Assembly: GCA_028821235.1 (NCBI GenBank)
Contig: JAPPGV010000079.1
Location: 1-58,159 of the forward strand
Source of the DNA: a bacterium
GTDB lineage: Bacteria; Actinomycetota; Acidimicrobiia; Spongiisociales; Spongiisociaceae
Length of the DNA: 58,159 bases
Reading direction: 5' to 3'
Shown: piece by piece, positions 1 through 58,159 of the stretch
Layout of the letters: every line of letters begins with the position of its first letter
Position numbering within the stretch: the stretch's first letter is position 1
Made by a program: the position numbers and the translations under genes
The notes under the pieces: generated by a model
Databases searched by the model: none
The model's input: only the letters and a program-made list of their open reading frames with translations
What the model was told of the DNA's origin: nothing

Positions 1-7258: not shown

Positions 7259-9328
7259 GTGTTGCAGATCCTGGATCCGGCGGGGAAGCTGGTCGGCGAG
7301 CCGCCCGATCTGGACGGCAAGGACCTCTTGGAGATGTACCGGTTCATGGCGCTGGGACGGCGCTTCGACCGGCGGGCCATGAGGTTGCAGCGCCAGGGCC
7401 GTCTCGGCACCTTCCCGCCGGGAGAGGGACAGGAGGCTGCCCAGGTGGGTTCGGCCTACGCGCTCGAACCTGACGACTGGGTCTACCCCAGCTACCGGGA
7501 ACACGCCACCCAACTGGTCAGAGGGATGCCGTGGTCGGTCATGCTGTCGTACTACCGGGGCCTTCCCAACCGTGACTGGGATGTGCACCGGTACCGCATG
7601 AACATCCACACGATCCCGATCGCCACCCAACTGCCCCACGCTGTCGGGCATGCCCACGCCGCCCGCCTGGCCGGGGAGAACCTGATCACGATGGTCTACT
7701 TCGGCGACGGGGCCACCTCCGAGAGCGACTTCCACTCCGCGATGAACTTCGCAGGGGTCTGGAAGGCGCCGACCGTGTTCCTGTGCTCCAACAACGGCTG
7801 GGCGATCTCGATGCCGACCCGGCGCCAGACCGCCGCTACCGATCTGGCCGACAAGGCGATCGGTTACGGAATGCCCGGCGTCAAGGTCGACGGGATGGAC
7901 GTGCTGGCCGTCTACTCGGCCACCAAGGAGGCCGTGGACCGGGCCCGCCGCGGGGAGGGACCCACCCTCATCGAGGCCATCACGTACCGGTTCGGCCCTC
8001 ATGCCACCGCCGACGACCCGAGCCTGTACCGGAGCGAGAGCGAGGTGGAGGCCTGGCGGGTCCGTGACCCGCTCGACCGCATGCGCCGCTACCTCGACAG
8101 CCTGGACCTGTGGTCGGACGATATCGACGAGCAGGTGACGGACGAGGCGAGCGAGATGGACCTGGCCCTGGCGGAGATAGAAGGGCGGGAGCCGCCACCC
8201 CGGGAGGAAGCGGTGCGGCACGTCTACGCCAAAGTGCCCGAGGCGCTGTCCCACCAGTACGAGACGGCTCTGAGACGTGAGGACTCCGGCCCTTCCCGGC
8301 TGGAACCAGACGAGCGGTGGCGGATAGGGCACGATCCCGTGCTCGAGGGCGCCACCGCCCACTGGAACATGGCGGAGGCGATCAACGCCGCTATGGCGGA
8401 GGTCATGGACCGCCATCCGGAGGCCATCATCATGGGCGAGGACGTGGGCCGGACCGGAGGCGTGTTCCGCATCACCGCCGGCCTCCTGGACCGATTCGGC
8501 GCCGGCCGGGTCATCGACTCCCCGTTGTGCGAGACCGGCATCGCCGGGACAGCGGTGGGAATGGCCATCGGCGGGGCGCGTCCTCTGGTCGAGATCCAGT
8601 TCGACGGGTTTGTCTACCCGGCCTTCGACCAGATCGTCAGCCACATGGCCCGGTTCCGTTTCCGCACCAGGAGCAACGTTTCGCTCCCCATCGTGGTGCG
8701 CTGGCCCAACGGCGGCGGTATCGCTCCCCACGAGTTCCACGGCGACAGCCCGGAGGCCTACTTCGTCCACACTCCGGGCCTGACGGTGGTGGTCCCGTCC
8801 ACGGCCGTGGACGCCAAGGGCCTGCTGGCCGCGGCGGCGGAGAGTCCGGATCCGGTGCTCTTCCTTGAGCCCAAGGTGCTGTACCGGGCCGGACGCGAGG
8901 ACGTCCCCACCGGCTACTACACCCTCCCGATCGGGCGGGCGCGGATCCGCAGAGCCGGCGACGACGTGACGGTGGTCACCTACGGGGGAATGGTCCGCGT
9001 GGCGATGTCCGCCGCCGGCCAGTTGGAACGCGAGGGGGTGTCGTGCGAGGTGATCGACCTGCGCACCCTGAAGCCCTGGGACCGCGACACCGTGCTCGAC
9101 TCGGTGGCCAGGACCGGGCGCCTCGTACTGGTTCAGGAGCCTCCCCGAACCGCTGGAATGGCCGCCGAGGTGGCGGCCACGGTGGCGGAGGAGGCTCTGT
9201 ACGATCTCGAGGCCCCGATAGCGCGGGTGGCCGGCTTCGATGCCCCCTGGCCCCAGTTCGGGGTGGAGGCGCACGCCATCATCACCCCGCGACGGGTGGT
9301 CTCGGCCGTGCGGGAGACCCTCGGCTAG
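7259..9328 (+). CDS. 2-oxoacid dehydrogenase E1, alpha and beta subunits fused
   Basis: A ~690-residue protein in which an E1-alpha domain (residues ~15-345) is joined to an E1-beta domain (~355-689). The alpha part has the thiamine-diphosphate motif GDG (149-151) followed by NN (178-179), with SESDFHSAMNFAGVW between them. The beta part has MGEDVGRTGGVFR, the LCETGIAGTAVGMA block and HGDSPEAYFVHTPGLTVV. These enzymes decarboxylate pyruvate or branched-chain 2-oxoacids and pass the acyl group to lipoyl-E2. Subunits are usually encoded separately; here one polypeptide carries both. No E2, E3 or lipoylation gene is near, so the partner must be elsewhere. GTG 7259 is preferred over ATG 7229 because of the ribosome site. 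Confidence 0.85.
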   Translation: MLQILDPAGKLVGEPPDLDGKDLLEMYRFMALGRRFDRRAMRLQRQGRLGTFPPGEGQEAAQVGSAYALEPDDWVYPSYREHATQLVRGMPWSVMLSYYRGLPNRDWDVHRYRMNIHTIPIATQLPHAVGHAHAARLAGENLITMVYFGDGATSESDFHSAMNFAGVWKAPTVFLCSNNGWAISMPTRRQTAATDLADKAIGYGMPGVKVDGMDVLAVYSATKEAVDRARRGEGPTLIEAITYRFGPHATADDPSLYRSESEVEAWRVRDPLDRMRRYLDSLDLWSDDIDEQVTDEASEMDLALAEIEGREPPPREEAVRHVYAKVPEALSHQYETALRREDSGPSRLEPDERWRIGHDPVLEGATAHWNMAEAINAAMAEVMDRHPEAIIMGEDVGRTGGVFRITAGLLDRFGAGRVIDSPLCETGIAGTAVGMAIGGARPLVEIQFDGFVYPAFDQIVSHMARFRFRTRSNVSLPIVVRWPNGGGIAPHEFHGDSPEAYFVHTPGLTVVVPSTAVDAKGLLAAAAESPDPVLFLEPKVLYRAGREDVPTGYYTLPIGRARIRRAGDDVTVVTYGGMVRVAMSAAGQLEREGVSCEVIDLRTLKPWDRDTVLDSVARTGRLVLVQEPPRTAGMAAEVAATVAEEALYDLEAPIARVAGFDAPWPQFGVEAHAIITPRRVVSAVRETLG

Positions 9329-9375
9329 CCGGGTGCGGCTCGGCCTCCGGGTCGGGCGGCGCCCACGTCAGGTGT

Positions 9376-10068
9376 CTATGCCGGGCGCCCCGCCTTGAGG
9401 AATCTCGAACCGAGCATGATGAACCAGATCACCCACGGGAAGTAGCAGGCGCGTCCGATCGCGATCATGGCCTCGCTCGGGGTGGTGTAACCGATGATCA
9501 GCGCTGCAACGGAGATGGCGGACACCACGGCGATCACCAGTGCGGCCGTCCTGTGGAGGCCGCTACGTTCCCTGGCCGCCAGGCTCAGGCTGAAGGCCAG
9601 CAGGCCCAGCGATACGGCAACACCGGATACCAACGTGATGCCCAGCCCGGTCCGGTAGGTCGGTATGGCGGCTGCTAGAGCCTCCGCTGACGACACCCTG
9701 GTCTGCGCGAGCAGGTGGTCGAGCCCGGTGGCGAGTATCCATCCGACACCGCCCACGGTTGCGCTCAGCAGACCGAACCTCGTTCCGGCGGCGGCGTAAT
9801 CAGGCCCCGTGGTCACCCGGCTCACTCCGGACAACCCGTAGAGCAGGAGGAGCAGGCCGAGCGGTACGAAGAGCGCGGACAGATGCGCCAGGAAGGGATT
9901 CGCGGCCAGCGCGGTAATCCTGCCGACGGAGTCCATCGAATCCGCCGGCTCGACGAGCAGCCCGCCCGGCTCGACCAGGAAGAAGACCAGGGCCATGGCC
10001 GGCCCCACCATGAGCGCCCAGGCCTCCAGCCTGTGGATCGCATCGGTTCTCATGGAATCGGTTCTCAT
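9376..10068 (-). CDS. multi-pass membrane protein (DUF4386-like)
   Basis: A 230-residue protein with about six predicted membrane segments (for example residues 15-35, 65-85, 105-120, 145-165, 175-195, 205-225), resembling small DUF4386-like membrane proteins of unknown function. A similar protein is encoded at 57308-58006. The N-terminus contains a 15-base tandem duplication (MRTDS-MRTDA), giving two in-frame ATGs at 10068 and 10053; GGGGTG just upstream favours the first. It faces the E1 gene convergently (about 47 bases between stops). Confidence 0.7.
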   Translation of the reverse strand: MRTDSMRTDAIHRLEAWALMVGPAMALVFFLVEPGGLLVEPADSMDSVGRITALAANPFLAHLSALFVPLGLLLLLYGLSGVSRVTTGPDYAAAGTRFGLLSATVGGVGWILATGLDHLLAQTRVSSAEALAAAIPTYRTGLGITLVSGVAVSLGLLAFSLSLAARERSGLHRTAALVIAVVSAISVAALIIGYTTPSEAMIAIGRACYFPWVIWFIMLGSRFLKAGRPA

Positions 10069-10309
10069 GGTTCACCCCTTTCCCCCGAACGCACTGAAGG
10101 AGAACCCCTCTCGTGCGCCGGATGGTAGCGGCCACCCGTCTCGCCCTCCGGGGTTTCGGGGCCGGCGAGCCGCGGCGGAGGGAGCACACGGGCCGGCTCC
10201 TGGCTTTCGGACCAACCTGCAAACCCCACATGGTTGGGAACGACGAGTAGGTGCCCGACCGTTGCCCACCGAACGGCCCTTCACCCTTAGCTAGCGGTCA
10301 GAGGCGACC

Positions 10310-10550
10310 CCACCCTCCCCAGAACGCGAAAATCGCGGGCGCCCGCCTCCGGCCCAGGGCCCTCCCCCGCCACCACCTGTCCTGCCTGGAGCGTGGTCGG
10401 CCATGCCCGGCCGGCTGCCGGGCGATCGGCCTTCGCTCCTCGAAGCTCGTCTGACCCCTTGGCCGGCAAACCGATCGGTCGGTAGCTGTTCACCGGCGTA
10501 GGTGACTAGCGTCAAGCAAGGTATACCGGGGTTGTGACAGATCCGGGCCA
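10310..10550 (+). repeat. intergenic repeat element, copy 1 (diverged)
   Basis: This stretch shares an ordered series of short blocks with 13021-13245 and 19910-20135: CGCGAAAAT, CCCTCCCCCGCCACCACC, GAGCGTGGTCGGCCATGCCCGG, TTCGCTCC, CCGATCGGT, and near the end GGTATACC...TTGTGACAG. It is the least conserved of the three plus-oriented copies. It lies in a 590-base gap between two minus-strand genes in which I see no other feature. The orientation given is arbitrary, matching the other copies. Confidence 0.6.
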
Positions 10551-10657
10551 TCCCGGGGAGAACGCGAGAAATCGGGTCAGGACCGGTGGGCAATGGCGTC
10601 CAAGGATCTCCTCGTCACCCGTTACCCGACTAGCCGGATCCGGCGGCCGCGCCCGGG

Positions 10658-11413
10658 TCAGGCCAACTCTGCGGTCGTGAACACCACGTGGAACGGCACG
10701 CAGTAGATCACCAGGGTCACCTGCTCGGGTATCACGTAGTCAGCCGGCACCTCATAGTTCTGCGAACCGATATTCCCCTTGAGGGGGCCCAGATCCACGT
10801 AGCCGGCCTCCCGGAGATGGTCACGACCCGCCAATCCATGGACCGGAGTCAGGAGGACGTGGAGTTGGGGACCGTTGGTCACCTCGATGTCCTCGAGACG
10901 GATGATCCTCGATCCGTCCTCGAGCTCGTACAGGACGACCTGGCCGGATCCCTTGTGGAACGAGTCGGCATCCACCAGGTTCCCCGAGAGCAAGGCCACC
11001 GGGCCGGTGGGCGCGGGCGGCAGGGTCGTGGTCGGCTCGGGCGGCAGGGTCGTGGGCGGCTCGTCAGCTGTCGCCGCCGTGGTCGCCGGCGCATCGCCAT
11101 CCGGAGCCGCGGTCGTAGCCGTCGAGGTGGTGCTCGCCACCGCTGGCGTCGTTGTCGTGGGCATCTCGGGCATGTCTTCGTCGGCCGGTGTATCTGTCGA
11201 TGCGGCATCGAGCATGATCGCCTCGACCTCCTCGGCGGTCATGTCGTCTGGGACGACCGCCATGGCGGCGAGGGGGAAGGGTTCGTCCACCACCCGGTCG
11301 ATGAAGAGCGGCGATCCTAGCCACCAGGCCAGGCCGATTGCCGGTAGGGCGACGATGACCGCCGCCACCTGGATGGAACGTCGCTTGTAGAACGGAGTGC
11401 GGTTGCTGCTCAA
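10658..11413 (-). CDS. membrane-anchored DM13-domain protein
   Basis: A ~251-residue protein with a basic N-terminus, one membrane segment (VAAVIVALPAIGLAWWLG), an extended Thr/Pro/Ala-rich linker (residues ~80-150, with TTTLPP repeats), and a C-terminal DM13 domain (LLSGNLVDADSFHKGSG to CVPFHVVFTTAEL). DM13 domains are extracellular and have been proposed to bind haem or take part in electron transfer through a conserved cysteine; here one Cys lies in VIYCVPFHV. TTG 11413 is preferred because GGGGAGG precedes it by five bases; ATG 11440 is an alternative. It is divergent from the LOG-like gene. Confidence 0.75.
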   Translation of the reverse strand: MSSNRTPFYKRRSIQVAAVIVALPAIGLAWWLGSPLFIDRVVDEPFPLAAMAVVPDDMTAEEVEAIMLDAASTDTPADEDMPEMPTTTTPAVASTTSTATTAAPDGDAPATTAATADEPPTTLPPEPTTTLPPAPTGPVALLSGNLVDADSFHKGSGQVVLYELEDGSRIIRLEDIEVTNGPQLHVLLTPVHGLAGRDHLREAGYVDLGPLKGNIGSQNYEVPADYVIPEQVTLVIYCVPFHVVFTTAELA

Positions 11414-11517
11414 GCCGGCCTCCCCTGTTTGCCTCTCCATAGATGACAACGCCGGGCCCGCTCAGTTTGTTCCCCCAACGAGGATCGCCATCGGAGGTGC
11501 TGTACCCTGACCCTCCT

Positions 11518-12069
11518 ATGGGAGACAGGATTGTCGCAGTCTACGGCTCCTCGCGGGCTCTCCCCGGTGACGGTGTCTACGAGGAGGGAGTCGAGCTGGG
11601 CCGCCGGCTGGTAGAGGCCGGGTTCGGGGTCACCAACGGCGGCTACTCGGGGCTGATGGAGGCTGTGTCGAAGGGCGCGGCGATCGCGGGCGGACGGGTC
11701 GTCGGCGTGACCGCCCCGGTGCTCTTCCCGCACCGGCCGGGCGGGAACGGGTTCCTGACCGAGGAGATACAGGCCGCCGGGCTGCTCGACCGGATCAGGA
11801 CCATGTCCGAGCTTGCCAGCGCCTACATCGTGATGCCGGGAAGTATCGGAACCCTCACCGAGTTGATGATCGCTTGGAACGACGCCTACCTGGCCGCCGC
11901 GCGCAGTGCAGAACCGATGCCGATCCTCGCCTTCGGGAGCGCCTGGAGCGAGATCGTCGATCGGCTGACCGGAGAGCTACGGACCACCGGCGGCCTGGTC
12001 ACCATGGTGGACAGCCCCGCCGAGGCGGTCGAGGCGCTGCGGCGCCGGCTCGGAGACGGCGCGCCATAG
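11518..12069 (+). CDS. LOG/TIGR00725-like Rossmann protein
   Basis: A 183-residue protein of the lysine-decarboxylase-like (LOG/SLOG) superfamily. It has the N-terminal strand VAVYGSS, the turn GYSGLMEAVSKGA near residue 45, and MPGSIGTLTELMIAW near 105, which corresponds to the PGGxGTxxE catalytic motif with the second glycine replaced by serine. LOG enzymes remove ribose 5-phosphate from cytokinin nucleotides; bacterial relatives act on other nucleotides. The altered motif makes the exact activity uncertain. ATG 11518 has no ribosome site, but TACCCT (11503-11508) lies at the distance expected for a leaderless -10. Confidence 0.75.
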   Translation: MGDRIVAVYGSSRALPGDGVYEEGVELGRRLVEAGFGVTNGGYSGLMEAVSKGAAIAGGRVVGVTAPVLFPHRPGGNGFLTEEIQAAGLLDRIRTMSELASAYIVMPGSIGTLTELMIAWNDAYLAAARSAEPMPILAFGSAWSEIVDRLTGELRTTGGLVTMVDSPAEAVEALRRRLGDGAP

Positions 12070-12107
12070 CTCTCGACCGTGCAGAGACGGTCGGTGGCCC
12101 CGATAAG

Positions 12108-13019
12108 ATGACGCATACCTCGATGAACCCGACCTGCTCCCCGGTACCTGCCCTAATGAGGGATTCTCCTGTCGAACAGGCAGCCGGTGGCGTGGTGTGG
12201 CGCGAGGGACCGGGAGGGATCGAGGTTCTCCTGGTCCACCGGCCAGGATACGACGACTGGACGTTTCCCAAGGGCAAGCTGGAGTCCGGCGAGTGCCTGG
12301 TGGAGTGCGCCAGGCGTGAGGTTCAGGAAGAGACCGGAGTGCGCCCCCTGATCGGGCGCTACCTAGGTCACATCTCCTACACCAAGCAGGAGAGCCTCCG
12401 GAAGGCGGTTCACTACTGGGCGATGCAGGCCGGTGAGGTCGACTTCGTACCCTCCTCCGAGGTGGACCGGGTCCGGTGGGTCCACGAAGCATCGCTGGCC
12501 GATCACATGTCGTACCCCACCGAGCGCAGTCTGGGCGAGGGCCTGACGGACGGCTGGCGGGACCCGGCCGACCGTATCCTGCTGGTCCGCCATGCCGATG
12601 CCGGCAAGCGAGACCGGGGGCCGCGCCCCGACAGCGCCCGGCCTCTCTCGGAACGGGGCCGCGCCGAGGCGACCGGCCTGATCCAAGGACTGGAGGGATT
12701 CCCGATCGACGCCGTACTCACCAGCTATGCGGCGCGTTGCCGCCAGACGGTCACTCCGGTGGCCACCGCCCGCAAGCGCGTCCCCCAACTGGCGATCGAA
12801 CTCTGGGAGGAGTCCGGGCCCGCCGAGGTAGTCGAGCTGCTGGGCAACCGGCCTGAGGGGACCAGCCTGCTCTGCTCGCACCGCCCGATCGTGGGAACGA
12901 TCCTGCGGGCGCTCATGGGCGCGGACCAGGCTCTCGTCCTCGAGAAGGGCTCGACCTGGGTATTGGACTTCGCGAACGGTGAGTTGGTCAGCGCCAACTA
13001 CCTGTCCCCACGCCGCTAG
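12108..13019 (+). CDS. Nudix hydrolase fused to histidine phosphatase (MutT1-like)
   Basis: A ~303-residue two-domain protein. Residues ~22-150 are a Nudix domain with a complete Nudix box (GKLESGECLVECARREVQEE, then TG). Residues ~160-303 are a histidine phosphatase domain with LVRHADAGKR (RHG-type motif) and a second histidine in CSHRPIVG. This architecture is that of mycobacterial MutT1, which sanitises 8-oxo-dGTP and cleaves dinucleoside polyphosphates. Candidate starts are ATG 12108, 12123 and 12156. TAAGAT overlaps the first ATG and could be the -10 of a leaderless message starting at 12123. It follows the LOG-like gene by about 40 bases. Confidence 0.85.
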   Translation: MTHTSMNPTCSPVPALMRDSPVEQAAGGVVWREGPGGIEVLLVHRPGYDDWTFPKGKLESGECLVECARREVQEETGVRPLIGRYLGHISYTKQESLRKAVHYWAMQAGEVDFVPSSEVDRVRWVHEASLADHMSYPTERSLGEGLTDGWRDPADRILLVRHADAGKRDRGPRPDSARPLSERGRAEATGLIQGLEGFPIDAVLTSYAARCRQTVTPVATARKRVPQLAIELWEESGPAEVVELLGNRPEGTSLLCSHRPIVGTILRALMGADQALVLEKGSTWVLDFANGELVSANYLSPRR

Positions 13020-13020
13020 A

Positions 13021-13245
13021 CCGGAACTCGCGAAAACCGGGCGCTCCGCACCGGGCCCCTCCCCCGCCACCACCCATCCTGTTCGAGCGTGGTCGGCCAT
13101 GCCCGGCTGGTTGCCGGGTGTCGGCTGTTCGCTCCATAAGCCTCGTATGTTCCCTCAGGCCGGCCATTCCGATCGGTCTCACCTTATCGGCCGGTATTGG
13201 TGCTTGGCGATAGACACCATACATCAGGGGTGTGACACACTCTGC
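13021..13245 (+). repeat. intergenic repeat element, copy 2
   Basis: About 220 bases that match 19910-20135 at roughly three of four positions by eye. Shared blocks include CGCGAAAA, GCTCCGCACCGGGCC, CTCCCCCGCCACCACCCATC, GAGCGTGGTCGGCC, TTCGCTCCATAAGCC, TTCCGATCGGT, TCGGCCGGTAT, GGTGCTTGGCG, and CAGGGGTGTGACA at the end. It occupies the whole gap between the MutT1-like gene and the DUF3179 gene. No convincing protein frame runs through it. Confidence 0.75.
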
Positions 13246-13338
13246 CCGCCCACTCCCGGGCAAGACCCGCCCGGCCTCCTGGCAGGACGATCGCCCGGGG
13301 TTGTCACCGTGCTGGGTCGGTTAGCCTGGCAGGGGAAT

Positions 13339-14796
13339 ATGCTGGGCCATCGGATGGGTACTGGTCACTCGGCTGGGAAGGCATCGGCACGCCTGCCGAC
13401 ACTTCGCACGAGCCGCATCGCGTGGCTCGGAGTCCTGGTTGCAGGGTCGCTGCTGGTTGCGGGGTGCGGGGCCGCCGACAATGGACCCGGCGTTCCGGCC
13501 GAACCGCCGGCCACCACGGCCGAACCTGCCGCAATCGAGGGTTCTGATACCGCCCCGGCGTCCACAGAGCCGACTACCGCGACTGGCGCGGCGGAGGCTC
13601 CCGCGCCCTCCACATCCGCGGCACCGGAGCGTGAGGAAACGGAGCAGGAGGTTACGGAGCAGGAGATAACGGACCTGGTAGAGGTGGATCCGGAGACCGG
13701 AACCGACCCGAAGCAGGGTCTGGACCCGGTGGTGGCGTACGCCACCGAGCCGTGGCCCACCGACTGGGCCAACCGCACCATCGACCTGTCGGAGCTGCTG
13801 CTGGGGATCGGCATGATCGATCCTCGGGATGCCATCCCACCCATCGATGACCCAGTCTTCGAGTCCCTCGATGAGGCCGGCGAATGGCTCGACAACCGGG
13901 CGCCGGGGATGCTGGTCTCAATCGGCGGCGAGTCGCGCTTCTACGCGCTCAGCATCCTCCACCGACATGAGATCGTGAACGACCGGATCGGGGGCATCCC
14001 GGTCGCGGTCACCTACTGCCCGCTATGCAACACCGCGCTGGCCTTCGACCGCCGGGTGGACGGGGAGGAGCTTCGCTTCGGGGTGTCGGGACTCCTGCGC
14101 AACTCCGACCTGGTCATGTGGGACGACGGGACCGTCTCGCTGTGGCAGCAGATCACCGGCGAAGCGATCGTGGGCGCCGCGGCGGGCACGGTCCTCACCC
14201 ACATCCCGAGCGCCATCGTGTCGTTCGGGGACTTCGCCGCCGCCTATCCGGACGGACAGTCCCTGTCCCGGGACACTGGATTCGGCATACCGTACGGTTT
14301 CAATCCCTACGAGGGATACTCGAGCCGGGCGGCGCCCTATCCCTTCTTCACCGGAGAGGTCGACCCCCGCTATGGAGCCTTGGAACGGGTGGTGGGGGTG
14401 ACCATCGGCGGCGCCGCCACGGCCTATCCATTCCCACTGATCGCTGAGGTCGGGGCGGTCAATGACTCCGTAGGAGGGGTTCCGGTAACGGTGTTCTGGG
14501 GTGGCGACACCGCCGATGCGCTCGACAGCGGGGTGGTGCGCGAGGGTCGGGCGATCGGGACGGGCATCGCCTACCTGCGCCAGGTGGATGGGCGCCCGCT
14601 GACATTCGTCAAGGAAGGCGAGGTGTTCCGGGACCAGGAAACCTCGTCGACATGGACCCTGCTGGGCGAGGCGGTCAGCGGACCTCTGGCAGGAACCCGG
14701 CTGGAGATCGCCGTCCACCGGAACGACTTCTGGTTCGCGTGGGGAGCCTTCTTCCCGGGAGGGGACGTCTACGAAGGATCACCGGGTGCGGGCTAG
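13339..14796 (+). CDS. DUF3179-domain lipoprotein
   Basis: A 485-residue secreted lipoprotein. A basic N-terminus is followed by a hydrophobic stretch ending in the lipobox LVAGC (Cys near residue 43), then a ~70-residue low-complexity Ala/Thr/Pro/Glu linker, then the DUF3179 domain with its hallmark VTYCPLCNTALAFDR (two conserved Cys), the LLRNSDLVMWD block and the later YPFPLIAEVGAVND block. The function of DUF3179 is unknown; members are exported proteins of bacteria and archaea. The frame is open far upstream through the repeat, but ATG 13339 with AGGGGA just before it gives the only start compatible with a signal peptide near the N-terminus. Confidence 0.8.
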   Translation: MLGHRMGTGHSAGKASARLPTLRTSRIAWLGVLVAGSLLVAGCGAADNGPGVPAEPPATTAEPAAIEGSDTAPASTEPTTATGAAEAPAPSTSAAPEREETEQEVTEQEITDLVEVDPETGTDPKQGLDPVVAYATEPWPTDWANRTIDLSELLLGIGMIDPRDAIPPIDDPVFESLDEAGEWLDNRAPGMLVSIGGESRFYALSILHRHEIVNDRIGGIPVAVTYCPLCNTALAFDRRVDGEELRFGVSGLLRNSDLVMWDDGTVSLWQQITGEAIVGAAAGTVLTHIPSAIVSFGDFAAAYPDGQSLSRDTGFGIPYGFNPYEGYSSRAAPYPFFTGEVDPRYGALERVVGVTIGGAATAYPFPLIAEVGAVNDSVGGVPVTVFWGGDTADALDSGVVREGRAIGTGIAYLRQVDGRPLTFVKEGEVFRDQETSSTWTLLGEAVSGPLAGTRLEIAVHRNDFWFAWGAFFPGGDVYEGSPGAG

Positions 14797-14821
14797 GTCC
14801 TGAAGTCACCCATATGGTGTC

Positions 14822-14841
14822 GGCGCCGAGGGCGCGGCGCC
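14822..14841. terminator. GC-rich hairpin between convergent genes
   Basis: GGCGCC-GAGGGCGC-GGCGCC can form a six-base-pair stem in the 85-base gap between the stops of the DUF3179 gene and the sigma factor gene. There is no U-run on either strand, so a termination role is only suggested by position. Confidence 0.3.
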
Positions 14842-14881
14842 GAGGGAGGAACGCCGGAGGTGACGGTTAGGTGAGTGGTGG

Positions 14882-16015
14882 CTATATGAGGTCCTGCTCG
14901 CGGATCCCGAACGACGGGTGGCGGAGCCGGCAGAGGGCCAGCTTCTCCAGCTGACGGATCCGTTCCCTGGTGAGGTTGAACTCCTCCCCGATCTCCTCCA
15001 GCGTCCTGGGCACGCCGTCCAGGAACCCGTACCTGAGCGAGAGTATCCGGCCCTCCCGGTAAGGAAGCCGGTCGATCGAGCGGCGCAGGCAGTCGGACAC
15101 GTCCAGCTCCACGGTGACCTGCACCGGATCATCGGCATCCTGGTCCTCGATGAAGTCACCGAGCTGGGCGCCGTCCTCTCCGACCGGCTTCTCGAGCGAG
15201 GCGGCATCCGAGACGCTCAGGGCCAACTCCACCTTGTCGAGGGTGACGCCGGCCTCCTCGGCGATCTCGGCCGGCTTCGGATCGCGACCCAACTCCGCCT
15301 TGAGGCTGGCCTGCGCAGCCCGGACCGCCGCCAGCGTATCGTGGAGGTGGACGGGGATGCGCACCGTACGGGACTTGTCTGCGATGGCACGGGTGATCGC
15401 CTGGCGGATCCACCAGGTGGCATAGGTTGAGAACTTGAATCCCTTGCGCCAGTCGAACTTCTCGACTGCCCGGATCAGACCCAGGTTGCCCTCCTGGATC
15501 AGATCGAGGAAGTCGATCCCGGAGGTGTTGGCATACCTCCGGGCGTTGGCGACCACCAGCCGGAGGTTGGCGGTGAGGAACTCGTCCTTGGCCCGGCGAC
15601 CGCGGTCCCGCTTGCGCTTGAGCCTGAGCCGATCCTTCTGGAGCTTCTTCCGGTCGTCCCTGAGCCTGCTCCAGGACTTCTCGAGCTTGTGCCGCTCCTC
15701 CTCCGGAAGCTTCATCTCCCGGTTACGGAGCCGGCGCTCCCTGGCCCTTAGCCTGTCCTCCCTCTCGTCGAGATCACCGTCCTCCAGCGCTGCGCCGGCC
15801 TTCAGCCCCTCCTCGATGGCCTGGGCCAGCTCGACCTCCTTCTCGGCGTTGAGCAACTCGTACTCGCCTATGGCGGCCAGGTACTGGCTCACGAGGTCGG
15901 TTGTGAGCCGACCCTTCTCGTCGGTCAGCTTGTTGCTGTTTCTGTCCCGCTCCCGCTTGGCTACCGAGCCTGCGGGTGCCACCGGTTTCTGCCGGGTCGG
16001 GTTTGCGACAGCCAT
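14882..16015 (-). CDS. RNA polymerase sigma-70 family factor (RpoD/SigA-like)
   Basis: A 377-residue sigma factor. Region 1.2 is at [18 protein letters not shown] (residue ~40), region 2 at [36 protein letters not shown] and [16 protein letters not shown], region 3 after TVRIPVHL, and region 4 at [21 protein letters not shown]. It lacks the long acidic region 1.1. Between regions 1.2 and 2 lies a highly charged Arg/Glu/Lys segment of roughly 65 residues (about 75-140), longer than the short linker of most actinobacterial SigA proteins. Whether it is the primary factor or a group 2 factor cannot be decided here. ATG 16015 is chosen over 16033 because GGAGGG precedes it by six bases. Confidence 0.85.
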
Positions 16016-16067
16016 GCGGTTCCCTCCACTCATCGCCCGCCGGCCGTTCCGGCGATTAACTCCTTGC

Positions 16068-16097
16068 GGTAAGACCGGCCCCGGGGCCGGTCTTACC
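16068..16097 (-). promoter_or_regulatory. perfect 30-base palindrome upstream of the sigma factor gene
   Basis: Bases 16068-16097 form a perfect inverted repeat without a loop: GGTAAGACCGGCCCC followed directly by its reverse complement. It lies about 53 bases upstream of the sigma factor start. It could be an operator for a dimeric regulator or, as RNA, a leader hairpin. The rest of the 395-base gap between the sigma gene and the YyaL-like gene shows no gene that I can support. Confidence 0.5.
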
Positions 16098-16410
16098 GAG
16101 ACTACTCAACTCCTGCCTGCCGCGTGTCCAGCGCGTGAAGCCGACCCCCGCCGGTCCCTCAACACCGAACACGTTCATGCTACGCGCACCGGCGAGGTAA
16201 CGAGGACGCTGGTCGGTCGGGCTCTCGCGGCAAACGATGCCCGTACGCCGACATACTCCACAACGCCTTTCCGGCCGCGTTTCTTCCGCCTTTTCGATTA
16301 GCGATGCCTTTTCAACGCCCGGAGCCGCCCCGGACGGCAAGCACACGCACCTACGTAACATGGTGCTGACGACCCCAGGGGGATTTCATGCGCCGACACC
16401 GTGACCTGCC

Positions 16411-18456
16411 ATGGCGCTGCTGAGAGACCTGCCGCTCGAGGGGTTGTCCCCTTACCTGATCCAGCACCGGGACAACCCGGTCGACTGGCACCCATGGGGA
16501 GAGGAGGCCTTCGAGGCCGCCAAGACCGCGGACCGCCCGATCCTGCTCTCGGTCGGATACTCGACCTGCCATTGGTGCCATGTCATGGAGCGGGAGTCCT
16601 TCCACGACCATGCAACGGCCGATTTCATGAACCGGCATTTCGTATCGGTCAAGGTTGACCGCGAGGAACGACCCGACGTGGACTCTATCTACATGGACGC
16701 GGTCCACACCATGACCGGCCGGGGCGGCTGGCCCATGACCGTGTTCCTGACGCCCGGCGGCCGCCCGTTCTTCGCCGGGACGTACTTCCCCGATGTGGAC
16801 CGCCACGGCATGCCCAGCTTCCGCCGCGTGCTGGAGGCGATCGAGCACGCCTGGCGGAACAGACGGAAAGACGTGCGGGAACAGGCGGACCAGCTGACCG
16901 GGGCGATCGGGCTCACCCTCCCACCCGCCGAGGACCTGCCCGGCCGAGCCCGGGTGAGCGCCGCCTACGAGACCCTCTCCCGGCAGTTCGACTTGCAACA
17001 CGGCGGCTTCGGCGGCGCCCCCAAGTTCCCCCAGGCGCCGATCCTGGAGTTCCTGGCCAGGATCAGCGGCCTCGCCACGGCGACCAAGGCCAAGCCGATG
17101 CTCACCACCACGCTGACCCGCATGGCGCGGGGCGGCATCCGGGATCACCTGGGCGGCGGGTTCGCCCGCTACTCCGTGGATCGGGTCTGGCTGGTGCCCC
17201 ACTTCGAGAAGATGCTCTACGACAACGCCGACCTGGCCCGCCTGTACGTGCGTGCGTGGCAGATCACCGGTAACCCGTTCTACCGGGAGGTGGCGGTCGA
17301 CACCCTGGGGTACATGTTGAGGGATCTCGCCCATCCCGGGGGCGGGTTCTTCGCGGCGGAGGATGCCGACTCCGAAGGCGTGGAGGGCAAGTTCTACGTA
17401 TTTGATCACGAGGAGTTCCACGAAGTGGTCGGCCCGGACGACGGGCCCGTGGCCGCCGCCTACTTCGGGGTATCCCCGGGCGGGAACTTCGAGGGCGCCA
17501 ACATCCTCTACGAGGCCGCCACCGTCCAGGAAGTGGCGACACGGTTCGGCGCCCCGGTCGAGGAGGTCGAGGGCGCGATCGGGCGGGCCAAGGAGAGCCT
17601 CCTGGCTCGCCGGAGCACGAGGGTCCGGCCCGGCCTGGACCACAAGATCATCACCGTGTGGAACGGCTTCGCGCTCCGGGCGCTGGCGGTGGCGGGCGCG
17701 GTGCTGGGGACAGAGGCCTACCTGGAGGCGGCGCGGGCGAACGCCCGGTTCGTCCTAGGCGAGATGCGCCGCCCCGACGGGCGCCTGGCGCGGGTCTGGA
17801 GCAACGGTCTAGCGCCGATCCCGGGATTCCTGGAAGACCACGCGTCGTACGCCCTCGGGCTGCTGGAGCTCTACCAGGCCACTGGAGAGGTCGAATGGTT
17901 CGTGGCCGCCCGGGAGCTGGTCGACCTGCTGGAGGAGCACTTCGGCGGCCCGACCGGGGTGGTGTTCGCCAGCGCCGCCGACGCCTCCAACCTGGTGGTA
18001 AGGCCGTCCGACCAGCAGGACAACCCGAGCGCCTCCGGCGCATCGCTGGCGGCGGAGTGCTACCTACTGCTCGGTCATCTCACCGGGGACCACAGGTATC
18101 ACGAGCGCTTCGAGCAGATCGTCCGGGCGGGGGACCGGCTCCTCGAGGCGGCCCCTTCCGCGGCCGGTCACCTGCTGGCGGCCCTGGCCGCGTCCCAGAT
18201 GGGCATACGGGAGGTGGCCGTGACCGGGCCTCGCGCCCTGGAGTGGGCCGGGCGGCTCGCCGGAACCTACCGGCCCGATCTGGTGCTGGCCCCGTCCCCG
18301 GGTCCTGCCGATGAGGTTCCCGTGGTGGCCGGGCGCTACCGGGAGGGCGAGACCCTCGGCTACGTCTGCGAGCGGGGCGCCTGCCGGATGCCGGTCGGAT
18401 CCTACGCCGAGCTGGAGGTCCAGGTAGCCGGGAAGGGCTACGATCGACCCTCGTGA
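16411..18456 (+). CDS. YyaL-like protein: thioredoxin domain plus epimerase-like domain (DUF255)
   Basis: A 681-residue protein of the YyaL/SPATA20 family. It begins with [17 protein letters not shown], then the redox-type motif [10 protein letters not shown] (CxxC, Cys near residues 52 and 55) within a thioredoxin fold, followed by [18 protein letters not shown]. The remainder (from ~residue 180) is an (alpha/alpha)-barrel of the N-acylglucosamine 2-epimerase/cellobiose epimerase type with [11 protein letters not shown] and [14 protein letters not shown]. The family is widespread, but its biochemical role is not established. The last bases overlap the start of the next gene (GTGA), indicating translational coupling. 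Confidence 0.85.
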
Positions 18457-19400
18457 TACACGGGAACGCCCTCGACGCCATCGGCTGGACGCCCCTGGTC
18501 CGGCTGGCCCGACTCCATCCACCCGGGAACCTGGTGGCCAAGCTCGACTACCTGAACCCGGCCGGGTCGGTCAAGGAGCGGATCGCGGTCAACATGATCG
18601 ACCAGGCCGAGCGGCAAGGATTGCTGGGTCCGGGAGGGACGATCATCGAGCCCACCTCGGGCAATACGGGGGCCGGCCTGGCCATGGTCGGGGCGGTCCG
18701 GGGTTACCGGGTGATATGCACGGTCCCCGACAAGGTCGCGGCCGAGAAGATCCGCCTGCTCGAGGCCTACGGGGCGGAGGTCATCGTCACCCCTACCAAC
18801 CTGCTGCCGGAGGACGAGGACTCCTACTACGGCGTGGCCCGCCGCCTGACAGAGGAGATCGACGGGGCCTTCAGTCCCGACCAGTACTCCAACCCCTTCA
18901 ACCCGGAGGCCCACTACCTGACGACCGGACCGGAGCTGTGGGAGCAGACCGGCGGAGAGATCGATGTGTTCGTGGCCGGGGTGGGCACCGGCGGGACGAT
19001 CTCGGGAACGGGACGGTACTTGCGGGAGCGCAAGCCGTCGGTGGAAATGGTGGGGGCCGATCCGGAAGGATCGATATACACGGCGCCCCGCGAGGAGGAC
19101 ATCCACCAGTACCGGGTTGAGGGCGTCGGAGAGGATTTCTGGCCCGAGACCCTGGACCAGGACATCGTCGACCGGTACATCATGGTCGACGACCAGCAGT
19201 CGTTCGACATGGCGCGGCGGGTGGCCGAGTGCGAAGGGGTGCTGATCGGTGGCTCCGGGGGCATGGCCGTACACGCGGCCCTCGAGGTGGCGGAGGAGGA
19301 CACCGACCGCCTGGTCGTGGTACTGCTGCCCGACTCGGGGCGGGGCTACCTGTCGAAGATCTGGGACGAGGAGTGGCTGGCCGAGCACGGCCTTGAGTGA
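18453..19400 (+). CDS. cystathionine beta-synthase/cysteine synthase-type PLP enzyme
   Basis: A 315-residue fold-type II PLP enzyme. Signature elements are [17 protein letters not shown] with the PLP lysine near residue 43, [11 protein letters not shown] near 71, [13 protein letters not shown] near 176 and GGSGGMA near 265. The sequence resembles the catalytic core of actinobacterial cystathionine beta-synthase more than CysK, but it stops before any CBS-domain pair. No cystathionine gamma-synthase or -lyase gene is adjacent. It starts with GTG overlapping the stop of the YyaL-like gene by four bases, so the two are co-translated. Confidence 0.85.
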
Positions 19401-19429
19401 GCGGCTCGGCAATTGCCGCTCCGGAGCAA

Positions 19430-19706
19430 GAAAGAGGCCGGGGCCCCGATCATGGGGCCCCGGCCTACGTTCGAGAATCCAGAATGCCTACCCGTTCTTC
19501 ATCGTGAGATCCTTAGCCTCACTCGATGCCGCATGAGGACCGGCATGCGGACGGGAAGGCCGGTGGTCCGAGTTGGAGTCGCCACCTGCCCGGCGGTCAC
19601 GCCCCTGGGGCGGCCACCGGAAGCGACCCGTGGCCGCTAGCGCTCGGCCACCTCCAGGGTCCTACTAGAACTGTCTAACAAGTCGGATCACCTCCTTTCT
19701 CTGGTA
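19430..19706 (-). ncRNA. candidate small RNA or peptide-leader transcript with a terminator
   Basis: On the minus strand a TATATT box (19713-19718) is followed by AGAAAGGAGGTGATCC (19685-19700), an exact 16-base complement of the 3' tail of bacterial 16S rRNA. About 220 bases later comes a 12-base-pair hairpin (19436-19465) followed by TCTTTCTT, a typical intrinsic terminator. Behind the exceptional ribosome site a TTG at 19681 opens a 14-codon frame (LLDSSSRTLEVAER, ending at 19637); a second frame beyond it ends in DLTMKNG. No longer continuous protein is evident. This could be a structured RNA, a short-peptide mRNA or the leader of a lost gene. No matching family is known to me. Confidence 0.45.
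19436..19465 (-). terminator. strong intrinsic terminator hairpin
   Basis: GGCCGGGGCCCC, a six-base loop and GGGGCCCCGGCC form a perfect 12-base-pair stem. On the minus strand it is followed by TCTTTCTT, which points to termination of a minus-strand transcript coming from ~19.7 kb. It also lies 36 bases after the stop of the plus-strand PLP gene and could stop that transcript less efficiently. Confidence 0.6.
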
Positions 19707-19817
19707 GGCGCCAATATAGCGCCCAGTTGTCCTCCAGAGGTGGATGGTGGGCCAGCTTGTTGCCCGCGGGACTCTCCCGAGGACTCCGCCCGCCTGCTGC
19801 CGGTGACGGCCGGCGAG

Positions 19818-19880
19818 CCTAAGGCTCAGAACGTCACGCACGGTGCCATGAACCTAAGGCTCAGAACGTCATATATGACG
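19818..19880. repeat. two 19-bp direct repeats and an adjoining palindrome
   Basis: CCTAAGGCTCAGAACGTCA occurs at 19818-19836 and again at 19853-19871, a 35-base period. The second copy runs into the palindrome CGTCATATATGACG (19867-19880). The arrangement looks like a pair of protein-binding sites or the edge of a mobile repeat. With only two units and a 16-base gap it is not a CRISPR array. Confidence 0.5.
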
Positions 19881-19909
19881 CCCTCTGCCTCAAGAACCGC
19901 CAGGCGCCA

Positions 19910-20135
19910 AAAGTCGCGAAAATCGGGTGCTCCGCACCGGGCCCTCCCCCGCCACCACCCATCCTGTTGGAGCGTGGTCGGCCGTGCCCGGTGGGATGCC
20001 GGGAATCGGCCTTCGCTCCATAAGCCTTTGATGTTCCCTGGGGCCGGCCGTTCCGATCGGTTATCAACGCATCGGCCGGTATCGGTGCTTGGCGGTAGGC
20101 AATGTATACCAGGGGTGTGACAGGTTCAACCCGCT
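19910..20135 (+). repeat. intergenic repeat element, copy 3
   Basis: This is the copy closest to 13021-13245. Blocks shared in the same order are TCGCGAAAA, GCTCCGCACCGGGCC, CTCCCCCGCCACCACCCATC, GAGCGTGGTCGGCC, TTCGCTCCATAAGCC, GTTCCGATCGGT, ATCGGCCGGTAT, GGTGCTTGGCG and CAGGGGTGTGACA. It lies in the 825-base gap between the PLP gene and the membrane HTH gene. No coding potential is evident on either strand. Confidence 0.75.
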
Positions 20136-20226
20136 TCCTCGAGTCCGCGAAAAAACCCGGAATCCAAGGACGCCTTGCTGCTAGTCACAACCTCCGGGCG
20201 GCATTGCCCGGGACGGGCAACCGGAG

Positions 20227-20832
20227 TCAGAGGGCGTCCGCCAGGGCGCCCCAGAGGTCGGCTACGGCGGAGCCCAGTCCTCCCAGCGCCCAGCGCAGGA
20301 CCAGCGCCACGACCGCCACCCCGGCGGCGGCGAAGATCATACGGAGCCGGTAGGTGATCGTCTCCTCGCTGTCCTCCAGGTAGGAGGGATTGGCGACCGG
20401 AGCCCGAGCCATGGCGCGCCGGCGCCCGAGCGATTGCCTGGCGGCCGAGATCAGCTTCGTCCCGGGCAACTCGGGTAGCTCGAGAGGCTCGCTCCCCGGA
20501 TGCGTCGCGAGATCCGGCTCCTCCAACTCGACGATCTCGATGTCGTACAGGGTGTCCTCGTCCAGCCCGGCCTCGGGCTCGGGTGGCGGCGACAGCAGCC
20601 TGTGCTCGTCGACCCGCCGCAGGGCTTCCTCCAGGAGGGGCATCGGCAGCTTCAGCGCTGCGGACACATCCACCAGCTCGTCGCTATCAGGGATTGCAGA
20701 GCCCTTTTCCCAGCCGACCACCACCTCGATCGGCCGGCCGGTTCGGGTGGCGATGTCCACCACGGAGACATCCATCTCCTCGCGGCGCTTCGCGAACAGG
20801 CGGGCGAACGCCAGCCCTCCGTCCGGAGACAT
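20227..20832 (-). CDS. membrane-anchored helix-turn-helix protein
   Basis: A 201-residue protein. Residues ~8-70 form an Xre/Cro-type helix-turn-helix (FARLFAKRREEMDVSVVDIA, then GRPIEVVVGWEKG), residues ~75-150 an acidic Pro/Glu-rich linker, and residues ~163-195 one or two hydrophobic segments near the C-terminus (MIFAAAGVAVVALVLRWAL). A cytoplasmic DNA-binding domain tethered to the membrane is the likely layout, reminiscent of RodZ but without its periplasmic domain. Its ATG overlaps the stop of the upstream gene (TGATG), so the two are translationally coupled. Confidence 0.75.
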   Translation of the reverse strand: MSPDGGLAFARLFAKRREEMDVSVVDIATRTGRPIEVVVGWEKGSAIPDSDELVDVSAALKLPMPLLEEALRRVDEHRLLSPPPEPEAGLDEDTLYDIEIVELEEPDLATHPGSEPLELPELPGTKLISAARQSLGRRRAMARAPVANPSYLEDSEETITYRLRMIFAAAGVAVVALVLRWALGGLGSAVADLWGALADAL

Positions 20833-21236
20833 CAGTGGGTCAGGATCTCGGGAAGGCTGTCGGGCTCAGGCCCGGCGGTCACCCGTAGCAGACCCAAGTC
20901 CTTGACGTTCCAGCACAGGGTCATGCCACCCGGGACCCGGAGCCGCAGCATCGGCTTCCCGTCAGCCCCGCCGGCGTGAACCTCGCCGAGCGCCATCGCG
21001 TCGGGCAGGGGAATGGAGGCCGAATAGTCCCCGTCGGCACTGAGGGCCGTTACGTGGGTGGCGCCGGTACGGGGACGGGACGCCTCGATCAACGGGCGCA
21101 TGGCCACCATCACGCCCGCGGCGCCCTGATCCGGAGTTCCCATGTCGTGGAGGGTCTCCAGGTCGTAGCCCCGGGGACGATCGACCAAACCGTTCACCCG
21201 CAGAACAGGTGGTTCCGCAGGTCTTCCACCAGCCAT
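20832..21236 (-). CDS. short sulfite-oxidase-fold-like protein
   Basis: A 134-residue protein whose pattern, LRVNGLVDRPRGYDLETL, then GATHVTALSADGDYSASIPLPDA, then LCWNVKDLGLLRV, resembles a shortened oxidoreductase molybdopterin-binding domain. The central segment with the molybdenum-ligating cysteine seen in true sulfite oxidases is missing, so catalysis is doubtful. Coupling to the membrane HTH gene (one-base overlap) suggests a joint, perhaps sensory, role; this is inference. Confidence 0.6.
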   Translation of the reverse strand: MAGGRPAEPPVLRVNGLVDRPRGYDLETLHDMGTPDQGAAGVMVAMRPLIEASRPRTGATHVTALSADGDYSASIPLPDAMALGEVHAGGADGKPMLRLRVPGGMTLCWNVKDLGLLRVTAGPEPDSLPEILTH

Positions 21237-21416
21237 GTTCCAACGGTAGCGCTACGAGGGTGCCTAACCGCGCCTTGAAACGATGACGGGAACCACCCGT
21301 CCGCCCCGGACCGGGATCGACTCGCTACCGCCCGGCGGGTCCCCGTAGCGTCGCAGCAACCCCTACAGTGGTCAGAGGTGTCCAGCAGCACCGCCCGAGC
21401 AACCGGAAGGTAACGG

Positions 21417-22010
21417 ATGGCGAGAGGGTTAGCGGCCGGCGACCGTCAACGCCTCGACCATAGGCCGGTAAGGATCGGGGTGTTCAGAACAGTCGCCGGT
21501 GTAGTGGCCGGTTCGCTACTTGTCGCCGCATGTACCACAGACCGACCCTCCGGCCCCGACCGTGCCGCCGCTGAGTCTGCGATCCACGTGGCCGTGGTGC
21601 GCCAACTCGTGGAGTTCGACAACACATTCGGTCCGGACCATCGATTCACCGAAGTGCTGGTAGTGGACCACGTAGAAACCCACGCAGGCGACCCGACCCG
21701 GCAAGGCGAGCCGGGAGAGTCCTTCACCGACAGCCAACGTGCAGCTATCCGCGCCGCCGTCGAACACCTCGCACCGGTCAGGTTCATCAGCAACCGGAAC
21801 GACTACATACGACGAGATGTTCTACAGCCCACCATCCCCGGGAGCGCGATCATCACCGTCGCACCCGTCGAGTTCGACGGCAAAGGAGCAACCGTCGGGG
21901 CGGGACTGTGGTGCGGAGGCACCTGCGGTCTGTGGCTCACGTACCGCGTCGCCGAGGAACCCGGCGGTTGGACCGTTACCGGTACCGAAGGGCCCTGGGC
22001 GATCTCCTAG
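21417..22010 (+). CDS. hypothetical lipoprotein, 197 aa
   Basis: A secreted protein with a basic N-terminus, a hydrophobic stretch (VFRTVAGVVAGSLLVAAC) and lipobox VAAC with Cys near residue 39. The mature part contains a short Cys pair (WCGGTCGLW near residue 165) and resembles small lipoproteins of unknown role. The start ATG 21417 has GGAAGG six bases upstream. I do not recognise the family. It is divergent from the sulfite-oxidase-like gene and convergent with the SDR gene at the island edge. Confidence 0.7.
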   Translation: MARGLAAGDRQRLDHRPVRIGVFRTVAGVVAGSLLVAACTTDRPSGPDRAAAESAIHVAVVRQLVEFDNTFGPDHRFTEVLVVDHVETHAGDPTRQGEPGESFTDSQRAAIRAAVEHLAPVRFISNRNDYIRRDVLQPTIPGSAIITVAPVEFDGKGATVGAGLWCGGTCGLWLTYRVAEEPGGWTVTGTEGPWAIS

Positions 22011-22190
22011 GGACAAGCCCGGCAACCGCCTCCCCGCCCAACCCTGGCTCCTTGGCGATCCGTCTCGGTCAGGGCGATCCCGAACTCCCACCGGATTGGA
22101 TCCTTGGTCCCGATTAGGGAGCAGGTCGGTCCCTTCGACGGCCGATGCGGAGGCGGACGACCGCCGCGATCATCGGCTACCAGTTGGGGA

Positions 22191-22964
22191 CTACCAGATA
22201 CTCCACCCGCCGTCGACGACGAGGTTGGTGCCGTTCACAAAGGCCGATCCCTCGGCGGCGAGGAACACGACCGCGGTCACGTAGTCGTGGGGCAGGCTGT
22301 TGCGACCCACAGGCGTCTGGTCGGCCAGCTTCTCCCACAACTCCCGCGCTTCGGCGCTCGGGTCGGGATGCCAGGTGATCATTCCCGGGCTGAGGGTGTT
22401 CACCGTGACCCCGGTCCTGCCCAGCTGGCACGCCAGGTAGTGGGTGAGCCCGATGAGCCCGTGCTTGGCAGCCGTGTACGCCCCGGCGCCGCCCCGACGG
22501 GTCGTGTTGCGGGCGTCCTGGCCAATAGAGCCGTAGATCGACGAGACGTTGATGATCCGGCCGAAGCCCCGTTCCGCCATCTTCGGGCTGAGCAGATGGA
22601 TGAGGCGCACGGCCGCGACCACGTTGACCTCGTAGGTACCACGCCACTCCTCTGGGGTCTGCTCGGGCCAGGGCTTGATGAACGGGTCGCCCCCGGCGTT
22701 GTTGACGAGGATGTCGATGTGCTCGGGCATCCGATCGAGTTCGTCATACAGGGCGTCGTCGGTCAGATCGCCGACGATGTACCTGTGCTCCGGCCCGAGG
22801 GTGGAGAAAGTCTCGGCGAGCGCATCCCCGCTGCGGGCCACGCTCAGCACGGTGGCGCCGTGCCCGGCTAGCCCGTGTACGAGGGTGCGGCCGAGACCGT
22901 AACCCCCGCCGGTCACCAGCGCGGTCTTGCCGGTGAGGTCGAACATATTCGAGTGAACATCCAT
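22191..22964 (-). CDS. SDR family oxidoreductase
   Basis: A 257-residue classical short-chain dehydrogenase. Cofactor motif TGGGYGLGR near residue 18, NNAG near 87, catalytic Ser in NVSSIYG near 140 and YTAAK (Tyr, Lys) near 159. Such enzymes oxidise or reduce hydroxyl/carbonyl groups with NAD(P). The substrate is unknown. The ATG is preceded by AAGGAG. It is the last gene of a minus-strand run (25971 to 22191) with RidA, two more SDRs and SMP-30, so a role in the same catabolic route is inferred. Confidence 0.85.
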   Translation of the reverse strand: MDVHSNMFDLTGKTALVTGGGYGLGRTLVHGLAGHGATVLSVARSGDALAETFSTLGPEHRYIVGDLTDDALYDELDRMPEHIDILVNNAGGDPFIKPWPEQTPEEWRGTYEVNVVAAVRLIHLLSPKMAERGFGRIINVSSIYGSIGQDARNTTRRGGAGAYTAAKHGLIGLTHYLACQLGRTGVTVNTLSPGMITWHPDPSAEARELWEKLADQTPVGRNSLPHDYVTAVVFLAAEGSAFVNGTNLVVDGGWSIW

Positions 22965-22991
22965 CTCGGTGACTCCTTCCTTCAGTTGCGG

Positions 22992-23384
22992 TCAGCCGTC
23001 CAGGATCGCGGTTGCTTCGATTTCCACCATCAGGTCGGGGTGGAGCAGTTCGCTGGTGCCCACGAACGCGCTGGCCGGTTTGGGTTCCACATCGGCGAAA
23101 GCCTCGCCATGGGCGCGGCCCGCCTCGGCCCACAGGCTCATGTCCGTCAGGAACACCCGGGTCCGGACGATGTCGTGCACCGACCCGCCCAACTCCTCCA
23201 CCGCGGAGACGATGATGTCCATGCAGCGCTTGGACTGCGCGTACATGTCTCCCGCGTGCAGGATCTGCCCTCCCGGACCGCTCGACGACGTACCGGCCAC
23301 CTCGATGATGTTCCCCACCCGGACCGCTCTCGAGTACCCGACCGTCGACCACTTCCTGTTGGACGGTACCGACGTTCTCTCCAT
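22992..23384 (-). CDS. RidA/YjgF family protein (enamine/imine deaminase)
   Basis: A 130-residue Rid protein. It has the family pattern with YSRAVRVGNIIEVAGTSS near residue 17, DMYAQSKRCMDII near 45, VRTRVFLTDM near 69, and the C-terminal VEIEATAIL. RidA proteins hydrolyse reactive enamine/imine intermediates, above all 2-aminoacrylate made by PLP dehydratases. That fits the D-serine-dehydratase-like gene in the same island. The arginine that anchors substrate in canonical RidA should lie in the VRTRVF block. ATG 23384 follows GGAAGG by five bases; the frame is open further upstream, but not protein-like. Confidence 0.85.
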   Translation of the reverse strand: MERTSVPSNRKWSTVGYSRAVRVGNIIEVAGTSSSGPGGQILHAGDMYAQSKRCMDIIVSAVEELGGSVHDIVRTRVFLTDMSLWAEAGRAHGEAFADVEPKPASAFVGTSELLHPDLMVEIEATAILDG

Positions 23385-23493
23385 AGCTACCTTCCTTCGC
23401 CGGATGATTCCCGGAGTCTTGCAGTATCGACCCCCGGATGCGGACCAGACCTCCCTTTGAGGCAACTCCGTGCGGGGAACATCCGGCCCTTCG

Positions 23494-24234
23494 TCACTTC
23501 ACGATCGAGAAGCCGCCATCGACACGGATGACCTCTCCGGTGATGAACGAGGCCCGGTCCGAGAGCAGGAACGCGATCACCTCCGCGATCTCCGCCGGTT
23601 CGGCGAAACGCTTCAGGGCATGACCCTGGAGCCGCTGGTCCACGTCGAAGGCCCCCCGCGCAGCAGCCTCCCTGATCATCGGCGTGTCTACGTAGCCGGG
23701 CGCTACCGCGTTGACCCGGATCCCGTGTCCCGCCCACTCGGCCGCCAGCGTGCGCGTCAGCGCGCCCACCCCGGCCTTGGCCACCGCGTAGGGCAATCGA
23801 CCTGGCCAGGCGAAGTCCATCGCCACCGAGCTGATGTTGACAATCGACCCGGCTGAGCCGGCCTCCACCATCGCCTGAGCCACCGCTTGGGCCAGGAAGA
23901 AGGCCCCGTCGAGATGCACACCGAGGATCGAACGCCATCCGGGCCGGTCGAGTTCGAGACTGGGGGCGGCGTGATGGTTGCCGGCTGCGTGGACAAGCCC
24001 TGTAAGTGGGCCCCGGTCGGCCAAGCGCGACACGGCTTGGCGGACCTGCTGCTGGTCGGCCACGTCGCATGTCTCGACCCCGACCCTGGGATCGGACTGC
24101 AGGTCCGACAGCCCGGCGGTGTCAAGGTCGACAGCCCCGAGGGTCACCGTCTCATAACGCTCGAGAAGCAGATCGCAAACCGCCCGGCCGATACCACTTG
24201 CGGCCCCCGTCACCACGACACAACCCCCGATCAT
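23494..24234 (-). CDS. SDR family oxidoreductase
   Basis: A 246-residue classical SDR. Cofactor motif TGAASGIGR near residue 9, HAAGNH in place of NNAG near 87, Ser in NISSVAM near 136 and the YAVAK motif near 149, then GGFSIVK at the C-terminus. It overlaps the SMP-30 gene by four bases (ATGA), which indicates translational coupling and a shared pathway, perhaps oxidation of a sugar or hydroxy acid to a lactone that SMP-30 opens. Substrate not determined. Confidence 0.85.
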   Translation of the reverse strand: MIGGCVVVTGAASGIGRAVCDLLLERYETVTLGAVDLDTAGLSDLQSDPRVGVETCDVADQQQVRQAVSRLADRGPLTGLVHAAGNHHAAPSLELDRPGWRSILGVHLDGAFFLAQAVAQAMVEAGSAGSIVNISSVAMDFAWPGRLPYAVAKAGVGALTRTLAAEWAGHGIRVNAVAPGYVDTPMIREAAARGAFDVDQRLQGHALKRFAEPAEIAEVIAFLLSDRASFITGEVIRVDGGFSIVK

Positions 24235-25157
24235 GCCCCCTCCTCGCCCCGGCGAGCCGGGCCTCTAGCTGATCGAGGCGTCCGGGCGCCCGCGTGATGG
24301 ATCATGGGCGCCAGGCCGGACACCAGCGCATCACAAGCGTACAGGTGCCCGGATCCATCTACGGGATCGCCGTCTTCGGCGGATCGGGCGGAAGTGACGA
24401 CAAGGGTGGCGAGGTCGTCGCCGGCGAACGCCACCGCGGTGACGTTGGGGACCGGGAACCGGATCTCATGATCGACATGACCGTCGGGATCGTACCTGCG
24501 GACGGAACCCGTCCCCCAGAAGGCGATCCACAGCCCTCCCTCGATGTCGAGGGCTATCCCGTCGGGAAGGCCGTCCTCTTCAGCAAAGGTCAGGAACACC
24601 TCCTCATCCAAGTGCCCCTGACCCGGATCCCACTTGTTGCGCCGGACGATCCGTTCGAACGTGTCCACGTGGTAGAAGGTCTCCCCATCCTCCTGCCATG
24701 CAATGCCGTTAGAGAGCGTGTACCCGGTGGCCACCGGGGTGATCCCCCCGTCGTACCGCCAGAGGGTTCCCGCGAGCGGCTGCCGGCTGGGCGTGGTCGT
24801 CCCGAACCAGAAGGCACCGTCCGGACTGCACGCCCCGTCGTTGGTGAGCGCCGCGGACGGACCGTCGCTGAGGCCGACCTTCTCCAGCAGGAACCCGTGG
24901 CTGTCGAGGAGCCCGACCCCGTCACCCAGAGCCGCTACGTAGACGTCCGGTACAGGGCCGAGACCGATGGCTGTGCACCGGGTGGCCAGCGGGTACCGGG
25001 AGTGGGCGCCGGTGCGCCAGTCCAGCCGGTGCAGGACAGAGGCCCCGCTTGCATCGATCCAGGCGACCGTGCCGGTCCGTGGATCCCAGACCGGCGACTC
25101 GCCCAGGTCATCTCCGGACGGTGCCAGTACGCGCCGGCCTCGTGACGTCGCCATCAT
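24231..25157 (-). CDS. SMP-30/gluconolactonase-like hydrolase
   Basis: A 308-residue six-bladed beta-propeller protein. Metal-binding positions of the SMP-30/LRE family are visible: Glu in LGESPVWD near residue 20, Asn in GYTLSNGIAW near 150, and Asp in GLPDGIALD near 202; LTNDGACSPDG near 105 is the usual binding-site loop. Family members open sugar lactones or related esters with a divalent metal. It sits between two SDR genes, overlapping the downstream one, so a dehydrogenase-lactonase pair is plausible. The C-terminus is a short Arg/Ala-rich tail. Confidence 0.85.
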   Translation of the reverse strand: MMATSRGRRVLAPSGDDLGESPVWDPRTGTVAWIDASGASVLHRLDWRTGAHSRYPLATRCTAIGLGPVPDVYVAALGDGVGLLDSHGFLLEKVGLSDGPSAALTNDGACSPDGAFWFGTTTPSRQPLAGTLWRYDGGITPVATGYTLSNGIAWQEDGETFYHVDTFERIVRRNKWDPGQGHLDEEVFLTFAEEDGLPDGIALDIEGGLWIAFWGTGSVRRYDPDGHVDHEIRFPVPNVTAVAFAGDDLATLVVTSARSAEDGDPVDGSGHLYACDALVSGLAPMIHHAGARTPRSARGPARRGEEGA

Positions 25158-25191
25158 CCTTTCCGGAGGGTGTCTTCACCGGTCGTGTGGA

Positions 25192-25971
25192 TCAATAGTT
25201 GCTCCAGCCCCCGTCCACCGTTATCACCTGACCCGTGATGAAGTCGCTGGCAGAACTCGCCAGGAACTGGCAGGCGGCAGCGATGTCGTCCGGCATCCCG
25301 CGCCAGGGGAGCGACTGCACCTGCTGCATCCACTTGAGGGTGGCGGCCGGGTCTCCGCCCTCCTCCTGCTCCCGCTCCACCACGATCGCGCCGGGGACGA
25401 CGCAGTTGACCCGGATGCCGTTGGCACCCTCCGCCCGCGCCAGCGAGCGGGTGAAAGAGATGAGCCCGCTCTTCGATGTGACGTAGTGGAGCGCACGCGG
25501 GTCTCCGGTGTTGGCCATGACCGACCCGATGGTGATGACCTTGCCGTACGAACGCCGCCGCATGCCTCCGATCGCATGGCGCGCCAGCACGAAGACCCCG
25601 CGGAGGTTGACCTCCATCACGTGGTCCCACTCTTCAACCGTGATCTCGTCCCAGGGCAGCTTGTCGGTGGCGGCCGCGTTGGCGATGACCGTGTCCACAC
25701 CCGGGGGGAACGTGGCCTCGATCAACCGCACGGCGGCGGCGGTCTGGGCGTCGTCGGCCGCATCGGCGGTGATCGGCAGCACCCGGTCCTCGCCCAACTC
25801 CTCCACCAGCGCGGCCGAGAGGAGCTCGTTCCGATCGGAACCCCGATGGGTAAGGGCCACGCGTGCTCCGGAGGCCACGAACCGCCGCACTATCGCGGCG
25901 CCGATGCCTCTTGTGGCCCCCGTCACGAGCGCCACCCTGCCCTCCAGCGAGAAGTCCGCGTCGCCGCGCAA
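25192..25971 (-). CDS. SDR family oxidoreductase
   Basis: A 259-residue classical SDR with TGATRGIGAA near residue 17, ANAAATD near 95, Ser in TIGSVMAN near 147 and Y-V-T-S-K near 162. It is the first gene of the minus-strand run and is divergent from the D-aminoacylase gene, with about 110 bases between them that must hold both promoters. A TTG start is used, preceded by GGAGGTGAC. Substrate unknown; a hydroxyacid or sugar alcohol is possible from the neighbours. Confidence 0.85.
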   Translation of the reverse strand: MRGDADFSLEGRVALVTGATRGIGAAIVRRFVASGARVALTHRGSDRNELLSAALVEELGEDRVLPITADAADDAQTAAAVRLIEATFPPGVDTVIANAAATDKLPWDEITVEEWDHVMEVNLRGVFVLARHAIGGMRRRSYGKVITIGSVMANTGDPRALHYVTSKSGLISFTRSLARAEGANGIRVNCVVPGAIVVEREQEEGGDPAATLKWMQQVQSLPWRGMPDDIAAACQFLASSASDFITGQVITVDGGWSNY

Positions 25972-26046
25972 GTCACCTCCCAGGCGCCGTCACCGATACG
26001 CGGCGACGATAATCAGCCCATCGCTCCTCCGGCGGTCTGGCAGGGT

Positions 26047-26079
26047 TATCCTGCTGCGCCTACCGGAACTGAGGGACGC
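26047..26079 (+). promoter_or_regulatory. -10-like box and ribosome site of the D-aminoacylase gene
   Basis: TATCCT at 26047-26052 resembles an actinobacterial -10 box, and GAGGG ends six bases before ATG 26081. This pair sets the start of the D-aminoacylase gene; the reading frame is open for 190 codons upstream, but that stretch is antisense to the SDR gene. The -35 region is not clear. Confidence 0.4.
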
Positions 26080-26080
26080 A

Positions 26081-27661
26081 ATGTTCGATCTGCTCTTCCG
26101 TAACGCGACCCTCGTCGACGGAACCGGATCGCCTCCGAAGCGCGCCGACGTCGGCGTGAACGGCGACCGGATCGAGGCGGTGGGGTCGATCTCCACGGAC
26201 GCGGAGGCCCTGAGGATGCTCGATGTCACCGGGAAGGTCCTGTGCCCGGGCTTCATCGACATCCACACCCACTCGGACCTGAGCCTGCTGGCCGACGGGA
26301 CCGGGGAGAGCAAGCTCCGCCAGGGAGTGACCACGGAGGTGGTCGGCAACTGCTCCTTCTCGGCGTTCCCGATAGAGCCCTCCCGGCTTCACCTGCACTC
26401 CGATCATCTGGCCCGGGTGACCAGCCCCGTCACGCCGGACTGGGTAGATCTCGACGGGTACGCCGCGGCCCTTGAAGAGGCGGGACTGGCGATCAACGTC
26501 GCTCCGCTGGCCGGCCACGGGACGCTGCGGGTGGCGGCGATCGGCATAGACAGCAGGCCCCCCACCGGCGACGAGTTGGCCCGGATGGTCAGTGACCTCG
26601 AGTGCGCGCTCGACCAGGGGGCCTTCGGGATGAGTACGGGGCTGACGCATGTGCCCAGTTCCTACGCCGCTTTCGACGAGATAGCGGAGCTGGCCCGGGT
26701 CCTGGCGCGCCGGGAGGCCCTGTACGCCACCCATTCGAGACCGCATGAGGACCGGGAACGGGGCGCCGTCGGCGAGGCCGTCGACATAGGACGGCTAACG
26801 GGAGTGACGGTGGAGTTCAGCCACCTGGCCATCAACGACCCGGAACTCTGGAACACGGGTGAGCGCGTGCTGGAGCTCTTCTCGGAGGCGAGGGAGTCCG
26901 GCGTGGACATCTTCTTCGATGTCTACCCCTACGACGCATCATCGTCCTCCCTGACCCAGTACCTGCCGCCCTGGGTTCAGGAGGGAGGAACGGAGGCCAT
27001 GCGGTCCCGCCTGGCGGATCCGGCCACCAGAACGCGGGCGCTCCACGACATGACTCGGGGCTGGTTCGGAGGCATACCCTGGCTGTTCGACCGGTTCGTG
27101 ATCAGCGAGTGCCCGGACGGCTTCGGAGTCTCCCGGTCTCTGGAGGAGCTGTCAGCCGAGGCCGGCGCCGACCCGTACGAGATGACGCTGGAACTGTGCG
27201 AACGCTACGGCAACCTGGCACAGGTGGTCCTGTTCTACCGGACCGAACAGGACGTCCAGACCTTCCTGGCCGATCCGCTGGCCGTGGTGGGTTCCGACGG
27301 GAACGCCGTGCCGCTCCACCAGCCGAGCGCCCGGCCCCACCCGCGCTTCTTCGGCACGTTCCCGCGGGTTCTCGGAAGGTACGTGCGGGAAAGGCAGATC
27401 CTGACCCTGGAGGACGCTGTACGCAAGATGTCGGGTGAACCCGCCCGGCGGCTGGGGCTCGAGGGACGGGGAACGGTCAGGGAGGGGAAGATCGCGGATC
27501 TGGTCGTCTTCGATCCCGAGACCGTGAGGGACACCACCGGTTTCGGCCAGGTTCCCGCCGCGCCGGTCGGAATCGAAACGGTGGTGGTGGCGGGGAGGGT
27601 CCTGCTGGAGGATGGCGCCGTCTCCACCGAACGGCCGGGACGGGTGCTGCGCAGGAACTGA
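26081..27661 (+). CDS. D-aminoacylase (N-acyl-D-amino-acid deacylase)
   Basis: A 526-residue amidohydrolase of the D-aminoacylase type. PGFIDIHTHSDLS near residue 60 gives the metal-binding HxH, GNCSFS near 95 the metal-bridging cysteine found in this family, YATHSRPHED and EFSHLAIND the further histidines, and VGSDGNAVP the late aspartate. All expected ligands are present. These enzymes remove the acyl group from N-acyl-D-amino acids, giving free D-amino acids. It is followed by an M81 peptidase gene in the same direction (106 bases) and faces the SDR/SMP-30/RidA run, so it is probably central to the catabolic island. Confidence 0.88.
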   Translation: MFDLLFRNATLVDGTGSPPKRADVGVNGDRIEAVGSISTDAEALRMLDVTGKVLCPGFIDIHTHSDLSLLADGTGESKLRQGVTTEVVGNCSFSAFPIEPSRLHLHSDHLARVTSPVTPDWVDLDGYAAALEEAGLAINVAPLAGHGTLRVAAIGIDSRPPTGDELARMVSDLECALDQGAFGMSTGLTHVPSSYAAFDEIAELARVLARREALYATHSRPHEDRERGAVGEAVDIGRLTGVTVEFSHLAINDPELWNTGERVLELFSEARESGVDIFFDVYPYDASSSSLTQYLPPWVQEGGTEAMRSRLADPATRTRALHDMTRGWFGGIPWLFDRFVISECPDGFGVSRSLEELSAEAGADPYEMTLELCERYGNLAQVVLFYRTEQDVQTFLADPLAVVGSDGNAVPLHQPSARPHPRFFGTFPRVLGRYVRERQILTLEDAVRKMSGEPARRLGLEGRGTVREGKIADLVVFDPETVRDTTGFGQVPAAPVGIETVVVAGRVLLEDGAVSTERPGRVLRRN

Positions 27662-27766
27662 GGCGGGCCGTACCGACGCCCCTCCCGCGTCCGTAGCCGT
27701 CGCGGGTCGCCGGTCCGCCCGGTATTGTCGGAAGCCGGACAGACCCCGCCGTGCGAAGGAGCGAGC

Positions 27767-29254
27767 TTGCGGATCGCAGTACTTGGCCTCAGCCACGAGT
27801 CCAACACCTACTCTCCCGTACCGGCGAGCCTCGATCGGTGGCTTGCGGCCGGTCCCGTGGAAGGCGCCGGCCTGTTCGACCGCTACGCCTCCTCGGAGGC
27901 GAGCCTGGCCGGATACCTGGAGCTGGCCTCGGAGCCCGGAATCGACCTGGTACCGCTGGTCTTCTACGACCTCACGCCCATGGGCGCCATCACGGCCGAG
28001 GCCTTCGAGACCATGGCCGGACGGCTCGTCGCCGAACTCGAGCGGCACGGACCCTGGGACGCCATACTGCTCGCCCTGCACGGTGCGGCCGTCTCGGAGG
28101 GTTACCGCGACGCAGACGGGGAGATCCTGAGGCGGGTGCGCTCCCTCGTCGGTCCCGACGTTCCCATCGGCCTGGTGCTGGACATGCATGCCAACATCTC
28201 CCCGGCCATCGTCGAGCACGCCACGCTGGTCACCACGTACATGACCAATCCCCACCTGGATGCCCGGCGGCGTGCCCGGCTCGCGGCCGACCTCACCCTG
28301 AAGACCGCCCGGGGGGAGATCCAGCCCGTCATGGCCCTGGAGATGCCTCCCCTCGCCGTCAACATCCTGCGGCAGGGCACCGACGACTCCCCGATGCGGG
28401 AGCTCGTCGCGCTGGCCCATGAACAGGCGCAACACCCGGGGGTCCTGGCCATGAACGTTGCCGAAGGATTCCCCTACGCCGACGTGGAGGAAATGGGAAT
28501 GGCCTTCCTCTGCGTCACCGACGGGGATCCGAACCTCGCCTCGGAGGCGGCGCGGATCGTGGCGGGCGAGGCTTGGCGAATGCGGAGACAACTCGATGGG
28601 AAAGCGGTCGCGATCGAGGACGCCCTGCTCCGGGCTGCGAACGATGGGCGGCGGCCGATCGTGCTGCTCGACGTGGGCGACAACGTCGGAGGGGGAAGCC
28701 CTGGGGACTCCACCCATGTGCTCGCGGCCGCCCGGCGGCTCGGTATCGGTGGGCTGTTCCAGTCCCTGTGCGACCCGGAGGCGGTTCGGGCCTGCCAGGA
28801 GGCGGGCGTCGGTGGATCGGTCAGCATCTCGGTCGGGGGCAAGACCGACGGCCTGCACGGCGAGCCGGTACCGATCACGGGCACGGTCCGCCTGCTCGAC
28901 GGCGGGAAGTTCGAGGATCCGGGAGCCACACATGGCGGCTTCCGTTTCTACGACGCGGGTGATCGAGCCGTTGTCCATACCACCGAGGGCCACCTGCTCA
29001 TGCTCATCAGCCTGCCGATGGGCAACACCAGCCTCCAGCAGCTGATCAGTGCGGGTATAGATCCCCTGGAACAGCAGGTGATCGTCGCCAAGGGAGTTCA
29101 CTCGCCTCGAGCCGCCTTCGAACCGATCGCGGCGGACATGATCTGGATGGCCACCCCGGGATGCACCACCGCAGACCTGGGCCGGCTCGACTACCGGCAC
29201 CGTCGGAGACCGATGTTCCCGTACGAACCCGAAGCGAGTTACCCCGGGCGTTGA
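27767..29254 (+). CDS. M81 family metallopeptidase (MlrC-like)
   Basis: A 495-residue protein of the MlrC family: N-terminal HESNTYSP near residue 9, LHGAAVSEG near 101, VLDMHANIS near 131 (metal ligands), VGDNVGGGSPGDST near 296, and the C-terminal domain with RFYDAGDRAVVHTTEGH. MlrC is the zinc peptidase that degrades linear microcystin in sphingomonads; relatives are common near Opp/Dpp transporters and are thought to act on peptides or modified amino acids. The TTG start at 27767 follows GAAGGAG by five bases. A second paralogue is encoded at 39001-40479. Confidence 0.85.
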   Translation: MRIAVLGLSHESNTYSPVPASLDRWLAAGPVEGAGLFDRYASSEASLAGYLELASEPGIDLVPLVFYDLTPMGAITAEAFETMAGRLVAELERHGPWDAILLALHGAAVSEGYRDADGEILRRVRSLVGPDVPIGLVLDMHANISPAIVEHATLVTTYMTNPHLDARRRARLAADLTLKTARGEIQPVMALEMPPLAVNILRQGTDDSPMRELVALAHEQAQHPGVLAMNVAEGFPYADVEEMGMAFLCVTDGDPNLASEAARIVAGEAWRMRRQLDGKAVAIEDALLRAANDGRRPIVLLDVGDNVGGGSPGDSTHVLAAARRLGIGGLFQSLCDPEAVRACQEAGVGGSVSISVGGKTDGLHGEPVPITGTVRLLDGGKFEDPGATHGGFRFYDAGDRAVVHTTEGHLLMLISLPMGNTSLQQLISAGIDPLEQQVIVAKGVHSPRAAFEPIAADMIWMATPGCTTADLGRLDYRHRRRPMFPYEPEASYPGR

Positions 29255-29288
29255 CCCTGCGGCCGCAGGTCGGGCGACCGGTGCCGAC

Positions 29289-30554
29289 TCAGAACAGGGT
29301 CCGCGCCACCGAGACAACCCGGTAGTCACGCCCCACGATCGGGATCGCCCTCCACTTGTCGAAGGTGGTGCACGGATGCGAGATGCCGAAACCCACGAGA
29401 TCGCCCACGGCAAGCGGTGTCTCATCCTCCAGGTCGATGAAGGCGTGCTGGTCGTTGAGGGCCACCGTCCGCATCGGTGGCGCGGCCTCGACCATCGCCT
29501 CGTCCTTCGTACGCACCTTCTTGGCGACCGGCAGCATCCCGTCGAAGGAGATGTCGCGGCGGCCCACTCCCACGATCGCCCGGGCCGGTTCCGGCCGGGA
29601 CAGGACCGTCCCCCACACCTCGATGGCGGGGATCAGGTGCTCGGGATAGCCGGTCCTGCCTGTCTCTCCCATGGGGGACGTGCGATGCACCGAGCCGTCG
29701 TCGTGGGTCAGGTAGCAGCCGCTGCGGATCACCACCCGGTTGGGTTGCCCCAGTTCGGCCCGGGACAACCGTGCTACCACCCGGTCGAAGTAGGAGCTGC
29801 CGCCGGCGGTGAGGATCAGGTCGGGACAGGGCTCGAACCACCCGCGCCGGGCTACCTCGCAGGCCAGATCCACCATCTGATCGAGGAACGCGTCGACCAC
29901 CTGGAGGGCGCTGCGGTCACCCTGGGCTCCCAGGATGCCTTCGAATCCGGCGACTCCCGTAAGGGCAAGATGCGCGGAGGAGGCCGCGGCGGACGCCACG
30001 GCCAAGCCCTCATCCATGGTCCTCACGCCCGCCCGCCCTCCGGGGACTCCCATCTCCACCAGGACCGGGAACCGCCGGTCGGGTTGCAACCGCCCCAGGA
30101 CCTCGTCGAAGACGGCCACCCCGTCGAGCGAGTCGACATAGCACATAACGTCGAAGCCGCCGTCCCGGGCTGCGGCCAGCCACTCGATCTCGCCGGGGGA
30201 CACCACCTCATTGGCTATCAGCACCCGGGGAACGCCGCACTCGCGCATGACCATGGCCTGCCAGGTGGTGGCGGCGGTGATCGCCCAGACCCCGTCGTCG
30301 ATCTGCATCCGGAACAGCTCGGCAGACATCGTGGTCTTGCCGTGCGGAGCCAGGTCCACCCCGTTCCGCAGGCAGAACGAGCGCATGGTCCCGCGGTTGT
30401 GGTCTAGGGCCGAGCGCAGGAGCACCGCTATCGGATAGGCGACATCGCTGTCGAAGATCGACCATCCGGCCCTGCCCCCGGCACGGAGCGGAAACCCCTT
30501 CGGCCGGGCGGCGTCCGGATTGCTCGCGCCGGCAGGCTCGATCAGTTCATGCAC
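29289..30554 (-). CDS. D-serine dehydratase/D-threonine aldolase-like PLP enzyme
   Basis: A 421-residue fold-type III PLP protein. The PLP lysine lies in LAPHGKTTMSAELF near residue 73, the alanine-racemase-like barrel covers ~35-290, and the C-terminal domain carries GISHPCTTFDKW with the His-x-Cys pair that binds zinc in eukaryotic-type D-serine dehydratases. Related bacterial proteins deaminate D-amino acids or cleave D-3-hydroxy amino acids. In this island it would take the D-amino acids set free by the D-aminoacylase; RidA would then clear the imine. Its ATG overlaps the end of the ABC ATPase gene by eight bases. Confidence 0.82.
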   Translation of the reverse strand: MHELIEPAGASNPDAARPKGFPLRAGGRAGWSIFDSDVAYPIAVLLRSALDHNRGTMRSFCLRNGVDLAPHGKTTMSAELFRMQIDDGVWAITAATTWQAMVMRECGVPRVLIANEVVSPGEIEWLAAARDGGFDVMCYVDSLDGVAVFDEVLGRLQPDRRFPVLVEMGVPGGRAGVRTMDEGLAVASAAASSAHLALTGVAGFEGILGAQGDRSALQVVDAFLDQMVDLACEVARRGWFEPCPDLILTAGGSSYFDRVVARLSRAELGQPNRVVIRSGCYLTHDDGSVHRTSPMGETGRTGYPEHLIPAIEVWGTVLSRPEPARAIVGVGRRDISFDGMLPVAKKVRTKDEAMVEAAPPMRTVALNDQHAFIDLEDETPLAVGDLVGFGISHPCTTFDKWRAIPIVGRDYRVVSVARTLF

Positions 30555-31323
30555 GGAGGCTGACGGCCCGCGCCGAATGGACGAGCGCGGCGGTGTAGGG
30601 GTCGGAGGGGCGGCTGAGCACGTCGGTCATGGGCCCGGCCTCCACGATTATGCCGTCCTTCATGACGATCACCTGCTCGGAGACCCTGCTGATGACCGCC
30701 AGGTCGTGCGAGACCATCACCAGGGCCAGGCCGAGTTGCTCCCGCAGGTCCATGAGCAGGTTGAGCACCTGTGCCTGCACCGAGACGTCGAGGGCGCTGG
30801 TCGGCTCGTCGGCATAGAGGACGTCGGGCTCGACCGAAAGGGCACGGGCCACCCCCACCCGTTGCAGCTGCCCGCCGGACAGCTGGTGCGGGAATCTGGG
30901 GAGAACCTCGTCGGTGAGTCCCACCCGCTCGAGCCAGCCGATCATCTCGGTGTCGGTGGGCACGCGGCGCTCGATCGCCCGGACCGGCTGGCTCAACGAC
31001 CGGCGGATGCTCATGCGTGGATCGAGGGATCGCCGGGGACTTTGGAACACGATCTGGTTCCGCCTACGAAGCTCCCGCGGGTCGTTCGCGAGCCAGTCCC
31101 CCAGCTCCCGCCCGTCGAAGATGACATCGCCCTCCTGGTGGATGAGGAGACCACACAGAACCCGGACCAGGGTCGATTTTCCCGACCCCGACTCACCGAC
31201 CACGCCCACGGCCGATCCCGCTTCGATGGACAGGTCGAGATCCTCGAGCGTCCACGGCAGGGCGCCGCGTCCCCGCACGCTCGGGTAGCGGAAGTGCAGC
31301 CCTCGGGCCTCAACTAGCGGCAT
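30547..31323 (-). CDS. Opp/Dpp ABC transporter ATP-binding protein (second ATPase)
   Basis: A 258-residue ABC ATPase with Walker A GESGSGKST near residue 41, Q-loop VFQSPRRSLDPRM, signature LSGGQLQRV and Walker B VLYADEPTSALD, then the H-loop VSHD. It is of the DppF/OppF type. It overlaps the upstream ATPase gene by 14 bases and the downstream PLP gene by eight, so the whole run is one operon. Together with its partner it should power import of oligopeptides or similar compounds by the two permeases. Confidence 0.9.
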   Translation of the reverse strand: MPLVEARGLHFRYPSVRGRGALPWTLEDLDLSIEAGSAVGVVGESGSGKSTLVRVLCGLLIHQEGDVIFDGRELGDWLANDPRELRRRNQIVFQSPRRSLDPRMSIRRSLSQPVRAIERRVPTDTEMIGWLERVGLTDEVLPRFPHQLSGGQLQRVGVARALSVEPDVLYADEPTSALDVSVQAQVLNLLMDLREQLGLALVMVSHDLAVISRVSEQVIVMKDGIIVEAGPMTDVLSRPSDPYTAALVHSARAVSLRA

Positions 31324-32308
31324 CGAGGTCTCCCTCCGAGCCGGCCACGACCTCGATCGGGTTCCAACACTTGAAGATGTGACCGTCGCCCGCCACCGAT
31401 ATCTCGGGGGGTTGCGCGCACGAAGCGATCTCCGCGCTGCACCGACCCCGGAACCGGCAGCCGGACGGGAACCTGTCCAGGGCCGGCACCGAGCCGGGGA
31501 TGACGTCGAGCTGCCGGCCCACGATCTCGCCGAGATGCTCGTCATCGGCGATACCGGGGTTGGCGGACACCAGCGCCTGGGTGTAGCGGTGCCGCGCCTG
31601 CCTGATCACCGTCCGAGCCGGACCGAGTTCGACCAGCTGGCCACCGTAGACGACGCCTATCACCTCACTGATCGTCTGGATGACACCGAGGTCGTGGCTG
31701 ACGAAGAGCAGGCCCATCTTGCGCTCGACGCTCAGCTCACGCAGCAGCGAGAGAATGCCGCTCTGGACCGTGACGTCCAGCGCCGTGGTCGGCTCGTCGG
31801 CGATAAGCAGCTTCGGGTCACAGGCGATCGCTATCGCTATCAGGACGCGTTGTTGCTGACCTCCCGACAGCTGGTGCGGGTACCGGCGCATCAGGGTTCT
31901 TGCATCGGGTAGATGGACCTGGGTGAGCAGTTGGAGAACGCGTGCGCGCAACCGGTCGCGGGGAAGATCCATATGCAGACGGATCGCCTCGGCCACCTGG
32001 CGACCGACCCGCATCATCGGATTGAGCGCCTTGGCGGGATCCTGGAAGATCACCCCGATGTCGCGGCCGCGCACCTCGGCGAGCCGGCGATCGCTCAAGC
32101 CGACCAGTTCCCGGTCATTGAAACGGACCGATCCCGACACGACGGCGGTGCTGGGCTGCAGGCCGACGATGCTCATGGCCGTCATCGTCTTCCCCGACCC
32201 GGACTCGCCCACGATCCCCAGGCGAGTACCGGCCGGGATATCGAGCCGCTCGACGGAGACGATGGTGTGGCGACCGATGGCCACGTCGAGGTCTCGGATC
32301 TCGAGCAT
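31310..32308 (-). CDS. Opp/Dpp ABC transporter ATP-binding protein (first ATPase)
   Basis: A 332-residue DppD/OppD-type ATPase. Walker A GESGSGKTM near residue 36, signature LSGGQQQRV near 154, Walker B LLIADEPTTALD near 174, H-loop VSHD. The C-terminus carries the oligopeptide-transporter extension with CRFRGRCSAEIASC near 290-305, whose four-cysteine pattern matches the iron-sulfur-type cluster site of this subfamily. The start ATG overlaps the stop of the permease gene (TGATG). Confidence 0.9.
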   Translation of the reverse strand: MLEIRDLDVAIGRHTIVSVERLDIPAGTRLGIVGESGSGKTMTAMSIVGLQPSTAVVSGSVRFNDRELVGLSDRRLAEVRGRDIGVIFQDPAKALNPMMRVGRQVAEAIRLHMDLPRDRLRARVLQLLTQVHLPDARTLMRRYPHQLSGGQQQRVLIAIAIACDPKLLIADEPTTALDVTVQSGILSLLRELSVERKMGLLFVSHDLGVIQTISEVIGVVYGGQLVELGPARTVIRQARHRYTQALVSANPGIADDEHLGEIVGRQLDVIPGSVPALDRFPSGCRFRGRCSAEIASCAQPPEISVAGDGHIFKCWNPIEVVAGSEGDLDAAS

Positions 32309-33183
32309 CAGATGAGCCCCGAGCGCGAAGCCTGCTGCGGATCGAGGATGGTGCGCAGCCCGTCCCCGAGGAGGTTGAACCCGAGCACGGTGAGGACGAT
32401 TGCCACGCCGGGGAAGAACATCAGCGTCGGGGCTGCCTCGAGCAGGGGCTGGGACTCCTGTAGCAGTCTTCCCCAGGAGGCGGTGGGCGGCTGAGCGCCT
32501 ATGCCGAGGAAGGCCAGGGCCGCCTCGATCAGGATTGCTGCGGCGAACATGACCGAGCCCAGCACGATCAGGAGGGGGGCAATGTTGGGCGTCACATGGT
32601 GCAAGAGCACGTACCACTTGGTGCGGCCGTAGGCGTAGGCCGCCTCCACGTAGTCGAGCGCCAGGATCTGGCGGGCGGGGCCGATCGTCACCCTGGCCGC
32701 GATCGGGATGAACCAGAAGGTGATCGCCACGATCGCCGCCTGGTTGCCGGGCCCGGTCGATGTCGCCAGCACCAGGGCTATCAGGATTCCGGGCAGCGCT
32801 ACGCCGACGTCGATCAGCCGGGACAGCACGTTCCGCCAGAAGGGACCGGCACCGGCGGTCAGGAGCCCGAGCAGGGCGCCCACCACGATCGCCACGAATG
32901 TGGACAGCAGGCTGACGTACAGGGAGTTGCGAGCGCCCGCCATGAGTTGGCTGAGGACGTCGCGGCCGAACTTGTCGGTACCGAACACGTATCTCTCGCT
33001 CCCCGGCGGCAGCAGGCGGTCCGCGACGACCAGTTTCAGGGGGTCATGCGGCGTCCACACGTACGAGAGGAGGGCGATGAACAGGAAGGAGCCGACGAGG
33101 GTTCCGCCGATGATCAGCGGCAAGGGTAACCGCAGGACGCGACGCCACAACGGCGGTCTGGATCGGGCGCGCTCGTCAAGCAA
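32308..33183 (-). CDS. Opp/Dpp ABC transporter permease (DppC-like)
   Basis: A 291-residue inner-membrane permease with an N-terminal anchor (LIIGGTLVGSFLFIALLSYV) and about five further membrane segments. The BPD transport signature is the segment DYVEAAYAYGRTKWYVLLHH near residue 175. FGTDKFGRDVLSQLMAGARN near 70 is typical of the DppC branch. Starts with TTG and overlaps the DppB gene by eight bases, so it is translated from the same message. Confidence 0.9.
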   Translation of the reverse strand: MLDERARSRPPLWRRVLRLPLPLIIGGTLVGSFLFIALLSYVWTPHDPLKLVVADRLLPPGSERYVFGTDKFGRDVLSQLMAGARNSLYVSLLSTFVAIVVGALLGLLTAGAGPFWRNVLSRLIDVGVALPGILIALVLATSTGPGNQAAIVAITFWFIPIAARVTIGPARQILALDYVEAAYAYGRTKWYVLLHHVTPNIAPLLIVLGSVMFAAAILIEAALAFLGIGAQPPTASWGRLLQESQPLLEAAPTLMFFPGVAIVLTVLGFNLLGDGLRTILDPQQASRSGLI

Positions 33184-34141
33184 TTGCCTTGCCTCCCTGG
33201 CTATCGCGAATCCTGGGATCGATGAGTACGTAGGCGATGTCCATGAGGAAGTTCATCACGAGAATCATCAACAGGATGACCAGGATCAGCGACTGCACGA
33301 CTATCACCTCGCGGCCGAGTACCGAGGTGACCAGAAGGCGCCCGATGCCGGGGATCACGAACACGTTCTCGATCACCACCGTGCCGGCCATGAGGGCGCC
33401 GAGCTGCAGGGTGCCGACGGTCACCAGCGAAACCGAGGCGTTCCGCACCCCGTGGACGCGGGCCGCGCCGCGCCGGGTACGCCCCTTGGCCATGGCGGTG
33501 CGGATGAAGTCCTCACCCATCACGTCGAGCATGGCTGAGCGGACATAGCGGGTCAGCACCGACGTGATCCCCAGGGAGAGGGCCAGCGTCGGCAGCACGA
33601 GCCCTTTCACCGCCTCGACCAGGTCTTCGAACGGGGAAATGTAGCCGCCGGTGGGGAACCACCCGAGCCGGATGCCGAAGACCAGGACCATGATGAGTCC
33701 CGCCCAGAACGCCGGTATGGCGATGCCGATCTGGCTGGCGACGTCTATGACCCCGCCGCGGAGCTTCTTGACCTGGATGGCCGAGTACGTCCCGAGCGCC
33801 AGGGCAGCCGGGATCGAGATGAGCAGTGAGCCGAAGGCCAGCAACGTGGTCGGGCCGAGCCGCCGCAGGATCTCGTCGAAGATGTCGAAACGCGCCGAGT
33901 AGGAAGTGCCGAGATCTCCCGTGAACACTCCGCCCAGCCAGCTGAAGTACTGGACGTACCATGGGGCATTGAGGCCCAACTCCTCCTGAAGGGCCTCCAA
34001 GGCGCCGGGGGTAGCGTACTGGCCCAGGATGACGTGCGCGACATTGCCGCCGATGGAGCGCAGCAGGCCGAAGACGATCATCGATCCCACGAAGGCGGCC
34101 AGGACCAGTGATAGGACGGACCGGGTGATCACGCGCGCCAC
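33176..34141 (-). CDS. Opp/Dpp ABC transporter permease (DppB-like)
   Basis: A 321-residue permease with six membrane segments. The N-terminus ITRSVLSLVLAAFVGSMIVF and the stretch YVQYFSWLGGVFTGDLGTSY near residue 62 are typical of DppB. The EAA-type loop near 215-240 contains VMGEDFIRTAMAKGRTRR. GTG start with GGGGAGG upstream. It is separated from the binding-protein gene by 170 bases that hold a hairpin. Confidence 0.9.
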   Translation of the reverse strand: MARVITRSVLSLVLAAFVGSMIVFGLLRSIGGNVAHVILGQYATPGALEALQEELGLNAPWYVQYFSWLGGVFTGDLGTSYSARFDIFDEILRRLGPTTLLAFGSLLISIPAALALGTYSAIQVKKLRGGVIDVASQIGIAIPAFWAGLIMVLVFGIRLGWFPTGGYISPFEDLVEAVKGLVLPTLALSLGITSVLTRYVRSAMLDVMGEDFIRTAMAKGRTRRGAARVHGVRNASVSLVTVGTLQLGALMAGTVVIENVFVIPGIGRLLVTSVLGREVIVVQSLILVILLMILVMNFLMDIAYVLIDPRIRDSQGGKAIA

Positions 34142-34228
34142 GCGAACCTCCCCCTAGGAGGGTGTGTCCTCAGGGGTATACCACACCGCGGCGCCCGGCG
34201 GGACAGCGGGCCGGCGGGAGAAAGCCGA

Positions 34229-34262
34229 GTGGGGGTCCGCCAAACCAATGGCGAACCCCCAC
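34229..34262 (-). terminator. intercistronic hairpin between binding protein and permease genes
   Basis: GTGGGGGTCCGCC, an eight-base loop and GGCGAACCCCCAC form a ~13-base-pair stem with one mismatch, 50 bases after the stop of the substrate-binding protein gene. Hairpins at this place commonly protect or partly terminate the message so that the binding protein is made in excess over the permeases. No U-run follows, so partial attenuation or mRNA stabilisation is more likely than full termination. Confidence 0.5.
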
Positions 34263-34311
34263 CGTGGTTCGGTAACCCCGAGGCCCACACTTGTCAGGCT
34301 TCAGCCATCCT

Positions 34312-35985
34312 TTAGGAGTCAGCCCAATGCAGGTCACCCGCGTAAATGTGGATGTCCGGTAGGCGGTGCTGCTTGATCCCGGCCAGATCCGACCGGTACA
34401 GCACCGGAACGTTCGGCTTCTTGGTCGCGAAGATCCATCCCTCGTCGGCCACGTAATCGTGGAGCGCGCGCTGTGCCGCGACATACTCGTCGTAATCGGC
34501 AATGACCTCGATGGCGTCGATCATCGCGTCCATCTCTTCGTCGCAGAACGCCTGGTTCCCACGGCCGAAGGGCTGCCGGTTCCGGTCGCAGCGATAGTTC
34601 GTCAGCGGTGCGCCGCTGGTGATCTGGAACACCTGGTACTGGCCCTGCGTGTTGACCTGGTCCAGCCACGTCGCAAGATCCAGGCTACGCAACTCGATCG
34701 TCACCCCGATCTCGGCCATTTCGGCCTGGAAGACCTGTGCCATCACGGTGTGCCACGCAACGTTGGCGAACGGGAAGTCCAGCACCAACTCGCCCGGGCC
34801 GTAACCGGCCTCAGCGAGCAGCGCGACCGCCCGCTCCGGGTCGTAGGGATACGGGCAGTAGTCCGAGTCCCACGCGATGCCCGAAGGAACCGCCATCGAG
34901 CACGAGGGCGTGGCCGTCCCGGCCGTCGCCGCGTCGATGTGCGCCTGGCGGTTGTGACCGTGCTGGATCGCCTGGCGTATCCGGATGTCCTGGAACTCCG
35001 GAACGTTGGTGTCCAGCAACCAGTAGGAGACCTCGGTCCCCGGAATGAGAACCAGTTCGATGCCGTCGTTCTCGCCGGAGACGGCGAAGACCCGGTCCAT
35101 GCCCTCGGCGATCACCGACGCGACCATGTCGAGCTCACCGCCCAGAAGGGCGTTGATCGCGGCGGTCTCATCGGGGATGAAGCGCTGGATCGCGGTCTCG
35201 AAGTAGGGCTTCTCACCCCAGTAGTCCTCGAACCGGGTCATGGTCAGGTCCTGGTCGATCCGGTACTCGGCGAACACGTAAGGTCCGGTGCCGAGGACCG
35301 TTGTCGCGGCGTCGTGGTCCTCGAAGAAGTTCTCCGGAACCATGATCCCGGCCCGATCCGCCATGGTGTTGACGAATGTGAGGCTCGGTGCTGCGAGAGT
35401 GACCTCGACCGTGTAGTCGTCGACCGCCTCGGCAGAGGAAACGGCTCCGTAGGGGCTGGCCGTCCTGTCGACGCTGGCTTGAGAGTTGGCGTTCATCGAG
35501 TACACCACGTCCGCGGAGGTGAAGTCGGATCCGTCGTGGAAGACAACCCCCTCGCGCAGGTTGAAGGTCACCGTGAGGCCGTCGCCGCTGACGTTCCAAG
35601 ATTCGGCCAGCAGCGGGGAAAGCGAGCCGTCCGCCTCCATAAGGACGAGCGTCTCCCAGACGTTCAACAGCAACGGTGCGGTGACCGCCGTCAGTCCGGT
35701 CTCCCGGTAGTCCCAGTTCGGTGGCTCCTGCGTGTACGACCAGGTTACGGTCGTTCCGCGCGGGTCCTCGACCTCCTCCATCGCCGCCGTCGTGTCAGGA
35801 GCACTCGTGGTCTCCGGAGTCTCCGGAGCCGCCTCCGCCGCGGTGGTCGTGGTCGCCTGGGTGGCTGGGGCGGCCGCAGCCGTGGTGGTCGTCTCGTCCG
35901 CTTCGTCGGTACCACAGGCAAAGGCAACCAGAGCGAGCGCTACCAAAAGAAGTCCTAGTCTGCCCTTCTTGTACCAATGTCTCAC
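34312..35985 (-). CDS. Opp/Dpp ABC transporter substrate-binding lipoprotein (family 5)
   Basis: A ~557-residue SBP_bac_5 protein. It begins with a lipoprotein signal (RLGLLLVALALVAFAC, Cys near residue 24), then a Thr/Ala/Pro-rich linker (~25-75), then the family 5 binding domain with TWSYTQEPPNWDYRE and LREGVVFHDGSDFTSADVVYS. These proteins capture peptides or other small amphiphiles outside the cell and hand them to the permease. GTG 35985 is preferred because AAGGAGG lies six bases upstream; upstream codons to 36015 would break the signal peptide pattern. A promoter precedes it at 36055-36083. Confidence 0.88.
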   Translation of the reverse strand: MRHWYKKGRLGLLLVALALVAFACGTDEADETTTTAAAAPATQATTTTAAEAAPETPETTSAPDTTAAMEEVEDPRGTTVTWSYTQEPPNWDYRETGLTAVTAPLLLNVWETLVLMEADGSLSPLLAESWNVSGDGLTVTFNLREGVVFHDGSDFTSADVVYSMNANSQASVDRTASPYGAVSSAEAVDDYTVEVTLAAPSLTFVNTMADRAGIMVPENFFEDHDAATTVLGTGPYVFAEYRIDQDLTMTRFEDYWGEKPYFETAIQRFIPDETAAINALLGGELDMVASVIAEGMDRVFAVSGENDGIELVLIPGTEVSYWLLDTNVPEFQDIRIRQAIQHGHNRQAHIDAATAGTATPSCSMAVPSGIAWDSDYCPYPYDPERAVALLAEAGYGPGELVLDFPFANVAWHTVMAQVFQAEMAEIGVTIELRSLDLATWLDQVNTQGQYQVFQITSGAPLTNYRCDRNRQPFGRGNQAFCDEEMDAMIDAIEVIADYDEYVAAQRALHDYVADEGWIFATKKPNVPVLYRSDLAGIKQHRLPDIHIYAGDLHWADS

Positions 35986-36054
35986 CCTTGGCCTCCTTCC
36001 GCAGGGGATTGCCACCCTGCTCGTTGGGCCGGCAGGATGACTAGCAACTAGATC

Positions 36055-36083
36055 ACCCTACGCCGACTTCACCCTCCCATCAA
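36055..36083 (-). promoter_or_regulatory. sigma-70-type promoter of the ABC transporter operon
   Basis: On the minus strand TTGATG (36078-36083) and TAGGGT (36055-36060) are separated by exactly 17 bases. The -35 overlaps the palindrome ATCAATTGAT (36079-36088), which could be an operator. Transcription would start near 36048, about 60 bases ahead of the binding-protein start. No experimental support; judged from spacing and sequence. Confidence 0.5.
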
Positions 36084-36237
36084 TTGATATTGGCCCAAAT
36101 CAGGCCCGACAGTCGCTGTTCAGCAGCCTCTTCCAAGCAGCCGATGCGTCCTTGCTGATCCCCAGCGCAAACACCCATCCGTTGGGCCCCCTTAGGGCTC
36201 AGGAAATTCGACAGATCACGGGTCGGTAGGTTGCCGG

Positions 36238-37098
36238 TCAGATGTCGATCACATCCAACTCATCGGCCAGGATCACCTCGCCGTCGAAGATGGCCTTAAC
36301 GTCAGACCTGGCCCGCGCCTCCGACTCCGCACCTTCCAGCCCGGGTCCGCGATGGACCAGGATCAGCTTCTCAACTTCCGCCTCACGGGCCATCATCGCC
36401 GCACCCGTGGTCCCGGTCTGGCCCGGAACCTCACCGCACTCCTGCATTGTCTCCTGGTGGTCCCAGCACATGCTGACCAGGGCGGTCGCCCCCCGGGCGA
36501 GGTCGATCACCGAGCCGCACGGCTCCGTATCCCCTGTCACGACGATGCTGGCCGTAGGCGTCTCGATCCGGTATGCGAGAGAGTCGAGGAACGGCTGCAC
36601 GTGGACGGCTTCTGCGGACCGAACCAGCCAGTCGGGACCCTCGATCACGGAACCGGGGCCGATATCGGCGGCGTCCACCACGGGAGCCGGGCGCGGCAGG
36701 ACACCCCCACGGTTCACGAAGACCCGTTGGCTCACCGGCGTCCCGACCCGGGCCTTCCAATCGTGGGCGAAGACCCCGTCCTCGCCGATCAGGCCCTCCG
36801 TGAGGCTTGCCGTGAGCGTCGGTCCCCGTACCTTGAGCATGCCCTCTCGGCCGATGCTCTGATCCCACCTGCAAAGCAGGAAACAGGGGTAGTCGGCGTC
36901 GTGGTCGAAATGATGGTGCGTGAAGAAGAGATGGTCGATGCGGGTCGGCCACAGACCGGCCTTCACCAGCTTGTGGGTGGCGGCCGGACCGCAATCGAAC
37001 ATGACCAGGTCAGACCCGGTATCGACCACATAGGCCGTGCCGAAACGCTGCGGCGTCGGTGTCGGAGTCCCGGCACCGATGACATAGAGCCTGCTCAC
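36238..37098 (-). CDS. MBL-fold metallohydrolase (RNase Z/lactonase-like)
   Basis: A 286-residue metallo-beta-lactamase-fold protein. FTHHHFDHDADY near residue 60 gives the HxHxDH zinc motif, TGDTEPCG near 188 the bridging aspartate, and LVHRGPG near 258 the final histidine. The N-terminal VIGAGTPTPTPQRFGTAY resembles RNase Z-like and arylsulfatase-like members. Substrate unknown; a lactone, ester or phosphodiester is possible. GTG 37098 follows GGGAGGG by five bases and is preferred to TTG 37119, which overlaps the cupin gene stop. Confidence 0.8.
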   Translation of the reverse strand: MSRLYVIGAGTPTPTPQRFGTAYVVDTGSDLVMFDCGPAATHKLVKAGLWPTRIDHLFFTHHHFDHDADYPCFLLCRWDQSIGREGMLKVRGPTLTASLTEGLIGEDGVFAHDWKARVGTPVSQRVFVNRGGVLPRPAPVVDAADIGPGSVIEGPDWLVRSAEAVHVQPFLDSLAYRIETPTASIVVTGDTEPCGSVIDLARGATALVSMCWDHQETMQECGEVPGQTGTTGAAMMAREAEVEKLILVHRGPGLEGAESEARARSDVKAIFDGEVILADELDVIDI

Positions 37099-37115
37099 GA
37101 GATCCCTCCCGACCG

Positions 37116-37529
37116 TCAATCCCTGTCCTGCGCCAGCCAGCGCTGCTCGCTGCCGGCGGGCGCGTACATCCAGAAGACCACCATCGGCCCATCGGGACCG
37201 GCGGTGGTCACATGGTGGGCGTATGGAGGTGTCACTACCACCGACCCGGGCGTCACGTCGATGGTCGTGCCTTCGATGGTGATGGAACCGCTGCCCCTGA
37301 GCACCGTGGCGATCTCCTCGGCGCGGTGGGTGTGGTCGGGCGTGGAGAACCCGCTTGGCAGGGCCGCCACACCGATGGCGATGTCGGACGACGTTCCGCG
37401 TTCCGGTGTGACCTGGACCGCCAGCACCCTTCCTTCGATCAGAGGGAATCCGGGACGACCGCCTTCTTCCAGAGCCGCGAGCGCCTCGTCTGCCAAGGCG
37501 GAGAGGTCCCGTACTTGATACTCACCCAT
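37116..37529 (-). CDS. cupin-domain protein
   Basis: A 137-residue single-domain cupin. PDHTHRAEEIATVLRGSGSI near residue 62 and PPYAHHVTTAG near 98 are the two cupin motifs with metal-binding His and Glu residues. Such small cupins act as isomerases, dioxygenases or sugar/amino acid binding proteins; the exact role is unknown. Its stop lies 17 bases before the MBL gene start, so both share a message. The 330 bases between it and the divergent alcohol dehydrogenase gene must contain promoters for both, but I see no convincing -35/-10 pair. Confidence 0.8.
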   Translation of the reverse strand: MGEYQVRDLSALADEALAALEEGGRPGFPLIEGRVLAVQVTPERGTSSDIAIGVAALPSGFSTPDHTHRAEEIATVLRGSGSITIEGTTIDVTPGSVVVTPPYAHHVTTAGPDGPMVVFWMYAPAGSEQRWLAQDRD

Positions 37530-37860
37530 CCCAGCCTCCCATTCGCTCCGATCCGGCGGTTGTCCAGCCCCGGCTGCTCATGTTGCCCTTCCACCCACTC
37601 GACCGGAATCGTACCCGGCGGGCACGGCCGAGGGGGGTACTCAAGACGTCCAGTTGGCCCCATAGCAGTCAACGAAACTCCAGGTAGAAGTATCCTGGGC
37701 CAACCACTCCCCGTCCTCTTCAGCACGCTCCTATCATTCCCGCCAGGAACCCTCTACGGATTCCCGAGATAGGACTGTGGCAGGGGATCCCCATCAGCAA
37801 CGCGGAAGCAGCCGTGGAAGTATGGCAACCCGCCGAAGAGTCTCTCAAGGAGAGTAACCC

Positions 37861-38952
37861 ATGCTGATAACCGCCCCTGTCCTCGTCAAGCCCAGGGAGC
37901 CGATGCAGATGCTCGATCTGGAGCTCGACGATCCGGGTTTCGGGGAAGTCCGGGTGAGGATGGTGGCCAGCGGGGTTTGTCATAGCTGCCTGCATGCAGC
38001 CGACGGTTCCCACGTCGGCATACCCATGCCCATCGTTCTCGGCGACGAGGGCTCCGGCGTGGTGGATTCGGTGGGCCCCGGTTGCCGGTCGTTGTCACCC
38101 GGGGATCACGTCATCATCTCCTGGGCGCCCGACTGCGGCATCTGCCGCCCGTGCTGCCTCGGTTACCCGGCCCTCTGCCTGAACAACCCACCGGTCGGCA
38201 GGATGGGAGACGGCCGCACCCGCTTCCACTACCAGGGGAAAGACGTGTACCACTACGGTCCGGCTACCTACGGGCCCTACATAGTCGTGCCTGAGGAGGC
38301 GGCCGTGAGCATCCGGAAGGACTTCCCCCTCGACCTCGCCGCGCTAATCGGATGCTCGGTGACCACCGGATTCGGGGCGGTGGTGAACACCGCCGGTGTC
38401 CGCTCCGGACAGAGCGTGGCGGTCATCGGTTGCGGGGGCGTCGGGCTCAACGCGGTGCAGGGTGCGGCCGCAACGGGCGCCTACCCGATCATCGGCGTCG
38501 ACGTCGTCGACTCCAAGCTCGAATACGCCCGCCACTTCGGGGCTACCCACACCATCAACTCCCGCGCAGAGGATCTGATCGACGCGATCACGGACCTGAC
38601 CGGCGAAGGGGTCGACTACAGCATCGTGGCCGTGGGCAGTACCACCGCGATGGAACAGGGTCTGGCCATCCTCGCCAAGCAGGGAATAGAAGTCATCCTG
38701 GGCCTTCCCGGCACCGGGGAGACCTTCGCGGTCGATCCCTTCCTGATGATGCAGGGAGAGCGAAAGATCCTGGGATCCCGGTACGGGAGCGGGAACCCCA
38801 TGGTGGAGTTTCCCAAGATGATCGAGTTGGCCATGGCCGGCCGGCTCAACATCGACGAGTTGGTCACCCGGAGATACGACCTCGACGAGGCGGACGAGGC
38901 CTTCAGGGCACTGGCTGCAGGGGAGCAGGCCCGAGGACTGATCGTCTTCTAG
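37861..38952 (+). CDS. zinc-dependent alcohol dehydrogenase (MDR family)
   Basis: A 363-residue medium-chain dehydrogenase. Catalytic zinc ligands are visible in SGVCHSCLH near residue 40 and GDEGSGVV near 61. The structural-zinc loop is DCGICRPCCLGYPALC near 97-112, with four cysteines, and the NAD site is VIGCGGVGLNAVQGA near 195. It looks like a class III-type/aryl alcohol dehydrogenase. The start ATG is preceded by AAGGAG. It is followed by the second M81 gene at 48 bases, so both are likely cotranscribed and belong to the catabolic island. Confidence 0.88.
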   Translation: MLITAPVLVKPREPMQMLDLELDDPGFGEVRVRMVASGVCHSCLHAADGSHVGIPMPIVLGDEGSGVVDSVGPGCRSLSPGDHVIISWAPDCGICRPCCLGYPALCLNNPPVGRMGDGRTRFHYQGKDVYHYGPATYGPYIVVPEEAAVSIRKDFPLDLAALIGCSVTTGFGAVVNTAGVRSGQSVAVIGCGGVGLNAVQGAAATGAYPIIGVDVVDSKLEYARHFGATHTINSRAEDLIDAITDLTGEGVDYSIVAVGSTTAMEQGLAILAKQGIEVILGLPGTGETFAVDPFLMMQGERKILGSRYGSGNPMVEFPKMIELAMAGRLNIDELVTRRYDLDEADEAFRALAAGEQARGLIVF

Positions 38953-39000
38953 GAGGAACCGGAGCAGGTCGGGTTACTACGGGACGCAGGAGGTAGCGAC

Positions 39001-40479
39001 ATGGGTGGTAGCGAGCGGATCCTGGTTGCGCTGTTCCGCCAGGAAAGCCACAGCTTCGTCCCGGGGGCCACGACCCTGGCCGACTTCGAGAGGTTCGGGA
39101 TACCGACCGGGGCCGATGTGCTGCGGCGAGCCGGCAACAGGGAGATCGACGGTTACCTGGATGCAGCCGAGGACCTCGGCGTCGAGTTGGTCCCCGTGCT
39201 GGATACCAAGGCGCAGTCTGGTCCACCCTTGGACGACGCTACTTTCGAGCACCTGGTCGGCCGGGTGTGTGACGGGATAAGCCTCCACCGGGACGGGATC
39301 GACGGGGTGATGCTGGGCCTCCACGGCGCGATGGTCACCCACAGCCTCGACGATGCGGAGGGTGAGGTCCTGGCCCGGGCACGAGCCATCGTCGGGCCGG
39401 ACATTCCCATCGCCACCACGCTCGACCTTCACACCCATATGACGCGGCGCATGGGCGAGACGGCGGACATCCTGGCGGGATACCAGACCTGCCCCCATGT
39501 GGACCTGCGGCGTACCGGCGAAGTAGCCATGCGCACTCTCATACGGACCATCCGTGGTGAGGTGGAGCCGGTGGTTTCCCAGCGGAAGGTCCGGATGATG
39601 ACCGGGGCGGAGACGCATGACGACCGCCGGTTCCCCAACCGGGAGGTTATAGCCGCCCTCCACGAGGCGGAGAGAGACCCGCGGGTGCTGGCCGCCAGCG
39701 TGTTCTGCACCCAGCCCTGGCTCGACATCTCGGAACTGGGTTGGACGGTGGTCATCGTCACCGACCGGGACCCGGATTTGGGCCGGTCGCTCGCCGACGA
39801 GATCGCCCTGAAGGCCTGGAGCCTGCGGGACCACTACCTCGTGAAGAAGACCGATGTCCACGAGGCAATCGACACGGCGCTCGCGTCGGACGGGGTCTTC
39901 GCCCTGTCGGAGGGTTCTGACAGCACCACCGCCGGAGGACTGGGTGACGGAAACCTGCTGCTGAAGGCACTGCTGGATCGTGGCGTCGACGTTCCATGCC
40001 TGCTGATGGTCAGCGATCCGGCGGCGGCCGCTGCCTGCGCGCAGGCCGGCGTCGGCGCCAGGGTGACCACCCCCCTCGGAGGTAGCGCGAACCCCGCCTT
40101 CTACAGCCCCGTGGAGGTGACCGGCACCGTGGCCACCCTCACCGACGGACGGTACATAAACCACTACGGCGGAATCCGGCCCGTTGACATGGGTCCAACC
40201 GCATTGCTCCAGGTGGGATCGATTTCGATCATGGTGACCACGCATCGCCCACCCATGGTCGACTACGAGGCTTACCTCAGCGTGGGCGCCGACCCCCGGA
40301 AGATGCGGATAGTGCAACCCAAGTCCGCCGGCGCCTACCTCGAGTACTACGAGCAGATCGCGACCTGCATCGACCTGGACGTCCCGGGTCCCTCGGGCAG
40401 CGATCTCACCGCCCTTCCCTTCAAACGGATAAAGAGGCCGCTCTGGCCCTGGGACCGCGACCTGCAAGACCCCTGGTAG
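39001..40479 (+). CDS. M81 family metallopeptidase (MlrC-like), second copy
   Basis: A 492-residue MlrC-type protein: RQESHSFVPG near residue 13, LHGAMVTHS near 107, TTLDLHTHM near 139, EGSDSTTAGGLGDGN near 302 and the C-terminal domain with YGGIRPVDMG. Clearly homologous to the protein at 27767-29254 but diverged, so the two probably differ in substrate. A good ribosome site (GGAGG) lies eight bases upstream of ATG 39001. It follows the alcohol dehydrogenase gene directly and closes the island. Confidence 0.85.
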   Translation: MGGSERILVALFRQESHSFVPGATTLADFERFGIPTGADVLRRAGNREIDGYLDAAEDLGVELVPVLDTKAQSGPPLDDATFEHLVGRVCDGISLHRDGIDGVMLGLHGAMVTHSLDDAEGEVLARARAIVGPDIPIATTLDLHTHMTRRMGETADILAGYQTCPHVDLRRTGEVAMRTLIRTIRGEVEPVVSQRKVRMMTGAETHDDRRFPNREVIAALHEAERDPRVLAASVFCTQPWLDISELGWTVVIVTDRDPDLGRSLADEIALKAWSLRDHYLVKKTDVHEAIDTALASDGVFALSEGSDSTTAGGLGDGNLLLKALLDRGVDVPCLLMVSDPAAAAACAQAGVGARVTTPLGGSANPAFYSPVEVTGTVATLTDGRYINHYGGIRPVDMGPTALLQVGSISIMVTTHRPPMVDYEAYLSVGADPRKMRIVQPKSAGAYLEYYEQIATCIDLDVPGPSGSDLTALPFKRIKRPLWPWDRDLQDPW

Positions 40480-40683
40480 TTCTGGTCAGCCCCGACTCTT
40501 CGTGCGCGAAGTCTGTCGGGATGGATCGTGTCTGCTACCAACCGCCTCGGCCAGGACTACGACGTACCGGTCTCACGAAGACGGGTCTCCTCCCCGACGC
40601 GAGGGCTGTCACAACCGAGAGGAACCATTGACACCCGCTAACACCGTCATCGATATGTGCGCCAGGGAAGCACGCAGGGGTTG

Positions 40684-40775
40684 CGGAGGCGGACGGGAAT
40701 CGAACCCGCCGGGGCACTCTCGTACCCCCACTGGTTTTGAAGACCAGGGAGCCCACCAGGCGCTCGTTCGCCTCC
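40684..40775 (-). tRNA. selC: selenocysteine tRNA (tRNA-Sec, anticodon UCA)
   Basis: The minus strand folds into a long tRNA: acceptor GGAGGCG...CGCCTCC with G discriminator (40684), D arm GAGC...GCTC, anticodon stem CTGGT-CTTCAAA-ACCAG with UCA in the loop, a long extra arm (GGGG...CCCC), and a T arm around GGTTCGATTCC. The length (92 bases), the UCA anticodon, the long extra arm, and the extended acceptor/T stack of 13 pairs are diagnostic for bacterial tRNA-Sec. CCA is not encoded. It implies that the organism has selA, selB and selD, none of which is in the window. Confidence 0.93.
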
Positions 40776-40852
40776 ACCGCGGAGCTTACCCCCTGCCGAT
40801 ACCGTCGGACCCAAGGGTCTGGTCTTCTGCGGATGCGGCTACCCTCATGCGA

Positions 40853-40876
40853 CCGGAACACCGGAACACCGGAACA
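40853..40876 (+). repeat. three tandem copies of an 8-bp unit
   Basis: CCGGAACA is repeated three times without interruption at 40853-40876, ending eight bases before the start codon of the next small gene and just after a TACCCT box (40841-40846). Such an octamer tract can vary in copy number and would change the leader length. Confidence 0.6.
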
Positions 40877-40883
40877 CGAGGGT

Positions 40884-41192
40884 ATGGCTGCCAAGAAGAA
40901 CGACAATCACGATTCGAACGGTTACCGGATCATGCCGGGTTGGCGGGTCGGTCACCTGATGGAGCAGTCGACCACCCGGTCCGGGCTGCTGGTTCCGCCC
41001 GGGACCGAGTCCACCAGCGACGCTCTGGCACTGGTGGACATCCATACCGGCCGCCGGTTCTGGGCTGTGCCGACCGGGGCCTGGCGCTTCCTGTGGCCGG
41101 ATAACAACCGGCTGGCGGTCGCCGTAAGGAACTCCCAGATCATCGCCGAGGAGCAGGATGATCCACCGACCGGCAAGGACTCCTATCTGTGA
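40884..41192 (+). CDS. conserved hypothetical protein, 102 aa
   Basis: A 102-residue soluble protein beginning MAAKKND. The centre (residues ~25-90) looks like a small beta-rich domain (VDIHTGRRFWAVPTGAWRF), and the C-terminus is charged. I do not recognise the family. ATG 40884 is chosen because the upstream part of the frame overlaps the tRNA-Sec. It is followed by hflX at 34 bases and may be cotranscribed with it. Confidence 0.6.
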   Translation: MAAKKNDNHDSNGYRIMPGWRVGHLMEQSTTRSGLLVPPGTESTSDALALVDIHTGRRFWAVPTGAWRFLWPDNNRLAVAVRNSQIIAEEQDDPPTGKDSYL

Positions 41193-41226
41193 CCCTTCCG
41201 GCCTGCCATCTTCCGGGTAGGCGGGC

Positions 41227-42534
41227 ATGATCTCCGAAGGCCGCCGGGGACGGCGCCTCACCGCCACCGTCACCGACCTCGAGGTCGCCCGGCAGAAGGC
41301 CTACCTCATCAGCGTCGACTTCGACGGGGCCGGCATCGGCGACGTCGATCGGTCACTCGAGGAGCTGGTCCTCCTGACGGATACGGCCGGATCGACCCCG
41401 GTGGCGACCGCGCCGGTCCGGCGCCGCACCCCGCACGCCGCCACCCTGATCGGTCCGGGCCAGGCCGCCGACCTGGCTCGAGACGCCCAGGCCCTGGACG
41501 TGGACGTGGTGGTGTTCGACAACGACCTGACACCTGGCCAGCAGCGCAACCTCCAGCAGGTCTTCGAGTGCGACGTGGTCGATCGGGTAGCCGTGATCCT
41601 GGACATCTTCGCTCAGCACGCGACCAGCCGGGAGGGCATGCTCCAGGTGGAGTCGGCCCTCCTCCGCTACCACCTGCCCCGGCTACGCGGGAAGGGGACC
41701 GCACTGAGCCGGCTCGGTGGAGGCATCGGGACCAGGGGACCCGGCGAGACCAAGCTGGAGACCGACCGGCGGCGGATCCGGCAGCGCATCACCTATGTGG
41801 AAAAGCGCCTGAAGGACGTCCAGACCGTCCGGGAGGCCCAGCGCAAGACACGCACCGGTTCGGCCATCCCCCTGGTCTCGCTGGTCGGATACACCAACGC
41901 AGGCAAGTCCACGCTGTTGAACGCCCTCACCGGAGCCGGAGTGCTCACCCGGGACCGCCTGTTCTCCACCCTCGACTCGACCACCCGCCGACTCGAGCTC
42001 CCCACCGGGCGCCAGGTGTTGCTGTCCGACACGGTGGGCTTCGTCCGCAGGCTGCCCCATCAACTGGTCGAGGCATTCCGTTCCACCCTCCAGGAGACGG
42101 TCCAGTCCGACCTGCTGCTACACGTGGTGGACGTTGCCGAACCCGGTGCGCCCGGCCAGATCTCGGCGGTGAGGGAGGTACTCGGCTCGATCGGGGCCGG
42201 CCAGATCCCCGAGCTCCTGGTGCTCAACAAGTCCGACTCAGCCGACAGGACCGGTATCTCTCGCTTCGAGCAGCTGTATCCGGACGCAGTGCTCGTCTCG
42301 GCTGCGGAGGCCACCGGCCTCGAGGAGCTGGCGGACCGGATCGCCGGCGTGCTGACCCGGGGCTTCCTGGAGATCGACCTGGTGATTCCCTACACCGAGG
42401 GATCCGTCCTGGGGGAACTCCGCCGCGAGGCGGAAGTGCTGACCGAGGACCATAGGGCGGAGGGCACCCTGGTCAGTGTCCGGCTGCCTCCCGACCGGGC
42501 CGGACGCTACCGGCGCTTCTCCGCGGTCGGCTGA
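41227..42534 (+). CDS. hflX: ribosome-associated GTPase HflX
   Basis: A 435-residue HflX GTPase. The N-terminal HflX domain contains the GPGQAADLARDAQALDVDVV block near residue 76 and RLGGGIGTRGPGETKLETDR near 161. The G domain has G1 GYTNAGKSTL near 220, G3 DTVGFVRRLP near 265, and G4 NKSD near 335. HflX binds the 50S subunit and splits or rescues stalled ribosomes. Length and motif order are usual for the family. The upstream 102-aa gene lies 34 bases away. Confidence 0.92.
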   Translation: MISEGRRGRRLTATVTDLEVARQKAYLISVDFDGAGIGDVDRSLEELVLLTDTAGSTPVATAPVRRRTPHAATLIGPGQAADLARDAQALDVDVVVFDNDLTPGQQRNLQQVFECDVVDRVAVILDIFAQHATSREGMLQVESALLRYHLPRLRGKGTALSRLGGGIGTRGPGETKLETDRRRIRQRITYVEKRLKDVQTVREAQRKTRTGSAIPLVSLVGYTNAGKSTLLNALTGAGVLTRDRLFSTLDSTTRRLELPTGRQVLLSDTVGFVRRLPHQLVEAFRSTLQETVQSDLLLHVVDVAEPGAPGQISAVREVLGSIGAGQIPELLVLNKSDSADRTGISRFEQLYPDAVLVSAAEATGLEELADRIAGVLTRGFLEIDLVIPYTEGSVLGELRREAEVLTEDHRAEGTLVSVRLPPDRAGRYRRFSAVG

Positions 42535-42542
42535 GCGAGCCG

Positions 42543-43280
42543 CTACCCGGCGGCCCACAGCGCCGCACCAACCATGCCGGCGTTGTTGCGCAGCGCGGCG
42601 GGCACCACCTCGGCCCGGGAACGCAGGCGGGGGCCGAACTTCTTGAAGCGCTTCGAGATACCCCCGCCGATCACCACCAGATCGGGAGAGAGGAGCCGGT
42701 CCAGGTGGGCCAGGTACTGGTTGAGCCGCTCCGTCCACTCATCGAGCGAGAGTCCCTGCGTCTTGCGCGCCCGGTTGGAGGCACGTTTCTCGATGGCCTC
42801 ACCGCCCAGCTCGAGGTGGCCCAGTTCGGTGTTGGGAACCAGCCGGCCGTCGTTCAGCAGGGCCGAGCCGATGCCGGTCCCCAGCGTGAGCACCAGGACC
42901 ACCCCCGACCGCCCGGCCGCCGCGCCGAACCGGGCCTCCGCCAGGCCCGCCGCGTCGGCGTCGTTGATCATCACCACCGGCCGCCCGCAGGCCTCCGAGA
43001 ACCGCGCTCCGGCATCGACTCCGATCCAGCCGGCGTCGAGGTTGGCGGCCGAATAGATCCGGTCCGCGATGACGATCCCGGGGAACGCGCATCCGACCGG
43101 ACCGGTCACGCCGGGGAAGGAGCCCACGATCTCGCGGAGGGTCCGCGACACCGGTTCGACCAGCGCGGGCTGCGGGGTGGGGATACGGCGCCGATCCGCC
43201 GTGAGCGCGCCGGACAGCACGTCGATCGGGGCGCCCTTAATGCCGCTCCCGCCGATGTCGATGCCGAGGTGAGTGCCCAC
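42543..43280 (-). CDS. ppgK: polyphosphate glucokinase (ROK family)
   Basis: A 245-residue ROK-family kinase. [12 protein letters not shown] near residue 6 is the phosphate-binding loop, [11 protein letters not shown] near 105 holds the catalytic Asp, [10 protein letters not shown] near 133 the second phosphate site, and [17 protein letters not shown] near 151 is specific to the polyphosphate glucokinase branch. These enzymes phosphorylate glucose with polyphosphate or ATP. The GTG start has a purine-rich ribosome site. It is convergent with hflX (eight bases between stops) and divergent from gnd, so both sugar-phosphate genes share one intergenic region. Confidence 0.9.
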
Positions 43281-43443
43281 TCCCCCTAGGGTACGGCAGC
43301 GCCGAGGCGGGCCAGCAGGTCGCGGACCGGACGCTCGATCTCGCTTCCTGGCGGGTAAGGCCAGAACCGGATCGGCGGCGGCATCGGATCGGGCGGATAC
43401 GGAAAATGTCGGTAGATTCGGGCCTGCTTACCCGAGGGGAGAC

Positions 43444-44871
43444 GTGAGAACCGCTGACATCGGATTGATCGGGCTGGCCGTCATGGGCCAGAACCTGGTG
43501 CTGAACATGGCCGATCACGGGTACACCGTGGCCGTCTACAACCGGACCACTAGTCGAACAACCGAATTCGTCAACGGCCCGGCCGCCGGCGCCGCCGTGA
43601 TCGGGGCCGAGACCCTGGAGGAGTTTGTGGGGCGACTCACGAGGCCCCGCCGGGTGATGGTGATGGTCAAGGCCGGGCGGGCGGTGGACGCCGTCCTCGA
43701 GGGATTGGTCCCGCTGCTGGATGAGGGGGACATCGTCATCGACGGCGGCAACTCCCACTTCGAGGACTCGGCACGGCGGGTGAGCGATCTCCGGGAACGG
43801 GGGCTGTCGTTCGTGGGTGCGGGCGTATCCGGGGGCGAGGAGGGCGCCCGCAACGGCCCGTCCATCATGCCGGGCGGCTACGAGGCGGCCTGGCCGGAGG
43901 TGAAGGGCGTGCTCCAGGCCATCGCCGCCAAGGTGGCGGACGGGACACCGTGCTGCGACTGGGTGGGCCCGGACGGCTCGGGCCACTACACCAAGATGGT
44001 CCACAACGGCATCGAGTACGGGGACATGCAGGTTATCGCCGAGGCGTATCACCTCATGCGAGTGGTGCTGGGCATGACCTGCGAGGAGATGGCCGGGGTG
44101 TTCCGGACCTGGGGGCGGGGCCTGCTCGACTCCTACCTGGTCAACATCACCGCCGACATCCTCGGCCACACGGACGGGAACGGCGAGCCCACGCTCGATC
44201 GGATCCTGGACGCCGCCGGCCAGAAGGGGACGGGTAAGTGGGCGGTGATTTCCTCGCTCGACCTCGGCTACCCGTTGACCCTGGTGGCCGAGGCTGTGTA
44301 CGCCCGGGTGGTGTCCTCGCTGCGGGATCAGCGGTTCGAGGCGGCGGAACGGGTGGGCTCGGGGGTGAAACAGGCCGACGGATTGGGCGCCGACTTCGTC
44401 GACGACATCCACGACGCCCTGTACGCCTCGAAGATCGTGTCCTACGCCCAGGGCTTCATGCTGCTCGGCGCCGCCGCCTCCGAGTACGGCTGGAATCTCG
44501 ACTACGGAAGGATCGCCCAGCTCTGGCGCGAGGGATGCATCATCAAGGCGGCCTTCCTGGACGACATCACCGCCGCCTACCGGAGGCGGCCCGACCTGCC
44601 CAACCTCATCCTGGACCGCTTCTTCGCCGACGCGCTGGGCAAGGCCGAAGCCGGGTGGCGGCGCGTGGTCGCCACAGCCGTCCAGGTCGGGCTACCGGTT
44701 CCGGCATACGCCTCGGCCCTGGCGTTCTACGACTCCTACCGGTCGAAGCGACTTCCGGCCAACCTCATCCAGGCCCAGCGGGACTATTTCGGCGCTCATA
44801 CCTATGAACGGGTCGACCGCCCCCGCGGGGAGTTCTTCCACACCGACTGGACGCGGCCGGGCGCCCGGTAG
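43444..44871 (+). CDS. gnd: 6-phosphogluconate dehydrogenase, decarboxylating
   Basis: A 475-residue protein. The N-terminal NADP domain begins with IGLIGLAVMGQNLVLN near residue 6, and the catalytic region has GVSGGEEGARNGPSIMPGG near 128 and HYTKMVHNGIEYGDMQ near 181 (catalytic Lys). C-terminal LPANLIQAQRDYFGAHTYER is typical of the long (decarboxylating, dimeric) Gnd. It performs the oxidative decarboxylation step of the pentose phosphate pathway. GTG 43444 is used, with GGGGAG just upstream. The frame is open upstream, but overlaps the ppgK start. Confidence 0.92.
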   Translation: MRTADIGLIGLAVMGQNLVLNMADHGYTVAVYNRTTSRTTEFVNGPAAGAAVIGAETLEEFVGRLTRPRRVMVMVKAGRAVDAVLEGLVPLLDEGDIVIDGGNSHFEDSARRVSDLRERGLSFVGAGVSGGEEGARNGPSIMPGGYEAAWPEVKGVLQAIAAKVADGTPCCDWVGPDGSGHYTKMVHNGIEYGDMQVIAEAYHLMRVVLGMTCEEMAGVFRTWGRGLLDSYLVNITADILGHTDGNGEPTLDRILDAAGQKGTGKWAVISSLDLGYPLTLVAEAVYARVVSSLRDQRFEAAERVGSGVKQADGLGADFVDDIHDALYASKIVSYAQGFMLLGAAASEYGWNLDYGRIAQLWREGCIIKAAFLDDITAAYRRRPDLPNLILDRFFADALGKAEAGWRRVVATAVQVGLPVPAYASALAFYDSYRSKRLPANLIQAQRDYFGAHTYERVDRPRGEFFHTDWTRPGAR

Positions 44872-44938
44872 CACGAGACGCGGATCGGTCCAGGGCTCGG
44901 CTTCGGCCATCCGGCCGGGCGTCAAAGGGGAATCGCCG

Positions 44939-45958
44939 CTAGCCGGCCGCCACCAGGCCGATCTCCAGGAGGGTGGTTCTCTCCTCGGGTGTGACCACCG
45001 CTGAGAGCGCACTTCCGGCAGGGATCAGAGTGGTGCCTCCGGCGGGGACCCCGGTGAGCGGAGCCTTCCCGTTCCCGACGGAGACCGATCCGCCGGTGAC
45101 CATCAGGATCCGCAACTCCGGCTCCCGGACGAGCGCCGCTCGGTCCCCTGCAGCGAGGCAATGTTCCCTGATCCAGTAGTGAGGCGTGGTTACCAGGATG
45201 CGGCTCCCGGCACTGTCCGCCGCCGGGGTCGAGGGGACCGGCCGGTGCCCGGGGACCAACGCCCCGAGGGCGTCCTCGACATGGAGCAGACGCTCGGGAC
45301 GCCGGTACTCCTCCGTCCAGTCGTAGAGGCGGAAGGTCGTATCCGACGGGGTCTGGACCTCGGCAACGGTTACGCCGGCGCCGAGGGCGTGCACCGTCCC
45401 GGCCGGAAGATGGTGGAAGTCCCCCCGTTTCACGAAGATTCTCTGCAGGAGCCCGGCCAAAGCGGGCGTTCCCGCTGCCGCCCGGACGTCATCCAACGTG
45501 ACTCCGGTACGCAAGCCCTTGAAGATGGCGGCCCCGGGTTCGGCGTCAATCACGTACCAGGACTCTGTCTTCGAGAACCATTCACGGCGCCGGCCGGCGT
45601 ACTTCTCGTCGGGATGGACCTGGATCGAGAGGTGTTCGGCGGTATCGAGCAGCTTGAGCAGGAGGGGGAAGTCGCCTGCGGAGGTGGGCGAGGCGGAGCC
45701 CAGCAGCTCGGACCCCGACTCCGCGATCAGCCGCCGTAGGCTCTTGCCGCGATGGGGGCCGCTCGCCACCAACGTCCGGCCTGTGGCGGATGCCACCAGG
45801 GCATCGTCGGGCAGGTCGGCCACCTCCCAGGACTCCCCGTAGGTGGTGCCGGCGGGCAGATGACGCGGCAGGGGCTTGCCGAGCCCTGCCAGCCGGCGCC
45901 CGCCCCACGGCTTGGGGACGAGGATGGGCTCGAGAGCGAGCAGACCACTCCCCTTCAC
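44939..45958 (-). CDS. manA: mannose-6-phosphate isomerase, class I
   Basis: A 339-residue type I phosphomannose isomerase of the short (Bacillus-like) form. Zinc ligands are visible in LSIQVHPDEKYA near residue 110 and in FHHLPAGTVHALGAG near 180, and the ESWEVADL block lies near 43. It interconverts mannose 6-phosphate and fructose 6-phosphate. It is convergent with gnd (67 bases between stops) and starts with GTG. The function matches the sugar-phosphate theme of the two genes before it. Confidence 0.88.
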   Translation of the reverse strand: MKGSGLLALEPILVPKPWGGRRLAGLGKPLPRHLPAGTTYGESWEVADLPDDALVASATGRTLVASGPHRGKSLRRLIAESGSELLGSASPTSAGDFPLLLKLLDTAEHLSIQVHPDEKYAGRRREWFSKTESWYVIDAEPGAAIFKGLRTGVTLDDVRAAAGTPALAGLLQRIFVKRGDFHHLPAGTVHALGAGVTVAEVQTPSDTTFRLYDWTEEYRRPERLLHVEDALGALVPGHRPVPSTPAADSAGSRILVTTPHYWIREHCLAAGDRAALVREPELRILMVTGGSVSVGNGKAPLTGVPAGGTTLIPAGSALSAVVTPEERTTLLEIGLVAAG

Positions 45959-46101
45959 CGCCGACCACCGGAGAACGGGGCGGCCGCTGCGTCGGGCACG
46001 ATCTCGGTGCTGCTTAACATGGCGGCGATGCCGGGCTGGTACATGGATCGGATCGTATCGAGTTCGGGCATCTCCCTCCCGGATTCCCGAGCCATGGAGT
46101 C

Positions 46102-48654
46102 ATGATGACCGAACCCTCCTACCGGTTGCCCCGCCGAGTGGTCCCCCGCCACTACCGATTGCGGATGGAGCCCGACCTCGATACCGCCACCTTCGCCGGG
46201 TCCGAGGTGGTGACCCTGGACGTGGTCGAGGCTACCGATCATGTGGTGCTCAACGCCGCCGAGCTGCAGATCGATCAGGCTCGATTCGTCCGTGGAGACG
46301 CCCGCGCCGAGGCCGAGGTCGAGTACGACGACGAACGGCAGCGGGCCACCCTCCGGGTCTCCGAGCCGCTATCGGCCGGCCGATGGGAGCTCCGCTGCCG
46401 GTTCACGGGCATCCTGAACGATCAGCTCCGGGGCTTCTACCGGTCCACGTTCGACGATGAGGAGGGAAACGAACAGGTCATAGCCACCACCCAGTTCGAG
46501 GCCACCGATGCCCGCCGCGCCTTCCCGTGCTGGGACGAGCCGGACTTCAAGGCCTCCTTCGGGGTCACCCTGGTGGTGCCGGAGGACCTGATGGCGGTCT
46601 CGAACGGCGCCGAGGTCGAGCGGGCGCCCCTCGGCGACGGCCGGGTGGCGATCACCTTCGCCGACACCATCGTGATGTCTACGTATCTGGTGGCCTTCGT
46701 GGTGGGTCCCTTCGAGGCAACCGCGCTGATCGATGTGAACGGGGTGCCGCTCCGTATCGTGGCGCCCAGGGGCAAGATGCGCCTGACCGGGTACGCGCTG
46801 GAGTGCAGCCGGTTCTGCCTCGACTACCTGGCCACCTACTACGGCATCCCGTACCCGGGCGACAAGGTGGACATGGTGGCAATCCCCGACTTCGCCTTCG
46901 GCGCCATGGAGAACCTGGGATGCATCACCTACCGGGAATCGGTCCTACTGGTCGACGAGGAGATAGCCACCTCGGCGGAGAAGATGCGGATCCTGGACGT
47001 GATCGGGCACGAACTGGCCCACATGTGGTTCGGGGATCTGGTCACGATGAAGTGGTGGAACGGCATCTGGCTCAACGAGGCCTTCGCCACGTTCATGGAG
47101 ATGAAGGCCGTCGATGCCTTCCGTCCCGAGTGGAAGCGCTGGCTGGAGTTCGCGGCGGCCGAGCGTCCCTGGGCGTTCAAGACCGACGAGCTGGCCGGAA
47201 CGAGGCCGGTGGAGTTCGAGGTGCGTTCTCCCGCCCAGGCGGAGGGGATGTTCGACGGCATCACCTACGGCAAGGGCTCGGCCGTGCTCCGGATGATGGA
47301 GCAGTACCTGGGCGAGGAGCCGTTCCGAGCCGGGGTCGAGAACTACCTGCGCCGCCACGCCTACGGCAACACCGAGACGAGCGACCTGTGGGAGAGCCTG
47401 GACGAGTCCTCGGGTCGCCCGGTGGGCGAGATCATGGACACCTGGATACTCCAGGGCGGTTACCCGCAGTTGACCGTCGGGATCACCGATGGCGGCATCT
47501 CCCTGGAGCAGAGCCGCTTCCTGCTGATCCCCGATCCTGCCGATACCCGCACGTGGAAGGTTCCGGTCCGGCTACGAGGGATGGCGGGCGGACACCCGTT
47601 CGAGACCAGCGTCCTGGTGGAAGGATCGCGGATCACGGTCCCGCTGGGCGGACCGGTTGATTGGGTGATCGCCAACGCCGGCGGGCACGGGTTCTACCGG
47701 TCGCGATACGAGGAGCCGTTGCTGGAAGCGCTCGTCGGCCGGCTCCACCTGCTGGATCCGGTGGAGAGGTTCGTGCTGGTGGACGACGCCTGGACCTTCG
47801 TCGAGTCCGGACGATCCGGAGTGTCCCGTTTCGTGAGCCTGGCCTCTGCCTTCGGGGACGAGCGCGAACAGGCGGTCTGGGGAGCCTTGCTGGGCGCCAT
47901 CGGCGCCATCGGGCACCATCTGGTCACTGACGGCGCCCGGCCCCGCTACGAAGGGTGGGTGGCCGGGCTCCTCGCCCCTCTGGCCGATCGGCTGGGATGG
48001 GCACCCGCCGACGAGGAGACCGACCTGGAGCGCCGCCTCCGCGGGCGGGTGATCGACGCACTGGGCCGGCTGGCCAACCTCCCCGAGGTGGTCGAGCAGG
48101 CCCGGAGCGTCTACGAGCAGCGGCTTGCCGACGCCACTTCGGTGGATCCCGAGGTGGCGGGGGCCGTCATCTCGGTCTGCGCGGCGCACGGGGACGCCGA
48201 CACCTACGAGAGGTTCCTCGACCGGTACCGGACCGTGCGCAACCCCCAGGAGTCCCTCAAGCACCTGCGGGCGCTGGCTTCGTTCGATGACGAGGACGCC
48301 GTGGATCGCACCTTCGAGCTCATCACGGACCGCACCGTCCGCAGCCAGGACACCAGCTGGGTGCTGGCCCGGATGCTGGCCAACCGGGTCACCGGTCGCT
48401 ATGCCTGGTCGAGGTTCAAGGATCGCTGGCATGGCATCCTCGAGATCGCCCCGCCGATGACCCAGTCCCGAATGGCGGACGGCTTCCCGGCCCTATCCCA
48501 TCCCGAGGTGGCCGCCGACGTGGCGGCCTTCCTGGCCGAGAACCCTCTCCCCCATGCCGCCAAGGCCGTGGAGCAGAAGCTGGAGCGCCTGTCGGCCCTG
48601 GTGAAGATGAGGGAGCGCGAGACGGGCGCGATGGCCGGGGCTCTTCCGGAGTAA
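46102..48654 (+). CDS. M1 family aminopeptidase (PepN-like)
   Basis: An 850-residue gluzincin aminopeptidase. It has the GAMEN substrate motif in FGAMENLGCITYRES near residue 272, zinc site HELAHMWFGDLVTMKWWNGI near 303 with the third ligand in LNEAFA, and the ERAP1-like C-terminal helical domain (after ~residue 530). It trims N-terminal residues from peptides. GGAG lies five bases ahead of ATG 46105 and two ahead of ATG 46102; the second ATG may be the true start. The selenoprotein gene follows at 33 bases. Confidence 0.9.
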   Translation: MMTEPSYRLPRRVVPRHYRLRMEPDLDTATFAGSEVVTLDVVEATDHVVLNAAELQIDQARFVRGDARAEAEVEYDDERQRATLRVSEPLSAGRWELRCRFTGILNDQLRGFYRSTFDDEEGNEQVIATTQFEATDARRAFPCWDEPDFKASFGVTLVVPEDLMAVSNGAEVERAPLGDGRVAITFADTIVMSTYLVAFVVGPFEATALIDVNGVPLRIVAPRGKMRLTGYALECSRFCLDYLATYYGIPYPGDKVDMVAIPDFAFGAMENLGCITYRESVLLVDEEIATSAEKMRILDVIGHELAHMWFGDLVTMKWWNGIWLNEAFATFMEMKAVDAFRPEWKRWLEFAAAERPWAFKTDELAGTRPVEFEVRSPAQAEGMFDGITYGKGSAVLRMMEQYLGEEPFRAGVENYLRRHAYGNTETSDLWESLDESSGRPVGEIMDTWILQGGYPQLTVGITDGGISLEQSRFLLIPDPADTRTWKVPVRLRGMAGGHPFETSVLVEGSRITVPLGGPVDWVIANAGGHGFYRSRYEEPLLEALVGRLHLLDPVERFVLVDDAWTFVESGRSGVSRFVSLASAFGDEREQAVWGALLGAIGAIGHHLVTDGARPRYEGWVAGLLAPLADRLGWAPADEETDLERRLRGRVIDALGRLANLPEVVEQARSVYEQRLADATSVDPEVAGAVISVCAAHGDADTYERFLDRYRTVRNPQESLKHLRALASFDDEDAVDRTFELITDRTVRSQDTSWVLARMLANRVTGRYAWSRFKDRWHGILEIAPPMTQSRMADGFPALSHPEVAADVAAFLAENPLPHAAKAVEQKLERLSALVKMRERETGAMAGALPE

Positions 48655-48687
48655 CGTCAGGACCGACACAGGGAGAGGAAACAGGCT

Positions 48688-49323
48688 ATGGATATTTCAT
48701 TCTGGGTTGACCCGCTCTGACCGTGGTGCTGGGTGACGGCCCGGTGGGTCGTCGACGAGGTAACTCCGGACAGGGACGTGCGGGTGGAGTGGGAACCGAT
48801 CAGCCTGATGTTCAAGAACGCTCCGGAACCGGGCTCCGACCGGCACCGGACGACCTCCCGGACGCACGGCATGTTGCGAGTGATGGAGTCGGTGAGAACC
48901 GAGTTGGGCAACGAGGGCGTGTTCCGCGCCTACTGGGCGTTCGGCACCCACATCCACAACGACGAGAACCTGTTCGACTTCGACGTGGCCGAGGCGTTGG
49001 CGGCCATCGGCATCGACCGCGGCCATGCCCGGGCCTTCGGTGACGGCTCGTGGGACGGGGAGATCCGCCGCCGCATGGATGCCGGGCTCGCGCTGGTGGG
49101 CGATGACGTGGGCACTCCGATCATCGCCATGGAGGATGCCCGGGGTGACCGGGTCGGGATGTTCGGCCCCGTGATCACCCGGGTGCCGGACCGCAACGAC
49201 TCTTTGCGGCTCTGGGACGGTCTGGTTGCCGTCACTGCCGTACCAGGCTTCTGGGAGCTGAAACGGACCCGCACCGAAAACCCCGAGTTCGGCGACCGGC
49301 CGGCCGGCGTTCCACCCCTCTAG
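48688..49323 (+). CDS. selenoprotein of the DsbA/Rv2466c family, Sec in the UPWC active site
   Basis: A 211-residue protein read through an in-frame TGA at 48718-48720 (codon 11). Before it the frame codes for MDISFWVDPL, after it for PWCWVTARW, giving DPL-U-P-W-C-W. Members of the mycothiol-dependent reductase family (Rv2466c) have FDPLCPWCW at the same place, and the C-terminus here also matches (VGDDVGTPII near residue 150, FWELKRTRTE near 193). Sec therefore replaces the first active-site Cys. A hairpin at 48734-48754 with GGU in the apical loop, 22 bases after the UGA, fits a bacterial SECIS. tRNA-Sec is encoded at 40684-40775. If UGA were a stop, the remaining ORF from GTG 48733 would lack the whole active site. 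Confidence 0.85.
48734..48754 (+). promoter_or_regulatory. bacterial SECIS-like hairpin behind the UGA codon
   Basis: Nine pairs form between 48734-48742 (UGACGGCCC) and 48746-48754 (GGGUCGUCG), including one U-G and one G-U pair, with a three-base loop GGU at 48743-48745. Bacterial SECIS elements lie immediately 3' of the UGA within the coding region and carry a G, usually GGU, in the apical loop at 16-37 bases from the UGA. Position and loop meet both rules. Binding by SelB is inferred. Confidence 0.65.
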
Positions 49324-49340
49324 GCAGCCGGAGAGAAGAC

Positions 49341-50135
49341 ATGAGCCATCCCGTCAGGATCTCGGTGCAGATCCGCCCCCAACACGGCGACTACCGGGAC
49401 ATCAGGGCGGCCGCCGTCCGGGCCGAGGAGATGGGCGTGGACATGGTGTTCAACTGGGACCACTTCTTCCCTCTGTACGGGGATCCGGACGGCAAGCACT
49501 TCGAGTGCTGGACCATGCTCGCCTCGTTCGCCGAGGTGACCGAGCGGGTCGAGATCGGCGCCCTGGTCACCTGCTACTCCTACCGCAATGCCCACCTGCT
49601 GGCCGACATGGCCCGCACCGTGGACCACATCAGCGAGGGTCGCCTCGTCCTGGGCCTCGGCGCAGGATGGTGCGAGAAGGACTACAGCGAATACGAGTAC
49701 CCGTTCGGCACCGGCGGGACCCGGCTCCGGGACTTCGAATCCGGTCTGTACCGCATCACCAAGCGCCTCCGGCTCCTCAACCCTCCCCCGGTGCGGGATA
49801 TTCCCATGCTGATCGGCGGCATGGGCGAGAAGCACACCCTGCGGCTCGCAGGTCGTTACGCCGACATCTGGCACGGCTTCGGCGGTCCCGAGACGCTCAC
49901 CCGCAAGAACCGAATCCTTGACAAGTGGTGCCGCGAGGCAGGACGTGACCCGGCCGAGGTGGAGCGGGCGATCGAGGTCGAGGATCCGCGGGACATCCAC
50001 CGCGCCGACGGACTCCTGGCGGCCGGGGCCACCCTGATAACGCTGTCGATCAACGGCCCCCGCTACGACCTGTCGGCAGTCCCCGACTGGCTTGACTGGC
50101 GGGACACTTGCAACGCCGCCCGACAAGGGGGTTGA
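49341..50135 (+). CDS. LLM class (F420-type) flavin-dependent oxidoreductase
   Basis: A 264-residue luciferase-like monooxygenase-fold protein. The N-terminus RISVQIRPQHGDYRDI, NWDHFFPLYGD near residue 37, the GLGAGWCEKDYSEYEYPF block near 109 and PMLIGGMGEKHTLRLAGRYADIW near 155 are typical of actinobacterial F420-dependent enzymes. Substrate unknown. It starts 18 bases after the selenoprotein stop with a good ribosome site (GGAGAG), so the two redox proteins are probably cotranscribed. Confidence 0.85.
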   Translation: MSHPVRISVQIRPQHGDYRDIRAAAVRAEEMGVDMVFNWDHFFPLYGDPDGKHFECWTMLASFAEVTERVEIGALVTCYSYRNAHLLADMARTVDHISEGRLVLGLGAGWCEKDYSEYEYPFGTGGTRLRDFESGLYRITKRLRLLNPPPVRDIPMLIGGMGEKHTLRLAGRYADIWHGFGGPETLTRKNRILDKWCREAGRDPAEVERAIEVEDPRDIHRADGLLAAGATLITLSINGPRYDLSAVPDWLDWRDTCNAARQGG

Positions 50136-50149
50136 AACCGCCGGCATCC

Positions 50150-50345
50150 CGCCGCATACTGCCCGGCAGTCACAAACACCACCGGGCTCTCGCTTTTCGA
50201 CGTCGGAGGGACCGGATCAGGGATCAGTCGGGAGCGACCCAGTACGGGGATGGCGGGTCGCGCTCGGACCGAAGGAGGTGGTGGCTGGGGGCCGGGCCCG
50301 CCGGGTGGGGTGTGTTCCGGCGATTTTCGCGTTCTCCGCGGTTGG
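50150..50345 (-). repeat. intergenic repeat element, copy 4 (diverged, inverted)
   Basis: Read on the minus strand, this region carries GAGAACGCGAAAATCGC, a C-rich stretch, CCACCACCTCC and further on TGGTGTTTGTGACTG, in the order seen in the copies at 10310, 13021 and 19910. Similarity is weaker than among the other copies, so the assignment is tentative. It fills the gap between the convergent LLM and thiolase genes. Confidence 0.4.
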
Positions 50346-50376
50346 GGGTAGGGGTAACGGTAAGTCCAATGCCCTT

Positions 50377-51585
50377 CTACGCCCGCTCGACGACGAGAGC
50401 GATTCCCTGGCCGACTCCTATGCACATCGTTGCCAGGCCATAGCGCCCCCGGCGGCGGGCCAGTTCGTGCACCAGGGTCGTGACGATGCGCGCGCCCGAG
50501 CACCCGAGCGGGTGGCCCAGGGCTATGGCCCCGCCGTTGACGTTGATCCGGTCCGGATCCAGGCCCAACTCATCGCGGCAGGCCACGGCCTGGGCGGCGA
50601 AGGCTTCGTTCAGTTCCACCAGGTCGAGGTCGGACACGTTAAGGCCGGCTCGCGCCAGCGCCATGCGGGAGGCCGGAACCGGGCCGATCCCCATCACGTC
50701 CGGGTGCACCCCGGCCGCCGCCGACGACACCAGGCGGGCCATCGGGGCCAGCCCGGTCCGCTCCAGCCCGGCGGCCGTTGCGAGGATCAGGCCGGCGGCC
50801 CCGTCGTTCATCGGGGATGAATTGCCGGCTGTGACCGTGCCTCCCTCGACGAAGACGGGCCGGAGCCTGGCCAGGGCTTCCAGGGAGGTATCCGGTCTCG
50901 GGCCCTCATCATGTTCGATCAGCGCCATAGTTCGCCCCTTGGGCCCGGCGGGCGCCTCGATGGGAACGATCTCGGCGTCGAAAAGGCCCGACTCCTGTGC
51001 GGCGACCGCCCTCCGGTGGCTGGTCAGCGAGAAGCTGTCCTGTTGGTGGCGGGTGACGCCGTAGGCCGAGGCCACCGTCTCGGCGGTCTCGCCCAGGCTG
51101 AGCGGCGGGTAGGCGGCCTGCATCCGGCGGTTGATCAGCCGCCATCCCAGTACGGTGTCGACCATCTGCGGGGCTCCCACCCCGTAGGCCCGCTCCGGCT
51201 TGGTCACCACGAAGGGCGCCCGGCTCATCGACTCGGAGCCCCCTGCGATCATCACATCTCCCCATCCCGCCATGAGCGAGTGGGAGGCGGTAATCACCGC
51301 CTGAAGGCTCGAACCGCACAGCCGGTTCACGGTCTGGCCGGGCGTCTCGATACCGAGGCCGCCCAGGAGCGCCGCCATCCGGCCAACGTTGCGGTTGTCC
51401 TCTCCGGCCTGGTTGGCCGCGCCCCAGACCACGTCCCCGACCATCTCGGGGGTAAGGCCCGGGTTACGCTCCAAGAGCGAGCGGATCACGTGGGCGGCCA
51501 GATCGTCGGGCCGGACTGCAGCCAGTTGACCACCCAGGCGACCCATCGGGGTCCGGCAGGCGTCAACTATGAAAACATCCGGCAT
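50377..51585 (-). CDS. acetyl-CoA acyltransferase (thiolase)
   Basis: A 402-residue thiolase. The nucleophilic Cys lies in VNRLCGSSLQAV near residue 90, ELNEAFAAQ near 343, His in GGAIALGHPLGCSGAR near 359, and the second Cys in TMCIGVGQG near 388. Both active-site cysteines and the histidine are present. The sequence is of the degradative type (FadA/PcaF-like). It could close beta-oxidation or a beta-ketoadipate-type pathway; no partner gene is adjacent. Convergent with the LLM gene. Confidence 0.9.
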   Translation of the reverse strand: MPDVFIVDACRTPMGRLGGQLAAVRPDDLAAHVIRSLLERNPGLTPEMVGDVVWGAANQAGEDNRNVGRMAALLGGLGIETPGQTVNRLCGSSLQAVITASHSLMAGWGDVMIAGGSESMSRAPFVVTKPERAYGVGAPQMVDTVLGWRLINRRMQAAYPPLSLGETAETVASAYGVTRHQQDSFSLTSHRRAVAAQESGLFDAEIVPIEAPAGPKGRTMALIEHDEGPRPDTSLEALARLRPVFVEGGTVTAGNSSPMNDGAAGLILATAAGLERTGLAPMARLVSSAAAGVHPDVMGIGPVPASRMALARAGLNVSDLDLVELNEAFAAQAVACRDELGLDPDRINVNGGAIALGHPLGCSGARIVTTLVHELARRRGRYGLATMCIGVGQGIALVVERA

Positions 51586-51677
51586 GATCGTTCCCGGTGA
51601 ACTGCGGGCTCGCTCCGATGGCGAGGCTTCAGGTCACCATACGGTAGTGGTGCTTCCCGGCTCGGTAGGCTCTGCCG

Positions 51678-52652
51678 GTGCTCTGGCTGGGTCTAGCTCT
51701 AATCGCCGCCGGCATCGTCCTGCTCTGGCTGTCCGCAGATCCGTTCGTGGTGGCGGCGGCCCGTCTGGCCCACATCTGGGGGGTCTCGCCGGTGCTGGTC
51801 GGAGCCCTCGTGATCGGCTTCGGCACCTCCGCCCCGGAGATGGTGGTGAGCGCGGTGGCGGCGGTCCGGGGGGAGTTGGCCGAGTCGGTGGGCAACGTGG
51901 TGGGTTCCAACGCCGCCAACCTGTCGCTGGTGCTAGGAGTCAGCGCGGTCATCTCGCCGGTGGTCGGGCAGTTGCGGACCATCCGCCGCGAGGGGATTAT
52001 CACGCTGGTCGCCATGGCGGCGATGATGGCCGCTGCCTGGGATGACACGCTGGCCCGGTGGGAAGGCGTCCTGCTGGTGTCGGGCATGGCCATCGCCACG
52101 GTGTGCCTGCTCGCCTGGTCCAGGCACGACGTCAAGGCCCGGGTAGCCGTCACGTCCCCCGGCTCTGTATTCGACGAGATGATCGAAGGGACCGGCGACA
52201 AGGCGGCGCCGGAGATCGGACGCGCCTCCATGTCGATAGTGGGGATCGTGGCGGGGGCCTGGCTCCTTGTCGAGGGAGGCAGCCAGGTGGCCGATGTCTA
52301 CGGGCTGGCCGGGGGGTTCGTGGGCGCCACCATCTTCGCCCTGGGAACCAGCCTGCCCGAGCTGGTGACCGCGGTGGCCGCCGCCCGGCGGAAGGCCAAC
52401 GAACTGGTGATCGGCAACCTCCTGGGGTCCAACCTCTTCAACTCCTTCCTGGTGGTCGGGGTGGCCGGGATGGTGGGCGCCGGCCCGATCGGGGAGCGAC
52501 GAGTCTGGGAGCACGTCATGATGATGGTGATCGGAGTTGCGGTGGGGATCATGGCCGCTACCCGATCCCGTCTGGGACGCTCCCACGGCGTAGTCCTGCT
52601 GGGGTTGTTCGGGCTGTTCATCGCGGTGGTCGGCACCAACGCCACGGTGTGA
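51678..52652 (+). CDS. calcium/sodium exchanger family (CaCA) membrane protein
   Basis: A 324-residue protein with about ten membrane segments and the internal duplication of the CaCA superfamily. The first alpha repeat is GFGTSAPEMVVSAVAA near residue 47 with GNVVGSNAANLS, the second ALGTSLPELVTAVAAA near 218 with GNLLGSNLFNS. Acidic residues in both repeats are kept, so cation exchange is likely. GTG 51678 stands six bases after TAGGCT (51666-51671), which suggests a leaderless message. Divergent from the thiolase gene. Confidence 0.88.
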   Translation: MLWLGLALIAAGIVLLWLSADPFVVAAARLAHIWGVSPVLVGALVIGFGTSAPEMVVSAVAAVRGELAESVGNVVGSNAANLSLVLGVSAVISPVVGQLRTIRREGIITLVAMAAMMAAAWDDTLARWEGVLLVSGMAIATVCLLAWSRHDVKARVAVTSPGSVFDEMIEGTGDKAAPEIGRASMSIVGIVAGAWLLVEGGSQVADVYGLAGGFVGATIFALGTSLPELVTAVAAARRKANELVIGNLLGSNLFNSFLVVGVAGMVGAGPIGERRVWEHVMMMVIGVAVGIMAATRSRLGRSHGVVLLGLFGLFIAVVGTNATV

Positions 52653-52747
52653 TCCGGCTGCCTCGCGGCGCGCCCCGGCAGTGGTGCGGGTAGGGTTCTG
52701 CCCAGTGGCATACCAACGGCCAACAGCCTCCGGAGTGACGGTCTAGC

Positions 52748-53338
52748 GTGCAAGCGATCGGTGCCTTTCTGGACGCGATCGCCCGGACTGTGGTAGTGGT
52801 GGCCGACACCCTCACCGAGAGTTGCGGATGGATCGCCCGGGTGCTGGTGGCGATCCTCATCCCGGTAGGTTTCCTCAATGTCTTCCTGCGCTACGTCGGG
52901 CGCTATACCGAGACCCAGTTGGTGAACAACACGTGGATCGAGGCGCAGTGGTACATATACGGAGTCCTCTTCCTCCTCATGTTCCCCTACCTGCTGCGTC
53001 ACGACGGGAACGTGCGGGTCGACTTCTGGTATGCCGAACGTTCCGAGAGGGTGAAGACCAGGATCGACCTGGTCGGCCACCTGGTCGCCCTGGCGCCTTT
53101 CGTCACCCTGGCCGTTTGGGTGTCATACAAGCCGGTACTGGACTCCTGGCGCATCTGGGAGGTCTCGCCCGATCCGGGTGGCCTGCCGCGGGCGCCGCTC
53201 AAGGCGATGATCCTGGCGGCTTTCCTGTTGCTGGGCCTCCAGACGATCGCCACCCTCATCCGGCTTGCGGCTCGCCTGACCGGCAGGGAGATCGGCATAC
53301 GGGAAAGGCGCTCTGACGCGCCGCTGAGGATCGAGTAA
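52748..53338 (+). CDS. TRAP transporter small permease (DctQ-like)
   Basis: A 196-residue membrane protein with about four membrane segments and the DctQ-type pattern ([20 protein letters not shown] near residue 20, then [20 protein letters not shown]). TRAP transporters import organic acids with a sodium gradient; this is the small integral subunit. The stop overlaps the start of the large permease gene (TAATG), so both are coupled. No DctP-type binding protein gene is in the window. Confidence 0.85.
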
Positions 53339-54702
53339 TGGGCGCGGAATGGATCGCCATGATCATGTTCGCCGTCTTCCTGGTGCTGTTGCTGGTGGGC
53401 TACCCGGTGGCCTTCTCGTTCGCCGGTACGGCCGTCATCTTCGGGGCCATCGGCCTCCTCTTGGGCGAGTTCGACCTGAACCGCCTGATCATCCTGTTCA
53501 GCCGCTGGTTCAAGGCGGTGGACAACTTCACGCTGCTGGCGGTGCCCTTCTTCGTGTTCATGGGGGCGATCCTCGAGAAATCGGGGCTGGCGGAGCGCAT
53601 GCTCACCACCATCGGGATGGCGCTGGGCCGGCTCAAGGGAGGTCTGGGGCTGACCGTGGTGATAGTCGGAGCCATGCTGGCGGCGGCCACCGGCGTGGTG
53701 GCGGCCACCGTGATCGTCATGGGCCTCCTGTCCCTTCCCACCATGGTGCGCTACGGGTACGACCACCGGCTCGCCACCGGCCTCATCACCGCCTCGGGCA
53801 CCCTGGCCCAGTTGCTCCCGCCCTCGCTGGTCCTGATCCTGCTGGCCCAGGTGGTAGGTGTATCGGTGGGCGACCTGTTCCTGGGGGCGATGGTCCCCGG
53901 GTTGATGCTGGCCACCATCTACGGCCTCTGGGTGATCTTCAAGGCCTACACCAAGGAGGGGGTGGCGCCGGCCCTTCCCGAGGAGGCGCGCACTATCCGC
54001 GGCCTGGCCCTGGTGGGCGAGTTGCTGATCGCGGTGGTGCCCATCCTCCTCCTGATCCTGGCCGTGCTCGGGTCGATCTTCACGGGAATCGCCACGCCGA
54101 CCGAGGCCGGCGCGGTGGGGGCCACCGCCGCGGTTGTCCTGGCCGCCCTGAACCGGAACATGAAGATGCCGGTTCTGGCAGGCGCCACCCGTTCGACCGC
54201 CCACATCACCGGTCTGGTGCTGATGATCCTGTTCTGCTCGACCTTCTTCCAGCTGGTCTTCGACCAGCTCGGAGGCCAGCGGCTGGCCCAGGAGATACTC
54301 ACCGGCCTGCCGGGCGGTTTCTGGGGATTCATCATCATCGCCAACATCGCGGTGTTCCTGCTCGGCATCAACCTGGAGTTCATCGAGATCACCTTCATCG
54401 TCATGCCGATCTTCGTCCCGGCGATCCGGGTGCTTCACGAGCTGGGGGAAACGCCCTTCGAGACCCTTCCTTCCCTGATGATCTGGTTCACGGTGATGAT
54501 CGCCATCAACCTCAACATGGCCTTCATCTCACCGCCGGTCGGGTTCTCCCTGTTCTACCTCCAGAGCGTGGCTCCACCCGAGGTCAAGACGCTCGACATC
54601 CACCGGGGCGCCCTTCCCTTCATGGCCCTCCAGGGCGTGGCGCTCATCCTGGTTATGGTGTTCCCCGCCACCGTCCTCTGGCTGCCATCGGTGGTCGGCT
54701 GA
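53338..54702 (+). CDS. TRAP transporter large permease (DctM-like)
   Basis: A 454-residue protein with about twelve hydrophobic segments. Family elements are [19 protein letters not shown] near residue 20, [20 protein letters not shown] near 72, [13 protein letters not shown] near 118, [12 protein letters not shown] near 160, [16 protein letters not shown] near 255, and [13 protein letters not shown] near 399. It is the transport channel of a TRAP system, paired with the DctQ gene before it. It has the usual length. The periplasmic binding protein must be encoded elsewhere or has been lost. Confidence 0.9.
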
Positions 54703-54897
54703 CCGGCGGCTACCGCCCGGATCTCGGTTGAGTCAACACGCCTGAGCCACACAATTGTTCGGTACGGGTTTCTTCCGATAAAGCGAACAAATACGATCCG
54801 TGCCCGATCCCCTGCCATCATCCAGGCTGAACCCTGAACGCTCGCCCGTGTGATCCACCCTCCCGTGGGCCGGGTACGAGCAAAGCCCGAGGCCGGC

Positions 54898-55287
54898 TCA
54901 GATCGACGCAACTAGTCGCCGAAGGCCCGCTGCTAACCGATCGACATCGTCCGAGCCTGAGGCCGTGGCCACCAAGAATTCGTAGACATCGTCGTTCGGG
55001 ATCGCTGTCACGGCGACACCGTTTATCTCCAGGAACGTGGCGGTGGCCAGCCAACCGAGGCGTTTGTTCCCATCCACCAGCGGATGTCCCTTCACGATCG
55101 ACTGCAGAAGGGCCCCGGCCTTTGTCCAGAGGTCCGGATACGCTTCATCGCCGAATACGGTCGTTTGGGGCCGCGCTACCGCGGCGCCGAGCAGGCCCAC
55201 CTCACGAACGGGCGGTGGGTTCCCCAGCAGCATCCCGGCCAGGTACAAGAGGTCCTCGAGGTCGAGATAGACGACCGGACGGTTCAT
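54898..55287 (-). CDS. doc: Doc/Fic-type toxin (death-on-curing family)
   Basis: A 129-residue Doc-like protein. The motif HPLVDGNKRLGW (His near residue 68) fits the Fic/Doc consensus HxFx(D/N)(G/A)NKR with Leu in place of Phe. The N-terminal YLDLEDLLYLAGMLLG is typical. Doc proteins inactivate EF-Tu by phosphorylation. Its ATG overlaps the stop of the antitoxin gene by four bases (ATGA), the usual toxin-antitoxin order. The motif residues look intact, so an active toxin is likely. Confidence 0.88.
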   Translation of the reverse strand: MNRPVVYLDLEDLLYLAGMLLGNPPPVREVGLLGAAVARPQTTVFGDEAYPDLWTKAGALLQSIVKGHPLVDGNKRLGWLATATFLEINGVAVTAIPNDDVYEFLVATASGSDDVDRLAAGLRRLVASI

Positions 55288-55487
55288 TCACCCAGGCGTC
55301 TGAGCGCGTCGGCGTGGGCCTCCATCACGCGCCGGGCAGCGGCGGACACCCGTTCTCGATGCTGTCCCCTCAGGACGTAGTCCCTGACAGCCCGCCGCGC
55401 AGCCTCCTGCATGGAGATCCCCTCAGTCGCGGCGCGTTCCTGCAGCGCCGTGTGCTCGTCTTCGGTCAGGCGAAGGGTCATGGCCAT
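55284..55487 (-). CDS. ribbon-helix-helix antitoxin partner of Doc
   Basis: A 67-residue protein with the pattern MAMTLRLTEDEHTALQERAA, followed by GISMQEAARRAVRDYVLRG, i.e. one beta strand and two helices as in ribbon-helix-helix (Arc/CopG) repressors. It precedes and overlaps the doc gene. The C-terminal part (residues ~40-67) is likely to wrap the toxin. Start ATG 55487; two direct TGATACCA repeats lie just upstream and probably serve as its operator. Confidence 0.8.
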   Translation of the reverse strand: MAMTLRLTEDEHTALQERAATEGISMQEAARRAVRDYVLRGQHRERVSAAARRVMEAHADALRRLGE

Positions 55488-55494
55488 GGCATTA

Positions 55495-55513
55495 TGATAC
55501 CAGATTGATACCA
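55495..55513. promoter_or_regulatory. direct-repeat operator of the toxin-antitoxin genes
   Basis: TGATACCA occurs at 55495-55502 and 55506-55513, an 11-base period (one helix turn). The site lies directly upstream of the antitoxin start and just ahead of the divergent hydroxyacid dehydrogenase frame. Tandem half-sites with this spacing are typical for ribbon-helix-helix repressors that autoregulate. It may also influence the divergent gene. Confidence 0.5.
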
Positions 55514-55571
55514 CATGGTCCTCCTCGCTCTGCCGACGGACCAGGCTGCCATCGGTACACTCCACCGGCTG

Positions 55572-57119
55572 ATGGAAAATGACATCGTCTTCCTCGACCG
55601 GGTGGAGTTGACGCCTGCCTCGCGCCGGGCCCTCGAGGGGGTCGGGACGGTTAGGACGGTTCCTGTCACCGCGCCGGAGGACCTCCTGGCGGCGGTGCGC
55701 CATGCCGACGCGATCGTCTACCAGCTGTTCCCCGGCCGGCTCACGAGAGACGTTCTGGAGCGTTGCCGGCGCCTCAAGGTCATCGGCCGGATCGGCATCG
55801 GCATGGACCAGGTGGACCTCCCGGCGACCACGGGCTGCGGTGTCAAGGTCGTGAACGCGGCCGGGGCCCAGGCCGCCGCGGTCGCCGACCACGCCATGGC
55901 CTTGATGCTGTGCCTGGCTCGCAACGTGGTGGCGTCCCATACGGCCCTCGTGGCAGGGGACCGCAGCCCTCCGTGGCGGTTCATGGGAGTCGAGATGGAG
56001 GGCAAGTCCCTGGGCATCATCGGCTTCGGCGCCATCGGGCGGCGTCTGGCCCAGCGGGCCCTGGGGTTCGGGATGGCGGTCCAGGCTTGCGACCCCTACG
56101 TGACCCCGGACGCTATCGAGGAGGCCGGCGTGACACCCGTCGACCTGGCCGGGTTGCTCGCCGGCAGCGACTTCGTCTCCGTCCATGTCCCCCTCACCGA
56201 CGAGACCTGGCACCTCATCGGCGCGGACGAGCTCGCCGCCATGCAACCCACCGCCTACCTGATCAACACGGCCCGGGGTCCCATCCTCGACGAGGCGGCG
56301 CTGGTGGCCGCTCTGCGCGACGGAGTGATCGCCGGCGCCGGCCTCGACGTGTACGAGGAGGAGCCGCTCGCTCCCGGCAGCCCGCTGCTGGCGCTCGATC
56401 AGGTGGTACTCACGCCGCACATCGCCGGGTGGGCCGCAGAAGCCCAGGTCCGTACGCAGGAGAGCGTCGTGAAGGACGTGGCCCGCGTACTGAGGGGCGA
56501 GGCCCCGGTCAGCCCGGTCTCGAGTGGCGGTGGTTCCGGAGTACCGTCCTCAACTTCCCCGACCGGTGCCGCGCGCCGGCGTAGCGGACCGCACCCGGCC
56601 TCCCAGCCGCTGCTTCCCTACACCGAGTGGGCGGAGGACGGGCTTCCCCACCCCAGTGCCACCCATCCGTTCGGGTCCGTCCCCGGACTGCGGAGGATCA
56701 TCGAGACGGAGGGACCGGTCACGACCGACCGGGCCTACAAGGTCTACATACGGGGATCGGGCTCCACGCGGGTCACCAAGCTGGCCAGGTCCAAGCTCAC
56801 CCAGGCCGTCAACCGCCTGCTCGACCAGAACCAGGTACAGATCGACGAGCTTGGCAGCCCGGGAGGCAGCGAGTCGCAGCGCGTTCTCCGGGTACCCGGG
56901 AGCGCCCCCGTAGTGGTCCGCGAGATCGGAGACCGCGACCTCTACGAAGTGCCGCTCAACGAGGTGGTGGCCCTGATGGAGCGCCGGCTCGACATGCATC
57001 CGGGCGCCACTCACGAGGAGCTGATGCGCTACGTCCTCGACACGTACGGCTGGAAGCGCCTCACCGACAAGGCTCGCACCTACCTGACCGATGCCATCCG
57101 GTTGATGTACGCGGACTAG
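55572..57119 (+). CDS. D-2-hydroxyacid dehydrogenase fused to a DUF3320-like domain
   Basis: A ~515-residue protein. Residues ~1-310 are a D-isomer-specific 2-hydroxyacid (SerA-like) dehydrogenase: GIGMDQVDLPA, NAD motif IGFGAIGRRLA, catalytic Arg in NTARGPILDE, Glu, and His in LTPHIAGW. A Ser/Gly/Pro-rich linker (about 315-345) leads to a C-terminal domain (about 350-515) with GLRRIIETEGPVTTDRAYKV, VVREIGDRDLYEVPLNEVV and LTDKARTYLTDAIRLM, which resembles the DUF3320 module found at the end of DNA helicase-like proteins. This fusion is unusual. ATG 55515 is the furthest start; ATG 55572 fits the family N-terminus better and keeps the operator outside the gene. Confidence 0.75.
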   Translation: MENDIVFLDRVELTPASRRALEGVGTVRTVPVTAPEDLLAAVRHADAIVYQLFPGRLTRDVLERCRRLKVIGRIGIGMDQVDLPATTGCGVKVVNAAGAQAAAVADHAMALMLCLARNVVASHTALVAGDRSPPWRFMGVEMEGKSLGIIGFGAIGRRLAQRALGFGMAVQACDPYVTPDAIEEAGVTPVDLAGLLAGSDFVSVHVPLTDETWHLIGADELAAMQPTAYLINTARGPILDEAALVAALRDGVIAGAGLDVYEEEPLAPGSPLLALDQVVLTPHIAGWAAEAQVRTQESVVKDVARVLRGEAPVSPVSSGGGSGVPSSTSPTGAARRRSGPHPASQPLLPYTEWAEDGLPHPSATHPFGSVPGLRRIIETEGPVTTDRAYKVYIRGSGSTRVTKLARSKLTQAVNRLLDQNQVQIDELGSPGGSESQRVLRVPGSAPVVVREIGDRDLYEVPLNEVVALMERRLDMHPGATHEELMRYVLDTYGWKRLTDKARTYLTDAIRLMYAD

Positions 57120-57180
57120 TGATACCACCTCATCACTAATGCACTACGCTATCAAACTGGAGCCCAGAATCGTCCTGAAC

Positions 57181-57200
57181 TGTATGATTCAAACCATACA
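57181..57200. promoter_or_regulatory. imperfect 20-base palindrome
   Basis: TGTATGATTC followed by AAACCATACA pairs at eight of ten positions. It lies in the 190-base gap between two convergent genes, so an operator role is uncertain; a hairpin or terminator for either gene is the alternative. No other feature is seen in the gap. Confidence 0.3.
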
Positions 57201-57307
57201 AAGCGTATAGCTGGGCGATGGACACAGCGCACTGCGTGGTGGTGGTTTGATCCCCTCTGTCCTCTGGCGCGCCGGGCGGCAGGGCTCGGCCTCACCGCGT
57301 CGCTGCT

Positions 57308-58006
57308 TCAACTCCTCGGCTGTCCTACCGTCTCTTGACCCGTGTCGGCCGGCTGCTTGGTCCGAATGAAGGCCAACCCGATCAAGAACACCCAGATGGT
57401 CTGTAGCAGCAGGACACCGCTTCCGAACTGATACAAGCCGATCAAATCCCCGCCACCCACTAGTGCGATCAGCAGGAGGCACGCACCAAGGATGCCCGGG
57501 ACCACTCCGAGAGCGGTGGCCAACGCCCGGTCCGGTCCCAACAAGCGAACGTCCATCGTTCCCAGCGCGAACAGTCCCACCCCGATCAATGCGAACGAGA
57601 CCCCGAAGGAGATCAGCAGGGTGCCCTCTGAGGTGAACAGTTCAGACGTACCGGAAGCCTGTTCCCGGTCAAAGTGCGCTGTCAGGAGGTGAGAGAATGT
57701 CCACGATATCGCCTCCGCAATGAGGCCGAGGGTTAACACGACCAGGCCCGCTTGCCTGAGATAAACGGTGCTCTTCCCGTCTTGGAGTACACGTTCCATA
57801 CCGATCATCCCCAGCAGGAACGCGAGAGCAACGAATATGCCGCCATCCGCTATCAGATGAGACATCGCGCTGTCCACACCGGTACCCTCTTCGGGCTCCA
57901 GCGAGAAGACAGCGAGCATGCCGAGCGGGACGCTTAGGACGGTCCCGGCCACCAGCAACCAACCAACGGTCATTGTGAAGGCTGGTCGGTCGATGACACG
58001 TGCCAC
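57308..58006 (-). CDS. multi-pass membrane protein (DUF4386-like), second copy
   Basis: A ~232-residue protein with about six hydrophobic segments (for example VGWLLVAGTVLSVPLGMLAV near residue 14 and LGVVPGILGACLLLIALVGG near 167). Length, layout and the position of the loops resemble the protein at 9376-10068, although identity is low. Function unknown. GTG 58006 is preferred to TTG 58009 because it stands five bases after GGGGG. The upstream region ends at the IS21-like terminus at the right edge. Confidence 0.7.
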   Translation of the reverse strand: MARVIDRPAFTMTVGWLLVAGTVLSVPLGMLAVFSLEPEEGTGVDSAMSHLIADGGIFVALAFLLGMIGMERVLQDGKSTVYLRQAGLVVLTLGLIAEAISWTFSHLLTAHFDREQASGTSELFTSEGTLLISFGVSFALIGVGLFALGTMDVRLLGPDRALATALGVVPGILGACLLLIALVGGGDLIGLYQFGSGVLLLQTIWVFLIGLAFIRTKQPADTGQETVGQPRS

Positions 58007-58111
58007 CAAGGCCCCCTTTCAGAACATCGGGCTCCCACAGCCAACCCGTAACTGTTGCCGCTGCGCTGAACGCATACTCAACTCGGCAATCGATGATCAT
58101 AGCAACGGTGT

Positions 58112-58159
58112 TGATGGTCATTGAAAATCCCCGGAGTTGATCACTGAAATTCCCCACCC
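58112..58159. mobile_element. IS21-like element terminus (right edge of window)
   Basis: The reverse complement of the last 48 bases reads GGTGGGGAATTTCAGTGATC, then CCGGGGATTTTCAATGACC, then ATCA: again two imperfect tandem GGGGA-TTTC units. It is similar to, but clearly different from, the left edge (about one base in six differs), so the two ends come from related but distinct elements or from an old element. No transposase gene lies in the window. Confidence 0.55.

Follow-up and report, generated by a model that had tools for sequence, protein, structure and literature searches.

Does the short tRNA gene at positions 40684-40775 really encode the tRNA for selenocysteine (Sec), and does the bacterium that carries it read UGA as Sec? 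The gene lies in a window, the whole stretch of DNA that was analysed, of 58,159 nucleotides, which also contains a protein gene with an in-frame UGA. The parts involved are textbook material: tRNA-Sec itself, the proteins SelA, SelB and SelD, and the presence of Sec within SelD.

The answer put forward here is almost certainly correct. The tRNA gene would be the selC of an Acidimicrobiia bacterium, serving a route via SelA, SelD and SelB to UGA codons that are marked by a SECIS hairpin. Its predicted clients are selD and an Rv2466c-like gene. The genome, called G000 below, is a draft that is 97% complete with an estimated contamination of 4.99%.

The tRNA-Sec gene and its surroundings

The gene is 92 nucleotides long, counting the discriminator base G73, and runs from 40775 to 40684 on the minus strand. 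From 40775 to 40685 its letters are GGAGGCGAACGAGCGCCUGGUGGGCUCCCUGGUCUUCAAAACCAGUGGGGGUACGAGAGUGCCCCGGCGGGUUCGAUUCCCGUCCGCCUCC, after which comes G73 at 40684. The original prediction had these coordinates exact to the base, and did not mention the strand. The Rfam model RF01852 matches with 77 bits (E 4e-14), well over its cut-off of 47 bits, which settles the covariance-model check that had been suggested. All of model positions 1-91 are covered, and RF01852 outscores the other families of its clan at this site. ARAGORN reports SeC(tca) at 40775-40684, in agreement with the predicted UCA anticodon. Because ARAGORN detects the gene straight away, the expectation that annotation would easily miss it holds just partly. 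Together with a comparison to 33 relatives, this confirms 40684-40775 as a genuine tRNA-Sec gene.

A tRNA that reads UGA might also be a suppressor derived from tRNA-Ser. The long variable arm and G73 are common to tRNA-Ser, and the genome's own tRNA-Ser genes do match the Sec model weakly. A scan of the entire 3.6-Mb genome (162 contigs) with RF01852 argues against this, as the runner-up loci score at most 48 bits. Those that were inspected are ordinary tRNAs, and the highest-scoring ones include tRNA-Ser and tRNA-Leu. The tRNA-Ser genes thus sit about 30 bits below the gene studied here, so that tRNA-Ser is not the better fit. The anatomy described next and the co-occurrence with SelA and SelD also speak for tRNA-Sec, which makes a suppressor extremely unlikely.

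In textbook bacterial tRNA-Sec, the 13-bp stack of acceptor and T-stem is divided as 8+5. The gene has the predicted long extra arm and extended stack: the variable arm is long, and the 3’ strand of the stack measures 13 nt when set beside the 33 relatives. The division is a different matter. In 34 of 34 actinobacterial tRNA-Sec genes, acceptor pair 8 of an 8+5 fold would be A.C or U.C and never a standard pair, and in the same 34 an extra G ahead of the T-stem is able to pair with the C of that position. The stack therefore reads as 7+6. G73 is likewise found in 34/34.

The D-stem has six pairs, a 4-nt loop TGGT (UGGU), and one bulged nucleotide after pair 4. PMC7609411 and PMC5330540 name two hallmarks of tRNA-Sec that are seen here: six D-stem pairs around a loop of 4 nt, and a 3’ strand of 13 nt in the stack of acceptor and T-stem. 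The bulge is present in 30/30 genes of the order versus 0/4 from elsewhere in the phylum. The bulged base itself varies (G, A or U), and the pairs that flank it covary (GAGC/GCUC, GGAC/GUCC, GUGC/GCAC). The available part of the Secmarker paper (PMC5330540) describes 12-bp variants and acceptor-stem bulges, and a D-stem bulge was not found described in that part. CCA is not encoded: the 3’ end is GCAA (window 40680-40684), an ending shared with just one of the relatives read (G006), while most close relatives have GCCA.

The original prediction placed the gene between an M81 peptidase gene and hflX. Both neighbours are there on the plus strand: an M81/MlrC-type metallopeptidase gene at 39001-40479 (PF07364, PF07171) and hflX at 41227-42534 (TIGR03156, 442 bits versus a cut-off of 217). 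What was overlooked is a conserved hypothetical ORF of 102 amino acids that precedes hflX, at 40884-41192 (plus strand), which is found near tRNA-Sec with 62-98% identity in 14 relatives. hflX is near tRNA-Sec elsewhere in the genus and family too, and in a further family (f6).

This conservation bears on another alternative, namely that the contig with the tRNA entered the bin as contamination from another bacterium. The estimate of 4.99% leaves some room for that. Against it, the tRNA and the UGA gene occur in 9/9 other genomes of the genus, and the small ORF and hflX are also nearby in those genus genomes where the flanks can be read. An origin outside this genome is accordingly exceedingly improbable.

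A UGA codon in an Rv2466c-like gene

The second feature of interest is a gene on the plus strand at 48688-49323, with a predicted product of 211 amino acids if UGA is taken as Sec. The product would start with MDISFWVDPLUPWCWVTARW. Family PF22234 matches it with 134 bits (cut-off 27), and solved relatives of Rv2466c in the PDB match with E values of about 1e-49 or better. The UGA, at 48718-48720, is the first position of a UPWC active-site motif. This is the N-terminal Cys of the CxxC (CPWC), and it aligns with Cys19 of Rv2466c, which is the attacking residue of that enzyme (PMC11841060).

The UGA is retained in 21 genomes of the order sample, in proteins that are 58-98% identical. Among the 78 readable homologues in a collection of named genomes, 53 have UGA at this position and 25 have Cys. 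The UGA forms come from Acidimicrobiia, plus bins that are labelled merely Actinomycetes, Actinobacteria or bacterium. The closest named relatives are Acidimicrobiia bins, the nearest of which is 98% identical over the selenoprotein. In a phylum-wide draw, PF22234 matches with an in-frame TGA were found only in Acidimicrobiia (G000, G109 and G310), where the position of the TGA was read in G000 only.

Bacterial SECIS elements are hairpins 3’ of the UGA whose short apical loop contains a G (PMC1088965). Such a hairpin can be drawn at 48735-48753 (plus strand), with a 7-bp stem GACGGCC/GGTCGTC and a loop CGGTG that begins 22 nt past the UGA. On its own the 51-nt fold has an ordinary stability given its composition (z -0.39). 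This means the single sequence is uninformative, and that the case has to rest on comparison. Standard pairing at all six inner positions is seen in 53/53 UGA genes versus 0/25 Cys genes. One of the pairs occurs as G-C, A-U, C-G, G-U and U-G, and none of 500 shuffles reached the observed covariation score. The loop is CGGUG, AGGUG or CGUUG.

Synonymous conservation in codons +5 to +11 after the UGA exceeds that in the remainder of the gene. For residues that are invariant, the codon is fully fixed in 4 of 6 cases within this range, versus 2 of 67 elsewhere (Fisher p 2e-4). The hairpin thus appears to behave as a SECIS should. The original prediction had already read the TGA of this gene as Sec, and that reading is upheld by its place at the catalytic Cys, by the split between UGA and Cys homologues and by a covarying hairpin seen in UGA genes only.

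Distribution of the trait and the missing selA-selB pair

tRNA-Sec is found in 9/9 other genomes of the genus, in 62 of 79 genomes in the order sample and in 165 of 296 in the phylum sample. Given this spread, the gene as such is ordinary. SelA is over its cut-off in 67/79 order genomes and SelD is present in 72/79, with one in-frame TGA in most. tRNA-Sec and SelA largely come and go together: 61 of the 79 genomes have both, 11 have neither and 7 are mixed (Fisher p 1.5e-8, a figure that ignores kinship). Five genomes that are more than 90% complete lack tRNA-Sec, SelA and SelD alike. In six order genomes SelA was found and tRNA-Sec was not, probably because of assembly gaps or divergence. Among genomes of the order, G018 is 100% complete and has SelA and SelD with no tRNA-Sec above threshold, which could be a gap or a divergent tRNA.

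In G000 itself, SelD scores 375 bits versus a cut-off of 125. Its gene, selD (L013, G000:C28:48646-49566), has one in-frame UGA, within a glycine-rich loop GGGUASK. The original prediction also pointed to SelA and SelB in the same genome as a check. Neither was found in the draft assembly. The best SelB match, at 86.6 bits, is IF-2, and was rejected as SelB.

SelA is found in every one of the nine further genomes of the genus. The sister genome G003 carries selB (L176, 5443-3662) right next to selA (L176, 7143-5434), each over its cut-off. When this region is aligned to G000, the match continues right to the end of the 10032-nt contig C155 (L176 3136), and restarts at base 1 of contig C69 (L176 8360). 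The entire selA-selB pair falls in the gap between these two contigs, and its absence is therefore very probably an assembly artefact. The assembly as it stands has neither gene, synteny places both in the gap, and it is by synteny that we infer the full Sec set. An automated survey would, given this gap, score the genome as negative for SelA and SelB.

A true loss of SelA, or its replacement by another route, had been considered, and was dropped once the gap was found. In its fullest form such a loss would make selC a relic, with both selA and selB gone and Sec production ended. That a 97%-complete assembly has neither gene is what could be said for it. The missing stretch, however, is exactly the one between two contig ends where the sister genome has selA-selB, and the selenoprotein’s UGA, frame and SECIS are intact and apparently under selection. 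A relic is very unlikely, though marginally less so than a suppressor or a contaminant.

A lineage that decodes UGA as Sec, as originally claimed, is what tRNA-Sec, a SelD with its own UGA, SelA in nine sister genomes and the conservation of UGA and SECIS together point to. As far as sequence allows, this can be considered settled.

Proposed route, meaning and known systems

The working selC would function as follows. SerRS would serylate the tRNA, after which SelA would turn the seryl-tRNA into Sec-tRNA, using selenophosphate from SelD. SelB would then deliver the Sec-tRNA to UGA codons that have a SECIS hairpin behind them. Two UGA codons are seen at which Sec may be inserted: the one in selD, and the one in the Rv2466c/Mrx2-like thiol oxidoreductase gene, 8 kb from tRNA-Sec. 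In the latter presumed enzyme, Sec would stand where the CxxC otherwise has its attacking Cys. Folding for a SECIS in selD covered a set of just three genes.

Searches of the literature, mostly outside subscription papers, turned up no Sec version of an Rv2466c-family protein. For selenoproteins or selenocysteine in Acidimicrobiia, the same literature yielded nothing on an Rv2466c-like subfamily. The Sec form therefore appears to be unreported. The wider proposal is that Acidimicrobiia have a previously unlisted selenoprotein family, in which a Sec version of the Rv2466c/Mrx2 reductase comes with a covarying SECIS, and a D-stem bulge in tRNA-Sec to which SelA would need to be adapted. We regard the chances of this being right and of it being wrong as evenly balanced. 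If true, the Cys forms within Acidimicrobiia permit a direct comparison of Sec and Cys in one enzyme family.

The Sec trait is now linked to a redox enzyme with natural Sec and Cys versions. The mycobacterial Rv2466c-type redox enzyme is a prodrug activator. With UGA decoded as Sec in these bacteria, genes of theirs that a UGA interrupts may well be genuine ones that annotation wrongly calls truncated.

The bacterium is probably a sponge symbiont, going by the bin names of relatives and a study of sponge metagenomes, in which SelA and SelB are enriched in symbionts from several phyla (PMC5649159). The Rv2466c-like gene would be one concrete client for this enrichment.

Three known systems come close to what is described here. 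The tRNA matches the bacterial tRNA-Sec of RF01852 over its full length, with UCA, the 13-nt 3’ strand, the six-pair D-stem with 4-nt loop, the long variable arm and G73. It differs in that the actinobacterial genes pair as 7+6, and in the D-stem bulge of the order’s genes.

The protein resembles Rv2466c/Mrx2, a reductase that depends on mycothiol in Mycobacterium tuberculosis (PF22234; PDB 4nxi, 5xur), with a full-length family match and an aligned active-site motif; the predicted Sec in place of the attacking Cys sets it apart. For mycothiol as its reductant the signal is equivocal: the MshC model scores 288 bits in G000, under its cut-off of 485, and also matches many control genomes. Finally, ocean metagenomes have yielded DsbA-like UxxC selenoproteins (Sargasso Sea COG2761; GOS ‘DsbA 1’), some of which may be of the same subfamily. 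They share the DsbA-type thioredoxin fold and the UxxC motif, and have been described under COG2761/PF01323 and not as Rv2466c-like.

Follow-up and report, generated by a model that had tools for sequence, protein, structure and literature searches.

The window analysed here, a stretch of 58,159 nucleotides of acidimicrobial DNA, contains a gene of the Rv2466c/DsbA-like reductase type whose reading frame holds a single internal stop, TGA at codon 11 (Table 1). With this TGA read as selenocysteine (Sec, U), the frame 48688-49323 on the forward strand translates as MDISFWVDPLUPWCWVTARW..., a protein with no visible signal peptide. The sequence context GGAGAGGAAACAGG around the putative ribosome-binding site recurs in most congeners. 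The gene lies between those for a PepN-type aminopeptidase and a luciferase-like oxidoreductase, an order that is common to the genus and family and that was not seen outside the family in the flanks examined. The order across 46102-50135 also resembles the neighbourhood of Mycobacterium tuberculosis Rv2466c, which we take to adjoin pepN (Rv2467). Mechanical scanning of the window for further TGA-interrupted frames yielded 43 candidates; by eye, a recognisable selenoprotein motif was found only in 48688-49323.

Table 1. Features of the predicted selenoprotein locus, with positions in the window
Feature	Position	Strand	Basis or remark
Predicted selenoprotein gene, Rv2466c/DsbA-like reductase, 211 aa	48688..49323	+	ATG start, TAG stop
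UGA codon 11, predicted to be read as Sec, nucleophilic active-site position	48718..48720	+	Translation and comparison with relatives
Codon 14, resolving Cys of the UxxC motif	48727..48729	+	Translation, family alignment
VGTP loop, residues 141-144, cis-proline-type loop of thioredoxin-fold enzymes	49108..49119	+	Conserved in alignments
Purine-rich ribosome-binding site GGGAGAGGA, ~9 nt 5' of ATG 48688	48671..48679	+	Sequence
SECIS-like hairpin, 8-bp stem GACGGCCC/GGGTCGTC, GGU loop at 48743-48745	48735..48753	+	Comparative data
GTG of Val16, false start from mechanical ORF calling that drops the active site	48733..48735	+	ORF list
tRNA-Sec, anticodon TCA	40685..40775	-	ARAGORN and Rfam (77 bits)
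Upstream neighbour, M1 aminopeptidase (PepN type)	46102..48654	+	Order conserved in genus and family
Downstream neighbour, luciferase-like oxidoreductase	49341..50135	+	Order conserved in genus and family

The read-through protein matches the Pfam family PF22234 (Rv2466c-like) along the entire profile (1-180 of 180; E=8e-39, 134 bits against a cutoff of 27) and, more weakly, the DSBA model; no NCBIfam model scored above its cutoff. Strong sequence matches in the PDB were to Rv2466c and its mycobacterial homologues (131 bits to 4zil). The CPWC active site of the family is present as UPWC, with Sec replacing the first Cys. An earlier note on this DNA had placed the TGA at the family's first active-site Cys, within sequence that is family-like on both sides; this agrees with the PF22234 and PDB alignments, where DPL-U-PWCW stands opposite DPLCPWCW of 4zil and 4nxi. 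Judging from these alignments, the Rv2466c-family protein encoded at 48688-49323 is full-length. An AlphaFold2 model, built from 13 Sec-form sequences with Sec entered as Cys, reached a mean pLDDT of 91 and placed residue 11 immediately before the helix spanning residues 12-25. Each of its ten best PDB matches was either Rv2466c or its counterpart from M. leprae, and the fold is predicted to be closest to the solved structures of Rv2466c. We take the cis state of the VGTP loop to be a property of the family.

The position of the TGA is conserved among relatives. A first contig scan recovered eight relatives, one at 53% identity, and all eight have TGA at codon 11. When 395 Acidimicrobiia genomes were then searched and codon 11 was read, TGA was found in 43 genomes, representing 42 distinct proteins and ten family codes down to ~53% identity, and TGC or TGT in 27 other homologues. 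A phylum-wide sample yielded matches from many other Actinomycetota, and the 15 inspected from outside Acidimicrobiia, including those with a TGA inside the match, encode Cys at codon 11 without exception. Plasmid records yielded homologues only below 60% identity, mostly from Streptomyces and Mycobacterium. On a tree the Sec label requires 3 changes versus 21.5 for shuffled labels, so that the trait is clustered and has switched few times, in a direction that this count does not give.

A hairpin, GACGGCCC-GGT-GGGTCGTC, starts 14 nt past the TGA. As the earlier note had counted, 22 bases separate the TGA from the GGU loop, which is GUU in other genomes. The stem is paired in 279/288 cells (97%) of the distinct Sec forms, compared to 117/216 (54%) in Cys forms, and all nine unpaired Sec-form cells are A-G at the loop-adjacent pair. 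Across 25 distinct sequences, 96% of stem cells pair, as opposed to 17-61% for slid partners. Moreover, one stem pair shows two compensatory double changes, from G-C to A-U in homologue L038 and to U-A in L058, and because both sides of this pair are third codon positions the protein is left unchanged. Third-base entropy in the conserved codons 16-25 is 0.58 bits, versus 1.13 bits in other conserved codons (p=0.007), and the Val16 codon is GTG in 41/41. Of the checks proposed in the earlier note, that of the hairpin supports the selenoprotein reading through comparison: among relatives the hairpin is conserved and covaries. In the single sequence it is not exceptional (z=-0.78, with 9% of synonymous recodings folding as well). 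Such a hairpin is ordinary for this GC-rich DNA, and single-sequence folding was rejected as proof of a SECIS; Rfam returned no match to the hairpin. Taken together, the comparative data suggest that the element at 48735-48753 behaves as a SECIS element.

Two observations concern the Cys forms. The full hairpin, as GACGGCCC-GTT-GGGTCGTC, is retained in L056, a Cys form with CPFC from a complete 4.83-Mb genome (G027), where it may be the relic of a Sec ancestor and of a recent Sec-to-Cys change. L060 (genome G265, Cys) and L016/L061 (genome G368, Sec) form a well-supported sister pair in which the hairpin has decayed in the Cys member.

Genes for Sec decoding accompany the Sec form. The tRNA-Sec gene is 7.9 kb from the reductase gene, in accordance with the 8 kb of the earlier note, and ten genomes from this family show a spacing of 7-12 kb between the two; in more distant genomes they lie on different contigs. 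Under strict filters, 37 of the 43 Sec-form genomes have a strong tRNA-Sec match (at least 64 bits). The draft genome of the window (G000) encodes selD (L006, G000:C28:48646-49566, 375 bits), in whose matched frame codon 11 is likewise a Sec-type TGA (GGGUASKLG). Neither selA nor a true selB was found in this draft. Its selB-like matches L002-L005 cover only the N-terminal GTPase part, score far below the cutoff and were rejected as SelB. With the selA-selB locus of a congener as DNA query (L120; selA at 6659-7987, selB at 7993-9777), the end of contig C69 of G000 falls at query base 5088 and that of C155, a contig of 10032 bases, at query base 10392; the absence of selA and selB from the draft is probably explained by the unassembled gap between C69 and C155, in which both would fall. 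The two genes score above cutoff in 41/43 Sec-form genomes, the exceptions being G000 and one genome that is 68% complete, and they are present in 9/9 sampled congeners. The earlier note had treated absence of selA/selB/selD from the complete genome as evidence against a selenoprotein. Taken literally such an absence holds for selA and selB in the draft, but contigs end on both sides of the locus; of the machinery it had called for, selD is present in the genome itself and selA and selB in congeners, although not in the draft. Among Cys-form genomes selA occurs in 20/27 (Fisher p=0.02 versus Sec forms), and the machinery therefore does not require the Sec-reductase gene.

The TGA could instead be an ordinary stop, either in a decaying gene or between a 10-codon leader peptide and a shortened protein initiated separately at GTG 48733. 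Mechanical ORF calling does pick this GTG, just as the earlier note had anticipated for automatic annotation. However, the product would lack residues 12-15 (PWCW), which are invariant, and in the structural model a GTG start would cost the fold its first strand, along with both residues of the active site. Nor is this start general: in the relative L016 the corresponding codon is CAG. Codons 1-10 differ among relatives almost only at synonymous sites, and pN/pS against relatives is 0-0.31 upstream and 0.10-0.60 downstream of the TGA, which indicates that the frame is under purifying selection both 5' and 3' of this codon. Decay of the downstream sequence in related strains, which the earlier note had named as a possible counter-argument, is excluded because relatives, with the TGA retained in 43 genomes, also keep the frame beyond it under selection. 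We therefore regard termination at codon 11 as very improbable.

It is similarly hard to credit that the TGA arose by an error of sequencing or assembly, or belongs to a reassigned code in which it is read as another residue. In favour of an error, the source is a draft metagenome assembly, but the identical TGA is found in 43 independent assemblies. In other genes of the window, ORF 41227-42534 among them, TGA is the normal stop, and a hairpin that is conserved in Sec forms and has mostly been lost in Cys forms fits Sec decoding rather than reassignment. Comparison among relatives shows a conserved catalytic TGA, a selected continuous frame, a covarying hairpin and decoding machinery. We put at roughly 95% the probability that the locus encodes a selenoprotein of the Rv2466c family, a DsbA-like reductase of thioredoxin fold in which Sec, decoded via the hairpin, is predicted at residue 11 (U11).

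For this predicted selenoprotein we infer the following route of Sec insertion and catalysis. Translation would start at ATG 48688, and SelB with Sec-tRNA-Sec, guided by the hairpin, would decode the UGA at 48718 as Sec, allowing ribosomes to proceed to the TAG at 49321. The probable substrate, attacked by the selenolate of U11, would be a disulfide or else a mixed disulfide formed with a small thiol; Cys14 would then resolve the intermediate as a selenenylsulfide. Re-reduction would fall to a small-thiol/flavoprotein reductase system, possibly involving the mycothione reductase of the genome. At neutral pH a selenolate is ionised, and it is both a better nucleophile and a better leaving group; the enzyme would therefore be expected to exchange faster and to recover better after over-oxidation. 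Sec would also be expected to lower the redox potential and pKa of the reductase. In Rv2466c itself the role of nucleophile belongs to the first Cys and that of resolving residue to the second (PMC8280269, citing Rosado et al. 2017).

The earlier note had described the enzyme as of mycothiol type, a label on which the findings are divided. In the window's genome, to which this evidence pertains, a mycothione reductase is clearly encoded (NF005884, 630 bits versus a cutoff of 501), and its nearest PDB chains are mycothione reductases. MshC (TIGR03447) was not found in the same genome, where the sole match is cysteinyl-tRNA synthetase (CysS), nor in the 24 genomes searched of the same order, where scores cover the same range, up to 299 bits. 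The respective loci in G000 are C89:155749-157101 (L135) for the mycothione reductase and C17:4540-5727 (L134) for the CysS match. A second match, resembling MshC, is present in the other Acidimicrobiia searched, above 380 bits in 21/22 (the last is a fragment at a contig end); no match reached the MshC cutoff, and the two groups are separated by score and by comparison with CysS. Acidimicrobiia outside the order that have the Sec form also carry this second, MshC-like match. A reductant other than canonical mycothiol in this lineage, either another small thiol or a protein thiol, is conceivable at somewhat less than even odds: the lack of an MshC match in the genome and order speaks for it, while the mycothione reductase speaks against it, and MshC could be substituted by a paralogue or an unrecognised enzyme. 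The broader proposition, that the whole order keeps mycothione reductase and the Sec Rv2466c-type reductase without MshC and uses a small thiol that differs in kind or in how it is made, we consider rather unlikely.

Compared to Rv2466c of M. tuberculosis (PDB 4zil, 4nxi, 5xur), the predicted Sec protein shows full-length homology, the same fold (TM ~0.8), the PWC-W active-site context and the VGTP loop. The nucleophile is Cys19 there and would be Sec here; the mycobacterial enzyme uses mycothiol (PMC8280269), whereas MshC was not found in the lineage of the window. The same paper describes NCgl2478 and NCgl2339 of Corynebacterium glutamicum (DsbA-Mrx1 cluster, CPFC) as distantly related to Rv2466c, at 29.8% identity and below. 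These proteins have only Cys, but the proposed chemistry is alike, with a low-pKa first residue as nucleophile, a second, resolving Cys, and reductase rather than oxidase activity (PMC8280269). FrnE of Deinococcus radiodurans (5cnw, 5cp1) shares the DsbA-like fold and is likewise a disulfide oxidoreductase of cytosolic type, but is distant in sequence (E=0.015, 13-15% identity).

DsbA-like selenoproteins with a UxxC motif have been listed since 2005 (PMC1088965, PMC2398784, PMC13188914). As described in these papers, the Sargasso Sea DsbA-like protein (COG2761), GOS DsbA 1 and 2, and 'DsbA-like form 1' (PF01323) share Sec in the first position of the CxxC-type motif. Compared by description, they are entered under PF01323 or COG2761, with no mention there of Rv2466c, PF22234 or Acidimicrobiia. 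In the open-licence text of the selenoproteome papers queried, without figures and supplements, no mention of Rv2466c, mycothiol, PF22234 or Acidimicrobiia was found, and searches of the open-licence literature found no report linking a selenoprotein to mycothiol, or selenocysteine to Acidimicrobiia. It is possible that a Sec form of Rv2466c type was included earlier under a generic DsbA label, and the listed entries may overlap with it. Within this literature, the statement of the earlier note that it knew of no described Sec form of the family, although the Sec DsbA-like class is known, stands.

In summary, automatic annotation of this gene loses the reactive site, and with its recovery a family known biochemically and structurally would join the list of predicted selenoproteins. 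The M. tuberculosis member of this family activates a prodrug. The Sec and Cys forms offer natural pairs to compare, some of them as near as close sisters (L016 with Sec, L060 with Cys), and the distribution of the TGA points to Sec at a catalytic site across a class of actinobacteria that is widespread and mostly uncultured. The finding raises the question of which small thiol is used by those Acidimicrobiia that have the Sec reductase.
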